This document shows positions 1 to 64,000 of a stretch of DNA of 64,000 nt, piece by piece (position 1 is the stretch's first letter; the number at the start of each line of letters is the position of its first letter). A program made the translations under genes and the position numbers. The notes under the pieces were generated by a model. That model saw nothing but the letters and a program-made list of their open reading frames with translations. It had not been told where the DNA came from and made no database searches. Source of the DNA: Bdellovibrio bacteriovorus (GTDB lineage: Bacteria > Bdellovibrionota > Bdellovibrionia > Bdellovibrionales > Bdellovibrionaceae); contig NZ_CP020946.1 of NCBI RefSeq assembly GCF_002208115.1, forward strand, positions 2,046,001-2,110,000, given 5' to 3'.

Positions 1-8987: not shown

Positions 8988-10105
8988 TCCGGAACACTCT
9001 CAAGAGTCTCTTTGGGAGCTTGCCTGGATTTTTCTTAAGCTGGGAGCCACCTCTTTTGGTGGCCCCGCTGCGCACATTTCCATGATGGAAGAAGAATTCG
9101 TCCATCGCCGTCAATGGGTGTCCCGCCCCGATTTTCTGGAGCTTCTGGCGCTGTCCAATCTGATTCCCGGTCCCAATTCAACTGAACTTGCCATTCACAT
9201 GGGCTATCGCCGCGGCGGCTGGAAAGGCCTGGGGATCGCAGGGATCTGCTTTATTCTGCCCGCTTTTTTCATTGTCACATTGATCGCCGCCTTTTACGTG
9301 CACTATGCAAAACTTCCGCAAATGGAAAGCTTCCTGACCGGAGTCAAAGCCGTGGTGCTGGCCGTGATTCTTCAGGCCGCCTCCAGATTTTTGCTCAGTC
9401 TTTTCAAAATAGAGTCCTTCTGTCGGGAAAGTCTTCACACTTTAAGATCCCGCTCGTCCCTGTTCACGCTTTTGCTGGTGGTGATTTCGGCTTTTTTACA
9501 TTCCGCAGGTATGGCGGAAATTCCATTATTGGTGGCCGGAGGAATTCTGGCTTTGCCGCTTTTAAAAACCAACGGCCGTCTTTGGGACGCCGGCGGGCTT
9601 TTCTGGGTGTTTTTCAAAGGTGTTTTTCAAAGTGGGCTCGGTTCTGTTTGGCAGCGGTTACGTCCTGCTCAGTTTTTTGAAAACTGAACTGATTGAAAAA
9701 CGCAGTTGGCTGACGGAAACCCAGTTGATGGATGCCATCGCCGTGGGGCAGTTCACCCCCGGTCCGGTGTTCACCACCGCCAGTTTTATAGGCTATCTGC
9801 TGCAAGGCCCCACCGGGGCCGTCATTGCCACAGTGGGGATTTTCCTGCCGGCGTTCGTCTTTGTTGCCCTGAGCATTCCGGCCTATCGGTGGATGAAAAA
9901 CTCCGAAGCCCTGAAGCAGTTCCTGCAAGGGGTTGTGGCGGTTTCGGTGGGATTGTTGTTTTCCACTTTGGTGCAATTGGGGCGGGACTCGCTCACCACC
10001 CCCCTGTCGTGGGGAATCTTTTTGGTTAGTCTGGTTTTACTGCGTCGACGCATTCCCAGTGCAGCTTTGATTCTTGCTGGCGGAATCCTGACTTTACTTC
10101 TGTAA
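8974..10105 (+). pseudogene. chrA: Chromate transporter ChrA, reading frame split by a 13-bp tandem duplication
   Basis: Two frames together make a normal long-chain ChrA. Frame one (8974-9687, GTG start inside the maeB end) encodes the first CHR domain with TSFGGPAAHISMM and LSNLIPGPNSTELAIHMG, then 24 out-of-frame residues. Frame two (from about 9620 to 10105) encodes the second CHR domain with VGSVLFGSGYVLL and AVGQFTPGPVFTTASFIGY. At the junction GTGTTTTTCAAAG stands twice in tandem (9607-9619, 9620-9632). Removing one copy restores a continuous protein of about 372 residues reading WVFFKVGSVLFGSG. The gene is therefore either inactivated, phase-variable, or expressed as two halves. The second half has no good ribosome site. 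Confidence 0.85.
9607..9632 (+). repeat. 13-bp tandem duplication inside chrA
   Basis: Two exact head-to-tail copies of GTGTTTTTCAAAG. Because 13 is not a multiple of 3, the duplication shifts the ChrA frame. It is the likely product of replication slippage and could revert the same way. Confidence 0.95.
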
Positions 10106-10166
10106 ATTTAACTTTGTGCCCACCTCTGACCGTGCTAAAATTAAGACTAAGGGAGGGTTTTCCTGA

Positions 10167-11432
10167 TTGAATAATCAAGCCCAAGTCAAAGACCAGGATA
10201 GAGCGATCGTCATTGGTGTCGGCCTCAAGACCGAGCCCCTTACTGAAATCAAAGAAAATCTGCTGGAACTTGAAGAGCTGGTTTCTGCCGCTGGCGGCGA
10301 AGTCGTGGGCTCAATTATTCAGGTTCTTCCGCAATGGAACCCGGCGACCCTGATTGGCACCGGAAAAGTTGAGGAAGTGGCTGAAATGGTTCGCGACAGC
10401 GGAGCGACGATTGTGGTGATGGACCACCAGCTTTCGGGTGTGCAGCAACGAAACTTGCAGCAAATTGTGAAAGCCCGCGTGATTGACCGCAATCAGTTGA
10501 TTCTGGATATCTTCGCCCAGCGTGCACAGACCTTTGAAGGAAAACTTCAAGTGGAACTTGCACAGCTTTTGGATCAAATGCCCCGCAACGTCGGTGCTTG
10601 GCTTGATTCCCTGTCCCGTCAAGGTGGTGGTATCGGCACCCGAGGCCCGGGTGAAACCGCTCTGGAAAACGACCGTCGTCGCATCCGTGAGCGCGTGGCG
10701 CTTATTAAGAAAAAACTTGAAAGTGTGCGCCAAAACCGCGCACAACACAGGCAATCCCGTCGTCGTCACGAAATCCCGTCCTTCGCGCTGGTGGGTTACA
10801 CCAACTCTGGAAAAAGCTCGATCCTGAACCGCCTGACCGGCGCTCAGGTGATGACGAAAAACCAGGTCTTTGCGACGTTGGACCCTACAACCCGCAAGAT
10901 CTTCCTGCCCGATGCGCCCCCTGCTGTCGTGACCGACACCGTGGGATTCATCCGTAAATTGCCGACACAACTGATCGAGGCCTTTAAAGCAACACTTGAA
11001 GAGTCCTCGGAAGCCGACGTGCTTTTGCACGTGGTGGATCTGTCTTCGCCAAACATGGAACGACAAATCGAAGTGGTTGAAGCTTTGATTAAAGAATTCA
11101 ACTGGCAGGATAAAAAGATCATCCACGTCTTTAATAAATGTGATGTCGCACCTTTGGAGCGACAATTCCGAGTAAAGGCTTATCCTCGCGTGTTCGTCAG
11201 CGCCCTGACCGGTCAGGGTATGGAGCAGTTGAAAAAACTCATGGCCCAGACCGTGAGCGAAATGCAGCAGGACGTGCAGCTTTACTTCCCACGCGCTGAA
11301 GAATACAAAATCTTTGATTTGGGCCGTGAAGCCCAGATCCTGCGCAAAGAGACCGCCACCGAAGGCACGGTCTGCTACACCCAATTGACCCCGACCCTGA
11401 TTAATAGATGGAAGGATTATCTGGTAAAGTAA
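10167..11432 (+). CDS. hflX: GTPase HflX
   Basis: A 421-residue ribosome-associated GTPase that splits stalled or stressed 70S ribosomes. The N-terminal HflX domain (about 1-200) contains LDIFAQRAQTFEGKLQVELA and GGGIGTRGPGE. The G domain has G1 GYTNSGKSS (210-218), G3 DTVGF, G4 NKCD and G5-like SALTG. A TTG start at 10167 is favoured by GGGAGGG about 10 bases upstream. It stands alone after chrA and ends at a terminator. Family assignment is secure. Confidence 0.93.
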   Translation: MNNQAQVKDQDRAIVIGVGLKTEPLTEIKENLLELEELVSAAGGEVVGSIIQVLPQWNPATLIGTGKVEEVAEMVRDSGATIVVMDHQLSGVQQRNLQQIVKARVIDRNQLILDIFAQRAQTFEGKLQVELAQLLDQMPRNVGAWLDSLSRQGGGIGTRGPGETALENDRRRIRERVALIKKKLESVRQNRAQHRQSRRRHEIPSFALVGYTNSGKSSILNRLTGAQVMTKNQVFATLDPTTRKIFLPDAPPAVVTDTVGFIRKLPTQLIEAFKATLEESSEADVLLHVVDLSSPNMERQIEVVEALIKEFNWQDKKIIHVFNKCDVAPLERQFRVKAYPRVFVSALTGQGMEQLKKLMAQTVSEMQQDVQLYFPRAEEYKIFDLGREAQILRKETATEGTVCYTQLTPTLINRWKDYLVK

Positions 11433-11466
11433 GCGCCGGAACACATATTTGAGATAACTCACAAAA

Positions 11467-11500
11467 ACCCCGGGACCTATGTCCTGGGGTTTTCTTTTTT
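11467..11500 (+). terminator. Intrinsic terminator after hflX
   Basis: CCCCGGGAC (11468-11476), loop CTAT, GTCCTGGGG (11481-11489) with one G-T pair, followed by TTTTCTTTTTT. Confidence 0.9.
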
Positions 11501-11523
11501 AAGCTCATCCCTTCCACAATCCC

Positions 11524-11531
11524 GCCGATAA
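11524..11531 (+). promoter_or_regulatory. Sigma-28-like -10 element (GCCGATAA) just before a GTG start
   Basis: The octamer equals the FliA -10 consensus and ends 7 bases before the GTG of the lysozyme-like gene. A matching -35 (TAAAGTTT) is not found at the usual 11-base spacing, so this is tentative. If real, transcription would begin almost at the start codon. Confidence 0.35.
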
Positions 11532-11538
11532 GCCTGAA

Positions 11539-12687
11539 GTGAGACAGCTTAAAGTTCCTTTTCTTATAGCGGCCTTTTTTTACTCTGTGGCTTTTGAAGC
11601 CATGGCGGCGCCTCAATGCGTGAACGACAAAGCTGGCACCAAAGGCGTCTCTAATCAGGAGATCAATCAATCCCTGATCCAGGCCACAGATCCCCTGACC
11701 CAGGCCTTTGCTTACACCAATTTCGAAGCGTCGCAAAAAGCGGGTTACGTCGTGGCCTGCGAACTGGAAGATCGCTTTAAGTCTTTAAAGAAAACCACGA
11801 AGGACATTGCGAAGGTCACCAAAGCCCAAAACAATGTCAAAGCCATCCGCCGCGAGTGCATCGAAGCGTCCCTGCAGCGTGAAGTCGGAAATCAGGGTTA
11901 TAGCTGCCTGAAAGACACTCCGAAAAAATTTGAAAATGCCGGCAAATCAGCGCCTTGCCTGAATTCCTCCACGGTGGACTTTATCGAGTATTCCTTGAAT
12001 CAGGCACTGAACTGCATGTCTTCAGACCGCACGCCGATTGATCCGCGTTTCATTCTTAAAAAAATCAACAATGAAACCGCGTTTAATTTCTACATCGCCT
12101 ATAACGGCGGCGTGGGCATGGGACAACTGACCTCCAATCCGGTGAAAGAACTGGCCGGCTGGAAAGAGGACGGAGAATTCATTGAAGGCAATGGTCGCAA
12201 CATTCTGGAAACTTTGATGAAGAGCCAGAACCCGGCCTGCAAACCATTCCGCGATATCATGAAGGATGACCTGGTCAATCCCCCGCCTCGCCCCGGCAGT
12301 CCGAAAAACTACTGCACCTGGGTCAGTCCCGGCAAAGGGGTGGCAAGAAATCTGATCTATTCCCTGGGCTATTACGTGCATGTGCGCGACAGCATTGTGA
12401 AACCGGCCCTGGCCGCGCGTGCGGGAAGACTTGCCGCGAATCAGGATGTACTGAACTATCTGACCTTGGTGGCTTATGGGCCGCAAGGACCTGCCGAAGC
12501 CAAATCATTGATTCGAAAACTGCGCCTTTCCAACACCACTCCTCCGGGCGACGCCGTTTCCAAGATCATCAAAAACAATTCCTATGTTCGTCAGACCGAA
12601 GTGAAAATGAACGAACTGCTGGATCAGTATAAACCCGGAGTGCCTCACACCCCGGCCGACAAAAAGGGCGATACATGTTTAAAATAG
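11539..12687 (+). CDS. Secreted protein with lysozyme/SLT-like motif
   Basis: A 382-residue protein with an N-terminal signal peptide (hydrophobic run ending near AMAA at residue 24). The centre carries NNETAFNFYIAYNGGVGMGQLTS, which resembles the catalytic Glu followed by the Gly-rich G-x-GxMQ/GQ turn of soluble lytic transglycosylases. Eight or more Cys residues suggest disulfides in the periplasm. It probably acts on peptidoglycan, but the remainder does not match a family I can name. The start is GTG at 11539 without a clear ribosome site. The next gene starts inside its last codons, so they form an operon. Confidence 0.6.
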   Translation: MRQLKVPFLIAAFFYSVAFEAMAAPQCVNDKAGTKGVSNQEINQSLIQATDPLTQAFAYTNFEASQKAGYVVACELEDRFKSLKKTTKDIAKVTKAQNNVKAIRRECIEASLQREVGNQGYSCLKDTPKKFENAGKSAPCLNSSTVDFIEYSLNQALNCMSSDRTPIDPRFILKKINNETAFNFYIAYNGGVGMGQLTSNPVKELAGWKEDGEFIEGNGRNILETLMKSQNPACKPFRDIMKDDLVNPPPRPGSPKNYCTWVSPGKGVARNLIYSLGYYVHVRDSIVKPALAARAGRLAANQDVLNYLTLVAYGPQGPAEAKSLIRKLRLSNTTPPGDAVSKIIKNNSYVRQTEVKMNELLDQYKPGVPHTPADKKGDTCLK

Positions 12688-13085
12688 CATTAGCCCTGAC
12701 AGTGCTGACCGCCCAGGCCACACCTCTAAAAAACACCGACGACTTTCTTAAAGAGTCGCAAGCCGCTTTTGAAAAGGCCTCAAAGGAAACAACCTTTGAG
12801 AAAAAAAGCACTGTTTTAAAGGCTCTGGAAAAATCATTTGAAGCGACTTTGAATCAGTACGAAAAAACCAATCCCACAGAAGGTGACGACAAGGAGCAGG
12901 ACGTGGCCCGCCTGTTCTACACCCTGGAGCCGGCATTTGAGCTGGCCAAACTGAAAGAAAAAACCAAAAAAGACTGCGCCCGAAAAAAGCAGGATGTCCT
13001 GACTGGCGACAACCAGCCCGACGACGCGCCGACCAGCCCAAATGCGAAGGAAGCCCTTCGCTGGATCGAACTTCTTTGCAAATAA
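12675..13085 (+). CDS. Small secreted protein, unknown function
   Basis: A 136-residue protein with a short signal peptide (MFKIALALTVLTAQA). The mature part is Lys/Glu-rich and mostly predicted helical, with two Cys (DCAR near residue 98 and a C-terminal LCK). Its ATG lies 13 bases before the end of the lysozyme-like gene, which implies translational coupling and a shared role. I do not recognise the family. Confidence 0.65.
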   Translation: MFKIALALTVLTAQATPLKNTDDFLKESQAAFEKASKETTFEKKSTVLKALEKSFEATLNQYEKTNPTEGDDKEQDVARLFYTLEPAFELAKLKEKTKKDCARKKQDVLTGDNQPDDAPTSPNAKEALRWIELLCK

Positions 13086-13107
13086 AAAGGCTGATTTAAG
13101 TCAGCCT
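13081..13107 (-). terminator. Intrinsic terminator overlapping the histidine kinase stop codon
   Basis: AGGCTGA (13088-13094) and TCAGCCT (13101-13107) pair; on the minus strand the hairpin is followed by TTTTTATT. The kinase stop codon TAA (13096-13098) is in the loop. Confidence 0.8.
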
Positions 13108-15177
13108 CAAGTGAGACTGGATGGATTGAAGCAAAAGCTTCGAGTTGATGGGCTTGGTCAGATGGTCAGCAAAGCCGGCGGCAAAAGCGCGGTCGCGGTC
13201 TTCCTTCATGGCGTGCGCGGTCAATGCGATGATAGGCCCCTGGAACCCCTGCTTGCGCAGTCCGGATAAAGTGCCAAAGCCATCCAGACCCGGCATCTGA
13301 ATGTCCATCAACACCAGATCATATTGTTGTTTAAAGGCCTGATTCAAAGCCTCTTCGCCACTTTCAGCTTCGGTGACATCAAGGCCCGCACCACTCAGAA
13401 TTTTCGTTATAAGTTCGCGGTTGTCCGCCGAATCGTCGACCGCAAGCACCCGGACACCGACCAAAGGATTTTGCACCTGCCCGTCCGCCCCCTCCGCGGT
13501 GACTGCCGCCCCTGGCATGGCATCTTCGGCCTCGAATGAAAACTCAAAGGTGCTGCCCTGATGAGGTTCGCAGCGGGCAATGTACACATCACCCCCCAGA
13601 GCTCTTGCCAGATTCCTGGAAAGAGCCAGCCCCAACCCCGTTCCACCAAAGCGACGGGTTGAAGTGGCATCCGCTTGCGTGAAGGGCTGGAAAAGACGAT
13701 CCGCCTGCTCTTTCGTCATCCCAATGCCAGTGTCTTCGATAATGAAGGTGATTTTTCGGCGCGTCCCATCCACCCGCTCGGCCCGGCAGGAAACCTTCAC
13801 CGAACCCTTCAAGGTGAACTTGATGGCGTTGCCAATAAGATTCACCAGAACCTGACGGATACGGACGACGTCTGACAGGACAACCAGATTGCCGATTTCG
13901 GCCAAGTCATAATTCAGGTAGATGTTCTTGCGTGAAGCCTGATCAAAGAACATGGTCAGAACTTCCTGCAGCAGTTTTTTCAGTCTTACCGGCGACTTGT
14001 CGATTTCAAATTTACCCGCTTCGATTTTGGACAGATCCAGAATGTCATCAATGATCCGGGTCAGCGACATACCATTGCGATGAATGATCTCGAAGTACTT
14101 TCGTCTGTCGGCCTCATCAAGATCCTGCGTGCCGATGATTTCTGCAAACCCCAGAATCGCCCCCAAAGGAGTGCGGATTTCGTGGGACATGTTTGCCAAA
14201 AACGCCGACTTGGCCTGATTGGCATTTTCCGCAGCATCTTTTGCCGCCTGCAACGCGCGCTCTGCCAGCACTTGTTCGGTCACATTATTCGCAGCAAGAA
14301 CAAGCCCTTCGATTTCATCGTTAAAGTCAAAGATGGGCTGATAAACCACGTCGACAAAGACTGAAAACTCAACCCCATCGGCACGGCGGTCACGAACCTC
14401 AAAATTTTTAGCTTCGAAAACTTTTCCCGTACGATAAATCTCATCCAACTGTGCAATCAGTCCGATTTCTTCCGTTTTAGGGAAAACATCTTTTATCCTT
14501 TGCCCGGTGACATCACAATCCCCAAGAAACAAATCCCGGTAAGAGTCATTCGTCATCGCAAACCGGTGTTCGGGGCCATCCAGCACCGCCATGGCAATCG
14601 GGGCTTTTTCGAGAATAGAGCGTAATTTTCTGCGCTCGGCCCGCACTTCCTGATTGGATCGGGCCAAACTTTCCTCGGCCGCTTGATTCCTTTTAACGGA
14701 AACTGTCGTATCCAGAATCGTACACAGCATCCCCGAAATTTTTCCCTCGGAATTAAATAACGGGGAATTGCCGTAGGTATAATAGTTCCCCTGAGGCTTG
14801 CCATCGACCACGATGTCAAATTGCACGTCAGACGCCAGCACCACACCACCGGATTCAACGGTGCTTGCAATGGCATCCACCTGATCCCAAACTTCAGGCC
14901 ACACTTCACGCAAAGGCGAACCCAAAGCCTGTGGATGTCGATGTTTTAAAATTGGCATATAGGCGTCATTATAAAAGACCCGTCGTTCAGGGCCCCAAGT
15001 GCAGTACATCCCGACCGGGCAACTAAATACAATGCGCAGAGAATTGATAAGACCGGAATCCCACTTTTCGATGGGACCAAGCTCTGTCCGGGACCAGTCA
15101 AAAGCCAACGTGGCCCGAACCATGAGACTGGTGTTTGCGTATTCGCCAAATGGATTAACCGGATATTCTGACCCCAC
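13096..15177 (-). CDS. Hybrid sensor histidine kinase / response regulator (PAS-PAS-HisKA-HATPase-REC)
   Basis: A 693-residue cytoplasmic hybrid kinase. An N-terminal PAS-like domain (about 25-150, FDWSRTELGPIEKW and WGPERRVFYNDAYMPIL) is followed by a second PAS (about 185-310), a HisKA domain with phospho-His near 332 (FLANMSHEIRTPLG), an ATPase domain with N, G1 and G2 boxes (NLIGNAIKF, EDTGIGM, GTGLGLALS), and a C-terminal receiver (VLAVDDSADNR, acceptor Asp in LMDIQMPG). No transmembrane segment is seen. The start is GTG; an ATG about 18 residues later is an alternative. No partner regulator is adjacent, so output may pass through an external HPt. Confidence 0.9.
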   Translation of the reverse strand: MGSEYPVNPFGEYANTSLMVRATLAFDWSRTELGPIEKWDSGLINSLRIVFSCPVGMYCTWGPERRVFYNDAYMPILKHRHPQALGSPLREVWPEVWDQVDAIASTVESGGVVLASDVQFDIVVDGKPQGNYYTYGNSPLFNSEGKISGMLCTILDTTVSVKRNQAAEESLARSNQEVRAERRKLRSILEKAPIAMAVLDGPEHRFAMTNDSYRDLFLGDCDVTGQRIKDVFPKTEEIGLIAQLDEIYRTGKVFEAKNFEVRDRRADGVEFSVFVDVVYQPIFDFNDEIEGLVLAANNVTEQVLAERALQAAKDAAENANQAKSAFLANMSHEIRTPLGAILGFAEIIGTQDLDEADRRKYFEIIHRNGMSLTRIIDDILDLSKIEAGKFEIDKSPVRLKKLLQEVLTMFFDQASRKNIYLNYDLAEIGNLVVLSDVVRIRQVLVNLIGNAIKFTLKGSVKVSCRAERVDGTRRKITFIIEDTGIGMTKEQADRLFQPFTQADATSTRRFGGTGLGLALSRNLARALGGDVYIARCEPHQGSTFEFSFEAEDAMPGAAVTAEGADGQVQNPLVGVRVLAVDDSADNRELITKILSGAGLDVTEAESGEEALNQAFKQQYDLVLMDIQMPGLDGFGTLSGLRKQGFQGPIIALTAHAMKEDRDRAFAAGFADHLTKPINSKLLLQSIQSHLRLT

Positions 15178-15275
15178 AGTATTTTCTACCCCAGGGCCTG
15201 TCTATTTCATAGACTTTTTTAGATAGACATCCTCGCGTTCATGACGATGCACATAAGGATGTTTTTCTGCATGAA

Positions 15276-15746
15276 CTACTTGGTTTTATTCTGCAGACGA
15301 ATCTCGCGGCGTTTCTTCGCCTGCTCAAAGCGGCGTTTGTCGTCCTCGGATTCCAACACCAACCCTGGAACTTCTGTTGGTTTTCCCATAGAGCCCAAAG
15401 CCACGAAAGTCAGATACGCCGAAGCCGTATGGAAAGTTTCACCCGTTTTCGGGTTTTCGGCATCGACACGAACGCCGACTTCCATTGAAGTCCGCGAAGT
15501 GTAGTTCACACTCGCCTTCAGATTCACCACCCAGCCTTTATAGACGGGCGCCACAAAATCCAGACGGTCAATGCTGGCTGTGACAGTTTCCTTGTTACAA
15601 TGTCGTTGAGAGCAGATCGCGGCGCAGATATCGATCCAGGACATGATCGTTCCGCCGAAGACACTTCCCAAAGAGTTGGTATGGGAAGGAAGAACCAGTT
15701 GAGTCATTACCACTTGAGATGCTGATACGGGTTTTGAAGCAGCCAA
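15276..15746 (-). CDS. Acyl-CoA thioesterase (hotdog fold, YciA/ACOT type)
   Basis: A 156-residue hotdog-fold thioesterase hydrolysing acyl-CoA to free fatty acid. Conserved features are TNSLGSVFGGTIMSWIDICAA near residues 23-42 (G-G-x-x-M-x-W-x-D) and VNYTSRTSMEVGVRVDAENP in the second strand block. The Lys/Arg-rich C-terminal tail (RRFEQAKKRREIR) is as in YciA relatives. The TTG start at 15746 is backed by AAAGGGGC on the minus strand. It lies downstream of the LuxR gene but behind a terminator, so its promoter lies in the short gap or it depends on readthrough. Confidence 0.85.
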   Translation of the reverse strand: MAASKPVSASQVVMTQLVLPSHTNSLGSVFGGTIMSWIDICAAICSQRHCNKETVTASIDRLDFVAPVYKGWVVNLKASVNYTSRTSMEVGVRVDAENPKTGETFHTASAYLTFVALGSMGKPTEVPGLVLESEDDKRRFEQAKKRREIRLQNKTK

Positions 15747-15760
15747 GGTGCAGCCCCTTT

Positions 15761-15803
15761 CTAAAAAAACAAAGCGCAGGTCTGTGTCTCCACATCCTGC
15801 GCC
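15761..15803 (-). terminator. Intrinsic terminator after the luxR-type gene
   Basis: On the minus strand GCGCAGG (complement of 15796-15802) pairs with CCTGCGC (complement of 15774-15780), then TTTGTTTTTTTAG. It separates the regulator from the thioesterase. Confidence 0.8.
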
Positions 15804-15828
15804 TTAGAATCAATCTAATCAATAAAGA

Positions 15829-16218
15829 TTAGATGCCGCCCATACCAATATCGGAGTTACCGCCACGGTTCAAACCGCTACCTGGTAGAGTTGTAGTGCC
15901 TGCAACAGTCGCAGATCCAGCTGGGATCGTTTGAGTTGCATTGTTGTTGAATGCAGTCGCAGCAGCCGCTTGGTTGTTGTTCTCAGCGCGAACTTCCGTT
16001 TCAACGAAGCCCAGGTGAGGCAAGCACCATACGATCAACTGTGCACGAGACTTCACATTCATTTTTTTGTAGATGTTTGTGAGGTGAAATTTAACTGTTT
16101 TCTCAGTTACAAAAAGCTGGTTCGCAACTTCCTTGTTGGACAAGCCTTTAGACACAAGTTCAGCAACTTCTGCCTCTCTATTTGAAAGACCTTTTTGAAT
16201 CAGGACATCTCTGAGCAT
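15829..16218 (-). CDS. Single-domain LuxR-type transcriptional regulator with Asn/Gly-rich tail
   Basis: A 129-residue DNA-binding protein. Residues about 8-68 form a complete LuxR/GerE helix-turn-helix (LSNREAEVAELVSKGLSNKEVA, then TEKTVKFHLTNIYKKM and RAQLIVW). There is no receiver or ligand domain. The rest is a low-complexity Asn/Ala/Thr/Gly tail ending GGNSDIGMGGI. ATG at 16218 follows GGGAGGGAGC. It is divergent from the cheY operon, which makes the shared 209-base gap a candidate target region (inference). Confidence 0.85.
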   Translation of the reverse strand: MLRDVLIQKGLSNREAEVAELVSKGLSNKEVANQLFVTEKTVKFHLTNIYKKMNVKSRAQLIVWCLPHLGFVETEVRAENNNQAAAATAFNNNATQTIPAGSATVAGTTTLPGSGLNRGGNSDIGMGGI

Positions 16219-16359
16219 CCTTGCTCCCTCCCGCTAATTGTTTTTGTTTTTAAATCCGTCTAAACCTTCAACGCCACCCAGGACTCATGTCCAAAAGTAG
16301 CCTCGACCACCTGTAATAAAGTCTGACAACAAAAACTGAAATTCGCAATAGCTTTGGAC

Positions 16360-16386
16360 TCTAGTTTTAAAAAACTAGACCGATAA
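16360..16386 (+). promoter_or_regulatory. Sigma-28 (FliA)-type promoter of the cheY operon
   Basis: TCTAGTTT (16360-16367) matches 6 of 8 bases of the TAAAGTTT -35 consensus and ACCGATAA (16379-16386) matches 7 of 8 of the GCCGATAA -10, with exactly 11 bases between. A perfect 9-base inverted repeat (16360-16368 with 16371-16379) overlaps the -35 and spacer. The predicted transcript start near 16393 lies after the ATG at 16389 and so supports the ATG at 16428. Confidence 0.7.
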
Positions 16387-16427
16387 GCATGAGGATTTTA
16401 CACAGTTTCCAACATTCAGGAGATATT

Positions 16428-16853
16428 ATGTTTCCCACAAATACAAAGTTTTTGGTCGTTGATGACTTCGCAACTATGCGAAAAATCATTAAAAAAGTGC
16501 TAAATGAGCTTGGCTACACCAACGTAGAGGAAGCTGATGACGGTAAAACCGCCCTGCCTATGATCCAGGCCGCCCATGATGCAGGCCAGCCTTACGGCTT
16601 TGTCATTTCGGACTGGAATATGCCCGGAATGCAGGGTATCGACCTTTTGAAGGCCTGCAAGGCCGACCCTCGCACTAAGTCTGTGCCCTTTATGCTGGTG
16701 ACTGCAGAGTCCGAGCAAAAGCACATCCTGGAAGCAGCCAAAGCCGGTGTTTCTGACTATGTGGTTAAACCGTTCAACTCTGCCACTTTGAAAGGCAAGA
16801 TGGAACGCGTTTGGGCTAAGCACAACCCTTCCACACAAGCAAAAGCTTCCTAA
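16428..16853 (+). CDS. cheY: Chemotaxis response regulator CheY
   Basis: A 141-residue single receiver domain that carries phosphoryl signals to the flagellar switch. It has the acidic pair DD at 12-13, acceptor Asp near 62 in ISDWNMPGMQG, conserved Thr in LVTAESEQ and Lys in YVVKPFN. ATG at 16428, preceded by AGGAG, is preferred over an in-frame ATG at 16389. It is followed after 21 bases by cheX, which encodes a CheY-P phosphatase, making an excitation/adaptation pair under a flagellar-type promoter. Confidence 0.92.
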   Translation: MFPTNTKFLVVDDFATMRKIIKKVLNELGYTNVEEADDGKTALPMIQAAHDAGQPYGFVISDWNMPGMQGIDLLKACKADPRTKSVPFMLVTAESEQKHILEAAKAGVSDYVVKPFNSATLKGKMERVWAKHNPSTQAKAS

Positions 16854-16874
16854 GCCTTGGGTCTGGAGAAATAA

Positions 16875-17375
16875 ATGTCTGCAGCACCAAAAGAAGCTAT
16901 TAATCCCCTGTTTGACAAGCGTCTGATCAATGCTTTCGTGGAAGGCGTTATCAAGACCCTGAAAACCATCGCTCAAACCGATGCCACACCTGGAAAACCC
17001 TTCATTGAGCCGCAATTCGTGCTTAAAGGGGAAATCGCCGGTATGGTCGGCATGGTGGCGCCGCCTCTGAAAGGCACTTTGCTGATCTCTTACGGCAAAG
17101 ACAGTATCTTCCACATTCTTGAGAACATGCTGGGCGAAAAACACACCACCATCAATGGTGAGGTGTCCGACGCCGTTGGTGAAATGACCAACATGATTTA
17201 CGGTTCTGCCAAGACAACTTTGAATCAACTGGGATACAACTTCGAGATGGCAATTCCAACCGTGATTTCCGGTGATTTCAAGATCACCCACGCTGACAAA
17301 GGTGCCACGCTCGTCATTCCCTTCAACCTGACGAACGGCTCCACTTTCTATGTGGAGATTTCGGTGCAGCAATGA
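16875..17375 (+). CDS. cheX: CheY-P phosphatase CheX
   Basis: A 166-residue CheC/CheX/FliY-superfamily protein that dephosphorylates CheY-P. The phosphatase signature E-x2-A-x-G-E-x-x-N is visible in SDAVGEMTNMIYGSAK near residue 100, with the Glu and Asn expected to act on the phospho-Asp. Beta-strand repeats on both sides fit the CheX fold. It overlaps the next gene by four bases (ATGA), showing tight translational coupling, and follows cheY directly. Confidence 0.88.
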   Translation: MSAAPKEAINPLFDKRLINAFVEGVIKTLKTIAQTDATPGKPFIEPQFVLKGEIAGMVGMVAPPLKGTLLISYGKDSIFHILENMLGEKHTTINGEVSDAVGEMTNMIYGSAKTTLNQLGYNFEMAIPTVISGDFKITHADKGATLVIPFNLTNGSTFYVEISVQQ

Positions 17376-18763
17376 GTTCCGCTTCAGGAAAGACGGTTGA
17401 TGTTCTCATCGGGAGTCCCCGTGACTCCTTCTGGGAAGCCATCACATCTGTCCTGAAGGGTTACTATCCGTACCAGCTCAAGCATTTCAAATCCATCGAC
17501 GAAGCCCTCGATCACGGCACTTCCGAAAATTTCAAACCTATCTTAGCCCTGGTTGACGGACAAGACGGCACCAATCTGACCAATGAATGGGTGCAGTCCA
17601 CCAAAATGAATTATCCCGACTGCCCGGTCATCGTGCTGCACTCTTCCGCCGCCCCTTTGGATTTCAACATCGTCAAGAAAAACGGCGCTGACGAGATCAT
17701 GCACATCAACTTCGACCGCGAATTCATTTCCGACATGGTTCTGCAACTGGCCCCTATCGAAATGGAAGGCGATCAGATTCCGATCACGGCTTTAATGCCC
17801 GTGGATCTGCGTGATATGGATGCTGACACCAATATCAACTTTGATGTCTATGTACACCTGCCTGCGAATCATCGCTCTGTGATGATGAGAAAGGCCGGCG
17901 ACGTGGTCGATCAAAAACATCTGGACAAGTTCAATGCCCTAAAACAGCAGATGTACATCAAAAAGACCCAGATGAAACCGTTCTTTGAATACGCCCGCAC
18001 GGTGATGAGCATGCGCAACATGCCGATGCCCATCTCAATGACGGAAAAATTCCACCGTTCCAAAAAAGTCATCTATGAAATCATGGCCCAGTTCCTGAAT
18101 GGTGCCTCCACGGACTATTCCGAAGGAAAAGTGATCCTCGACAAATGCAAATCCATCGTTGCCGACTTTGAACTGACCAAAGATCTTCCCCCGCAAGAGA
18201 TCTTTGATGAGGTCTTCCGTTTTTCAGGCAATGTGCGCACCATGTATCACGACTGCATCTGTCTGTCCGCCTATGCCGCTTACTTCGCCCAGCTTCTGGG
18301 ATGGAGCATGGAAAAGCGTGAAGCCGCCGCCATCGCCGGGCTTTTGCACAATATCGGCCTGTCCCAGATGCCCGTCAGCGTCGGCACCAAACCCGTGAAA
18401 GACTATTCCCCGGAAGAGATTTCCCAGTATCATCTTTACCCGGAGCGCTCGGTGGTGATGGTGAAGGCCAAAAAAGTGCCGCTGCCACAGGAAATCGCCG
18501 AAGCCATCGGTCAGCACCGCGAAAACGGCACCGGCACAGGCTTCCCTAAAAAACTTTTGAGTGGGGATATTTCCGATTTTGGAAAACTGCTGGGCTTTGC
18601 CTATCGTTTCCACGAAATGACCGCCCTGACCGAAGGCGGCAAACAAGCCCGCACGGCCACACAGGCCATTCAGGATCTGCGCGATGAAGCCCTGTCGGGA
18701 TCCGGCAACATCGATCTGCTGATGACCACGAATATTTTCAAAAAATGGAAGCCGGCAGCCTAA
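17372..18763 (+). CDS. Receiver-like / degenerate HD-GYP domain protein
   Basis: A 463-residue protein. The N-terminal 130 residues look like a receiver fold lacking the usual phospho-acceptor motif. A central PilZ- or DUF3391-like stretch (INFDVYVHLPANHRSVMMRKAGD) precedes a C-terminal HD-GYP-like domain (about 270-450). Key residues are changed: the HD pair reads LLHNIG, HP is YP, HHE is QHRE, and GYP is GFP in GTGTGFP. Cyclic-di-GMP hydrolysis is therefore doubtful, and a binding or scaffold role is more likely (inference). It is the third gene of the cheY-cheX operon. Confidence 0.8.
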   Translation: MSSASGKTVDVLIGSPRDSFWEAITSVLKGYYPYQLKHFKSIDEALDHGTSENFKPILALVDGQDGTNLTNEWVQSTKMNYPDCPVIVLHSSAAPLDFNIVKKNGADEIMHINFDREFISDMVLQLAPIEMEGDQIPITALMPVDLRDMDADTNINFDVYVHLPANHRSVMMRKAGDVVDQKHLDKFNALKQQMYIKKTQMKPFFEYARTVMSMRNMPMPISMTEKFHRSKKVIYEIMAQFLNGASTDYSEGKVILDKCKSIVADFELTKDLPPQEIFDEVFRFSGNVRTMYHDCICLSAYAAYFAQLLGWSMEKREAAAIAGLLHNIGLSQMPVSVGTKPVKDYSPEEISQYHLYPERSVVMVKAKKVPLPQEIAEAIGQHRENGTGTGFPKKLLSGDISDFGKLLGFAYRFHEMTALTEGGKQARTATQAIQDLRDEALSGSGNIDLLMTTNIFKKWKPAA

Positions 18764-18774
18764 GCGCGCCCCGC

Positions 18775-19380
18775 CTAGTCTTCCTCGAACGTCACATCCA
18801 TATAGTCCTGAAGATCAAAGACCTCGCGCAAGTTCGCCTGACGCTCGGACCAGTCAATGGACTTCAGAATCATTTTGGCCGAAACCAGTCCTTCATAGGA
18901 ATAAAGGCACACAAACAACAAACCGGTCACCCAGCGCAAACGGGCTTGAGTGGCGCGGGGCTTATCCTGCACCACGCGGGTTTCCGCCGCCCAGTCACAA
19001 AGATGCGTGCGATCGTAACGGAAAAACGCCAGGGCATAAATCCCCCAGGAAAAAAAGAAGCTCAAACGCCCCGTCAATGGGCGCAGCAGACACTGGGACC
19101 AATGCAGCTTTTCGGTGAAATTATTGGCGGGCACCACTTTTAAGCCCATAAACCACTTGCCCGGCGTGGCCTGCATCAGCACCAGAAACACAAATTCATA
19201 CACTGCGGGAATCAAAAACAGCAAAAACAACTGCAGCAATGTCACGATGACGTCGTCTTCGGTGAAAATCAGTTTTAAAAACACCCCGGCAAAAGGCAGA
19301 TAAAACGGCAGACTGATGATCTGATCAATGCCATAGGCAAAAAAACGTCTCCAGGTGCTGGGAACAAATGCGGATTCCAT
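18775..19380 (-). CDS. RDD-family membrane protein
   Basis: A 201-residue inner-membrane protein with an RDD-type layout: an Arg then Asp in the first helix (RRFFAYGIDQII), several hydrophobic segments between about 15 and 75, ATPGKWFMGLKVV typical of the family, and a later helix with RPLTGRLSFFFSWG. Function is unknown; some RDD proteins act as ion exchangers. The ATG follows directly on the stop codon of the cca gene on the same strand (TAGATG), so the two are cotranslated. Confidence 0.8.
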   Translation of the reverse strand: MESAFVPSTWRRFFAYGIDQIISLPFYLPFAGVFLKLIFTEDDVIVTLLQLFLLFLIPAVYEFVFLVLMQATPGKWFMGLKVVPANNFTEKLHWSQCLLRPLTGRLSFFFSWGIYALAFFRYDRTHLCDWAAETRVVQDKPRATQARLRWVTGLLFVCLYSYEGLVSAKMILKSIDWSERQANLREVFDLQDYMDVTFEED

Positions 19381-20589
19381 CTAAGTTGACTCTCTTTCCA
19401 GATATTTTTTCAACCACAGCAACGCTTCGTCGCGGCTTTGCAGCCGGCGCTCCAGTTGCTGCTCAAAGGCCCTTTCCAGACAGACTCCGATGGCCGGCCC
19501 GGTCAGGCGCCCTTTCACATCCTCGCCGTTTAAAAACGGTCGCGGCAACACTTCCTGCCAGCTTTTCCATTCTGCCAGCAGAGTTTCAATCGCGGTCTTT
19601 TCAACCGCCTCGGACAGTAAAATTCTTAAGGCGAAAACAACGCCCTCTCTAGCCAGCATTTGCAGTTGCTTTCCCAAAGAGTTCTTCAGCACTGCGTGAG
19701 GATCGTGCCAGACTTTCCAGGCATCCTCGATGGCCCGGCGATCGCGGGTGGAAAGCTTCAGCATATCCAAAGCCGCAACAAGCTCTGAACCTTGAGCACT
19801 TCGCACAAACAGCGCCAGACGCTGCCAGGATTCGGTGGCCAGCGGGTTTTTCACCCAGTCATTTTTGCGCAGACGAAATGGAAACAGCACACCCATCAGG
19901 CCCGAGTCTTTCATGACTTGCAGTCCGCGCCCGGCGTGCTCTGTTTTTAGAAGCTTGGTCATTTCATCGCGGATGCGCTCACCACTGACGGATTTGACTT
20001 TGGCGGCCATCTTTTTAACGGCGGCAAAACTGACCGGCTCCAGCTCAAAATTCAGTTGGGCGGAAAAACGGGCCGCTCGCAGCAGGCGCAGTTGATCTTC
20101 CTCAAAACGCCGCTCGGCCTCGCCCACCGTGCGCAGTATGCCGGCCTTCAGATCCTTCTGGCCCTCGACATAATCAAGCACCTGCGCTGTCGCCAGATCA
20201 TAAAAAAGTGCATTCACGGTGAAGTCCCGGCGCTGGGCATCCTCCTGGGGACTTGAGAAAACCACGTTTTCCGGGCGGCGTCCGTCGCTGTAGGTCCCAT
20301 CGTTCCGGAAGGTCGCAACCTCTATATCCGCGCCCTCGACAATCACACGCATAACCCCGAAGCTTTTGCCCACATTGACGGTTTTACTAAACAGGGATTC
20401 GACTTTTTCCGGTGTTGCATCGGTCGCCAGATCCAAATCATTGGCAACAATGCCCAACAGGGCGTCGCGCACACAGCCGCCGGCCAAAAAGGCCTTATAG
20501 CCATGGGCCTGCAGCTTGTGGTAGATTGACTCCACTGCCGGCCAATGAGGATGGGATTGAAGAAGACTTTGCACCTGATTCACATCCAA
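19381..20589 (-). CDS. CCA-adding tRNA nucleotidyltransferase / poly(A) polymerase family
   Basis: A class II nucleotidyltransferase of about 402 residues. The catalytic head shows FLAGGCVRDALLG and the metal-binding DLDLATDA, then RRDFTVNALFYD and the nucleobase-selecting motif EEDQLRLLRAARFSAQL. These motifs are shared by CCA enzymes and bacterial poly(A) polymerases; CCA addition is the more likely role here. The C-terminal helical body is poorly conserved. The frame is open to 20694, but TTG at 20589 gives a typical N-terminus and avoids overlap with divergent queG; no clear ribosome site was seen, so the start is uncertain. Confidence 0.85.
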   Translation of the reverse strand: MDVNQVQSLLQSHPHWPAVESIYHKLQAHGYKAFLAGGCVRDALLGIVANDLDLATDATPEKVESLFSKTVNVGKSFGVMRVIVEGADIEVATFRNDGTYSDGRRPENVVFSSPQEDAQRRDFTVNALFYDLATAQVLDYVEGQKDLKAGILRTVGEAERRFEEDQLRLLRAARFSAQLNFELEPVSFAAVKKMAAKVKSVSGERIRDEMTKLLKTEHAGRGLQVMKDSGLMGVLFPFRLRKNDWVKNPLATESWQRLALFVRSAQGSELVAALDMLKLSTRDRRAIEDAWKVWHDPHAVLKNSLGKQLQMLAREGVVFALRILLSEAVEKTAIETLLAEWKSWQEVLPRPFLNGEDVKGRLTGPAIGVCLERAFEQQLERRLQSRDEALLWLKKYLEREST

Positions 20590-20631
20590 GATTGTAGAAA
20601 AAGACAGGCCTGAAAGAAAGAGTTTGTTCGC

Positions 20632-21681
20632 GTGACGCCACAGGAGATGAAATCTCTTATCGATGGAACTTTGACCGATCTGGGGTTTTCCCACTTCGGT
20701 TTTGCGCCATTGAGCAAACCCTTAAGCTTTGATTTCTACCGGGAATGGATTGACCAGGGACTGCATGGAGACATGACCTATCTGGCAGAACATGCCCAGA
20801 TCAAGGAAAACCCGCAAAGCAAGTGGCCCCGCGCCCAAAGCGCACTGGTGTTCGCCATGCCCTATTTCCCCCATCCCGAGAAAAAATCTGAATTTCCGCT
20901 GAAACAGGCCCGCGTCAGTCTTTATGCGCAAGGCATGGACTATCACTTCTGGTTCAAGGATCGCATGAAGTCTTTGTGCACAGATTTGCAAAAGCTTTTT
21001 CCAGAAGAGGAGTTTTTGGCCTTCACCGACAGCAGCCCGGTGCTGGAGCGGGATCTTGCCAAACAAGCCGGCCTTGGCTGGGTCGGGAAAAACACCTGTT
21101 TGATTCACCCCAAAAAAGGCAGTTTGTTCTTTATCGGGGAAATCTACACTTCCTTGAAAATCCAAACCGAATTTGCACCTTTGCCGGATTTCTGCGGCAC
21201 CTGCACGCGCTGTCTGGACATCTGCCCCACCGGCGCATTGATTGAGCCGCGCAAGATGGATGCACGCAAATGCATCTCGTATCTGACCATCGAGTCGCGC
21301 CAGATCCCCGACGAGGAACTGCGCCCGCAAATCGGCGATTGGTTCTTCGGCTGTGATCTTTGTCAGACCGTGTGCCCCTGGAATCAAAAAGTCTTTAAAG
21401 GCCAGCTTTCCATCGAAAAAAGTCTTTCCCTGAACGATGCGCAAGAATCCCTGCTGATAGAGGATCTGCGCTATATCCTGTCAGCTTCCGGCAAAAAGAT
21501 CAGCCGTGATTTCCTGGGAACCCCACTGGCCCGGGCGGGCTCGTTGGGCTTAAAACGCAATGCCATGATTGTCGCGGTCAACCGGGGTTTGAAAGAACTG
21601 CGCCCGGAAATCCAGGCGCTGACGGAACACGAAAAATTAGGTGAGCTGGCTTTGTGGAGCCTGGCAAAACTGGAAAACTAA
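20632..21681 (+). CDS. queG: Epoxyqueuosine reductase
   Basis: A 349-residue cobalamin- and iron-sulfur-dependent enzyme for the last step of queuosine synthesis on tRNA. Diagnostic features are FTDSSPVLERDLAKQAGLGWVGKN (DUF1730 region, about 133-157) and two 4Fe-4S clusters: CGTCTRCLDICPTGAL and, with distant Cys, CDLCQTVCPW. A C-terminal HEAT-like helix pair follows. The start is GTG at 20632; an ATG 15 bases later is possible. It ends with a 4-base overlap with a convergent gene. Confidence 0.92.
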   Translation: MTPQEMKSLIDGTLTDLGFSHFGFAPLSKPLSFDFYREWIDQGLHGDMTYLAEHAQIKENPQSKWPRAQSALVFAMPYFPHPEKKSEFPLKQARVSLYAQGMDYHFWFKDRMKSLCTDLQKLFPEEEFLAFTDSSPVLERDLAKQAGLGWVGKNTCLIHPKKGSLFFIGEIYTSLKIQTEFAPLPDFCGTCTRCLDICPTGALIEPRKMDARKCISYLTIESRQIPDEELRPQIGDWFFGCDLCQTVCPWNQKVFKGQLSIEKSLSLNDAQESLLIEDLRYILSASGKKISRDFLGTPLARAGSLGLKRNAMIVAVNRGLKELRPEIQALTEHEKLGELALWSLAKLEN

Positions 21682-22193
21682 AGTCCCAGTTTCTTCAGCA
21701 GGTCATCAATTTCAAACTGATTCATTTTAGACGGAGCCATGCCCGTATCCACGCTGGCACTGTAGGACTCATTGAACTGATTGGACACCCAGCGAAGCCG
21801 GTCAATAAAGGCCTGTGGGATGGTTTCCCGCAGGAAGTTGGAATCTTTATGGATATTTTCAAGCAGGGTTTCCAAAGTCTCTGTGGCATCCAGCAAAAGG
21901 CCCACACACACATGGAAGAACTGTTCATTGCCAGTGATCTGAGAAGCCTTGTATCCAACAGCTTTACACAGGGCCGCATAGTCGGAAATCATGTGCAACG
22001 CGTGCTCAGGAGGCGCCATCAGGGCCAGACTCTTGGCGCCGCCCATAATTCGATCGACGTTATTGCCATAATCCGCAAGTTTACGAACCTGAGAAAAGTC
22101 ACCTTCAATACCTTCGAGAAGGTCCAACAACTCTTCAATCAAGGACTTTGACTCGTTCACAAAATCTTCTACAATTTCTTTATCAATCGACAT
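21678..22193 (-). CDS. HPt-like helical protein lacking the phosphorylatable His
   Basis: About 171 residues, all-helical and acidic. The first 100 residues look like a CheA-P1/HPt bundle: FVNESKSLIEELLDLLEGIE, then a segment at the usual H-x-x-K-G-x-x position reading NNVDRIMGGAKSLALMAPP, which has no His. A later Cys/His-containing helix (FFHVCVGLLLD) and C-terminal tail follow. It may be a docking or inhibitor protein in a phosphorelay or chemotaxis complex (inference). ATG at 22193 is preferred to an open frame to 22229. It is divergent from the HD-domain gene by 35 bases. Confidence 0.6.
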   Translation of the reverse strand: MSIDKEIVEDFVNESKSLIEELLDLLEGIEGDFSQVRKLADYGNNVDRIMGGAKSLALMAPPEHALHMISDYAALCKAVGYKASQITGNEQFFHVCVGLLLDATETLETLLENIHKDSNFLRETIPQAFIDRLRWVSNQFNESYSASVDTGMAPSKMNQFEIDDLLKKLGL

Positions 22194-22228
22194 CCACTCA
22201 AAGATACCAATCGAAGGATACAGAGGCA

Positions 22229-23155
22229 ATGGATTATGTTTCTATACGTGTAAGCACCCTGCGCGGCGATCAGAAGATCGACTTCAACGCTTACGTTAAA
22301 ATCAACGACAAGATGATACTCTACCTTCGTCGCGGCGATAGCTTTGAAGGCGAACGTCTGAAACGCCTTAAGGACAAAAAGCTTCGCAAAATGTACATCC
22401 TCACCGACGAAGAAACCAGCTATCGCAGCTACCTGCAAAAGAATATCGAAACCGCCTATGACGACACGACCGGGAAGGATATTCAAACCCGCGCCGACAT
22501 CATTCAAGGTTCCCAGCAAAACAACGCCGAAGAGGTTTTCGAAAATCCCGAGAACATCGAAAGCTACAACTACTGCAAAGATGCCGCAGGCAAATATGTG
22601 AACTTCATCATGAGCAACGCCCAGGCGATGTCTGCGGTGATGAAGATTGAAAACACCGACAAGACGGTTTCTCATCATGGTGTCACCGTGGCGACTCTGT
22701 CGATCGCCCTGGCACAGAAGCTGGGAATCAATGACCCCAAAAAAACGCAGCTTCTGACCCTGGGGGCTTTGTTGCATGATTATGGCCACCACAACACCAC
22801 TTTGAACCTGAATCAACCCCTGTCAGGGATGAGCCCGGAAGACCTGGCCCTGTGGAAAAAACACCCGACCGAAGGCGCTCAGAAAGTTCAGGACAAAAAA
22901 CACTTCGATCAGACTGTTATCAATATTATCGGCCAGCATGAGGAAACCATCAATGGCACCGGCCCCAAGGGACTGCGTGAAAAAGACATGGATCCGCTGG
23001 CAGTTCTGGTTTCATCAGCCAATGCCATGGATCGCCTGATCACGTTTGAAGGTGTCCCGAAAGCAGAGGCCGCGAAAAAACTGATGATTGATCACGTTGG
23101 CAAACACCCTCTTCAGCACATTCAGCTTCTGAATGATATTCTGAAGGGTCTCTAG
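22229..23155 (+). CDS. HD-GYP-related domain protein with DUF3391-like N-terminus
   Basis: A protein of about 308 residues. The N-terminal 90 residues (VSIRVSTLRGDQKIDFNAYVK and onwards) resemble the domain that precedes HD-GYP phosphodiesterases. The HD domain keeps metal ligands SHHGV, LLHDYGHHN and KHPTEG, but HHE is QHE and the GYP motif is replaced by NGTGPKGL. Cyclic-di-GMP turnover is thus possible but not certain. The frame extends upstream to 22148; ATG at 22229 with upstream AGAGG avoids the divergent gene. It shares the N-terminal and HD design with the third gene of the cheY operon. Confidence 0.75.
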   Translation: MDYVSIRVSTLRGDQKIDFNAYVKINDKMILYLRRGDSFEGERLKRLKDKKLRKMYILTDEETSYRSYLQKNIETAYDDTTGKDIQTRADIIQGSQQNNAEEVFENPENIESYNYCKDAAGKYVNFIMSNAQAMSAVMKIENTDKTVSHHGVTVATLSIALAQKLGINDPKKTQLLTLGALLHDYGHHNTTLNLNQPLSGMSPEDLALWKKHPTEGAQKVQDKKHFDQTVINIIGQHEETINGTGPKGLREKDMDPLAVLVSSANAMDRLITFEGVPKAEAAKKLMIDHVGKHPLQHIQLLNDILKGL

Positions 23156-23209
23156 ATTTTTATTCAAAAAAGGGTTTCCATCACCATCCAATGGGAGTAA
23201 GGGTTATGT

Positions 23210-24538
23210 ATGACCCTTACAGACTTACTCCAAAACTGGCGCCACATTCTGCACAAGCTGGAATATCAGGACACTTTGCGTGTGGTCCCTTATCTGCTGG
23301 CAAGTCTGGTGGCTGCCGGAACATCCCTGCTGTACTCGCAGGCGTTTTTCTTTGGTGAAGAGGTCGCTCTTCACGTGGTCGAAAACTTTCACTGGGCCCT
23401 GTCTTTGCTCGTCACCCTGTCGATGATTTATTTAAGCTGGTATCTGCCCTATCGTTTCGCCAAGCAGGCCGGAGGCAGTGGCATCCCTCAGATGCTCATT
23501 GCCAACGAGCTGGATCCCGCCTCTGACAAAGCTCTGATCCGTTCTTTGATTGGCATTCGCACCATCACCATGAAAATCATTTCCTCTATCGCGTGTGTCC
23601 TGGGTGGCGGCGCCGTCGGCCAGGAAGGACCCACGCTGCAGATCGCATCAGGTTTGTTCTATCGAATCGGGGAAAAATCCACCAAATGGATTCAACAGCT
23701 TTCCATGCGCCCTTTCATTCTGGCCGGAGGCGCTTCGGGCTTGGCCGCGGCATTCAATACTCCCCTGGGTGGAATCGCCTATGCGTTGGAGGAGCTATCC
23801 AAGGACTACTTCAACAATTTCAAAACCTATGTGATCTGGTCGGTCATTGCGACGGGCCTGTTGGTTCAGACCGTCCAGGGCAGTTATCTTTACATTGGCT
23901 TTCCCAGCCTGGAATCCATCAGTTGGGAAACTTACATGTGGGTCGTGGTCACCTCTGCCATCACCGGGATTCTGGGGGCCACTTTTGGTTCAGTTTTATT
24001 TTCAGTGCACCAGAAAAGAAAAAGCATTCAGTCCTTCACGCGCTTAAGTCTGCTTAATCTGGGCTGTGGTTTTTTGTTCTGGCTGGGCATCACCTTTATC
24101 AGCAGTCACGGTGTGGGTGGTGGCAAAATGCTGATTTTGGATCTTCTGTTCCGCGATGGCGCAGCGACGGCTCAGGATATTTTAGTGCGCATCGGAGGCC
24201 CCTTGCTGATGGCCATTGCCGGAGCCGCCGGAGGACTTTTTGCCCCGTCTTTGACAATCGGCGCTGTGATGGGATCGTTTATGGCCCAGATCGTATGGCC
24301 GCACAACCACCATCTGTTGATCATGACGTCCATGATTTCATTCCTGTCTGGATTTATGCAGACACCTTTTACCGCCTTCATTCTGATCTTTGAAATGACG
24401 GACCGGCATTCAGCGCTGTTTCCCATGATGCTAAGTTCAGCCATTGCGGTGGGAACATCGCGAATCTTCCATAAGAAATCCTTCTATGATCTGGTGAAAG
24501 AGGATTTCCTGCATCAGCATCACAAAGCTTCAAAATAG
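23210..24538 (+). CDS. ClC-family chloride channel/transporter
   Basis: A 442-residue inner-membrane protein with about ten hydrophobic helices. The chloride-filter signatures are present: GSGIPQ, GGGAVGQEGPTLQIA (the gating Glu is kept; Arg of GREGP is Gln), and GAAGGLFAPSLTIGAVMG. No C-terminal CBS domains. The start is ATG at 23210 with GGGAGTAAGGG upstream. It is probably a Cl-/H+ exchanger, but the proton Glu of the inner gate cannot be placed with certainty by eye. Confidence 0.9.
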   Translation: MTLTDLLQNWRHILHKLEYQDTLRVVPYLLASLVAAGTSLLYSQAFFFGEEVALHVVENFHWALSLLVTLSMIYLSWYLPYRFAKQAGGSGIPQMLIANELDPASDKALIRSLIGIRTITMKIISSIACVLGGGAVGQEGPTLQIASGLFYRIGEKSTKWIQQLSMRPFILAGGASGLAAAFNTPLGGIAYALEELSKDYFNNFKTYVIWSVIATGLLVQTVQGSYLYIGFPSLESISWETYMWVVVTSAITGILGATFGSVLFSVHQKRKSIQSFTRLSLLNLGCGFLFWLGITFISSHGVGGGKMLILDLLFRDGAATAQDILVRIGGPLLMAIAGAAGGLFAPSLTIGAVMGSFMAQIVWPHNHHLLIMTSMISFLSGFMQTPFTAFILIFEMTDRHSALFPMMLSSAIAVGTSRIFHKKSFYDLVKEDFLHQHHKASK

Positions 24539-24553
24539 AGGACCTGAAGAAAT

Positions 24554-24590
24554 AAAAAAAGGGCCCCTTAACGGAAGCCCTTTCAAGTTT
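24554..24590. terminator. Bidirectional intrinsic terminator
   Basis: AAAGGGC (24558-24564) pairs with GCCCTTT (24577-24583). On the minus strand a seven-T run follows, serving the barrel protein gene; the ClC gene ends on the other side. Confidence 0.8.
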
Positions 24591-24604
24591 CATTTTTATT
24601 TCCA

Positions 24605-25144
24605 TTAGAAGATAAATCCAACTGTCAGCATCGGGAAGGTCTCTGTGACCTTATAGCTGTCCAGGGCCGGATTCGTGTCGCTCTTTTTATAGTCAATGCT
24701 TCTGTAAGTCAGCTCCACGCCGACAAAGAAGGAACTGGTCACATTGGTCATGTACCCAAAGTCAGCCTGAATTCCCGTGCCCTCTTTCAGCTCGTCGTAT
24801 TCAGCTGACAGAAGATAGTGACCCTTCACATAAAAACCGCTGGCTCCCACATACCCGATGGAGGCCCCGAGCGCATTTCCGTCCACAGATCCTGAATCTG
24901 TTTCTGTCTTACGAAGAGTGTAAATACCCCCCAGATACAAACCATTGCCGCTGACATATCCCAGCTTGATATCATATATGCTGTTATTCGATTTACTTTC
25001 ACCACCCGGGGAAGCCTCAGTGTTATTGTTGTACATGAAGATATTTGCATTCACCAACACCCCATTGGATGTCGCCGCCTGCGACTGCCAAGAAAGCACA
25101 CTGCCTGTCATGAATACGGCCAAAGCCAGAATCATCTTGTTCAT
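24605..25144 (-). CDS. Small outer-membrane beta-barrel protein
   Basis: A 179-residue secreted protein with a clear signal peptide (cut after SWQSQA, residue about 23). The mature part alternates polar and aromatic/hydrophobic residues in eight or so strands (DIKLGYVSG, LYLGGIYTL, ASIGYVG, FYVKGHYLL, DFGYMTN, FVGVELTY, MLTVGFIF) and ends with Phe, as needed for BAM recognition. It resembles OmpW/OmpX-size barrels, but I cannot name the family. The ribosome site AAGGAG lies 5 bases before ATG. It is monocistronic with its own terminator. Confidence 0.8.
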   Translation of the reverse strand: MNKMILALAVFMTGSVLSWQSQAATSNGVLVNANIFMYNNNTEASPGGESKSNNSIYDIKLGYVSGNGLYLGGIYTLRKTETDSGSVDGNALGASIGYVGASGFYVKGHYLLSAEYDELKEGTGIQADFGYMTNVTSSFFVGVELTYRSIDYKKSDTNPALDSYKVTETFPMLTVGFIF

Positions 25145-25165
25145 TCAACACTCCTTGTTTTCGGT

Positions 25166-26017
25166 TTATGCAGGAACGCCTTTGATTATATCTTCACTAA
25201 CCAGTGATAAAAACTTTTTTTCAAGTGTCTCGGATGATGGTTGGGGTGTGGCTTTTAAGCTGATCGCGGCCATTTCCAGCAGTTGTTTTTTTGAATACTT
25301 CCTATCTTCCTGTAACAAGTCGATGAATAGCGAATCCACCACGTCCAGTGGTCTTTCCACCACAGTATTCTTTGCACCACTATAAACAAAAGCGTACATA
25401 CCTTTGTCCCGATTCAAGACGAGATTGTCTCGGGATAATATCACCACCTGCAGACTGGGATTCAGTGACAGCACACCGGGTTCTTCCGAACTGTCGCCGT
25501 CAAATGGCTGAACCTCAATCCATGCCTGCACCCATTCCCAGTGAGCCAGCTCCAGAATGTCGGCCTGCCCCGGAAACTTCTGTCGCAAGTACCCGACAAA
25601 GTAGCGCCAGTGATCCTGCAAAAGCCAACTGCTCCACTCCATGTTTTCCAGATACTCATCACGCAGTCGATTCGCCGCCACACCCAAATGCTTTCGTGTG
25701 CGCGGGAAAAGACTTTCAAACAGGCGCTCTTGTTCGGCGCGCAGATTCAAACGCTCGCCTTCTTCAACGCGAAAGGGGCGAAGCCATTCCAGCGTGCGCA
25801 AAAGCTCTGCCTGATAGATGGAACTGACTTGTTCGGGAATCTGCATGCCGTGGGTTTGCACAATCAGATTCTTGTTCTTCGACAGAATCTCAAGCTGATG
25901 CCTTCGGAAAGCCCCCACCCCCACAATATCGATATCACGCAGGGCGATCGCGTCCGCATCGGGCAGGACTCCGTTCCATGGAAAAACAAGCTGAGGGGTT
26001 CTGGTAGTGTCGGACAT
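25166..26017 (-). CDS. HvfC/BufC-like (DUF2063) protein, without an HvfB partner
   Basis: A cytoplasmic protein of about 283 residues. Residues roughly 85-170 follow the DUF2063 pattern: L-F-E-S-L-F-P-R-T-R-K-H-L-G, later Y-L-E-N, a W-x-x-F-x-x-Y-L helix, and AHWEWVQAW. A C-terminal winged-helix-like part (RPLDVVDSLFIDLLQED) fits the family too. HvfC/BufC proteins deliver peptide precursors to the iron enzyme HvfB/BufB (DUF692). No such enzyme or precursor gene is in this window. ATG at 26017 is chosen over an open frame to 26098. The call is by eye and moderate. Confidence 0.5.
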   Translation of the reverse strand: MSDTTRTPQLVFPWNGVLPDADAIALRDIDIVGVGAFRRHQLEILSKNKNLIVQTHGMQIPEQVSSIYQAELLRTLEWLRPFRVEEGERLNLRAEQERLFESLFPRTRKHLGVAANRLRDEYLENMEWSSWLLQDHWRYFVGYLRQKFPGQADILELAHWEWVQAWIEVQPFDGDSSEEPGVLSLNPSLQVVILSRDNLVLNRDKGMYAFVYSGAKNTVVERPLDVVDSLFIDLLQEDRKYSKKQLLEMAAISLKATPQPSSETLEKKFLSLVSEDIIKGVPA

Positions 26018-26193
26018 TTCATTCCATCCTACGGGTGGTGTTTGGAGGGAGCAAGCTTCGCCCCCACAAATCCCGAGCATTACTCTGGAGATACCCATAA
26101 ATTGCTGATTTCTTTGGCAGTTGACTCACGCAGTCAAAAAATGGAGTCGGAATACTATTGACCGGAATTTCACCTCATGGAAAAAGGTGGGGC

Positions 26194-26778
26194 ATGAGAA
26201 TTCTGCTTTTCGTCCTCATTCTGATTTCAGGCTTCGCCGCGCATTCTGCTCGTCCGATTTCCGGCACAGTAGAACGTGATGCTTCTGGCGTTTATCTGAG
26301 AGCTGATTCCTCTTGCGTAAGATACTTGATCGACACCAAATCCACGGACGCTGAAATCAGCGTGCGTAAACTTTCCACGGGTGACACTTTGACGGCTTCG
26401 GGCGCGCTGGATTCCAGCACCTGCACAGCGGTTATTGAAAGTGTTGATTATGTGGGTTTGAGAAAAATGCTGGGTTACTGGCACAGCGCTGACGGTTTGA
26501 TCACCGTTCGTGATTTCAATTCTTTAAGTTTTTACCCGATCACTTTGAATGACTTCCAAAATGGACAGTCTTACAGTGAAGTGGATCCGATCGTTTACCG
26601 TTACAGCATGACTCCTTCTGATGGCAAAGACTGGGTGCTTTTCCTGTCTGATTCCACCAGCACCACGTTCGCGACGATTCGTTTTAACAAATCCCGCGCG
26701 ACCATGAAGATCTATGATTCTGACACGGGCAACGTGACTCGCACTCTTTACCTTAATAAGTGGGGCAACCTGAAATAA
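26194..26778 (+). CDS. Secreted protein of unknown function
   Basis: About 194 residues with a signal peptide (MRILLFVLILISGFAAHS). The mature domain is beta-rich, with two Cys (SSCVRY and SSTCTAV) that may pair. No family recognised. The frame is open to 26158, but ATG at 26194 with AAAGGTGGGG upstream suits the signal peptide. The stop overlaps the start of the arginase-family gene (TAATG), so it is the first gene of the amino-acid catabolic operon, which is unexpected for a secreted protein. Confidence 0.7.
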   Translation: MRILLFVLILISGFAAHSARPISGTVERDASGVYLRADSSCVRYLIDTKSTDAEISVRKLSTGDTLTASGALDSSTCTAVIESVDYVGLRKMLGYWHSADGLITVRDFNSLSFYPITLNDFQNGQSYSEVDPIVYRYSMTPSDGKDWVLFLSDSTSTTFATIRFNKSRATMKIYDSDTGNVTRTLYLNKWGNLK

Positions 26779-27737
26779 TGAGCTGGTTTCATTCCATCGA
26801 CAAACATCTTCTTTTCACCAAAAACGACAAAGAGGATCCGCGTCTTGGAGAATGCGTCCAGCTCCTTCATAAAGGTGACCTGAACACTCTTTCTGATCAC
26901 ACTTTCGACTTTGCTATTCTGGGTTTTCCGGACGACGAAGGCATTGGCCTGAATGGCGGTCGTGTCGGGGCTCAAGTCGCTCCGCGCGAGATTCGCACCT
27001 ACCTGTACAAAATGACTCCGCACCTGCAAAGCACCCGTCTGCCACGAATTCTGGACATCGGGGATCTGGTCGATAAAGAAAAACCCCTGGCTGAACGCCA
27101 TGAAAAAGCCCGCGAGGCGACACGCACGCTGGCCTCCAATGGTCAGCACTGGATTTCCCTGGGTGGGGGCCACGACTATGGCTACTGCGACGGTGCGGGC
27201 TTTCTGGATGTCTTTAAAAACGATGCTGTTCTGATCAACTTCGATGCACATATGGACGTGCGCCCGACCGACAAGGGTTTTAATTCCGGCACTCCTTTCC
27301 ACCGTGTTTTGTCCGAGTTCAAAGGTCAGGTGGATTTTGCTGAAGTCGGCATTCAAAACCAATGCAACAGCCAAGCCCACATTCAATGGGCCAAAAATCA
27401 CGGCGCCGATGTTTTCACTTTGGATGACGTCAACGAGCACGGCCTTCAGTCCGTCCTTGCCGGCTATCTTAAAGGCAAAGAAAAGAAAAAGATTTTCCTG
27501 AGCATCGACATTGATGCCTTCACCTCCAGCGAAGCGCCGGGCTGCAGTCAGTCCTGGACAACCGGCCTTTTCACGAAAGAATTCCTGGCAAGCTTCCTGT
27601 GGATGATTGAAAAGTTTGACGTGCGCGGGATTGGTATCTACGAGGTGTCACCGCCTCTGGATCAGGACAACCGCACCAGCAAACTGGCGGCCTTGATCTG
27701 TCATAACTTTATCTTCGCCACTCTTAAAAAAGGCTAA
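26778..27737 (+). CDS. Arginase/agmatinase/formiminoglutamase-family hydrolase
   Basis: A 319-residue ureohydrolase-fold enzyme with a two-metal (Mn) centre. Ligand motifs are complete: GGGHDYGY near 129, NFDAHMDVRP near 156 and SIDIDAF near 242. It hydrolyses a guanidino or formimino group; by length and the DDEGIGLNGGRVGA N-terminal segment it looks closest to formimidoylglutamase (HutG) types, but the substrate is not settled. It is followed after 3 bases by a threonine aldolase and then tryptophan dioxygenase, pointing to degradation of amino acids. Confidence 0.85.
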   Translation: MSWFHSIDKHLLFTKNDKEDPRLGECVQLLHKGDLNTLSDHTFDFAILGFPDDEGIGLNGGRVGAQVAPREIRTYLYKMTPHLQSTRLPRILDIGDLVDKEKPLAERHEKAREATRTLASNGQHWISLGGGHDYGYCDGAGFLDVFKNDAVLINFDAHMDVRPTDKGFNSGTPFHRVLSEFKGQVDFAEVGIQNQCNSQAHIQWAKNHGADVFTLDDVNEHGLQSVLAGYLKGKEKKKIFLSIDIDAFTSSEAPGCSQSWTTGLFTKEFLASFLWMIEKFDVRGIGIYEVSPPLDQDNRTSKLAALICHNFIFATLKKG

Positions 27738-27740
27738 GAC

Positions 27741-28766
27741 ATGAAACGCGGGTTTGGCAGCGACAATCATGCCGGTGTCCATCCACGGATTCTGCAATCA
27801 ATCCTTGATGCCAACACCGAGCACGCTCCGGCCTATGGGACCGACGAATGGACCGAGCGCGCGGTGACTGAATTCAAAAATCAGTTCGGCAAAGAAGCTC
27901 AGGTCTTCTTTGTTTTCAATGGCACCGCCGCGAACGTCACCGCTTTACGAGCTATGGCTCGCCCCTGGCAGTCGGTCTTCTGTTCGGACGTCGCTCACAT
28001 CAATGTGGATGAATGCGGTTCACCCGAGTTTTTGAGTGGCTGCAAACTGCTGCCACTGCCTTCCCACAACGGAAAGCTTTCAGTTGATGAACTTGAAAAA
28101 GCCTTCATCCGCCGCGGCGATCAGCATTACTCCCAGACGCAGGTGCTCAGCCTGACTCAACCCACAGAACTGGGAACTGCTTATTCTGTGGATGAAATGA
28201 AAAGCCTGATCGCCTGGGCGAAGTCGAAAAAACTGCTGGTGCATATCGACGGTGCCAGACTTAGCAACGCGGCCCTGTACCTGAAAAAGACCTTCAAAGA
28301 AATCACCACCGACCTGGGCGTGGACGTGGTTTCTTTCGGCGGCACCAAAAATGGTCTGATGATGGGTGAAGCGGTTGTGATCCTGAACAAGGACCTGGCT
28401 CAGGACTTTAAATACATCCGCAAACAAAGCGCCCAGCTTCCTTCCAAGACCCGCTTTATCGCCTGCCAGTTCGAAGCCTACTTCAAGGATGGTCTGTGGC
28501 AGCAGATCGCTGAGCATTCCCACCACATGGCGCTGTACCTTTATGAACAGTGCAAGGGCCTTGCGGGTGTGACCGTGCGTGAAGTTCCACAAAGCAATGC
28601 CGTCTTTGCGACCATTCCCAGCCACTGGGTGAAACCACTGCGGGAACATTATTTTTTCTATGTCTGGGACGAAAACACCTTTGAATGTCGCTGGATGACC
28701 TCCTGGGACACGCAAAAATCGGATATCGATGGTTTCGTCGCACTTTTAAAGGAGCAACGTCTATGA
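27741..28766 (+). CDS. Low-specificity L-threonine aldolase / beta-eliminating lyase family (PLP)
   Basis: A 341-residue fold-type-I PLP enzyme. It shows GFGSDNHAGVHP at the N-terminus, a substrate/PLP segment VFNGTAANVTAL, LVHIDGARLSNAA with the PLP-binding Asp, and the Schiff-base Lys in SFGGTKNGLM. Threonine aldolases split threonine to glycine and acetaldehyde; tryptophanase-like relatives share the fold. Next to tryptophan dioxygenase, a role on an aromatic kynurenine-type substrate is worth considering, though the primary sequence favours aldolase. It overlaps the next start by 4 bases. Confidence 0.85.
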   Translation: MKRGFGSDNHAGVHPRILQSILDANTEHAPAYGTDEWTERAVTEFKNQFGKEAQVFFVFNGTAANVTALRAMARPWQSVFCSDVAHINVDECGSPEFLSGCKLLPLPSHNGKLSVDELEKAFIRRGDQHYSQTQVLSLTQPTELGTAYSVDEMKSLIAWAKSKKLLVHIDGARLSNAALYLKKTFKEITTDLGVDVVSFGGTKNGLMMGEAVVILNKDLAQDFKYIRKQSAQLPSKTRFIACQFEAYFKDGLWQQIAEHSHHMALYLYEQCKGLAGVTVREVPQSNAVFATIPSHWVKPLREHYFFYVWDENTFECRWMTSWDTQKSDIDGFVALLKEQRL

Positions 28767-29842
28767 AATACCCTCCGGTTCACTATCACGACTATCTGGG
28801 CCTGAACCCACTTTTGAATGCCCAGCACCCGAAAAGCACCGAGTACGGAAAACCCGCTCACGACGAACTGCTATTCATTATCGTGCACCAGACTTATGAG
28901 CTTTGGTTCAAACAGATTCTTTTTGAATTGGACTCCGTTCTTGCCACCTTCCAAAAGCCCACTGTGGCGGAATCCGAAATGGGCATTGCCAGCGCGCGCC
29001 TAGAGCGCATCGTCAGCATCCTGAAACTGATCATTGGTCAGGTGGATGTGCTTGAGACCATGACCCCTCTGGACTTCCTGGATTTCCGCGACATGCTTTA
29101 CCCGGCCTCCGGTTTCCAAAGCTTCCAATGGCGTTTGATTGAAACCAAACTGGGTCTTCGCATCGGAGATCGTCTGGCTTACAACCAGTCCCCGTTTTAT
29201 AAATCCTTGAGCGAATCCCAACAGGGCGAAATGCTGAACATCATGAATCAGCCTTCCTTGCATGATTCCGTTGAAAAATGGCTGGAGCGCACACCGTTCC
29301 TGCAGGGTGAAAACTTCAACTTCTGGGATTCCTACAAAGAAGCCGTGAACAAAATGTTCCAGGACGACATCAACACTGTGAAAAACAATCCTCGTTTGCC
29401 AGACGAGGAAAAAACCCGCACGGTTGCCGGTCTTGAACAAACTCTGAAAAGCTTTGATGCCTTGTTTGACGAACAGGCGTTCAACAAACTTCGCGCCGAA
29501 GGTCAGTTCCGTCTGAGCTATAAGGCCATGCACGCAGCCCTGCTGATCCAGTTGCACCGGGACCAGCCGATTTTACAGACTCCGTTCCGTATCATCCGTG
29601 CACTTTTGGATATCGATGAAACGATGACAACCTGGCGTTACCGCCACGCTTTGATGGCGATGCGCATGCTGGGCCAGAAAATCGGCACCGGCGGATCCAG
29701 CGGTCACAAGTATCTGGCCGATGCGACCGCGAAGCACAAAATCTTTGGAGACTTCTTCAATCTGACCACGTTCTTCATTCCACGTTCTCAGGTTCCGCCC
29801 CTGCCGAAAGCGATCGCCGACCGCATGAGCTTCCATTACTGA
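28763..29842 (+). CDS. kynA: Tryptophan 2,3-dioxygenase
   Basis: A 359-residue haem dioxygenase that opens the indole ring of tryptophan to N-formylkynurenine. Conserved segments are HDELLFIIVHQTYELWFKQI near residue 33, LDFLDFRDMLYPASGFQS, and the proximal-His region WRYRHALMAMRMLG with GTGGSSGHKYL. ATG at 28763 overlaps the aldolase stop (ATGA). No kynureninase or formamidase is adjacent, although the upstream arginase-family hydrolase is cotranscribed. Likely used to burn tryptophan from prey protein (inference). Confidence 0.93.
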   Translation: MKYPPVHYHDYLGLNPLLNAQHPKSTEYGKPAHDELLFIIVHQTYELWFKQILFELDSVLATFQKPTVAESEMGIASARLERIVSILKLIIGQVDVLETMTPLDFLDFRDMLYPASGFQSFQWRLIETKLGLRIGDRLAYNQSPFYKSLSESQQGEMLNIMNQPSLHDSVEKWLERTPFLQGENFNFWDSYKEAVNKMFQDDINTVKNNPRLPDEEKTRTVAGLEQTLKSFDALFDEQAFNKLRAEGQFRLSYKAMHAALLIQLHRDQPILQTPFRIIRALLDIDETMTTWRYRHALMAMRMLGQKIGTGGSSGHKYLADATAKHKIFGDFFNLTTFFIPRSQVPPLPKAIADRMSFHY

Positions 29843-29848
29843 CTTGCC

Positions 29849-29925
29849 CTCCGGCTTCGCCGGAGTAGCTTACGCTGGCTTTAATTTCGGCGGCTGCCGA
29901 AATTAGCCGCTACGGCGACTTCTGC
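29849..29925. repeat. REP-like palindromic spacer between convergent genes
   Basis: It begins with CTCCGGC-TTC-GCCGGAG (inside 29849-29869), followed by a 10-base perfect stem TAATTTCGGC/GCCGAAATTA (29882-29891, 29896-29905) nested in GTAGC/GCTAC. The 21 bases 29849-29869 recur exactly inverted at 34547-34567. It may end both converging transcripts, although no T-run is present. Confidence 0.65.
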
Positions 29926-30998
29926 TTCTTTAGGTCTTTGGGGGAAATGGAGTGCTCAAGGCTTTGTTTGATCGCTTCGAAGAAACCGTTTTGAACGGAC
30001 GACCAAAAGGCGCCCCATTTATCGATGCTGGGCGCTTTGGAAGCGCCCTCAAATTCGATCCGGGCGCCCAGTGTCTTGCTGTCCCCGTCCCGTAAAATCA
30101 GATTCACCAGGGCCAGCCCCACTTCGTTAAAAGCACGTCCCATGCTTTTAAAGGACTCTTTGTCATCAATGACATCCAGGTCTTTGATAAAAGGCTTTGC
30201 ATAACCCTTGATCCGTCCATCACGACTGACACTTTCAACATACAAACTGAATTGCCCCTTGGTGAAGGTGAAAGGTCCATAGGCCATAAAAAACTCGTTC
30301 AAGGTTTGCAGCTTCAGATTCTGCAACTGGGCATCGGTATCAAAGCTGGGAACTTTGGAAAGCAGATTCAGACGGGCCTTGCCTTTCAAATCCGCATGCC
30401 CCTGCATGCGCGCGACCACCGCAGCCCGTGTCGGCAAAGGGTCCTTATTGTCTTCGGTATTGCGGATGTTGTCGATACGCCCTTCGATACGGTCCACTTT
30501 CACATCCACGGGGACTTTAAAATCCCGGTTCAGAAAATGAAAAGAGCTGTCGGCAATTTTCACGGACTCCAGCGTGATGGGAATCAGTTTCTTAAAGACC
30601 GTTCGCCAGTCCTGCCCCTGACCAAGATCCTCTTTCTTTTCGTCTTTACTGTCACTCAGGCTGATCCTTGCACCGTGAACGGACAAATCCCCCAGAAACT
30701 CTTTTTTAAGAATCCCCCGCCAGGCAATAGACAAATCCAACTGATCGGCGGCAATCAATGCCTGGTCAGGACTGGCGCCTTTTTTCCAGATCTTCAGACC
30801 TTCGATCTGATAAGCTCCGCGGTATAAGGCCAGATCAAAATCCTCGATGCGGCCTTCATAGTTTTCCATTTTATTTCCCAGATACCAGTTGATGGCATAC
30901 TTCATTCCCGTGGGCAGAAATATCCGCACCACAATCAGCACTAACACAACCCCCAGAATCACTTTCCCCGTCGGACCCAATCTGTTGATATACTTCAT
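29910..30998 (-). CDS. DUF748/AsmA-like envelope protein
   Basis: A 362-residue protein with one N-terminal membrane anchor (KVILGVVLVLIVVRIFLP) and a long periplasmic beta-rich part typical of DUF748/AsmA-type proteins: YRGAYQIEGLKIWKKG, QLDLSIAWRGILKKEFLGDLSVHGA and MQGHADLKGKARLNLLS. Such proteins are thought to span the periplasm and help lipid or outer-membrane homeostasis; the role here is inferred. GGGAGG precedes the ATG. It follows the ThrRS-like gene on the same strand after 96 bases. Confidence 0.75.
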   Translation of the reverse strand: MKYINRLGPTGKVILGVVLVLIVVRIFLPTGMKYAINWYLGNKMENYEGRIEDFDLALYRGAYQIEGLKIWKKGASPDQALIAADQLDLSIAWRGILKKEFLGDLSVHGARISLSDSKDEKKEDLGQGQDWRTVFKKLIPITLESVKIADSSFHFLNRDFKVPVDVKVDRIEGRIDNIRNTEDNKDPLPTRAAVVARMQGHADLKGKARLNLLSKVPSFDTDAQLQNLKLQTLNEFFMAYGPFTFTKGQFSLYVESVSRDGRIKGYAKPFIKDLDVIDDKESFKSMGRAFNEVGLALVNLILRDGDSKTLGARIEFEGASKAPSIDKWGAFWSSVQNGFFEAIKQSLEHSISPKDLKKQKSP

Positions 30999-31094
30999 CG
31001 CCGCCTCCCAATCACGGGACCAAGACCCAAAACATCATTATGACTTCCCCCGTCCCAATGCGAAAGAATCCGGTCCCGTTTTTGAGCATTGACA

Positions 31095-32345
31095 CTACTT
31101 CCTGTCGCGAATTTCACTCTGCAACAGGGACAGCAATTCTTCAGACGACACACTTTGCGACGACTGCCCCCGTCGCTGCAGACTGAACTGACCTGACTGC
31201 AGTTCCTTATCGCCGATCACCACGACGGAATGCACCTTCGCCTGCCAGCATTCGGCCACTTTGCGTGACAGGGCTTCGGCGCGATTGTCGACACTGACCC
31301 GCACAAAAGAATTATGTAACAGCAAGCGAAGACTTTCAGCCGCCTCCTGATGACGATCTGCTAAGGGCACAATGCGAACTTGCTCCGGTGACAGCCACAA
31401 CGGAAAGGCCCCCTGATACTGCTCAATCAGCAAGGCCGCCATGCGCTCGTGAGAACCCAGCGGCGCCCGGTGTAAAATCACCGGGCGCTCTTTGTGGCCT
31501 TCTTCATTTATGAAGGACAAATCAAAGCGCTCGGCACTGATAAAGTCGACTTGCACAGTCGAGGCAGTTTCCTCTTTGCCATGCACGGACATAATCTGCA
31601 CATCAATCTTGGGTCCATAAAACGCAGCTTCTCCCGGAGCCTCGAAAAACGACAGACCGCTTTCAAGCAAAACCTCTCGCAAAATCCCCTCGGCCCAATC
31701 CCATTGGGGATCGGCGACATATTTTTCCGAGGCCTCGCCCGCCTGCACTCCGCGCGACAGGCGCAGACGATAATTCGAGATGCCCAAAATCCGGTAGGCC
31801 TGCTGATACATGACAAGAACCTTGTGAATTTCTTCTTTCACCTGATTTTTTCGCACATAAAGATGGGCATCATTCTGACAAAGCCCGCGCACGCGCATAA
31901 GACCGGACAGTGCGCCCGAGCCTTCGTAACGATACACCTGACCGTATTCAGCCAGTCGCAGCGGCAGATCACGATAACTGCGCAGTTTCGCAGAAAAGAT
32001 TTTGTGGTGGTGCGGGCAGCACATGGGCCTCAGGCGATAGCGCACGCTTTCAAGGTCCATGGACGGATACATGGAGTCTTCATAGTAAGGCAGATGCCCC
32101 GACTGATGATACAGATCCTCTTTGGCCAGATGCGGACTGACCACGCGCTGATACCCGGCCAAAAACTCCATTTCCCGCGCCAGCTTTTCAAGTTCATCGC
32201 GAATCACCACCCCGGCGGGCAGCCACAAAGGAAGCCCCGCTCCGATAGATTCGTCACTGTGAAAATAGGAAAGTTCCTGGTTTAACTCACGATGATCTTT
32301 TTGGACATGACAGGCCCCGGCCTGTCCTTTCTTAAAGGAAGACAT
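31095..32345 (-). CDS. Short threonyl-tRNA synthetase lacking TGS and editing domains
   Basis: About 416 residues holding only the class II catalytic core and the anticodon-binding domain. Motif 2 region: YRYEGSGALSGLMRVRGLCQNDAHLY; motif 3: HRAPLGSHERMAALLIEQ followed by GAFPLWLSPEQVRIV. Zn ligands are kept: Cys in RPMCCPHH, His in NDAH and His in HRAP. Normal bacterial ThrRS is about 640 residues, with N1 and N2 domains that clear Ser-tRNA(Thr). These are absent, and the 290-base upstream gap cannot hold them. It could be a second ThrRS or a specialised one. Start: ATG 32345 or TTG 32351 after GGAGAGAG. Confidence 0.85.
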   Translation of the reverse strand: MSSFKKGQAGACHVQKDHRELNQELSYFHSDESIGAGLPLWLPAGVVIRDELEKLAREMEFLAGYQRVVSPHLAKEDLYHQSGHLPYYEDSMYPSMDLESVRYRLRPMCCPHHHKIFSAKLRSYRDLPLRLAEYGQVYRYEGSGALSGLMRVRGLCQNDAHLYVRKNQVKEEIHKVLVMYQQAYRILGISNYRLRLSRGVQAGEASEKYVADPQWDWAEGILREVLLESGLSFFEAPGEAAFYGPKIDVQIMSVHGKEETASTVQVDFISAERFDLSFINEEGHKERPVILHRAPLGSHERMAALLIEQYQGAFPLWLSPEQVRIVPLADRHQEAAESLRLLLHNSFVRVSVDNRAEALSRKVAECWQAKVHSVVVIGDKELQSGQFSLQRRGQSSQSVSSEELLSLLQSEIRDRK

Positions 32346-32589
32346 AAACAAATCTCTCTCCGCTTCTGCGGATTTTAAAATTTTAAAATAAATAAGGAAA
32401 AATGCGTCGGGGCCGCAAGTTGGGCGGCCAATAGAATATAGACCCCTACGGGGTGGTCACCGTGGTGGCGAAAGCAGAAATGAGGTTGAAAGACTGGTCA
32501 AAACTCATAAAAACGACGATAACACAAAGCTTCCTGGCCGGACCAATCAATTTTTTTTAGTTTTCCCATAAGAAATACTCTCACCCGAC
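32346..32589. other. Structured leader region between short ThrRS and htpG
   Basis: Intergenic. On the minus strand (ThrRS leader) there is an ACCCC-GTA-GGGGT hairpin near 32451-32463, then GGCCGC-CCAACTT-GCGGCC near 32412-32430, followed by GACGCATTTTTCC, which could act as an attenuator of the ThrRS gene. An AT-rich stretch with TTTTAAAATTTTAAAAT lies closer to the start. Confidence 0.45.
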
Positions 32590-32618
32590 CTTGCCAAACC
32601 CGCTTCTCGGCCCCAAAT
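32590..32618 (+). promoter_or_regulatory. Sigma-32-type heat-shock promoter of htpG
   Basis: CTTGCCA (32590-32596), 14 bases, then CCCCAAAT (32611-32618), close to the CTTGAAA / CCCCATNT heat-shock consensus with normal spacing. It lies 25 bases before the htpG start codon, which has AAGGAG at 32632-32637. Confidence 0.75.
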
Positions 32619-32642
32619 TGAGTGCATTATTAAGGAGAAACC

Positions 32643-34520
32643 ATGGCCAAGCAGGTTCAAAACTTTAACGCAGAAATCAAACAACTTCTGGATATTGTGA
32701 TCCACTCCCTTTATTCGCATAAAGAGATCTTCTTGCGCGAACTTCTGTCCAACGCATCTGATGCGATCGACAAACTGAAATTCAACTCTTTGACTCACCC
32801 GACTCTGCTACCTGAAAACTGGCAGCCCGCGATCCGTCTGGAACCAAACACTGAAAGCAAAACCCTGAAGATCATCGATAACGGTATCGGTATGACTCAG
32901 GAAGAAGTTGTCGAGTTCATCGGCACTATCGCGCGTTCGGGCGCAAAAGCCTTCATGCAGATGAATGCCGAAATGAAAACCAAACCGGAACTGATCGGTC
33001 AGTTCGGTGTGGGCTTCTATTCTGCTTTTATGGTCGCGGACCGCGTGACCCTGCACACTCAAAAAGCCGGCAGCAATGACGGCACCGTGTGGGAGTCCAT
33101 GGGTGATGGCACTTATTCTTTGGACAACGTACCGCGCCCGGAAGGCACAGGCACAACCATCACTTTGCACATGAAAAACTTCAAAGAGGAAGACGAAGTT
33201 CAGGATTTCACCGACAAATGGGTTCTAAAATCCCTGGTGAAAAAATATTCTGACTTTATCGCTCACCCGATCAAGATGATGGGCGAAACCGAGGAAGAAA
33301 CCCTGAATTCGCAAAAAGCTCTGTGGTTGAAATCCCCTTCTGAAGTGAGCAAAGAGGAATACAAAGAATTCTATCAGCACCTGACTCACGACTGGAACGA
33401 GCCTCTGCGCACGGTTCACTATCGCGCCGAAGGCACGATGGAGTTCAATGCATTGTTGTACATCCCGGGCAAAAAACCATGGAACTACAACATGCGCGAC
33501 ATGGAATACGGCCTGAGCCTTTACATCAAGCGCGTGTTCATCATGGCTGACTGCAAAGACCTGCTGCCGCCTTACTTACGCTTTGTAAAAGGCCTGGTGG
33601 ACAGCAGTGACCTGTCTTTGAACGTATCCCGCGAATTGCTGCAGCAGGACCGTCAGGTCACGCAGATCCGCAAGAACGTGACGAACAAAGCTCTTTCCAC
33701 TTTGAAAGACCTTTTAAGCAAAGAGCGTTCTGCTTACGAAGACTTCTGGACTGAATTTGGTGCGACCCTGAAGGAAGGTCTGCCATCCGATGCGGCTAAC
33801 AAAGAAAAGCTGCAGGATCTGCTGCTGTTCCATTCCACGTCCTCTGACAAGATGACGACTTTGGATGAATACGTGTCGCGCATGAAAGAAGCGCAGAAAG
33901 ACATTTACTACATCACGGGTGATTCCCTATCCCAGGTTTCAAACAGCCCTTACCTTGAGAAGCTGAAAGAAAAAGGCTTTGAGGTGCTGTTGCTGGTCGA
34001 CCCGGTGGATGAATGGGTTGTGGATGCTTTGAGCGAATTCAAAGGCAAAAAGTTGCAATCGATCATGCGTGAAGGTCTGGACCTGGACACGGCTGAAGAA
34101 AAACAGCAGAAAGAACAGGAAAAGAAGCAAGCCGAAGTCACTTTGAAGCCGGTTTTGGAATCCATGAAAAAGACTTTGGAAAGCGACGTGAAAGACGTCG
34201 TGCTTTCTGATCGCCTGACCAACACCCCGGCGTGCCTGGTGGCATCGTCCGCAGACCCTTCTGCGCACATGCAAAAACTGATGGCGCAAATGGGGAAAGA
34301 ATACGCTGGCCAGCAGGTCAAACGCATCATGGAAATCAATCCGAACCACCCTGTGTTTGAAAAGATGCTGAAAGCTTCTCCGGAACAACAGACCAAATGG
34401 GCAGAAATTCTTTATGCTCAGGCTTTGTTGACCGAAGGCTCCAACCTTCCCGACCCAGTGAAGTTCTCTCAGCAAATCGCGGAGCTGATGGTGCAGGCCG
34501 CTGACAGCACGAAACACTAG
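32643..34520 (+). CDS. htpG: Molecular chaperone HtpG (Hsp90)
   Basis: A 625-residue cytosolic Hsp90. The N-terminal GHKL ATPase domain has LRELLSNASDAIDKL, KIIDNGIGMT and IGQFGVGFYSAFMVAD. The middle domain carries the catalytic Arg region (LRFVKGLVDSSDLSLNVSRE), and a C-terminal dimerisation domain follows (LTNTPACLV). Length and order are standard. A heat-shock-type promoter lies immediately upstream, and the gene is alone on its strand, ending before a REP-like element and terminator. Confidence 0.96.
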   Translation: MAKQVQNFNAEIKQLLDIVIHSLYSHKEIFLRELLSNASDAIDKLKFNSLTHPTLLPENWQPAIRLEPNTESKTLKIIDNGIGMTQEEVVEFIGTIARSGAKAFMQMNAEMKTKPELIGQFGVGFYSAFMVADRVTLHTQKAGSNDGTVWESMGDGTYSLDNVPRPEGTGTTITLHMKNFKEEDEVQDFTDKWVLKSLVKKYSDFIAHPIKMMGETEEETLNSQKALWLKSPSEVSKEEYKEFYQHLTHDWNEPLRTVHYRAEGTMEFNALLYIPGKKPWNYNMRDMEYGLSLYIKRVFIMADCKDLLPPYLRFVKGLVDSSDLSLNVSRELLQQDRQVTQIRKNVTNKALSTLKDLLSKERSAYEDFWTEFGATLKEGLPSDAANKEKLQDLLLFHSTSSDKMTTLDEYVSRMKEAQKDIYYITGDSLSQVSNSPYLEKLKEKGFEVLLLVDPVDEWVVDALSEFKGKKLQSIMREGLDLDTAEEKQQKEQEKKQAEVTLKPVLESMKKTLESDVKDVVLSDRLTNTPACLVASSADPSAHMQKLMAQMGKEYAGQQVKRIMEINPNHPVFEKMLKASPEQQTKWAEILYAQALLTEGSNLPDPVKFSQQIAELMVQAADSTKH

Positions 34521-34546
34521 CCCGCCTGGGGCAGAGCTGGAACGCC

Positions 34547-34567
34547 GCTACTCCGGCGAAGCCGGAG
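34547..34567. repeat. REP-like palindrome, inverted copy of 29849-29869
   Basis: GCTACTCCGGCGAAGCCGGAG is the exact reverse complement of 29849-29869. CTCCGGC and GCCGGAG can pair around a GAA loop. It lies just after the htpG stop. Confidence 0.7.
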
Positions 34568-34596
34568 TGTAGATGGCCGCGCAAGCTGAAGTAACT

Positions 34597-34623
34597 AAAA
34601 GGGCTCCGTCAGGAGCCCTTTTT
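34597..34623. terminator. Bidirectional intrinsic terminator
   Basis: GGGCTCC (34601-34607), loop GTCA, GGAGCCC (34612-34618), flanked by AAAA and TTTTT. It serves htpG and the convergent peroxiredoxin gene. Confidence 0.9.
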
Positions 34624-34634
34624 CATTTATGGAT

Positions 34635-35105
34635 TTACAAATCTTTGATGAACTTCAGCATCTCGGCCGCGTGGCCGTGTGCTTTGATTTTACGGAACTC
34701 CCCGACAAGCTTCTGGTCCTCGTCGATAACAAAAGTGCTGCGCTCAATGCCCATTACTTTCTTGCCGTACATGTTCTTTTCTTTGATCACATCAAATAAC
34801 TGACAAAGCTCTTCGTCTTCATCAGACAAAAGTTCAAACTTAAAGTCATACTTGCAGATAAACTTGTCATGGGATTTCAAACTGTCGCGGGAAACACCAA
34901 AGACCACGGCATTTTGCTTTTTAAACTGCGCCAGCAGGTCATTAAACTCAATGCCTTCGGTCGTACAGCCCGGCGTGCTGTCTTTCGGATAAAAATACAG
35001 CACAACCTTTTTGCCTTTCAAAGAAGACAGACTCAACGTTTCTCCGCTGGAGGATGGGATTTTAAAGTTAGGGACTTTTTTACCAAGTTCAATTTTAGCG
35101 GCCAT
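34635..35105 (-). CDS. bcp: Bcp-type thioredoxin-dependent peroxiredoxin without the CxxxxC resolving Cys
   Basis: A 156-residue peroxiredoxin of the BCP/PrxQ group reducing hydroperoxides. The peroxidatic Cys is near residue 45 in KDSTPGCTTEGIEF. BCPs usually have a resolving Cys five residues later; here that position is Ile, so the enzyme is 1-Cys-like or uses another Cys (KFICKYDF or ELCQLF). VSRDSLKSHDKF and ERSTFVID are family segments. ATG at 35105 with AAGGAA upstream overlaps the end of the lipoprotein gene by 11 bases; the longer open frame upstream is a shadow of that gene. Confidence 0.88.
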   Translation of the reverse strand: MAAKIELGKKVPNFKIPSSSGETLSLSSLKGKKVVLYFYPKDSTPGCTTEGIEFNDLLAQFKKQNAVVFGVSRDSLKSHDKFICKYDFKFELLSDEDEELCQLFDVIKEKNMYGKKVMGIERSTFVIDEDQKLVGEFRKIKAHGHAAEMLKFIKDL

Positions 35106-36243
35106 TCGGAATTCCTTGTGGTTGTTCTTGCGGTGGTAATTGTTGTTGCTGTGATTCATCCTGCGGCTCCGGCACCGGCGGATTGTTTGGATCATATCCT
35201 TCCGGGAAGCCTTCATTCGAAGGATCGGTGTTTTCCGGCACTTCAATCATGTCCATTCCTGGATTCTGACTGCGCTGACGCTGCAATAACACGTCTGGAT
35301 CGACATCACGTCCTGCGGGCATTCCAAGTTCTGGATTTCCCGGATGCAGAGGTTCACTGCCAACCGGCGCCGGGCCTGACGGCATTGGCACGGGCCCACC
35401 CGCCTTTGGCGCCCCCGGAGCAGGAGAAGATCCCGGTGCTGGCGCTGGAGCCACAGGCGGCTCTTCCGGAGCATACAACTCTGTTTCCGTGACGGTGATC
35501 TTTCCTTCCATCGGAACATCAGCTTCAATCTTGCGGATGTCGGTCAGATTCTCATAAACTTTTCCGCGCAATTTGATCAGATTTTTACCGGACTTTTGGT
35601 AGTCGTAAACATCCAGGCGGATCATCTGTTCTTTGCTGCGATCCTGCGCCCAGTCTTTACAATTCAAGCTTTCCAGCTTTTCCTTCCCCTTCAGGGAACA
35701 GTGAATCTGCCTGTTCAGAATGCCGGCCCCCAGCCCCAGGACCTCCTGCAAATTTTCGGGATAGAAAACCAGATTCATTTCGCCCTCTTTCGGGACATCA
35801 AAGCTGGCAATGCGCTTGGCCTCGGCTTTGTCGCTGCATTTTTCAAAAACCTCGCCCTTTTGCGGGTAACCCAAAAGACCCAAAATATCACGCTTTACGA
35901 CGTAGCGGTCGCAGCGAAACATCGACTTGTTCGTCAGCTTGATGTTTTGTGTGGCCAACAAAGCTCTTTGAACTTTCCCGAAGGGGGATTTACTGATCGG
36001 TGGGCGCGCTGCGGTCAGAACCCACCACGCCTCACGATGAATACCGTCGGCCTCAGCCAGATAGCGCACCAGAACATCCAGACTTTTATCTCTGTGCGAG
36101 GTGTCTTCTGCCTTCGGAGTAAGCACTTTGACGACTTTTTCTTTCACGACAGGCGCTTCTTCTTTCTTCCCAAAACAGGAGGAAAGCCCCAATGCGGCAA
36201 TAAGCGCGGCAGACAGAAGAATAATCAGGCGGCAAAGCTTCAT
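35095..36243 (-). CDS. Lipoprotein with Pro-rich C-terminal half
   Basis: A 382-residue protein with a lipoprotein signal: ALGLSSC, lipidated Cys near 23. Residues about 24-250 form a globular domain with several Cys (RCDRY, EKCSDK, HCSLK, NCKDW). From about 255 to the end it is a Pro/Gly/Ala-rich, then Gln-rich, disordered tail. No family recognised; the tail may reach through peptidoglycan (inference). It is cotranscribed with the Bcp peroxiredoxin, whose start lies inside its last codons. It is divergent from fadD. Confidence 0.75.
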   Translation of the reverse strand: MKLCRLIILLSAALIAALGLSSCFGKKEEAPVVKEKVVKVLTPKAEDTSHRDKSLDVLVRYLAEADGIHREAWWVLTAARPPISKSPFGKVQRALLATQNIKLTNKSMFRCDRYVVKRDILGLLGYPQKGEVFEKCSDKAEAKRIASFDVPKEGEMNLVFYPENLQEVLGLGAGILNRQIHCSLKGKEKLESLNCKDWAQDRSKEQMIRLDVYDYQKSGKNLIKLRGKVYENLTDIRKIEADVPMEGKITVTETELYAPEEPPVAPAPAPGSSPAPGAPKAGGPVPMPSGPAPVGSEPLHPGNPELGMPAGRDVDPDVLLQRQRSQNPGMDMIEVPENTDPSNEGFPEGYDPNNPPVPEPQDESQQQQLPPQEQPQGIPNGR

Positions 36244-36356
36244 ATCTAGAGTCTTGCAAATAGGCCCTGTGAAAACAAGAATTTACTTTACCTCGTTTGA
36301 ATCTTTACTCTAAACTTTCTAAGAATCAAATTGAAGCACTTTTGCAGGAGGTTCTC

Positions 36357-38093
36357 ATGGAAAGAATTTGGCTTAAGAATTACCCGAAAGGCGTTCCCCA
36401 CGAGGTGGATCTTTCCAAATATGGATCACTGGTGGATGTCTATGAAGAAGCCATCGGCAAATTCCAGTCCAAAAAAGCTTTCACCAGCATGGGAGTCAGC
36501 CTCACCTTCAGTGACCTGGATCGCAAAGTGGATCAGTTTGCCTCTTTCCTGCAAAACGAACTGAAGTTGAAAAAAGGCGATCGCATCGCCATTCAAATGC
36601 CGAATCTTCTGCAATTCCCGATCGTGGCCTTTGCAGCTTTGCGTTCGGGCCTGACCATTGTAAACACCAATCCGCTGTACACGGCCAAAGAAATGCGTCA
36701 CCAGTTCAAGGACTCGGGCGCCAAAGCCATCGTGATTCTGGCAAACTATGCTCACCTGCTTCAGGAAATCCTGAAAGAGACAGACATTGAAAGCGTTGTG
36801 ATCACTGAAGTGGCCGACCTGTTCCCGACTCCGAAAAGAATCCTGGTGAACTCGGTTGTGAAGTACATCAAGAAAATGGTTCCAACTTATCACCTGCCAC
36901 AAGCTTACACCTTCCGTCAGGCTTTGGAATTGGGCGCGATGAAGCCTTCTTCCAAAGTTCCGACAAACCTTGAAGACATCGCCTTCCTTCAGTACACCGG
37001 CGGCACAACGGGCGTTGCCAAAGGTGCGATGCTGACACACAGAAACGTCGCTGCGAACATGCTGCAGATCTGTGACTGGATGAAGCCAAAACTGCGTGAA
37101 GGTGAAGAAGTCGCGATTGCAGCCTTGCCGATGTATCACATCTTTGCTCTGACTCTGAACTGTCTGGGGCTTTTGCGCTACGGAAGCGAGAACGTGCTGA
37201 TCCTGAATCCGCGCGACATTCCTGGCTTTATCAAAGAACTTAAAAATACTCCATTCACCGTGATGGCTGGCGTGAACACTTTGTTCAACGCATTGATGAA
37301 CAATCCGGCCTTCACCACGATTGACTTCTCTCGCGTGAAAGTCAGCGTCGCCGGCGCGATGACCCTGCAAAAACCGGTGGCTGAAAAGTGGATGGAACTG
37401 ACAAAATCCGTGATCGTGGAAGGTTACGGCCTGACGGAAGCTTCTCCGGTTGTGTGCTGCAACCCGATTGACGGCACCGACCGCGTGGGCACGATCGGCC
37501 TGCCGTTCCCAAGCACTGACATCATGCTGATTGATGATGATGGCAAAGAGGTCCCGATGGGCGAACCGGGTGAACTGGTGTGCCGCGGTCCTCAGGTGAT
37601 GGCGGGTTACTGGAACCGTCCGGATGAAACAGCGCAGGTTCTGAATGATGGCTGGCTGAAAACCGGTGACGTGGCTGTGGCTGACAATGATGGGTTCTTT
37701 AAGATCGTGGATCGCAAAAAAGACATGATCCTTGTCTCGGGCTTTAACGTTTATCCGAACGAAGTGGAAGAAGCGATTGCCTCCCACCCTGGCGTTCTGG
37801 AAGTGGCGGCGATCGGTGTGCCGGATCAGCACTCTGGTGAAATCGTGAAAGCGGTTGTGGTGAAAAAAGATCCAAACCTGACTGCGGAAGATGTGATTGC
37901 TCACGCCCGCAAGAGCCTGACAAACTATAAAGTTCCACGCCTGGTGGAGTTCCGCACAGAACTTCCGAAAACGAATGTCGGAAAAATCCTGCGCCGTGCT
38001 TTGCGCGATAATGCGATTCTGACGAAATTAAAAAAGAAAAAGCCTGATAAGGAAACTTATCAGGCTTTTTTTATTTTAAGCTGCTTCAGCTGA
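36357..38093 (+). CDS. fadD: Long-chain fatty-acid-CoA ligase; 3' end runs through a terminator hairpin
   Basis: A 578-residue AMP-forming acyl-CoA synthetase that activates fatty acids for the beta-oxidation enzymes encoded near 2.5-6.3 kb. AMP-binding signatures: LQYTGGTTGVAKGAML, EGYGLTEASPVV, WLKTGDVAV and the catalytic Lys region PKTNVGKILRRALRD. ATG at 36357 follows AGGAGG; the longer frame to 36297 is unlikely. The normal end would be near ILRRALRDNAILTK; the frame continues through the terminator (PDKETYQAFFIL) to TGA at 38091. A double stop TGATAA at 38045 is one base out of frame after an A6-G-A5 run. Confidence 0.92.
   Translation: MERIWLKNYPKGVPHEVDLSKYGSLVDVYEEAIGKFQSKKAFTSMGVSLTFSDLDRKVDQFASFLQNELKLKKGDRIAIQMPNLLQFPIVAFAALRSGLTIVNTNPLYTAKEMRHQFKDSGAKAIVILANYAHLLQEILKETDIESVVITEVADLFPTPKRILVNSVVKYIKKMVPTYHLPQAYTFRQALELGAMKPSSKVPTNLEDIAFLQYTGGTTGVAKGAMLTHRNVAANMLQICDWMKPKLREGEEVAIAALPMYHIFALTLNCLGLLRYGSENVLILNPRDIPGFIKELKNTPFTVMAGVNTLFNALMNNPAFTTIDFSRVKVSVAGAMTLQKPVAEKWMELTKSVIVEGYGLTEASPVVCCNPIDGTDRVGTIGLPFPSTDIMLIDDDGKEVPMGEPGELVCRGPQVMAGYWNRPDETAQVLNDGWLKTGDVAVADNDGFFKIVDRKKDMILVSGFNVYPNEVEEAIASHPGVLEVAAIGVPDQHSGEIVKAVVVKKDPNLTAEDVIAHARKSLTNYKVPRLVEFRTELPKTNVGKILRRALRDNAILTKLKKKKPDKETYQAFFILSCFS
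38037..38072 (+). terminator. Perfect intrinsic terminator inside the fadD frame
   Basis: A 15-base perfect stem: 38037-38051 pairs with 38056-38070 around a GAAA tetraloop, followed by a T7 run and TTATTTT. The annotated fadD stop is 20 bases beyond it. Confidence 0.9.
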
Positions 38094-38115
38094 AGTGCCT
38101 GCTGGCACCTCAGCT
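38088..38115. repeat. Hairpin between fadD and the HiPIP gene
   Basis: AGCTGAAGTGCC (38088-38099), loop TGCT, GGCACCTCAGCT (38104-38115), 12 pairs with one G-T. No T-run on either side. It overlaps the fadD stop codon TGA (38091-38093). Confidence 0.6.
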
Positions 38116-38133
38116 CTGCCGGGCCAAGCCCGC

Positions 38134-38517
38134 TTACGCCTTTTTATTCCAGGATGCGCACCAAGCGTCGCCAAGAACCAATTTGCCAGCGAAGATGGTG
38201 CAAGTGCCGGCTTCTTTGCCGTTGCGAACTTCTTTTTTAGCGTAGAAACCGCAAGTCACACAGTTATTGCCTTTGGCTTCTGGAGCTTTTTTGTAGTCTT
38301 CAACGTACTTGACTGCTTTTGCTACAGAGTCGTTAGGATCAACCAATGCCATGCCACCAGCGGCCGCGCCACCTGCTGCAGGAGCTCCACGTTTTTTTTG
38401 AGCTTCAGCGGAAGAAGAGAAAATAGCGTTCAACATTGTTGGCGCAACTACAGCCACACCGGTGATTTTCGCAAGAGTCGTGAAGAAACCACGGCGATTC
38501 ATATTCGTCTCAGTCAT
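38134..38517 (-). CDS. High-potential iron-sulfur protein (HiPIP) with Tat signal
   Basis: A 127-residue periplasmic electron carrier. The N-terminus NRRGFFTTLAKITGVAVVAP has the twin-Arg signal expected for a cofactor-loaded protein, followed by a Gly/Ala-rich linker. The 4Fe-4S ligands follow the HiPIP spacing: NCVTC, GTCTIFAG and AWCASW. HiPIPs shuttle electrons between respiratory complexes. ATG at 38517 is preceded by GGAGG; an upstream in-frame start at 38532 is less likely. It has its own upstream region of 194 bases. Confidence 0.92.
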   Translation of the reverse strand: MTETNMNRRGFFTTLAKITGVAVVAPTMLNAIFSSSAEAQKKRGAPAAGGAAAGGMALVDPNDSVAKAVKYVEDYKKAPEAKGNNCVTCGFYAKKEVRNGKEAGTCTIFAGKLVLGDAWCASWNKKA

Positions 38518-38655
38518 TGATGCCTCCATCATTTGGTTTTCAACTAGACACTACCTGAAATCACTTGGTTTGCAATTGGAAAGAAGGCAAATGACAGCCT
38601 TGCAGCGAAAAAATCTGACCTAAGTTATGAAAATCGCAACGAAATGCTGCTTGGC

Positions 38656-38674
38656 ATGCCACAAATAGTGGCAT
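38656..38674. promoter_or_regulatory. Operator-like inverted repeat upstream of the HiPIP gene
   Basis: ATGCCAC (38656-38662), AAATA, GTGGCAT (38668-38674): a perfect 7-base inverted repeat. It is 139 bases upstream of the HiPIP start and 38 bases after the merC stop, so it could be an operator or an RNA hairpin. Confidence 0.4.
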
Positions 38675-38711
38675 TGACAGGGGCGACTTTGGACCATCGC
38701 CCGGTGAATGA

Positions 38712-39188
38712 TTAAGCGTGCTTATGGCAAAGGCAGGCGCGACGATTCAGCACGTGTGCTGTGATCAAAACAAAGCTTCCGATGATGGTGACCACATCGT
38801 GCTCCATCACTTCCACCCACTCATGCGGCAGAACCGAGGCCGCACAAATCATCACCAACCCCAGCACTCCCAACGAAAGCACCTTCACCTGGCGGTGATG
38901 CTTGTAACCACTCCAGAACGCAAAAAGGCCCACTGGCAAAATCACCACCGCCATCAGGATGTGCACCCACTCTGCGTGAAAGACCTCTCCCATCACAGGC
39001 AAAAGCAGAATCAACAACGGCGTGGCCAGACAGTGAATCGCACACAATGAAGACAGCACAATCCCGATACGATCCCAGGTCAGCGTCTTTTCTTCAAAGA
39101 CCTCGTGCTGAGTGTGATCCACCTCGCAGCAGGAATCATGTGATTTGCCGGAGTTTACAGAATCTGGATTCAGGATTGTTTCGTCCAC
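38712..39188 (-). CDS. MerC-family membrane protein
   Basis: A 158-residue inner-membrane protein with four hydrophobic helices. The MerC motif is present as SSLCAIHCLATPLLILLLP. A Cys/His-rich N-terminal extension (SHDSCCEVDHTQHE) and C-terminal CLCHKH add likely metal sites. MerC imports Hg(II) in mercury operons, but many relatives stand alone and may handle other metals; no merA, merR or merP is nearby. The start is GTG at 39188 with AAGGCGG upstream. It is divergent from selO. Confidence 0.8.
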   Translation of the reverse strand: MDETILNPDSVNSGKSHDSCCEVDHTQHEVFEEKTLTWDRIGIVLSSLCAIHCLATPLLILLLPVMGEVFHAEWVHILMAVVILPVGLFAFWSGYKHHRQVKVLSLGVLGLVMICAASVLPHEWVEVMEHDVVTIIGSFVLITAHVLNRRACLCHKHA

Positions 39189-39286
39189 GGATACCGCCTT
39201 TGGAACCCCAGTTGTCTCCTAAATGCAAGTTACTGTCAACTAGATTACCTTTTGCGTTTCCCCTTGGAAAAGAAGATAAGGAACAG

Positions 39287-40699
39287 GTGAGCAATCCATT
39301 CATTCCTCCTATTTACGAACTGGGGCCTGATTTCTACGATCAAGTCCGCCCTGCCGCATTTCCCAAGGCCATACTGCGATATCGCAACCAGGACGCTGCT
39401 GAAAGCGTAGGATTGGGCCTGCTGACACCGCAGGAGTGGCAAAAGCACTTCTGGGCCTTTGAGAGCCTTCCTCAGAATATAAAAACACCGCTGGCTTTGC
39501 GGTACCATGGTCATCAATTCCGCAGCTACAATCCGGATCTGGGCGATGGCCGGGGCTTTCTTTTTGCGCAAGTGCGCGATGACCATCGACTGCTGGATCT
39601 GGGAACCAAAGGCAGCGGCACAACCCCGTATTCCCGCCGGGGTGACGGACGTCTGACCCTGAAGGGCGCCTTCCGCGAAATCCTGGCGACAGAGCTTCTT
39701 CAGTCCTATGGAGTCAACACCAGCAAAACCTTCTCGGTCTTTGAAACCGGAGAAAGCCTGGAACGGCATGATGAACCGTCCCCCACTCGCGCCGGCGTTT
39801 TGGTTCGACTCAGCCACAGCCATGTCCGCTTCGGAACTTTCCAGCGTCTGGCCTTTTTCAATCAGACCGACAACATCAAAAAATTAATTCAGTATTGCGT
39901 GCGCCATTACTATCCAAGTCTTGCCGGCTTCAGCGAAGCCGAGCTTGCCGCAGAATTCCTGCGTGCTGTTTCCCAGAAAACCGCTGAAACAGTCGCCGCC
40001 TGGATGATGGCGGGTTTTGTTCACGGCGTATTAAACACCGACAACATGAACATCACCGGGGAAAGTTTCGATTATGGTCCGTACCGCTTCCTGCCGGTTT
40101 ATGATCCGGCGTTCACGGCAGCGTACTTTGATCAAAGCGGCCTTTATTGCTTTGGCCGTCAGCCCTCGGCTGTCCTGTGGAATCTGCATCAACTGGGTGG
40201 CGCGCTGAAAGTCGCCTATCCTGAACTCCCCGTCCCGGAGCTTCTGGAGGAGTTCGGTGATGCCTTTAACGTTGAAGTGCAAAATCGCCTGTTGAAAAGA
40301 CTGAACCTGAAAAATCCATTGCAGGAATTCACCGCCATTCACGAACTGAATGCGGAGCTTGTTTCAGGCGTTTTCCAGTTTATGGATACAGAAAAATGCG
40401 CCTTTGAACAGACCCTTTATGACCTGCATTCCGGGGCTTTACCGGAGCGTCTGCAAAGATCCGTTCAAAAAGACCTTTACCAGAAAGAGTCCTTTAAAAA
40501 ATTAAGCGAAACCCTGTCGTGCTTTGAAATTGATGATGAAGACAAAGCCCGCCACAGCTACCTGCAAACCGGCAAAGCGTGTGCACTCGTCATTGATGAG
40601 CTGGAGGCTTTGTGGGCCCCCATCGCCACCCAAGACGACTGGGGACCGTTTGAACAGAAGCTGCTTGAAATACGCAGCTTCCGGGGACTTTACGGCTGA
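39287..40699 (+). CDS. selO: Protein adenylyltransferase SelO
   Basis: A pseudokinase-fold enzyme of about 470 residues that transfers AMP to Ser/Thr/Tyr of proteins, with a role in redox homeostasis. Family features: LALRYHGHQFRSYNPDLGDGRGFLFAQV, LDLGTKGSGTTPYSRRGDGRLTLKGA and FVHGVLNTDNMNITGESFDYGPYRFL, holding the metal-binding Asn and Asp. It lacks the C-terminal Sec/Cys seen in some SelO. The frame is open to 39047 inside merC on the other strand; GTG at 39287 with AAGGA just upstream gives the usual N-terminus. Confidence 0.92.
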   Translation: MSNPFIPPIYELGPDFYDQVRPAAFPKAILRYRNQDAAESVGLGLLTPQEWQKHFWAFESLPQNIKTPLALRYHGHQFRSYNPDLGDGRGFLFAQVRDDHRLLDLGTKGSGTTPYSRRGDGRLTLKGAFREILATELLQSYGVNTSKTFSVFETGESLERHDEPSPTRAGVLVRLSHSHVRFGTFQRLAFFNQTDNIKKLIQYCVRHYYPSLAGFSEAELAAEFLRAVSQKTAETVAAWMMAGFVHGVLNTDNMNITGESFDYGPYRFLPVYDPAFTAAYFDQSGLYCFGRQPSAVLWNLHQLGGALKVAYPELPVPELLEEFGDAFNVEVQNRLLKRLNLKNPLQEFTAIHELNAELVSGVFQFMDTEKCAFEQTLYDLHSGALPERLQRSVQKDLYQKESFKKLSETLSCFEIDDEDKARHSYLQTGKACALVIDELEALWAPIATQDDWGPFEQKLLEIRSFRGLYG

Positions 40700-43600
40700 T
40701 AGCCTGCCAGCTTAGCCAGCTTGGCGCGGAACCACGCTTTAAAGTCTTCCACGAAACCAAAGGCCGCAGGAACGATCAACAACGTCAGCAACGTTGAACT
40801 GATCAAACCGCCGATGATGGCAACACCCATGGATGTTCTCATCGCCGAAGCTTCATTCAGTCCGATCGCAATTGGAATCATCCCGGCGATCAACGCCAAA
40901 GATGTCATCAGAATCGGACGAAGACGCGTGCGACAGGCCTTCAGGATCGCCGTATTACGCTCCATCCCCTCATGAATAAGTTGATTGGTGTAATCCACAA
41001 GCAGGATCGAGTTCTTCGCCACAACCCCCAGCAGTAACACAATCCCGATAAGCGAGAAGATGTCGATGGTCTTGCCAAAGATCAGCAACGCCAGGAAGGC
41101 ACCGGTCATCGCCAGCGGCAATGCCAGCAAGATCGTGAATGGCGTGATGAAGCTTTCATACAAGCTCGCCAAAACCAGATAGATGAATGTCACACCCAGG
41201 ATGATTGCCAGAAGCATGTTTTCAATCAGCTCTTTAAAGTCATCCGCCTGACCTTTGAAGGCAAAGTCCACACCCGGAGGTGGCGGCATTTCCTTTTTGA
41301 TGATTCTTTCAACTTCCGCCGACACGTTCCCCAGCGCCCCGCCCTTGGCAAGGTTTCCGGAAATCTGGATGTAACGACCTTTGTTCATACGATTGATCTG
41401 AGAGAAGCCTGAAGCATTCTCCCCTTGAGCAATACGTGAAAGCGGAATCATGTTGTAGTTCGCATTCGGCACCAGGGTCGTGTTGAACTGGCTGCGCAGA
41501 TCACGGAACAACTCCTCGAAACGCACGCGGATTTTATAGTCGATACCGTTTTCACGATAGATCGCCTGCTCGTTACCCTCGGTGCGGTTACGCAATTCGG
41601 CCCCCGCCGTCACCGTGGAAACACCCAAAGCCTCAGATTTCTTACGGTCAAACACCACATGGAATTCCGGCTTGCCGGAACGGAAATTCGTATCAACATC
41701 CACCAGGCCGGGGATCTTTTTCATGCGCTCAACCAATTTCGTGGCATAGGCATTCAACTGATCCAGATCCTCACCCTGAATATTCACATTCAGAGGTTTT
41801 TCACCCGAGTTCACCGCATCGATATCACCAATGGATACATTGGCGTCTTTTTCAAACTGCGGGAACTTTTTGCGCAGGGACTCTTTATAGTCTGTCGTGT
41901 TCATGCTGCGCTGTTTGCGCTCGACCAGTCTGATGAACATCATGGATTTGTTGGATTCGTTATTTGAGTTACCAACAATTGTCATCACCATGTCCACTGC
42001 CGGGTCATTTTCAAAGATCTTCTCCACTTTTTCCGTGAACGTGCTTGTCGCCATCAAAGAGCTTCCCACCGGAAGCTCCACATTCACCACGAACTCTCCG
42101 TTATCCGCCGCCGGAAGGAACGTCGCCGGGATGAAGGCCAACGTGCCCAAAGAGGCCACAAAGATAATCACACCTCCGGCCAGAATCTTTTTCGGATTCC
42201 CCAGGGTGTATTTCAAAGCTTTTTCATACCAGTCCTCTAGCCAGGTCTGGAACTTGTCAAAGGCCGTCAGCATGCGGCCGACAATGCCGGTGCCTTTGAC
42301 GTGTTCATTCGGGTGCGCCATATATGCCGACAACATCGGCGCCACCGTGAAGGCATCAAACAGGGAAATCAGCATCGTAAAGACAACCGTCAAACCAAAC
42401 TGCTTGAAGAACTGCCCTACGATCCCCTGCAGGAAGGAAATCGGACCAAACACCGCGATAACAACCAGAGTGGTTGCAATAACGGCCATCGCAACCTCTT
42501 TGGTTCCATCCAAAGCGGCATCTTTCGGCTTTTTGCCCATTTCCAGGTGTCGGAAGATATTTTCCCGCACCACGATCGCATCATCGATCAAAAGACCCAC
42601 GGCCAAAGAAAGCGCCAGCAAAGTCATCAGGTTGATGGAAAAACCCATAGCCCACATAATGACAAAACCACCCAGCAGGGAGTTTGGCAAAGCCATGGCC
42701 GTGATAAAGGTCGAACGCGCCGACCCCAGGAAGAAGAACACCACGATCACGCACAGAATGATACCGATGATGATGGATTCCTTCACGTCATACACGTTCA
42801 TCTGAATTGGACGGGACGTGTCGCGCACCATCGTCACAGTGCCCTTCAGGCCTTTTTCCTTTAGCATCGCATTGACGGTTTCAATGTTCTTTTTTACCGC
42901 CTCAGCCACCGCCACCGTGTTGGCACCGCGCTGTTTGTACACGTTCATCAACAGGGCGCGTTTTCCTTTCACGCGACCCATGGTTTTCTGGTCTTCCAGA
43001 CTTTTCACAACACGACCGACGTCCTTCACCAGGATGGCTTTGTCTGATCCCACGAAGTTGACGTTCACCTCTTCAATTTGCTTCAGGGATTCAAACTCCC
43101 CGTTGGTTCTCAGGGTGGTTTCGTCTTTCGGGTTTTCAATTTTACCAATTGGAATGTCTTTGGATGTGTCGATCACACGCTGGGACACCTGCAGCATTGA
43201 GATCTTGCGATCCTGGAGTTTGTTCTTGTCCACCAGAACGTGAATCTCCTGCTTGCGACCACCGAAGATGTCCACCTGCCCCACGTCTTTGATACGCTCA
43301 AAACGCGGCTTGATGACTTCGTTGGCAAGATCATAGGCCGCGCCCTCATCCAGCTCCGTGGTCACAGCCAAAGTCACAATCGGCTGATCGGCCGGGTCAA
43401 ATCGTCGGATCACAGGTTCATAGATCTCTGAAGGCAGGTCACGGCGGATATTGCCGATGCGGTTCCGCACCTCCTGCTCGACCTCTTTGATGTCTGTCCC
43501 CAACTGGAATTCCAGAACGATGACGGCAACACTGTCCAGATTGTTGGATCTGAGATTTTTCAGACCCGAGATGCTGCCGACTTCATCTTCAATAAGTTTT

Positions 43601-43791
43601 GAAACCTGCTTTTCCAGATCCAAAGGCGAAGCCCCTGGATAAGTCACCTGCACGAACAAAATCGGGAAGGTCACATCCGGGAACATATCCACCGGCATTT
43701 TGCGCAGCGAGAACGCCCCCAGAATCAGCATCAGGATCACGATACAGGAAATAAAAATAGGTCGTTTGATCGACAGACCAGGCAAATTCAT
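40690..43791 (-). CDS. RND efflux transporter (HAE1/AcrB family)
   Basis: A 1033-residue proton-driven inner-membrane pump. The N-terminus SIKRPIFISCIVILMLILG and MPVDMFPDVTFPILFVQVTYPGASP are typical. TM4 carries the proton-relay pair LLIDDAIVVREN, and the C-terminal TM bundle has LVDYTNQLIHEGM and RLRPILMTSLALIAGMIPIA. ATG at 43791 follows GGAGGAGAAA. It lies 1 base after the TolC-like gene on the same strand and ends with a 10-base overlap with selO. No periplasmic adaptor gene is in the operon. Confidence 0.92.
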   Translation of the reverse strand: MNLPGLSIKRPIFISCIVILMLILGAFSLRKMPVDMFPDVTFPILFVQVTYPGASPLDLEKQVSKLIEDEVGSISGLKNLRSNNLDSVAVIVLEFQLGTDIKEVEQEVRNRIGNIRRDLPSEIYEPVIRRFDPADQPIVTLAVTTELDEGAAYDLANEVIKPRFERIKDVGQVDIFGGRKQEIHVLVDKNKLQDRKISMLQVSQRVIDTSKDIPIGKIENPKDETTLRTNGEFESLKQIEEVNVNFVGSDKAILVKDVGRVVKSLEDQKTMGRVKGKRALLMNVYKQRGANTVAVAEAVKKNIETVNAMLKEKGLKGTVTMVRDTSRPIQMNVYDVKESIIIGIILCVIVVFFFLGSARSTFITAMALPNSLLGGFVIMWAMGFSINLMTLLALSLAVGLLIDDAIVVRENIFRHLEMGKKPKDAALDGTKEVAMAVIATTLVVIAVFGPISFLQGIVGQFFKQFGLTVVFTMLISLFDAFTVAPMLSAYMAHPNEHVKGTGIVGRMLTAFDKFQTWLEDWYEKALKYTLGNPKKILAGGVIIFVASLGTLAFIPATFLPAADNGEFVVNVELPVGSSLMATSTFTEKVEKIFENDPAVDMVMTIVGNSNNESNKSMMFIRLVERKQRSMNTTDYKESLRKKFPQFEKDANVSIGDIDAVNSGEKPLNVNIQGEDLDQLNAYATKLVERMKKIPGLVDVDTNFRSGKPEFHVVFDRKKSEALGVSTVTAGAELRNRTEGNEQAIYRENGIDYKIRVRFEELFRDLRSQFNTTLVPNANYNMIPLSRIAQGENASGFSQINRMNKGRYIQISGNLAKGGALGNVSAEVERIIKKEMPPPPGVDFAFKGQADDFKELIENMLLAIILGVTFIYLVLASLYESFITPFTILLALPLAMTGAFLALLIFGKTIDIFSLIGIVLLLGVVAKNSILLVDYTNQLIHEGMERNTAILKACRTRLRPILMTSLALIAGMIPIAIGLNEASAMRTSMGVAIIGGLISSTLLTLLIVPAAFGFVEDFKAWFRAKLAKLAGYQP

Positions 43792-43792
43792 A

Positions 43793-45238
43793 TTATTTCT
43801 CCTCCCGGTTGTTTTCATCCAAAGTGACGAACAAGCGGGCCTGAGCTTCCATTTTTCTCTGCTCAGATTTCAGTTTGGTCAAAGTCAGTTCCGCATCGGC
43901 GGCATCTTCTTCGGCATTGATCACATTGGCTGTGATCGAACGGCCTTTGTTGAACAGATCAGCCTGCGCTTTGGCGGCATCCGTCTGCAGGCGCGCGATT
44001 TGTCCCGCGGACTCAATGCGTTTGTTCATTTCAGAATAACGGCGATTCAGCTCGATCCACGCACTTTCGCTGTCCAGAATTTTTCTTTCACTCTGCAACT
44101 GGGCAGCCAAGGCATCCTTGCGCGCAGCGGATTTTGCCGAGCCCTTCACGTCCGTGTCGAACATATAAATCAGGTTCAACCCCACCTTCCAGGTCGGAAG
44201 CTTGTTGTCTGTCCATTTCGAGGTTGCATCCGGAATGCTCTTGTCCGGCTGGAAGTTGTTGGTGTTGTAGGCACCTGAAAGCACCAGATCCGGACGATAG
44301 ACGTCCTCGGTCTCTTTTGCCACCAGGGACATCGCCTTGGCATTCAGGGAAGCCAGATAAGCTTCCAGCGCCACGACCTTGCCCCCGTTGCCATCCACCA
44401 TGGAATTCAAAGAGCGCAAACGGGAAATATCACCGGAGATTTCCGGCATCGCTTCGTCATCACGAAGCTCAAGGTAGTCACGGATCTGTCTTTTTGCCGC
44501 TGCCAGATCATCTTCCGCAGACACAAGCTGCAACTGACGTGCAGCCACCAGGGCCTGGGCCGACAACAGGTCCGCACGGTCACTGATACCATCGTTCACA
44601 CGGCGACGAGTCCAGGATTCAATGCGACGGGCGCGCTCCAACGAAGCCCGGCCGATACGCAGGTTTTCAGACTGATAGACGTAATCCCAATAAGCCGCTT
44701 CCGCACTGACCAGCAGAACTTTCTTCTGCAGGTCAAACTTGCCGACCTCCGCCGTCGCCACTGCCTCCTGGCGATCCTGGCGCAGACGAGTGGCATTACC
44801 AAAAGAGTTCTTCCACAGCGACTGACTTAAACCCAAACCCAATGAACCATAAGAGAACTTCTGGAAATTCGGATTTAGCAGCGCCCCTTCATTTTCAACT
44901 TCTGTGGCGTTGGCCGTCAGGGCCACATCAGTGCCCGAAGAGAATCTTTTCGCCAGGCCCAGTTTCAGATCTGTTGCGGTGGTCTGGGTTCCCCCCAACT
45001 GCGCGAACTGACCCAGCGGGCTTTTGTCATTCAGATAACCCACACCCGCAGTGAAAACAGGCACCAGCTCAATGTCACCGGAAACACGGCGGTCTTCCGC
45101 CGCCTCTTTGGAAACATCAAAAGCCTGAATGGATTTGTTTTTATTAACGACAGCCTGAAGATAATCCTGAAGATTCATCGCCAGTGCTTGCGGTTGCCAC
45201 AGTCCGAGCAGAAGTCCTACAAGGGCGCCCTTTTTCAT
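43793..45238 (-). CDS. TolC-family outer-membrane efflux protein
   Basis: A 481-residue protein with a signal peptide (GALVGLLLGLWQPQALA) and two long coiled-coil repeats characteristic of outer-membrane factors, e.g. AYWDYVYQSENLRIGRASLERARR and LDSESAWIELNRRYSEMNKRIESAGQ. It provides the exit duct for the RND pump encoded right after it. ATG at 45238 is preceded by AAGGAA. Two copies of a 10-base direct repeat and a possible promoter lie upstream. It lacks a visible lipobox. Confidence 0.88.
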   Translation of the reverse strand: MKKGALVGLLLGLWQPQALAMNLQDYLQAVVNKNKSIQAFDVSKEAAEDRRVSGDIELVPVFTAGVGYLNDKSPLGQFAQLGGTQTTATDLKLGLAKRFSSGTDVALTANATEVENEGALLNPNFQKFSYGSLGLGLSQSLWKNSFGNATRLRQDRQEAVATAEVGKFDLQKKVLLVSAEAAYWDYVYQSENLRIGRASLERARRIESWTRRRVNDGISDRADLLSAQALVAARQLQLVSAEDDLAAAKRQIRDYLELRDDEAMPEISGDISRLRSLNSMVDGNGGKVVALEAYLASLNAKAMSLVAKETEDVYRPDLVLSGAYNTNNFQPDKSIPDATSKWTDNKLPTWKVGLNLIYMFDTDVKGSAKSAARKDALAAQLQSERKILDSESAWIELNRRYSEMNKRIESAGQIARLQTDAAKAQADLFNKGRSITANVINAEEDAADAELTLTKLKSEQRKMEAQARLFVTLDENNREEK

Positions 45239-45320
45239 TTTTCAAATTCCTTCCGAAATACAAACTACGGAAGAAAACCTAATTTAGGGGCCTATCCAAA
45301 TCAAAACATTTCATTATTTG

Positions 45321-45340
45321 GTTTCAATCCGTTTCAATCC
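45321..45340. promoter_or_regulatory. Tandem 10-base repeat upstream of the tolC-RND operon
   Basis: GTTTCAATCC occurs at 45321-45330 and directly again at 45331-45340, one helical turn apart, about 83 bases upstream of the tolC-like start. It is a candidate operator for a regulator of the pump. Confidence 0.45.
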
Positions 45341-45375
45341 GACGGGGGTGCGTAAATTCATGGGCCTGAAAATGA

Positions 45376-45400
45376 AAAACCCCGCTACCAGCGGGGTTTT
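45376..45400. terminator. Intrinsic terminator after the mini-lipoprotein gene
   Basis: AAAACCCCGCT, loop ACC, AGCGGGGTTTT. On the minus strand the stem is followed by TTTTTCATTTT. It insulates the small lipoprotein gene from the pump operon. Confidence 0.85.
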
Positions 45401-45432
45401 GAAAGCAAATTGAGATTTGAGCTTTCACTGCA

Positions 45433-45627
45433 CTATTTTGCTGCAGCAGCCTCTTCCTTTTTTGCACAATCAGCACATCCACCTTTTTTCGTAGCGCACT
45501 CCGTGCCCGAGCAAGCGGACTTTTCAGCTTTCGCCCCACCACAGCCACAATTTTCGTGGTTGTGTGCTTTGTGAGCACAAGAAGCCAAACCCAAAACCAA
45601 AACAGATGACAGCAAAAGCATTTTCAT
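45433..45627 (-). CDS. Cys/His-rich 64-residue lipoprotein, likely metal binding
   Basis: A tiny lipoprotein: hydrophobic signal LLLSSVLVLGLASC with lipidated Cys at 17. The mature 48 residues hold six further Cys and three His (HKAHNHENCGCGG, SACSGTEC, GGCADC) and a Lys/Ala tail. The pattern suggests binding of Cu, Zn or another soft metal at the envelope (inference). GGAGG precedes the ATG by about 9 bases, and it has its own terminator. It is adjacent to an RND/TolC operon, which raises a link to metal efflux. No named family recognised. Confidence 0.75.
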   Translation of the reverse strand: MKMLLLSSVLVLGLASCAHKAHNHENCGCGGAKAEKSACSGTECATKKGGCADCAKKEEAAAAK

Positions 45628-45933
45628 GGAACCGATCCTCCAAAATAGTGAGCCTTAAGCTTAGCGAGGGCCCTCATCACAGGGCAAGCAAACACCCCGG
45701 TTTCTGGCCCTCAAACCGGAAAAACAGTGACAATTTGCGCCAAGTTTTTTCCATTTTTACCGCCTATTCAGACGAAAATTCCCTTAAAAATGCGCAAACT
45801 TACGGCATTTAAACGTCCCATCGGGAACTTAATGCAAGGTGGCTAGATTGAACCAAATCCTGACAAAATGAATTGTTGAAACTACCTCCGATCTGGGGCT
45901 TAATGGGTCCGATTCGCGGAGGGGGAACCGAGA
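45628..45933. other. Intergenic region between divergent mini-lipoprotein and nuclease genes
   Basis: 306 bases with no convincing gene. CCGGTTT and AAACCGG (about 45704-45726) form a hairpin in the minus-strand leader. Small frames here are shadows. A GGAGGGGG ribosome site precedes the nuclease ATG. Confidence 0.5.
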
Positions 45934-46815
45934 ATGAAACACTTAAAACTGAAGACAGTCAGCTTGCAGTTTGTGACCATGGCAATGGTCGCAATGTCCG
46001 CAGCACCTGTTTATGCAGCCCCCGCAACCGCCGCTCCCGCCCACGAATTCTTCACAGTGGATGAGGACAATCTGGAATCAGACACCACTCGCAGAAACGA
46101 ATACTCTTTTATGGAGTACTCCCCTGAATTCGGACCTCAACAGTTCATTCAGGGCCTGAAAAAAGTGGTCATCAACCTTCTGAAATGGACTCTTCACGAA
46201 GAAGCTCCACCGGCTCCAGAAGAAAAGTACATGCGCAAACTTCACTTCGGCCGCTGGATCAATGATCCCACGGACGACACGTGCATGAACACCCGCGCAA
46301 AAGTTCTGGTTCGCGATTCCAATCAGGAAGTCACCTACCGCGGCAACAGGCAGTGTGTGGTGGACGCCGGCCACTGGAACGATCCTTACGCAGGCAAAGA
46401 AGTTGTCGTCGCCAAAGAAATTCAAATTGATCACATGGTTCCTTTGAAAAACGCCTACATATCCGGAGCGTGGCAATGGGATTACAAAACCCGCTGCCTG
46501 TATGCGAACTATATGGGCTACAAAAACCATCTGATTGCCGCAGACGCCAGCGCCAACATGTCCAAAGGCGACCGTGCTCCAGACAAATACCTGCCATCCA
46601 ATCTTGCTTACCGCTGTCAGTACGTCCGTGACTGGCTGGCGGTAAAGCTGATCTGGAAACTGAATATGACCATGGATGAAGTTCAGGCGATCCACGACGT
46701 GGTGACCAACTATGGCTGCAAGGCCTCTGACTTCAAATTCAGCAAAGCCGAACTTGAGAGCCAGCGTGAATACATCAATGGCAATCTTGATTTCTGCATG
46801 ATCAACAAAAGATGA
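45934..46815 (+). CDS. Secreted HNH (DUF1524/GmrSD-C-like) nuclease
   Basis: A 293-residue exported protein with a signal peptide ending near YAAP (about 29). The C-terminal half matches the DUF1524-type HNH nuclease layout: DTCMNTRAKVLVRDS, QCVVDAGHWNDPYAGK, the metal/catalytic block EIQIDHMVPLKNAYISGAW (His near 167), and NMSKGDRAPDKYLPS with the Asn and Lys of the core. It would cut DNA outside the cytoplasm, e.g. prey DNA (inference). Four Cys probably form disulfides. It overlaps the next gene by 4 bases. Confidence 0.85.
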   Translation: MKHLKLKTVSLQFVTMAMVAMSAAPVYAAPATAAPAHEFFTVDEDNLESDTTRRNEYSFMEYSPEFGPQQFIQGLKKVVINLLKWTLHEEAPPAPEEKYMRKLHFGRWINDPTDDTCMNTRAKVLVRDSNQEVTYRGNRQCVVDAGHWNDPYAGKEVVVAKEIQIDHMVPLKNAYISGAWQWDYKTRCLYANYMGYKNHLIAADASANMSKGDRAPDKYLPSNLAYRCQYVRDWLAVKLIWKLNMTMDEVQAIHDVVTNYGCKASDFKFSKAELESQREYINGNLDFCMINKR

Positions 46816-47507
46816 TCGAGATCCTTTTCGAAGACGATTACTTTCTTGCCGCCGCCAAGCCGGCAGGCATGCCTTCCCAAGCCACCGTTGATAAAAGCCG
46901 CTTGGACTTCTTTACGTCCCTGAAAAACCAGTTGCGCAGCGAACGAGGCAATGACTTCTATCTGGCCCTGCACCACCGTCTGGACCGGGACACTTCCGGG
47001 GTGATGATCTTTGCCAAATCCAAAGAGGCCAACGAACCTCTCGCAGATCTGTTCAAAACTCACAAGATTCAAAAAACCTATCTTTGCCTGACCAAAAGAA
47101 CCCAAAAGGCGGCGGAAGCCTGGGAAGTCGACAATCATCTGGTGGAGATGAAGGACAACAAACTAAAAAAAACCAAGATGGTTCGCACCCAGTCCGGAGG
47201 CGATCGTGCCTACACCAAGTTCCGCAAGCTTGAGGTCTTTCCCGAAGCTTTACTGATCGAGGCGCAACCTTTAACTGGACGCATGCACCAGATCCGAGTG
47301 CACCTCGCTGATCGTGGCATGGGCATCTATGGGGACGACATCTATCAGGCACCGAAAAATCCCGTGGCGCCGCGACTGATGCTGCATGCTCATGCACTGG
47401 AATTCACTCACCCGTTCACCCAAGAATTTGTGCGTATAGAATGTGCAATGCCTGCGGATATGGCGCAATTCATGAAGACATTGACGTTTCACTCCAAAAA
47501 TGATTGA
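46812..47507 (+). CDS. RluA-family pseudouridine synthase
   Basis: A 231-residue enzyme that isomerises uridine in rRNA or tRNA. The catalytic Asp is in HHRLDRDTSGVMIF (about residue 59); KTYLCLTKR and LTGRMHQIRVHLA are the other family motifs. There is no S4 domain, so it is like TruC/RluA/RluF-short types; the target base is not visible. The ATG overlaps the nuclease stop (ATGA), an unexpected pairing of a secreted nuclease with an RNA-modifying enzyme. tRNA-Leu follows 12 bases after the stop. Confidence 0.88.
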   Translation: MIEILFEDDYFLAAAKPAGMPSQATVDKSRLDFFTSLKNQLRSERGNDFYLALHHRLDRDTSGVMIFAKSKEANEPLADLFKTHKIQKTYLCLTKRTQKAAEAWEVDNHLVEMKDNKLKKTKMVRTQSGGDRAYTKFRKLEVFPEALLIEAQPLTGRMHQIRVHLADRGMGIYGDDIYQAPKNPVAPRLMLHAHALEFTHPFTQEFVRIECAMPADMAQFMKTLTFHSKND

Positions 47508-47519
47508 GTTGACCCTTGT

Positions 47520-47611
47520 GCCCCGGTGGCGAAATCGGTAGACGCACAGGACTTAAAATCCTGGGCTTCGTTTAAACGGGCGTGCCGGTTCAAGTCCGGC
47601 CCGGGGCACCA
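47520..47611 (+). tRNA. tRNA-Leu(UAA), CCA encoded
   Basis: Acceptor GCCCCGG pairs with CCGGGGC (47601-47607), discriminator A, CCA at 47609-47611. The anticodon stem CAGGA/TCCTG encloses the loop CTTAAAA, giving anticodon TAA at 47554-47556. A long variable arm (GGGCTTCG-TTTAAA-CGGGCG region) and the T arm with GGTTCAAGTCC fit a class II leucine tRNA. Confidence 0.95.
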
Positions 47612-47755
47612 TTCCCTCTCCAAATTTCTTCGGACAGTCCTCGTTCTTTTTGTCTTCCGTTTCATTTTGTTGATTGATTGCTTCAATGATTTTTCATTGG
47701 CTTCGTTGTGGCTACTAAGGCCTGCGGAACTTGAAATTTGGAGAGGGAATGGTGC
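47606..47755. repeat. 23-bp perfect inverted repeat including the tRNA-Leu 3' end
   Basis: 47606-47628 is the exact reverse complement of 47733-47755. The left arm begins in the last six bases of the tRNA (GCACCA). The 104 bases between hold no gene. A second hairpin, CTTCCGCTCA / TGAGTGGAAG (47755-47779), follows directly. The size (150 bases) and terminal repeats resemble a MITE, but no target duplication is seen. A terminator or processing structure is the alternative. Confidence 0.8.
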
Positions 47756-47792
47756 TTCCGCTCAAGTAGTGAGTGGAAGGCGTGATGCTTGG

Positions 47793-48101
47793 CTACTTTT
47801 GGGAAAAGCTGCGCTTATAGAAATACAGAGGCAGAGCTAGTGACAGGCCTACCATTAAATTGGCTGCCAGAATCATCCACCAGCCGTTGATACTGTTTTT
47901 CTTGGAATCAAAGAATGACCATAGCAGGAATGCTGCTGACGAGATGACCAGGTCAACTGCGAAAAATCTGGATACGCTGTTTGCAAATAATTGTTCTAGA
48001 AAAAGCGAAACGCTTGCTCCCGGCTCCATAAAGAACGGGACCAGATAATAAAATGGAAGTACAGTCCCTAACACAGCAAAGAAAATCCATATTTTGCGCA
48101 T
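47793..48101 (-). CDS. DUF2834-family membrane protein
   Basis: A 102-residue protein with three hydrophobic helices. The layout follows DUF2834: an N-terminal helix with FFAVLGTVLPFYYLVPF, then FFAVDLVISSAAFLLWSFFDSKK, and ANLMVGLSLALPLYFYKR at the end. Function unknown. It lies beside the tRNA-associated inverted repeat and diverges from another small membrane protein gene. Confidence 0.75.
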   Translation of the reverse strand: MRKIWIFFAVLGTVLPFYYLVPFFMEPGASVSLFLEQLFANSVSRFFAVDLVISSAAFLLWSFFDSKKNSINGWWMILAANLMVGLSLALPLYFYKRSFSQK

Positions 48102-48225
48102 AGCTCATGCTATGAGGTTAACAATTCACAAACAAGGTCAAAATCCGACATCACAGGCCAGACGTAATTTTAAACTCAACAAAATAAAGAATCGCATACA
48201 TCATAAGTTCTTAAAGAGGTCCTTA

Positions 48226-48645
48226 GTGAATCTTAGATTTTTGAATGCTCAGAATGTTTTCTTGATGGATGCTATGGGAGCTTTATTAAGCCTGACTCTA
48301 ACGGCGGGAGTTTTGCCGTTCCTGTCGACTTGGACAGGGCTTCAGCCGAATGTTCTTTATTTCTTAGCGACGTTCCCACTTCTTTACTGTGTATTTTCGT
48401 TTATCTGCTACAAACTGCGAAGCCGAAAACCGTGGATGCTTTTAACCATCCTCTTTGCCAATGCTCTTTATATTCTTGTTTCAGGGGCTGTGATGATGAC
48501 GGTGCAGGGAATCACCGTTTGGGGTTATTTATTCCTGTTGGCAGAAATTCTGGTCCTGCTTGCAGTCATCCTGATCGAGTGGTCGGTGTACCGCAGTTTC
48601 TTTGGAAAAACTGCAGTCTCGGCTAAGGCATCTTATAAATCATAA
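48226..48645 (+). CDS. Small four-helix membrane protein, unknown function
   Basis: About 139 residues with four hydrophobic segments (ALLSLTLTAGVLPFL, VLYFLATFPLLYCVFSFIC, MLLTILFANALYILVSGAVMM, GYLFLLAEILVLLAVILI). The short basic loop KLRSRKPW suggests a defined topology. GTG at 48226 after AGAGG is preferred; the frame is open to 48094 but that part is basic and unlike a signal. I do not recognise the family. Its 3' end overlaps the convergent secreted-protein gene by 23 bases. Confidence 0.65.
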   Translation: MNLRFLNAQNVFLMDAMGALLSLTLTAGVLPFLSTWTGLQPNVLYFLATFPLLYCVFSFICYKLRSRKPWMLLTILFANALYILVSGAVMMTVQGITVWGYLFLLAEILVLLAVILIEWSVYRSFFGKTAVSAKASYKS

Positions 48646-49093
48646 AATTCAAACGCGGATCCCGACTGCTCACAAAACCAAGGCTGTAACTTCCCGCCTT
48701 GGTGAACTCAAAGCGCAGTGCTTTACTCAAAGTGCCGCAATCGCGGATTTTGCCAAAATCCACTGGATTAAAAGAAGTTCCCGACGCCAGTTCGGTCACA
48801 TCCATGCGTGGATAGGCATCCGATACAATGATATAGAAGCCCGGCACAGAGACTTCGAATTTCACAAAACCACCAGAGCTGGCCTCGCCAGAGACCAACG
48901 ACAAATCAATACGCTGACCGGTACCGACAGTGGGAGCCCCCGCCACGTCCTTGCTTGCTGCGGCCTTGATGCCACTGCTGATCCAGGCTTTATAAGCTTC
49001 AGCGGAAAAATTACGGGAAGATGTGCAGCCCGCGGGAACATCTGCGGCCACAGCGCCGCCTCCCAACAACAAAGAAAAAACCAATGCAACCAT
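48623..49093 (-). CDS. Secreted beta-rich protein, unknown function
   Basis: About 156 residues with a signal peptide (MVALVFSLLLGGGAVAA). The mature part carries two Cys (AGCTSS and RDCGTL) and a beta-sandwich pattern: VSVPGFYIIVSDAYPRMDVTE, then KALRFEFTKAGSYSLGF, like small periplasmic sensor or binding domains with an epitope of form G-x-Y-x-x-x-S-D. No name can be given. ATG at 49093 has AGGA at good distance; a TTG at 49108 is the alternative. Confidence 0.65.
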   Translation of the reverse strand: MVALVFSLLLGGGAVAADVPAGCTSSRNFSAEAYKAWISSGIKAAASKDVAGAPTVGTGQRIDLSLVSGEASSGGFVKFEVSVPGFYIIVSDAYPRMDVTELASGTSFNPVDFGKIRDCGTLSKALRFEFTKAGSYSLGFVSSRDPRLNFMIYKMP

Positions 49094-49150
49094 ACCTTGT
49101 ATCCTCAACCAGTGCCAAGCTTATGCCCTGCATTTTCCCGACACAAGTGG

Positions 49151-49180
49151 TTGCTCAATGCCCCATCCTTTGCCTATAGT
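49151..49180 (+). promoter_or_regulatory. Candidate sigma-70-type promoter
   Basis: TTGCTC (49151-49156), 18-base spacer, TATAGT (49175-49180), 20 bases before the ATG of the lipoprotein gene at 49200. Confidence 0.5.
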
Positions 49181-49199
49181 TTTAGACAGGGAGACCAAC

Positions 49200-49955
49200 A
49201 TGAAGACACAACACCTGCTGCTGATCGCGGCTCTGGCTCTAACTGCTTGCACCAAGGTTGAAGAAGAAGTCCCGTCCATCAAGGCTGAATTCCAGCAAAA
49301 GTATGAATTCGTCATGGCCACATTTGATTCCACCATTCGCACCCACGACCGCGAAAGCACTTTATCCCCAACCCAGCAGGAGTTCCTCAACCGCCAGTTG
49401 AACGAACTTAAAGCCATCATCCCTTTGCGTGGCATGACGGAAGCCCACCGCTATGACTCTTTGACAGAAAACCAGACTCTGCGTGCTGACAGCTCGCAAG
49501 TGGGACTGGTGATCAACCGTGTGAACGTCTGGCAGATCTGCCGTCAGATGAGCTCTTTGGGTGTTGGAACTTTGCAGATGGGCGGATACTCTTTGGCGAT
49601 CAACGCCAACCCGAGTTCAGCCTATACAGTGAACTCCGATTACTTTAACTACGACACCTTTGCAGCCCAGTACCAGGCGCAACCGCAAAAGACGATCTCG
49701 GCTCCGGCTGTCATGCTGTGGGAAAACACGGTCAGCAATCCCGGCCAGTGTTACAGCGCCCGCGTGCTGGTGGAATACGGTCTGCCTCATGAAACCGTAA
49801 AAAAATCCCTGCTTGAATGGCGACAGAACATCGCAGGCATCCAGGGACGTCTGGAACAACTGACCCGCGAAAGATCTCCGGCGAACTATCCCCTCAGCCA
49901 TCAGTTGATGGTGGAATCCCAGAAGCTGAAAGAAGCCTTCGACAAATTGCCTTAA
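49200..49955 (+). CDS. Lipoprotein, unknown function
   Basis: A 251-residue lipoprotein: MKTQHLLLIAALALTAC with lipid-bearing Cys at 17. The mature part is helical at both ends with a central Cys-containing region (WQICRQMSS, PGQCYSARV) and a beta segment. No family recognised. ATG at 49200 follows CAGGGAG and a good promoter; the longer frame to 49023 runs antisense to the neighbouring gene. It ends at a strong terminator, so it is monocistronic. Confidence 0.75.
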   Translation: MKTQHLLLIAALALTACTKVEEEVPSIKAEFQQKYEFVMATFDSTIRTHDRESTLSPTQQEFLNRQLNELKAIIPLRGMTEAHRYDSLTENQTLRADSSQVGLVINRVNVWQICRQMSSLGVGTLQMGGYSLAINANPSSAYTVNSDYFNYDTFAAQYQAQPQKTISAPAVMLWENTVSNPGQCYSARVLVEYGLPHETVKKSLLEWRQNIAGIQGRLEQLTRERSPANYPLSHQLMVESQKLKEAFDKLP

Positions 49956-49957
49956 CA

Positions 49958-49992
49958 GTAAAAGCCGCTTCAACAGCGGCTTTTACTTTTTC
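49958..49992 (+). terminator. Intrinsic terminator
   Basis: GTAAAAGCCGCT (49958-49969), loop TCAAC, AGCGGCTTTTAC (49975-49986), then TTTTTC. Perfect 12-base stem. Confidence 0.92.
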
Positions 49993-50208
49993 AATCTCAG
50001 CCACCCACTCTCATTACAACAATCGCTGGAAAGCAAGTTTTCAGCCCGTTGCCCTTTTTGTCCTCCCCGCAAAAATCACCCTCTCAGATGCTGCTAAATG
50101 CAAAGCAGTTGGCCCAAAGCTTGAATATTTATCGCATTGGCAGAGAGAGCCCTCGTTCGTCTCATTTCGAGACAGAGAAAATAAGAGCCTTAAAAAGGAG
50201 AGAAACCC

Positions 50209-51006
50209 ATGAAAAGAACAATCACCCTGTCCGTCGCCGCGGTTATGATTTCCCAAAGCGTTGCATTCGCTCAGGTGGATCGTACAGCCGAAATTACCGG
50301 TCAAGCCATCAGTCAGGCGCAACAAAATATTTCGGCATTAAGAACGAATCTTGTTCAATTGGACACGGCTTTGGAACAGACAGCAAAAACCATTGATGCC
50401 CGCGACAACTCTGGCGGTATCACCAATGCTTTGACCATTGCTGGTGCGGCTGCCGGCCTGGGTCTTTCTGTGATCTCTTACTTCTCTGTGAAATCCCGCA
50501 CTGCTGGATCCGGAGTGCTGGGAATGTTCACCGTGGCGGGCTCCCTCGTTGCTTCGATGACCTCCATCGTTACGGGCACAGGCAGCTCTCTGCTTAAAAA
50601 AGATGTCGACACCAAAGCGCTTGCGGACCAGTTGGACGCCATCGAAAAAGAAATTGCCGCAAACAAAGCCGGCCAAAGCAAAGAGGCGTCTGCAATTCTA
50701 AATCAGTTGTCTGATTCAGTCTCTGGCATGAAAGCCTCTCTGAAAGACTATCAACAGGACGAAAACAGCACCGACCGCACAAAGCTGCTGGCACACCTGT
50801 CTCAAGGTATCGGAACGGCTCTGCTGTTCTACTCCCTGACTCAAAAAGACAGCAACAAAGCTGTCGTCATCGGCGGACTTTTGCTGAGCGCCGGGAACCT
50901 GACCCGCATCGTGGCAGGCTTGAGCGATTCTCAGGCTGAATCCGTTTTGAAAGAAATTGAAGCAACCCGTATGAGTCTGCGCACGGCCGCCGCAGTTCTG
51001 GAATAA
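50209..51006 (+). CDS. Exported membrane/coiled-coil protein, first gene of an unknown three-gene cluster
   Basis: A 265-residue protein with a signal peptide (MKRTITLSVAAVMISQSVAFA). Then comes a coiled-coil-like stretch (ISQAQQNISALRTNLVQLDTALEQTAKTID), two close Gly/Ala-rich hydrophobic segments (about 68-85 and 95-118), a second charged helical stretch, and a hydrophobic pair near 200-235. The alternation of glycine-zipper helices and coiled coils resembles pore-forming or envelope-spanning proteins, but no family is recognised. AAGGAG precedes the ATG. It is followed after 5 bases by a second membrane protein and then an ankyrin gene. Confidence 0.7.
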   Translation: MKRTITLSVAAVMISQSVAFAQVDRTAEITGQAISQAQQNISALRTNLVQLDTALEQTAKTIDARDNSGGITNALTIAGAAAGLGLSVISYFSVKSRTAGSGVLGMFTVAGSLVASMTSIVTGTGSSLLKKDVDTKALADQLDAIEKEIAANKAGQSKEASAILNQLSDSVSGMKASLKDYQQDENSTDRTKLLAHLSQGIGTALLFYSLTQKDSNKAVVIGGLLLSAGNLTRIVAGLSDSQAESVLKEIEATRMSLRTAAAVLE

Positions 51007-51011
51007 TCCTG

Positions 51012-51983
51012 ATGCTGAAGCGGACTCTGTGCTTTTTGCTGACGCTGTCTTTGGGCCTTCCGGTGAAGGCTCAAGGCGCAGCTATGCGTTGCGAGTCCGT
51101 TTTCATTCCCAGTCTTAAAGAGGTCCTGGAGACCCTTGACCGCGAAAATTCACAGTATTTATTCAATGGAAAATCCATTCAAGAACACACCTCCACACTG
51201 TCGTGGAGCCGTAAAAGAAAGATTCGCAAGATTCTGAATCAACTGGAAATCGAAAACATCCCGTCCCAGGCCACCCTGGAAAGACAGGCCGTGGAATTGG
51301 GCACCCTGTTATTTGGCGCCAAAGACGCCCCCTCCCGCTGGATAAAAAAGAACGGTCAGGAACGAATGGAAGAATCCGCTGTTCTGATCGTCAAAGAACA
51401 GATCCTGAAAGAAGGCCTGATGAAAACCTGGGGTCAGACTCACGACCCGGCCACGTTAAGTACCCTTTCCAAAGTCATGGACCGGGTCTGGCGCTTTCAG
51501 CACAGCCGCCTCATGGAATTTGCCGGCATTCCGTACTGGTTGCCGAAAATGCCCAACAAAGCCATCAGCAAAGAACTGATGTTCAAGGTCATCCGGGATG
51601 GCTACACCACTCACCAAAAAGAAGTCGCCGTGGCTCTAAGATCCCAGAACTACCGGGACGCCTACAACACTTTTGCAAAGATCTATAAACCCGTGGTCTT
51701 TGCCTTGATTTTTATTTTTATCATCGAACGCTCTTACGACCAGTATCAGGACGAGATCAACAAGACGGTCGACACCATGATCAAGGATCTGCAACAACAG
51801 CGAGAGTCTCTGGATGAAGTCATGCCCCAGGTAAAACTGGAAGAAGGTAAAAATGCCTTCCGTCAGGCACTGGAAGGATTTAAGATGAAGTGGGGCGAAG
51901 AGCCCACGTCCGCAGAGCGCGCCCTGATGCAAACCCGCATCGAAAGCGCCCTGGGACTTCCACAAGGCAGTATCGGAGAATAA
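51012..51983 (+). CDS. Exported membrane-anchored protein, second gene of the cluster
   Basis: A 323-residue protein with a signal peptide (CFLLTLSLGLPVKAQG). Residues 30-220 are a helical, basic domain (LSWSRKRKIRKILNQLE, RWIKKNGQERMEES). A transmembrane helix (VVFALIFIFIIE) lies near 230-242, followed by a C-terminal coiled coil rich in Gln/Glu. No family recognised. It is spaced 5 bases from the gene before and directly abuts the ankyrin gene (TAAATG), so the three are surely translated together. Confidence 0.7.
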   Translation: MLKRTLCFLLTLSLGLPVKAQGAAMRCESVFIPSLKEVLETLDRENSQYLFNGKSIQEHTSTLSWSRKRKIRKILNQLEIENIPSQATLERQAVELGTLLFGAKDAPSRWIKKNGQERMEESAVLIVKEQILKEGLMKTWGQTHDPATLSTLSKVMDRVWRFQHSRLMEFAGIPYWLPKMPNKAISKELMFKVIRDGYTTHQKEVAVALRSQNYRDAYNTFAKIYKPVVFALIFIFIIERSYDQYQDEINKTVDTMIKDLQQQRESLDEVMPQVKLEEGKNAFRQALEGFKMKWGEEPTSAERALMQTRIESALGLPQGSIGE

Positions 51984-52322
51984 ATGTCAGCTGGGGACTG
52001 GAAAGAAATGTACAACGCCGCCGCCACCGGCAATATGGAACTGGTTCAATACCATATCAAAAATGGTGTGGATCCCAACTATCAGCATCCGGAAATCCTC
52101 TCCACCGCTCTGGTCGCCAGCATTACCTATGGTCATCTGGAAATCGCCAAGTTCCTGCTTCAGAATGGAGCCAACCCCACCTTGCTGTCCGAGTTTGATA
52201 ATATGACCCCACTGCAGGCCGCCAAAGCCTTCAATCGACAGGAAATTATCGACATTCTTGTGAAATTCTCGCCTTCTGATACTTTGCTGGAACGCTTTCT
52301 TCGATTTCTGCGCCTGCACTAG
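51984..52322 (+). CDS. Small ankyrin-repeat protein
   Basis: A 112-residue cytoplasmic protein made of about three ankyrin repeats: MYNAAATGNMELVQYHIKNG, ALVASITYGHLEIAKFLLQNG, MTPLQAAKAFNRQEIIDIL, ending with a basic helix LLERFLRFLRLH. There is no signal peptide. It is the last gene of a cluster with two exported membrane proteins. Small ankyrin proteins often bind and block a partner, so an inhibitory or immunity-type role is conceivable (inference). Confidence 0.8.
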   Translation: MSAGDWKEMYNAAATGNMELVQYHIKNGVDPNYQHPEILSTALVASITYGHLEIAKFLLQNGANPTLLSEFDNMTPLQAAKAFNRQEIIDILVKFSPSDTLLERFLRFLRLH

Positions 52323-52409
52323 AGACCTTCTTCATAATTTCATAATCGTAATAGTCTCTCCCCCGAAAAAGGCAGTGACAACAGTCCGTGGCTGTATGAC
52401 CTTAGCTTC

Positions 52410-53153
52410 ATGAACGCATTGATGGCCTTGGCCTTCATTCTGATCCCGACATGTTCTTTGGCAAAACCTCCAGAGCCAAAGGCCGTTCGCTATGGCATCA
52501 ACTCCAATTACGCCATGCCTTTGATTAATGTAGAGCGAGTTCAGAATACACCGAAGCTTGAGGGCGGAGTGCTGCGGGACCTGGGATTGGCGATCTTCAA
52601 GGAACTCCATCTCAGCCCCACGTGGATACTTTTACCCAAAAGCCGGGTGGCTTCAAACCTGACCTCCTGCAACGTCCATCTGGTCTGTCACCTCAATGAA
52701 GTCTGGCAGCCGGCGATCCGGGAGGCCGTTGACTGGAGCCACGATCTTTATCGCAGCTCCAATCTGATTGTGTACATCGGGGGAAAACCCATCGCGAAAG
52801 CCAAGGATCTTTACGGCAAACGTGTCGGCGGGGTTTTGAATTTCATTTACCAGTCCATGGACGACTATTTTAAAAAAGGTCTGATTCTGCGCGAGGACGG
52901 TCCCAACAATGAAAGCAATATCCAAAAGCTGCTGAATGGGCGCATCGACTACCTCATCATGTCGAACCTGGAGTTCGACTACTACAAGAATATCTATCCC
53001 AGCCTTGAATCCGCCGACCTGGGAATGGATGAAGTTATCACCAAGTGCGCTCTTTCCCGCAAAGCCCCCATCACTCTGGAAGAGCTGAACCGGGCCATCG
53101 ACACCATCAAGAAAAACGGAACCTTGGAAAAAATCCTCAAATCCTACAATTAA
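52410..53153 (+). CDS. Periplasmic substrate-binding-like protein (SBP_bac_3 type), orphan
   Basis: A 247-residue protein with a signal peptide (ALMALAFILIPTCSLA). The mature chain follows the two-lobe family-3 solute-binding fold: KLEGGVLRDLGLAIFKELHL, then DLYGKRVGGVLNF at the hinge and ITLEELNRAIDTIKKNGTLEKILKSY at the C-terminus. No permease or ATPase gene is adjacent. It may be a sensory protein rather than a transporter component. It is related in style to the two tandem genes at 62.5-64 kb. Confidence 0.75.
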   Translation: MNALMALAFILIPTCSLAKPPEPKAVRYGINSNYAMPLINVERVQNTPKLEGGVLRDLGLAIFKELHLSPTWILLPKSRVASNLTSCNVHLVCHLNEVWQPAIREAVDWSHDLYRSSNLIVYIGGKPIAKAKDLYGKRVGGVLNFIYQSMDDYFKKGLILREDGPNNESNIQKLLNGRIDYLIMSNLEFDYYKNIYPSLESADLGMDEVITKCALSRKAPITLEELNRAIDTIKKNGTLEKILKSYN

Positions 53154-53210
53154 ACCCGGCACCCCCCGCCCCTTCTTGACTCATATGGAGCTTCCTGCGA
53201 TCTAGGTCCC

Positions 53211-54164
53211 ATGAAAGTCCTTTTGCTCCTGACAGCCCTCGTTCTGACCGTCGCCGGATCCGCCCGCGCCGAGGAGCTGAATTGGTGGGCCGCCACAGCC
53301 GAAGACGTGGAAAAAGCCCCGTGCAAAACATCAGGAGCCCCCTCGGCGCACGCCATGGAGTCCGCGCTGAGCCTGCCGGGCCCCGGGGTTTCCAGGACCC
53401 TTCACGGCATCAGCTTTAAGAATGAAAAGCCCGCACTGTTGGAGCTTTTCTCGGATCTGCACAAACTCGATATCAGCCTGCGGGGCCGTCCCGAGCTGAC
53501 CTTCACCATTGCCTGCGACAAGGTTCTTTGCGCTGTTAAAAAAATCTATGGCGATAACGAAGGGGTGCAACTGCTGTATCTGCTAAAGACCTTTGGTTTT
53601 AACGGTTCGCACCTGCGCACCAAGCTGGCTTCACCCTGGCGCTCTGATGAGCTGAACGAGATCCTGCAGGCTTTGGCCGACTATCCATTGCATCTTTACC
53701 CGGTGGAATACAACAAACGCCTGATCCACTTCACGCGTGGCGCACGCTATGGCTTCGGTCAGGACGTGGTGGCCAACGCCAGCATGGAAGTCTTTGACCT
53801 GTGGAATGAACTTTCCGCCCCGGAACGCCAGCAGACCTTTTTGCATGAACTGGGGCACACGCTGGCCTATCGCGGAAAGCTTGATACTTCGGCTGAATGG
53901 CTGCGCCTGGGAGGCTGGCAGGAAACAAGCCGCACCGTGAAAGGCGTCCTTTACCGTGAATACACACTGCGGGATCCCTCCAAAGCTGTTTCTGAATACG
54001 GGAAGCTGAACCCGTCCGAAGACTTTGCGGAATCCGTGGTGGCCTATCGATTTACGGGGCGCCGATTGAAAGAGCTTCAGCCGCAAAAATACGAATTCCT
54101 GAAAAAACAGGTGTTTGCCTCCCAGGAATATTTGTCGCAAGATCAATGCAGTTCCTCACCTTAG
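53211..54164 (+). CDS. Secreted putative zinc metalloprotease
   Basis: A 317-residue exported protein (signal MKVLLLLTALVLTVAGSARA). The zinc motif FLHELGHTLAYRG places HExxH at 212-216, and NPSEDFAESVVAYRF near 267-281 supplies the downstream acidic ligand typical of gluzincin-like enzymes. Four Cys occur. An endopeptidase role in the periplasm or outside the cell fits a predator (inference). It is followed after 9 bases by an SRPBCC gene. The family name is unknown to me. Confidence 0.75.
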   Translation: MKVLLLLTALVLTVAGSARAEELNWWAATAEDVEKAPCKTSGAPSAHAMESALSLPGPGVSRTLHGISFKNEKPALLELFSDLHKLDISLRGRPELTFTIACDKVLCAVKKIYGDNEGVQLLYLLKTFGFNGSHLRTKLASPWRSDELNEILQALADYPLHLYPVEYNKRLIHFTRGARYGFGQDVVANASMEVFDLWNELSAPERQQTFLHELGHTLAYRGKLDTSAEWLRLGGWQETSRTVKGVLYREYTLRDPSKAVSEYGKLNPSEDFAESVVAYRFTGRRLKELQPQKYEFLKKQVFASQEYLSQDQCSSSP

Positions 54165-54173
54165 GAGTTCCCG

Positions 54174-54602
54174 ATGAAAGACAGCATTGAATTATCCATT
54201 AAGCTTAAAGCCAGCAGCGGCTGGATCTGGAATGCCCTGACGGATCGCGGGGAACTTGAAAACTGGTGGAGCGAATCTGTTGTGCTGGAGCCCAAAGTCG
54301 GCGGTGCCTTTAAAGAACCGTGGATGGATGACGAAGGCGATAAACAAATGGCCTCCGGCAAAGTGGTTAAACTCAAGAAAGAGCAGTTCATCACCTTCAC
54401 CTGGCGGGAAAAAAGCTGGCCCAAAACCGCCATCACTGAGTGCACTTTCACCATTGAAGACACAGGCAAAGAACGTGTTCTGTCACTGGAACACTCCGGC
54501 TGGGATACTCTGCCGGCAGAAATCCGCACCAAAACCATCAAGGACTTCAAGGTTGGCTGGGGTTATCACCTGAAAGAGCTTAAATCGTACCTGGATGATT
54601 GA
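54174..54602 (+). CDS. SRPBCC/AHSA1-domain protein
   Basis: A 142-residue START-like fold protein with the AHSA1 signatures WNALTDRGELENWWS near the N-terminus, VVLEPKVGGAFK, and GWGYHLKELKSYL at the C-terminus. Such proteins bind hydrophobic ligands or act as stress factors; the ligand is unknown. A ribosome site (TTAGGAG) precedes the ATG. It is downstream of the metalloprotease gene in the same direction. Confidence 0.85.
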   Translation: MKDSIELSIKLKASSGWIWNALTDRGELENWWSESVVLEPKVGGAFKEPWMDDEGDKQMASGKVVKLKKEQFITFTWREKSWPKTAITECTFTIEDTGKERVLSLEHSGWDTLPAEIRTKTIKDFKVGWGYHLKELKSYLDD

Positions 54603-54665
54603 AGAAAATTTTGAAACGTTTTCCAAACAAAATCCTAACTGGTAAATGGCCCCAAGGCCTCTTAT

Positions 54666-54712
54666 AAAAGCCCCGAAACCAAGTCACTGCAAACAAGTAA
54701 CAAGGGGCTTTT
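54666..54712 (+). promoter_or_regulatory. Hairpin that masks the ribosome site of the next gene
   Basis: AAAAGCCCC (54666-54674) pairs perfectly with GGGGCTTTT (54704-54712), with a 29-base loop. The right arm contains the AAGGGG ribosome site of the gene at 54714. This may be translational control, or a weak terminator for the upstream transcript. Confidence 0.55.
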
Positions 54713-54713
54713 C

Positions 54714-54974
54714 ATGAAGACTTTCGCCGTTATCGCAACTGTTTTGCTATCCTCTGTCTCTTTCGCAAAATCGAAATCCTGTTCCTGGCAGGTGGAAAAT
54801 CACTTCCGTCAACAGGGATATCAGGTGCGTCTGATACAGTTCCAAAAAGAACTGGAGACCGGCGACAAGGTTTACCATGTGCGCACAAACTATTACGGTG
54901 GCGACGCGGCCTCTGAAGTGACCACCAGTCCAAAATGTGAAATCCTGGATGTTCGGGAACTTTGGTCAGAGTAA
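54714..54974 (+). CDS. Small secreted protein, unknown function
   Basis: An 86-residue exported protein with a signal peptide (MKTFAVIATVLLSSVSFA). The mature part of about 68 residues has two Cys (KSCSWQ and PKCEILD), likely one disulfide, and a beta-alpha-beta look (YQVRLIQFQKELETGDKVYHV). No family recognised. Its ribosome site is inside a hairpin. The 3' end overlaps the convergent NmrA-type gene by 9 bases. Confidence 0.7.
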   Translation: MKTFAVIATVLLSSVSFAKSKSCSWQVENHFRQQGYQVRLIQFQKELETGDKVYHVRTNYYGGDAASEVTTSPKCEILDVRELWSE

Positions 54975-55844
54975 TCCTTCCTGGGGCTCGGGTAAAACCC
55001 AGGCCTTTTTCATATCCTCGCAGAACTCTTCAAAGCTGCGAGGATCGTGTCCCAGAATCTTTCTCAGCACTCCGGACACTTCCGCCACAGCCCCTTCCCG
55101 GGCGGCTCTGTGCAGGCTCATCTGCGCCTCCATCATCCACGACGACTCTTCGCGATTGAAAGTCTTTCTGGCGGCCTCTTCGGTCACCGGAACATAGGAC
55201 ACCCGTCGTCGCGCATAGTGGGAAATGATCGACACGGCCTCGGCATTGGAAAGGGCTCGTTCCCCGGTCAGCACCAGCTCCCTTTTTTGATAGCGCCACG
55301 GGTCCTGCAACAGGAACGCCGCCACATCGGCCACATCACGGGCATCCACATAGGACGTTCGCCCTTCCCCTTGAGGCAGATAAAGCGTGCCGGCCATCAG
55401 GGATTCATAGTGCGATTTCAGGAAGCATTGCATGTAGATATTGGGTTTCAGCAAACAATAGCGCAGCCCACTTTGAATCAGGATCTCGTCAGCTTCGCCC
55501 TGAATTCGCTGATACAAATACCGGGACACCGGGGATGCCCCCAAACCCGAGACTTTTAAGACAAACTGCACTCCGGAGGCTTTGGCAGCCCCGACGACAT
55601 TTTCGGCCTGCTGAATCATATTTTCACAAAGAGGCTGGATAAACACCAAGACATCGACATCGCGGAAGGCCTGCTCCAAAAGATAGCGGTTCTCAAGTGG
55701 GACCTGCATCCCCTTGATATCCTTTGGCAAGCGTTCCAGATCCCGGCTGACAGCGACCACCTCTCGGCCCATGGAATGCAGTTGGCGAACCAACTCCGTC
55801 CCCATGGTTCCGGTGGCACCGGTCACCATAATTCGCAGTTCCAT
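54966..55844 (-). CDS. NmrA-like NAD(P)-binding protein
   Basis: A 292-residue atypical short-chain dehydrogenase. The Rossmann motif IMVTGATGTMGTELVRQL starts at residue 5, followed by VVAVSRD for the dinucleotide ribose, DVLVFIQPL and YCLLKPNIYMQCFL. YVDARDVADVAAFLL is typical of the NmrA/QorB group. The usual Tyr-Lys catalytic pair is not evident, so it may be a redox sensor or a quinone reductase. It is divergent from the gene at 55953. Confidence 0.82.
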   Translation of the reverse strand: MELRIMVTGATGTMGTELVRQLHSMGREVVAVSRDLERLPKDIKGMQVPLENRYLLEQAFRDVDVLVFIQPLCENMIQQAENVVGAAKASGVQFVLKVSGLGASPVSRYLYQRIQGEADEILIQSGLRYCLLKPNIYMQCFLKSHYESLMAGTLYLPQGEGRTSYVDARDVADVAAFLLQDPWRYQKRELVLTGERALSNAEAVSIISHYARRRVSYVPVTEEAARKTFNREESSWMMEAQMSLHRAAREGAVAEVSGVLRKILGHDPRSFEEFCEDMKKAWVLPEPQEGLL

Positions 55845-55952
55845 AAAGCCTCCCAGAGTCTTTATTATGACAAATTCTTGGGCCTGAACGTCATCTGTTT
55901 CTTAGCAAGAGTCCGCTTGACTCAAACAGGCTTTAGGGATGTAAATACTTAA

Positions 55953-56633
55953 GTGAATTTTTTTGCCGAGAACCTGAAGGTCTTTAAAAAAGTTTTCTTG
56001 CCCCTGTTCGCGCTGGTCGTTCTGTCGAGCAACATAGACCAGTATCTAAACCTTAAAATGGAAACCGCCCTTCGTGACCCCTTGGGAGTTCAAGCCCAGG
56101 TGATTTACTATGGCTTTTTCTCGATCTTAAGCAGCATCCTGTTCCCGGTTCTGCTGGTCAGCATCGCCCTGTACGCGCTGAACAATCTGGATTCCTCCAC
56201 CAAAACGCTTCAGGATTTCTGGGCGAAGAATCTGAATCAAATGTATATCGAAACCCTGCGCGCCTGGGGAAAGACCCTGCAGTGGACACTGCTGCTGATT
56301 CTTCCGGGAATCTGGAAATATGTGGAGCTTTCGATGGTGCCGTTTGTGGTGACCTCAAGCCCGCAATACGATGAGGGGAAAGTCGATGCCCTGAAGGGCT
56401 CGGCCCTTATTGTTCGTCGCCGCTGGTTTGTGATTTTGGCGATTCTGATTTTATTCCACCTTTTCATTCCAGGCGTCCTGACCACCGTCTTTGATGCCTA
56501 TCGCCTGATCTGGAAGACACCGCTGCAAAGCCTGCTGCTTTCCGCTCTGGACACCTATTTGCTTTTGGTTTCAACTCACATTCTGTTCAATATTTTTAGA
56601 AGCGAGGTAAGACGTCATGACGCTCATGTTTAA
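55953..56633 (+). CDS. Integral membrane protein, unknown function
   Basis: A 226-residue protein with five to six hydrophobic helices (KVFLPLFALVVLSSNID, YYGFFSILSSILFPVLLVSIAL, TLQWTLLLILPGIWKYVEL, WFVILAILILFHLFIPGVL, SLLLSALDTYLLLVSTHILF). The motif LPGIWKYVE...PFVV...DALKGSALIVRRRW resembles DUF975/YciC-like helical bundle proteins. The start is GTG at 55953. It overlaps the GMP reductase-like gene by 17 bases, so the two are coupled. Confidence 0.7.
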   Translation: MNFFAENLKVFKKVFLPLFALVVLSSNIDQYLNLKMETALRDPLGVQAQVIYYGFFSILSSILFPVLLVSIALYALNNLDSSTKTLQDFWAKNLNQMYIETLRAWGKTLQWTLLLILPGIWKYVELSMVPFVVTSSPQYDEGKVDALKGSALIVRRRWFVILAILILFHLFIPGVLTTVFDAYRLIWKTPLQSLLLSALDTYLLLVSTHILFNIFRSEVRRHDAHV

Positions 56634-57666
56634 CTGGAAAGATATCAAGAATCGCGGCAAAGGCCTGACCTTCGATGACGTGCTGATCATCCCGGCAAGA
56701 TCGGACGTCCGTTCCCGCCGTGACCCGCGTCTGACTTCCAAAGTGACCAAGAACTTCACGATTGAAACTCCGATCGTCAGTGCGAACATGGACATGGTCA
56801 CTGAATACGACATGGCGTTTGCGATGAACCAACTGGGTGGCATGGGGATTCTTCACCGTTTCCTGGATATTGAAGAACAAGCCGCTCAGGCCCGTCGCCT
56901 GAAAGAAAACGGCGTGAAGGTTATTTCCGGCAGCGTCGGCGTGGGTGAAGAATTCAAGACCCGCGCAAAAGCCCTGGTTGAAGCCGGCGTGAACATCATC
57001 ACGATCGACATTGCTCACGGTCACTCTGTGCAAATGATGGAAACCATGAAATGGCTGAAAGACCAGTACCCGCAAGTGGATCTGATTGCCGGCAACCTGG
57101 CGACTCCGGATGCGGCTCGTGATCTGATCGAAGCTGGCGCTGATGCGATTAAAGTGGGCATCGGGCCTGGCTCTATGTGCACCACGCGCATCATCACCGG
57201 TTGCGGGGTCCCACAACTGACTGCGATCGGCCTGTGCGCCGAGATCGGCGAATCCTACGGCGTTCCAGTGATCGCTGATGGTGGTATCCGCACCTCCGGC
57301 GACATGGTGAAAGCCTTTGCTGCGGGCGCAAGCACCGTGATGCTTGGAAGCATGCTGTCTGGCACGATTGAAACTCCCGGGGAAATCAAAAACGGTAAAA
57401 AACAATACCGCGGCATGGCCTCCAGATCCGCTCAGGATTCGTGGCGCGGTGGCGTGCCTGAGGGCATGGCTCCTGAAGGGGAATCCACTCAAGTGACCGT
57501 CAAAGGCCACGTTAAAGACGTGATCCTGGAAGTCACCGGCGGCATCCGCAGCGGCATGAGCTACATCAACGCGACAAGCATTGCTGAAATTAAAGACAAA
57601 GCCCTCTTTATGGAAATGTCTTCCAATGGTATTGCTGAGTCTCGCGCACACGGAGTGAAAAACTAA
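56617..57666 (+). CDS. IMP dehydrogenase/GMP reductase family enzyme without CBS domains
   Basis: A 349-residue TIM-barrel enzyme. The start [16 protein letters not shown] and the catalytic Cys loop [20 protein letters not shown] define the family; [17 protein letters not shown] binds phosphate. No CBS pair interrupts the barrel, and the length equals GMP reductase (about 345). The flap reads [11 protein letters not shown] then [11 protein letters not shown], closer to GMP reductase than to IMPDH. GMP reductase would turn GMP to IMP, useful for salvaging prey nucleotides; IMPDH cannot be excluded. murI follows after 2 bases. Confidence 0.85.
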
Positions 57667-57668
57667 GA

Positions 57669-58475
57669 ATGGCAGACCAGGATTCCCGTCCCATAGGTGT
57701 CTTTGATTCAGGTATCGGCGGATTGACAGTTCTAAAAGAGCTGGCGCTGCAGTTTCCTCATGAAAGCTTTTTATATGTGGGCGATACGGCTCGCCTTCCC
57801 TATGGTTCGAAATCCCCGCAAACCATTCGCAAGTACTCTGAACAGATCATTCAGTTCCTGGAAAAACAAAACGTCAAAGCCATCGTGATTGCGTGCAACA
57901 CAGCTTCAAGCCAGGTGTCCGAACGCGAGATCGATGGACTGCCGATTTACAACGTGATTGAGCCTGGTTCCCAGCGCGCGCTGGAGCTTTCCTCCGGCAA
58001 ACGCATCGGCGTGCTGGCCACCCGTGCCACCGTCAACAGCCAGGCTTACACTCACAAAATTCATTCCCTGGATCCACAGGCGCAGGTCTTTGACCAGGCC
58101 TGCCCGTTGTTCGTTCCACTGGCGGAAGAAGGCTGGGACGCAGATCCCGTCACCAATCTGATTGTGTTCCGTTATTTAAGCCCGCTCTTGCAGAACCATA
58201 TCGACACTTTGATTTTGGGTTGCACTCATTATCCGATTTTGAAAAACTCCATTGCGCGAGTGACTGGAAGCTCAATTGAACTGGTGGATTCCGGCGAAGC
58301 GATTGCACAATGGCTGTCGCGCGACTTCAAGAGCGGCCGCCTGGGTCCGAACAAAAGCGGCGAACCCCGTCGCATCGATATTATGACGACGGATTCTTCC
58401 GCGCACTTCACTGAAATGGCTCAGCGGATCTTAAAACCCGCCAAAGCCGATCAGTACGCGGTCGTCGACGTTTAG
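57669..58475 (+). CDS. murI: Glutamate racemase
   Basis: A 268-residue enzyme making D-glutamate for peptidoglycan. Both catalytic cysteines are visible: VIACNTASS near 78 and ILGCTHYPILK near 185, together with the N-terminal FDSGIGGLTVLKEL and GDTARLPYG. Length and order are standard. It follows the GMP reductase-like gene by 2 bases and overlaps lysA, which converges, by 4 bases. Confidence 0.95.
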   Translation: MADQDSRPIGVFDSGIGGLTVLKELALQFPHESFLYVGDTARLPYGSKSPQTIRKYSEQIIQFLEKQNVKAIVIACNTASSQVSEREIDGLPIYNVIEPGSQRALELSSGKRIGVLATRATVNSQAYTHKIHSLDPQAQVFDQACPLFVPLAEEGWDADPVTNLIVFRYLSPLLQNHIDTLILGCTHYPILKNSIARVTGSSIELVDSGEAIAQWLSRDFKSGRLGPNKSGEPRRIDIMTTDSSAHFTEMAQRILKPAKADQYAVVDV

Positions 58476-59647
58476 ATGCAAATCTCCAAAGGCAGCTCCT
58501 GCAGGTTATAGACGCTGGCCATGGAATAGCCGTAGGCCCCCGAATCCATAATCGCCACAAAGTCGCCTTCTTGCACTTTTGTCAGTGAAATTTCTTTCGC
58601 AAAGAAATCCGAAGACTCACAGATCGGCCCTACAACATCCACCACAAAGGCCGCGTCCGTTCTTTTCAGGGGTTCAATACGGTGAGTGGCTTCGTACAAT
58701 GATGGACGAATCAGGTGATTCATTCCCGCATCCACAATCACAAAAGTTTTCGCACTGGTTTCTTTGATGTACTGCACTTGCGTGATCAAAGCCCCGCAAT
58801 GAGCCACCAGCCAGCGGCCAGGCTCGGCCTGCAGTTCACAATTCAGATCAGATAGATTTTCCAGAGTGATTTGCGCGTACTTCTGCAACAGGGATTCTTC
58901 CAGTTGAAGATCCACGCGATCGTAGAAAATACCCAAGCCCCCGCCGAAGTCGAATTTTTTCAAAGTGGGAAATTCTGCCTTTAACTCAAGGCACACGTTC
59001 TTCAGTCTTTTCAGGGCCTCATCGTAACCGGAGAATTCCAGCATTTGCGATCCCAGATGCAGACTGACGCCCACCAGATCAATTGAATCCGAATAGTTTT
59101 TTAGGCATTTCACCAAGGCCGGCACCATCGAGCGCTCCATGCCGAATTTATTGTCTTTCAACCCTGTGGCAATATAGGGGTGCGTATTGATATCCACATC
59201 CGGATTCAGGCGCAAAGCCACCTGAGCCTTCTTTTTCAGTTCACGACCCAGCATCCCGATGCGTTCAAGCTCCGGCAGGCTTTCCACGTTGATCTGATAA
59301 ATGCCGAGCTTCAGTGCCTCGGTCAGTTCAAATTTGGTTTTCCCCACACCACTATAGACAATGTCCTGCGGAGAAAATCCGCATTCCATGGCGCGCTTGA
59401 TCTCGCCCAAAGAAACCACGTCGGCTCCGGCGCCAAGGCTTTTCAGTTTTTGCAGAACACCAGGATTGGGGTTGGATTTCACTGCGAAAAAAAGACGAGT
59501 CCCCTTCAAAGCCTGAGACATCGCCTGATACCTTTGGGCGACAGAATCAAGATCGTAGACATAAATGGGGCGCATGTAATTGGCCACCAGGGGCAAAAGC
59601 GGCTTTTTTAACGGACCAAGACACAATTCATTATTGATGTATTCCAC
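58472..59647 (-). CDS. lysA: Diaminopimelate decarboxylase
   Basis: A 391-residue PLP enzyme that decarboxylates meso-diaminopimelate to lysine. The PLP Lys is in FFAVKSNPNPGVL near 55; HLGSQM and DFGGGLGI bind phosphate; the dimer-interface Cys motif PICESSDFFAKE and DSGAYGYSMAS near the C-terminus complete the site. It is divergent from the M14 peptidase gene by 44 bases, which hold a TATGAT -10-like element (59664-59669, plus strand). Confidence 0.93.
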   Translation of the reverse strand: MEYINNELCLGPLKKPLLPLVANYMRPIYVYDLDSVAQRYQAMSQALKGTRLFFAVKSNPNPGVLQKLKSLGAGADVVSLGEIKRAMECGFSPQDIVYSGVGKTKFELTEALKLGIYQINVESLPELERIGMLGRELKKKAQVALRLNPDVDINTHPYIATGLKDNKFGMERSMVPALVKCLKNYSDSIDLVGVSLHLGSQMLEFSGYDEALKRLKNVCLELKAEFPTLKKFDFGGGLGIFYDRVDLQLEESLLQKYAQITLENLSDLNCELQAEPGRWLVAHCGALITQVQYIKETSAKTFVIVDAGMNHLIRPSLYEATHRIEPLKRTDAAFVVDVVGPICESSDFFAKEISLTKVQEGDFVAIMDSGAYGYSMASVYNLQELPLEICI

Positions 59648-59691
59648 GAAAACCTCGTGCTAGTATGATGGCCCATGAAGGATGATTTGTC

Positions 59692-60339
59692 ATGAAAACT
59701 TCTATTTTTACTTACACTTCCAAAGGTTTGCCGGTACCGGCCTGGCACTTCAACAACAACGGCCCTGAGGTTCTGATTCTGGGCGGCGTTCATGGCGACG
59801 AGGTCGAAGGTGTTATCGCCGCGCAAGAGCTGCTGAAGCACTTCATGAACTCCAATCCCTACAAACTCAACATCACCCTGGTGCCGCAGTTCAACCTTGA
59901 AGGTGTGATCTTCAAAACCCGCGGCAACGGCAATGGTGTGGATCTGAACCGCAACCTGCCAACGAAGGACTGGTCACCGGAAGTGAAAACTCCGCGCTAT
60001 CACCCGGGACCGTTTGCCGGCAGCGAAAAAGAAAACCACGGCCTGATGACTTATCTGGATGAAAAAAAGCCGGTGTATGTTTTGTCACTGCACTCGTGGC
60101 ACCCGGTGCTGAATGTGAATGGCGACTGTCGCCCGGTGGCGGAAGTTTTGTCCCGCCTGACGGGTTACAAGATCGACGACGACATCGGCTACCCAACTCC
60201 GGGCTGCCTGGGCACTTACGCGGGCCTTGAAAGAAACTGCCCGACACTGACTTACGAAATCGAACGCGGTCTTTCGGCTGAAAAAATCATCGAAATCCAC
60301 GTCCCGGCAATCCTCGAATCTTTGAAAGTACTGGAATAA
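59692..60339 (+). CDS. M14-family carboxypeptidase, MpaA-like (murein peptide amidase type)
   Basis: A 215-residue zinc carboxypeptidase with no signal peptide, thus cytoplasmic. Zn ligands: GGVHGDEVEG (His34, Glu37) and a later LSLHSWHP; substrate Asn-Arg in GNGVDLNRNLP; catalytic Glu in LTYEIERG. MpaA cuts the gamma-D-Glu-DAP bond of murein tripeptide, freeing DAP. Between lysA and dapD this role fits well, as DAP from digested prey wall could go to LysA. Specificity is inferred from context and resemblance. AAGGA precedes the ATG. Confidence 0.85.
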   Translation: MKTSIFTYTSKGLPVPAWHFNNNGPEVLILGGVHGDEVEGVIAAQELLKHFMNSNPYKLNITLVPQFNLEGVIFKTRGNGNGVDLNRNLPTKDWSPEVKTPRYHPGPFAGSEKENHGLMTYLDEKKPVYVLSLHSWHPVLNVNGDCRPVAEVLSRLTGYKIDDDIGYPTPGCLGTYAGLERNCPTLTYEIERGLSAEKIIEIHVPAILESLKVLE

Positions 60340-60351
60340 GGAAGGAACACC

Positions 60352-61173
60352 ATGCAAGAACAAGTCTCAAAACTTTGGACCGACATTCAAGGCGGAAAAA
60401 CGATCGATCAACTTTCAACTGCCGAGTTGAAAACCGTTTTTGAAACCATCGAAGGCCTGGATTCCGGCACATTGCGCGTTTGCCAAAAGCAAGACGGCAA
60501 ATGGATCACCAACGAATGGATCAAAAAGGCCATCCTGCTTTATTTCCGTATTCAGAAAATGGAACCAATGAATGCGGGCGACATTGCCTTCTTTGACAAA
60601 ATTCCATTGAAACGCTGGTCGGAAGAAGACGGCGTGCGTGTGGTGCCACCGGCAGTGGCGCGCAAGGGCTGCTTCATTGAAAAAGGTGCGATCCTGATGC
60701 CCTCTTACGTGAACATCGGAGCTTATGTTGGTTCCGGCACCATGGTGGACACCTGGGCCACAGTGGGATCTTGCGCTCAGATCGGTAAAAATGTGCACCT
60801 TTCTGGCGGCGTGGGAATCGGCGGCGTACTGGAGCCGATTCAAGCCTCCCCGGTGATTATCGAAGACAATGCCTTTATCGGCAGCCGCTGCATCGTGGTT
60901 GAAGGGGCTGTCATTGAAGAAGGCGCCGTTCTGGGCGCGGGTGTGACCATCACGGCCAGTACTAAAATCATCGATGTGACGGGCTCATCGCCTGTGGAAT
61001 ACAAAGGCCGTGTGCCATCCAATTCCGTGGTGATCCCAGGCACCCAGATGAAAGAGTTCGCAGCGGGCTCTTACGGAGTCCCTTGCGCGCTGATCATCGG
61101 TAAACGCAAAGCCAGCACAGACCTGAAGACCTCCCTGACCGATGCTCTTCGCGACCATCAGGTGAGCGTTTAG
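60352..61173 (+). CDS. dapD: Tetrahydrodipicolinate N-succinyltransferase
   Basis: A 273-residue left-handed beta-helix acyltransferase of the DAP/lysine pathway. An N-terminal helical domain is followed by hexapeptide repeats (IEKGAILMPSYVNIGAYVG, TMVDTWATVGSCAQIGKNVHLSGG, IIEDNAFIGSRCIVVEGAVIEEGAVLGAG) and the closing SLTDALR. GGAAGGAACACC precedes the ATG. It is 12 bases after the M14 peptidase, same strand, and converges on the LolC-type gene. Confidence 0.95.
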   Translation: MQEQVSKLWTDIQGGKTIDQLSTAELKTVFETIEGLDSGTLRVCQKQDGKWITNEWIKKAILLYFRIQKMEPMNAGDIAFFDKIPLKRWSEEDGVRVVPPAVARKGCFIEKGAILMPSYVNIGAYVGSGTMVDTWATVGSCAQIGKNVHLSGGVGIGGVLEPIQASPVIIEDNAFIGSRCIVVEGAVIEEGAVLGAGVTITASTKIIDVTGSSPVEYKGRVPSNSVVIPGTQMKEFAAGSYGVPCALIIGKRKASTDLKTSLTDALRDHQVSV

Positions 61174-61181
61174 TTTTTAAA

Positions 61182-62432
61182 TTATTTCATTCTTAAAGCA
61201 TCGGACGGCTGCACTTCTGCAGCCGTTCTTGCTGGGATATAAGAGCCCAGCAAAGCAATCAATCCACTGACAATCAGAACCCCAAAGACCAGACCATAGT
61301 TGACCAAAGCCGGGATGGAAGAATCATAGTAAACGTCCGACGGCAGGAACTGAATCGGATTGGCTTGAATGTAAAGACTCAAACCCGTCCCCAGAACCAC
61401 GCCGCCCACAACACCAATACCGGCCAGGAAAAAGCCGATCTGCGTGAATGTGCGAACCGTCTGACGGGATGAAAAACCAATCGTGCGCAAGATCGCGATA
61501 TCGCGTTTTTTCTGCGACAGCAACAACGCCAGCACGGTCAGAATGGAACTGCCCGCGATCATACCGGCAAGTCCCAGGAAAATCCCGATGGTCAGCTTTT
61601 CAAGCTTTAGCGCATACAGCAAAGCCGAATTGCGATCCATCCAGGTCTCAACACTGACACCTTCAAATTTCATCAGATCTTCTTTAACAGATTCGATGCG
61701 GCCTTCATCCGGCAGCCACACTTCGATTCCGTTTTTGCGCAAGCCCTCATTCACCAGGGCGTTCAAAGCCTCACCGCGCTGATAGAAAAGATACTGTCCA
61801 TCCAGATCCGGCAGACTGGTGGTGACAATGCGCTTAATACGCACGCGTTCAAACTTCGGGGTTTCCCCCGGAGGCAGCAACAAACCTGAGGGCGACACGA
61901 CAGTCAGGAAGTCCCCTTCAAAAACACCCAGGGACTGAGCCAGATCCACACCCATCACCACTTCACCACGCCCGGGAACATCCTGCGGGTCCCAGAAATA
62001 AGCCTGGGAATCACGATCCGTGGCCTTGCGATCAATGCGCTGAAGTTGTTCAATGAAGTGCTCAAGACTTTCGCGGGTCACACCGCGCGCGATGCCTCCA
62101 CGGAACTGTCCATCCTGACTGCGGATGATGATATCCATGGTTTCATAAACATAGGCACGATGGGCCGGATCTTCCTGCAGACGTTGAAATGCAGGACTGG
62201 ATTCAAGGCTTTGTGCGGTGTCGGCTCCCGCGACCTGCACATACAGATGCGGCTCCAGCCCCAGAATGCGTTTGTGAATACTGGCATTCATGCCGTTCAT
62301 GACAAACAAAACCACCAGAAACGCCGTCACGCTGATTGTGATTCCAACCATGGACAACCAGGCGATGCGTTTCACCAAAGAACCCGCTCGCGGAGAGAAT
62401 ATAAAATGACGGAAAAGGTGGCCTACCAACAT
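61182..62432 (-). CDS. LolC/LolE-type ABC permease (FtsX/MacB-like)
   Basis: A 416-residue inner-membrane permease of lipoprotein-release type. An N-terminal helix (RIAWLSMVGITISVTAFLVVLFVMNGM) precedes a large periplasmic domain (about 55-270), then three C-terminal helices (LGLAGMIAGSSILTVLALLLSQKKRDIAILRTIG and following) with the FtsX coupling signature ILRTIGFSSRQ. LolC/E move lipoproteins from the inner membrane to LolA. No lolD ATPase is adjacent in the window. The ATG sits directly after GAGGGG, so a start slightly downstream is possible. Confidence 0.88.
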   Translation of the reverse strand: MLVGHLFRHFIFSPRAGSLVKRIAWLSMVGITISVTAFLVVLFVMNGMNASIHKRILGLEPHLYVQVAGADTAQSLESSPAFQRLQEDPAHRAYVYETMDIIIRSQDGQFRGGIARGVTRESLEHFIEQLQRIDRKATDRDSQAYFWDPQDVPGRGEVVMGVDLAQSLGVFEGDFLTVVSPSGLLLPPGETPKFERVRIKRIVTTSLPDLDGQYLFYQRGEALNALVNEGLRKNGIEVWLPDEGRIESVKEDLMKFEGVSVETWMDRNSALLYALKLEKLTIGIFLGLAGMIAGSSILTVLALLLSQKKRDIAILRTIGFSSRQTVRTFTQIGFFLAGIGVVGGVVLGTGLSLYIQANPIQFLPSDVYYDSSIPALVNYGLVFGVLIVSGLIALLGSYIPARTAAEVQPSDALRMK

Positions 62433-62469
62433 CCCCTCATAATAGAGCCTGGGGACCCGGATTCAAGCC

Positions 62470-63267
62470 TCAATGGGGCTTCGGACCACTTTTAAGCATG
62501 GCGGCAAGGCGCTCACCCACGTAAATTCGCACGATACTGTCGTATTCGCCGCTTTGGCGCAGACGCTCGAGCTCTTTATCGAAAGCCGATCGTAATTTAG
62601 CATCCCGAAAGGCCACATAGCTGTGATTTACCACCGGGAACAGATCAAAGACATCCACGTCCACCCCGGTGTTCACCTGGGAAGCCATGGTCATTCTAAA
62701 CCAGCCAAAAATATATCGATCCATCACCAGGGCCTCAACCTCACCGGCCCACAGGGCTCGCACCTGGTCCTCTTGGCGAACAAACTCGCGATAGTTGTCC
62801 GGCAGGCGCCCGTTGGCTTTAGGTGAAAACACCCGGCCAAACTCCTTCCCCAGATCCTTCCAGGCATTGTGCCACGCCCCCACCCGCACCCCTGAAAGAT
62901 CCGATATCTTCTTCGCTCCAAGCTTGCGGGATCTTAATGCGATCAGATAATTCTCGTAAGCCACAAAAGGTTTGGAATAATAGTGGCCGGAACCATCACT
63001 GTTATGAGGAACACCGACCACAACATCGAAAGTGTTTCCGTGCTTGGCCTCCGCCTCAATACGATAAGGCGACATCACCTGCTGCCGGACTTTGTAACCC
63101 AGACGCTTCAGAATCTCCATTGCCAGATCCACTTCAATACCACGGGTATTGCCGCGCTCTGAAAAGGAATAAGGCGGACGGCCTTTACCAAAGGCCACAA
63201 ACAAGGATTTAGCCTCTTGAGCTTGAACACCTGAACAGAAAAACAGCAGCGCAAGAATCAGCTTCAT
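62470..63267 (-). CDS. Periplasmic substrate-binding-like protein (SBP_bac_3)
   Basis: A 265-residue exported protein (signal MKLILALLFFCSGVQA) with a family-3 solute-binding fold: KSLFVAFGKGRPPYSF, GIEVDLAMEILKRLGYKV, ISDLSGVRVGAW at the hinge, and SAFDKELERLRQSGEYDSIVRIYVGERLA at the end. No transporter genes are adjacent. Its start overlaps the stop of the upstream paralogue by 4 bases (ATGA). The ligand is probably a small polar or amino-acid-like compound; a sensory role is possible. Confidence 0.82.
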   Translation of the reverse strand: MKLILALLFFCSGVQAQEAKSLFVAFGKGRPPYSFSERGNTRGIEVDLAMEILKRLGYKVRQQVMSPYRIEAEAKHGNTFDVVVGVPHNSDGSGHYYSKPFVAYENYLIALRSRKLGAKKISDLSGVRVGAWHNAWKDLGKEFGRVFSPKANGRLPDNYREFVRQEDQVRALWAGEVEALVMDRYIFGWFRMTMASQVNTGVDVDVFDLFPVVNHSYVAFRDAKLRSAFDKELERLRQSGEYDSIVRIYVGERLAAMLKSGPKPH

Positions 63268-64000
63268 TTTTTACCCAATCCCGCCAAACGCTCACCCATA
63301 TAGGCCTTCACCATGCGGGCATAGTCCCCGCTGTCGCGCAAACGTTTCAGTTGACGGTTGAAGGCATCCCGGGTCTTTTCATCACGGAAGGAAACATAGG
63401 CCGGAGTGTTTTCCGGGAAGATTTCATGCACTTTCACGTCCTGCGTAAAGTGACTCGCCTCCTGCGGCATCAGGCGATACCATTCAAAGATAAAACGATC
63501 CATGACCAACACATCCACTTCGCCATTATACAAACTGGCAAAACGGTCCTTGGTCTGCGGATACTCGATCAGGTTTCCCGGAACTTTTCCGTTGAATCCA
63601 GGCTCGAAGATTCTTTTAAAGTCCGCTCCCAGGTCTTTCCAGGCTCCGCGCCAAACGGCTACTTTCAAGGACTGCAGATCTCTGGCACTTTTGATAGAAA
63701 TCTTTCGCGATTTCAAACTGAAGGCGCAGACCTCGTGGTCCATGAAGGGCTGAGAATAATAGCGCCCCCCTTCACGATTGCGCACGCCAACGATCATGTC
63801 GAAGGTGTCGCCGTGATTGGCTTCAGTTTCAAGACGCAGATAAGAAAGACTTTGGAAGTCATGGGGTGCCTTCAGGGATTTTAAAATCTCCCGCACCAGA
63901 TCCACTTCAATTCCATGCACGACACCATTTTCCTCATAAATATAAGGCGGCTTGCTTTTTCCAAAAGCAACCTTCAAGGTTTTGGCGTCCATTTGTACCG
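63264..64000 (-). CDS. Tandem paralogue of the substrate-binding protein, 5' end beyond the window
   Basis: The frame stays open to the window edge on the minus strand. It lacks its signal peptide here: the residues VQMDAKTLKVAFGKSKPPY line up with VQAQEAKSLFVAFGKGRPPY of the next gene, where the signal ends at the VQA. An ATG at 63992 is thus internal. The rest matches its neighbour along the whole length (GIEVDLVREILKSL, LRDSGDYARMVKAYMGERLAGLGKK). This shows a recent tandem duplication with diverged ligand residues. Confidence 0.85.
   Translation of the reverse strand, partial: VQMDAKTLKVAFGKSKPPYIYEENGVVHGIEVDLVREILKSLKAPHDFQSLSYLRLETEANHGDTFDMIVGVRNREGGRYYSQPFMDHEVCAFSLKSRKISIKSARDLQSLKVAVWRGAWKDLGADFKRIFEPGFNGKVPGNLIEYPQTKDRFASLYNGEVDVLVMDRFIFEWYRLMPQEASHFTQDVKVHEIFPENTPAYVSFRDEKTRDAFNRQLKRLRDSGDYARMVKAYMGERLAGLGKK

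What the first reader, a model, noticed from the sequence alone, without database searches (positions are those of the whole stretch)
50209..52322. Unrecognised three-gene cluster: two exported membrane/coiled-coil proteins and a cytosolic ankyrin protein
Spacing of 5 and 0 bases shows tight coupling. The first protein has glycine-rich helix pairs and coiled coils like pore formers, the second a signal peptide, one late membrane helix and a coiled coil, the third is a tiny ankyrin repeat with no export signal. The layout could be an envelope machine with a cytoplasmic regulator, or an effector with immunity. No family was recognised.
Basis: inference. Interest (0 to 1): 0.55.

Follow-up and report, generated by a model that had tools for sequence, protein, structure and literature searches.

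The report
Paired envelope genes plus unrelated ankyrin
Two neighbouring genes of a predatory bacterium form an old, undescribed pair of exported, membrane-associated helical proteins that recur together across its relatives, while the small ankyrin gene behind them is an independent neighbour; one of the pair begins with an unusual single-cysteine tag that also appears on other exported proteins.

Summary
The three genes are real, correctly placed and under purifying selection, but they are not one system. Genes 1 and 2 are a conserved pair. The ankyrin gene is separate: it follows the pair in only 3 of 14 close pair loci, and 13 of its 16 orthologues lie elsewhere. No Pfam, NCBIfam, PHROG, PADLOC or PDB family fits genes 1 or 2. 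AlphaFold models were too weak to use.

The pair is ancient. In 31 of 38 gene-2 loci of the order an adjacent ORF has gene-1 architecture (signal peptide, membrane hairpin), against 18 of 223 control ORFs. Best reading: an inner-membrane-anchored periplasmic two-protein complex of unknown duty; effector-immunity with the ankyrin is unlikely.

Lead outside the finding: mature gene 2 begins with an invariant C-x-x-[VIL]-F whose cysteine is its only one (24 of 25). The same start occurs on exported proteins with unrelated domains (papain-like, Fic, WD40, glutaminase, S33 hydrolase), 16 of 19 without other cysteine versus 62 of 235 controls. An unbiased count gave only p = 0.12, so the tag stays a hypothesis.

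The parts
49957..49987 (+). terminator-like stem-loop ending the upstream gene, so the pair probably starts a new unit
   Evidence: 13-pair stem followed by a T run
50209..51006 (+). gene 1: signal peptide, helix, membrane hairpin, long helical stretch, second membrane hairpin, tail; no cysteine
   Evidence: no family
50428..50571 (+). gene 1 hairpin 1 (residues 74-121), loop net positive
   Evidence: hydropathy
50788..50913 (+). gene 1 hairpin 2 (residues 194-235), loop net positive
   Evidence: hydropathy
51012..51983 (+). gene 2: signal peptide, N-terminal C-x-x-V-F, helical domain, late hydrophobic helix, charged C-terminal helix
   Evidence: no family
51090..51104 (+). gene 2 residues 27-31, CESVF: C27 and F31 invariant in 25 of 25 aligned proteins; sole Cys of the mature protein
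51675..51725 (+). gene 2 hydrophobic segment (residues 222-238)
51984..52322 (+). ankyrin-repeat protein, 112 aa, no signal peptide; independent conserved gene, adjacent to the pair only in three close genomes

Best explanation
Genes 1 and 2 are one two-gene unit. Shown: they are adjacent and conserved, and have no described family in the libraries used. Inferred: both are exported by Sec. Gene 1 is held in the inner membrane by one or two hairpins with small cytoplasmic loops and projects helices into the periplasm. Gene 2 folds as a helical periplasmic protein that docks on gene 1 through its late hydrophobic helix, giving a membrane-anchored periplasmic complex. Its unpaired N-terminal cysteine is free for modification, sorting or an intermolecular disulfide. 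The ankyrin protein is a cytosolic protein of separate history that came to lie behind the pair in the ancestor of three close genomes; any link to the pair is limited to that clade. What the complex does is not known.
For: Adjacency: 31 of 38 gene-2 loci of the order have a neighbouring ORF with gene-1 architecture, mostly 0-30 bases upstream on the same strand; control 18 of 223; p = 5e-21 (loci of one genus are related, so the p is not from independent events). It holds at 15-22% identity to the window protein. Distances between loci agree for the two genes, r = 0.95 over 153 comparisons (species relatedness adds to this), and the second pair of G002 resembles that of G008 more than its own first pair in both genes (0.52/0.53 against 0.40/0.42). 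Hairpin loops of gene 1 are mostly net positive, as expected for cytoplasmic loops after a cleaved signal peptide. One Cys in mature gene 2 in 24 of 25; none in 20 of 22 gene-1 proteins, so no disulfide within gene 2 and, in most, none to gene 1.
Against: No reliable structure: mean pLDDT 54.7 and 47.7, no Foldseek match at E <= 0.001. The late helix of gene 2 has more K+R on its N side (mean 2.24 against 1.08) and more D+E on its C side (2.60 against 0.92), the reverse of what a stop-transfer anchor after a cleaved signal peptide should show. No gene-1-like neighbour was recognised in 7 of 38 loci of the order and in 12 of 15 outside it. No expression, localisation or binding data.
Confidence: 0.5

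Rival explanations
1. Two-part helical pore-forming toxin released against prey: gene 1 carries the membrane-inserting hairpins, gene 2 is the partner, as in bipartite alpha-pore-forming toxins.
For: Two adjacent exported helical proteins, hydrophobic hairpins flanked by helices; faster evolving than their surroundings (genes 1 and 2 71-75% identical to G006, against 87-97% for the ankyrin and four further genes tested).
Against: No Pfam, PHROG or PDB profile match; the toxin component AhlC appeared only at E 0.71 in a search with a weak model. Short forms of gene 1 are about 155-195 aa, smaller than known members (sizes recalled). Hairpin charge pattern fits a Sec-inserted inner-membrane protein.
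Confidence: 0.15
2. The trio is a unit in the clade of the three close genomes: the ankyrin binds a cytoplasmic part of the pair as regulator.
For: Direct junction of gene 2 and ankyrin kept in G000, G002 and G006; all under purifying selection.
Against: 13 of 16 ankyrin orthologues lie elsewhere and 11 of 14 close pair loci lack it; it evolves more slowly than the pair. Predicted cytoplasmic parts of the pair are small loops.
Confidence: 0.15
3. Effector with ankyrin immunity protein, as in Bd3459/Bd3460.
For: An ankyrin self-protection protein is known in Bdellovibrio (PMC4686830, passages).
Against: That protein has a signal peptide, six repeats and conserved synteny with its target. Here: no signal peptide, about three repeats, no conserved synteny, no enzyme domain in the pair.
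Confidence: 0.04

Closest known systems
Bd3460 ankyrin self-protection protein with Bd3459/Bd0816 (PMC4686830)
   Same: small ankyrin protein encoded directly behind an exported protein in Bdellovibrio
   Different: Bd3460 is exported, has six repeats and conserved synteny with an endopeptidase gene; this ankyrin has no signal peptide, about three repeats and no conserved partner
Bipartite and tripartite alpha-pore-forming toxins (AHL, YaxAB, ClyA group; recalled)
   Same: adjacent exported helical proteins with hydrophobic hairpins
   Different: no sequence or fold support; hairpin charges fit inner-membrane insertion; short gene-1 forms
Bacterial lipoproteins (lipobox; recalled)
   Same: conserved cysteine near the mature N-terminus
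   Different: no lipobox: 0 of 28 tagged N-termini match it; the Cys lies a few residues after the likely Ala-x-Ala cleavage site and is followed by x-x-[VIL]-F

Membership tests
Ankyrin self-protection (Bd3460 type) | signal peptide on the ankyrin protein | tested here: not met
   no hydrophobic leader at the start of the 112-aa protein
Ankyrin self-protection (Bd3460 type) | conserved synteny with the exported target | tested here: not met
   3 of 16 orthologues next to the pair
Ankyrin self-protection (Bd3460 type) | binds and inhibits an exported enzyme | not testable with these tools
   genes 1 and 2 have no enzyme family
Alpha-pore-forming toxin | profile or sequence match to the family | tested here: not met
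Alpha-pore-forming toxin | long helical bundle with hydrophobic head | tested here: inconclusive
   all-helical model with mean pLDDT 54.7; no Foldseek match at E <= 0.001
Alpha-pore-forming toxin | permeabilises membranes | not testable with these tools
   needs purified protein
Lipoprotein | lipobox [LVI][ASTVI][GAS]C | tested here: not met
   0 of 28 rows of A8, gene 2 among them
Ankyrin-repeat protein (fold) | ankyrin repeats above curated cut-off | tested here: met
   Ank_2 47.6 bits against cut-off 27.3

The most novel reading that the evidence does not exclude
The predator's order uses a non-lipoprotein, single-cysteine N-terminal tag, signal peptide then C-x-x-[VIL]-F, as a sorting or covalent attachment signal for a small set of exported proteins with unrelated domains (papain-like, Fic, glutaminase, alpha/beta hydrolase, WD40, peptidase-like, flavoprotein-like). 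Gene 2 is a widespread carrier, and the gene-1 membrane-hairpin protein is its dedicated partner in the membrane.
Probability: 0.3. Interest if true: 0.8.

Novelty: categorically new. Interest (0 to 1): 0.5.

Why it matters
The pair is a conserved gene unit of predatory bacteria and their relatives that none of the libraries used here describes, so it is a clean knock-out target. If the shared cysteine tag is a real signal, it would point to a protein-targeting route unlike lipobox lipidation and would list candidate exported enzymes of predators, a class that is hard to recognise at present. 'Categorically new' refers to the absence of any known family for pair and tag; the function itself is not shown.

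Tried and rejected
Profile searches: Pfam, NCBIfam, PHROGs, PADLOC, Pfam on 25 gene-2 and 22 gene-1 proteins, PDB profiles: nothing beyond scattered hits below curated cut-offs. Structure: too weak; Foldseek not interpretable. Viral contigs: no relative. A general export tag was tested on stretches of five genomes and not supported: C-x-x-[VIL]-F at the mature start in 3 of 433 signal-peptide-like ORFs (window gene 2 removed) against 4 of 1959 control windows, p = 0.12; all 3 in G043, p = 0.059 there. The first cut was dominated by gene 2 itself. A lipoprotein reading was rejected. Effector-immunity rejected.

Rows left out: one search used 53 loci chosen by me (38 of the order, 15 outside). 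Not included: G058 (contig edge), G054, the hits that match only the N-terminus (L166-L179, L181, L182), and gene-2 hits outside the order that were not fetched. L124 and L251 fail the automatic gene-1 test although an exported helical ORF is adjacent, L129 carries masked residues; all three are counted as misses. The tagged proteins were picked with a profile of the tag, so their having the tag proves nothing; only their lack of other cysteines is an independent measure. Of 16 regions fetched, 15 showed a tagged ORF (not L352). In one search, L293 could not be read and is counted as a miss. For the own-genome match at 1867070 no tagged ORF could be read, the locus being too short. and include only ORFs found by simple scripts of mine, not by a trained gene or signal-peptide predictor.

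Full report
What is there. The three ORFs are at the stated coordinates with gaps of 5 and 0 bases. Gene 1 (265 aa) has a signal peptide, two hydrophobic hairpins and long helical stretches; gene 2 (323 aa) has a signal peptide and one late hydrophobic segment; gene 3 (112 aa) holds ankyrin repeats without a leader. dN/dS between three genomes is 0.065-0.119 for gene 1, 0.109-0.151 for gene 2 and 0.072-0.127 for the ankyrin. A terminator-like stem precedes gene 1, and the leader is largely conserved in the three genomes.

The ankyrin is not part of the unit. Among 59 related genomes gene 2 is found in 19, gene 1 in 13, the ankyrin (any match) in 36. Close gene 1 + gene 2 pairs are seen at 14 loci in 13 genomes; the ankyrin follows in 3 (G000, G002, G006). 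Sixteen genomes have an ankyrin orthologue of 56% identity or more; in 13 it lies in another neighbourhood, with no neighbour from the finding's surroundings within about 7 kb.

The pair is old. A profile of gene 2 finds it in 32 of 140 genomes of the order, and a broader profile in 66 of 368 of the phylum, weaker matches to the N-terminus alone included. Even where gene 2 is only 15-22% identical to the window protein, an ORF with gene-1 architecture usually stands beside it. An automatic test (signal-peptide-like start, 130-380 aa, two further hydrophobic segments as a hairpin) finds such a neighbour in 31 of 38 gene-2 loci of the order against 18 of 223 signal-peptide-like ORFs of 200-450 aa in 60 stretches. 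Outside the order it is 3 of 15, not different from control (p = 0.13), all three on the opposite strand. Distances between 18 loci correlate at r = 0.95 for the two genes; shared species history contributes. G021 has two tandem gene-1 copies.

How it may work. No family was found in Pfam, NCBIfam, PHROGs, PADLOC or the PDB. AlphaFold models from four sequences each were weak (mean pLDDT 54.7 and 47.7) and fold searches gave nothing at E <= 0.001. From sequence: hairpin loops of gene 1 are mostly net positive, as for an inner-membrane hairpin with cytoplasmic loop. Gene 2 has a late hydrophobic helix whose flanks are charged the wrong way round for an ordinary stop-transfer anchor (N side K+R 2.24, D+E 0.92; C side 1.08, 2.60; 25 proteins), so it may pack against gene 1 rather than span the membrane alone. 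I therefore favour a membrane-anchored periplasmic complex; this is inference.

The cysteine tag. C27 and F31 of gene 2 are invariant in 25 aligned proteins, and that Cys is the only one of the mature protein in 24 of 25. Weak hits of the gene-2 profile that match only or mainly the N-terminus led to 17 loci with other proteins (L166-L182), all with signal peptide and C-x-x-[VIL]-F; this set was chosen by the profile. Pfam finds Fic, papain-like peptidase, WD40 and, in one of two, Gln_deamidase_2 above cut-off, with sub-threshold transglutaminase and pyridine-nucleotide oxidoreductase matches, and S33 hydrolase, papain-like peptidase and DUF2252 in a second set of ten, seven of which had no family.

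Tests of the tag. For: homologues of the flavoprotein-like protein keep it in 9 of 11 matches, the query included; of the five whose alignment begins after the tag, 3 keep it and 2 read C-x-x-L-L. Homologues of a protein with an HEYGH sequence keep it in 13 of 17 matches, query and a 97% copy included, though most of those alignments overlap the tag. A profile of 28 tagged N-termini finds 5 places in the window's genome at E <= 2e-4 and then nothing until 0.095, and matches in 33 of 191 phylum genomes, 30 of them in the same order. Nineteen tagged proteins not used in that profile have no other cysteine in 16 cases, against 62 of 235 soluble-like exported ORFs (p = 8e-7); in G043 alone 11 of 13 against 10 of 54. 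None of 28 tagged N-termini matches a lipobox. Against: an unbiased count in stretches of five genomes is 3 of 433 against 4 of 1959 control windows, p = 0.12, so the tag is rare and its excess is not established; G043 drives most of it.

Literature. PMC4686830 (passages) describes Bd3460, an exported six-repeat ankyrin protein with conserved synteny to its target; the present ankyrin lacks all three features. PMC11656739 (passages) had no hit for ankyrin, coiled, hypothetical protein or signal peptide. Searches (listings only) showed no paper on this pair or tag; subscription papers are not covered, so this is no proof of novelty.

Noticed in passing
window 51090-51104; L166-L182, L268, L281, L298, L342-L351, L353-L357: Signal peptide followed by C-x-x-[VIL]-F (M in one) on exported proteins with unrelated domains, usually the only cysteine of the mature protein.
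   Followed up: partly
L168 and L169 (G059 contig 3, about 173900-183600): Three tagged proteins within about 10 kb, two of them adjacent (one with WD40 matches) and one of 1244 aa.
   Followed up: no
window 53211-54164: Protein with a signal peptide and HELGH, a zinc-peptidase-like motif, close downstream; no Pfam family above cut-off.
   Followed up: no
window 50090-50208: Leader before gene 1 is largely conserved in three genomes although gene 1 itself falls to 71% identity.
   Followed up: no
L089 9109-10747: Two tandem, diverged copies of gene 1 before one gene 2 in G021.
   Followed up: no
L068-L080: The small ankyrin gene is conserved (53-68% identity) but sits in different neighbourhoods in 13 genomes, next to a methyltransferase-like gene in three of those read.
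   Followed up: partly
L127 3-2634; L096 7537-9979: Gene 1 and gene 2 followed by a further exported protein; in L096 it begins CESLF after the signal peptide, in L127 it has HEQLH.
   Followed up: no
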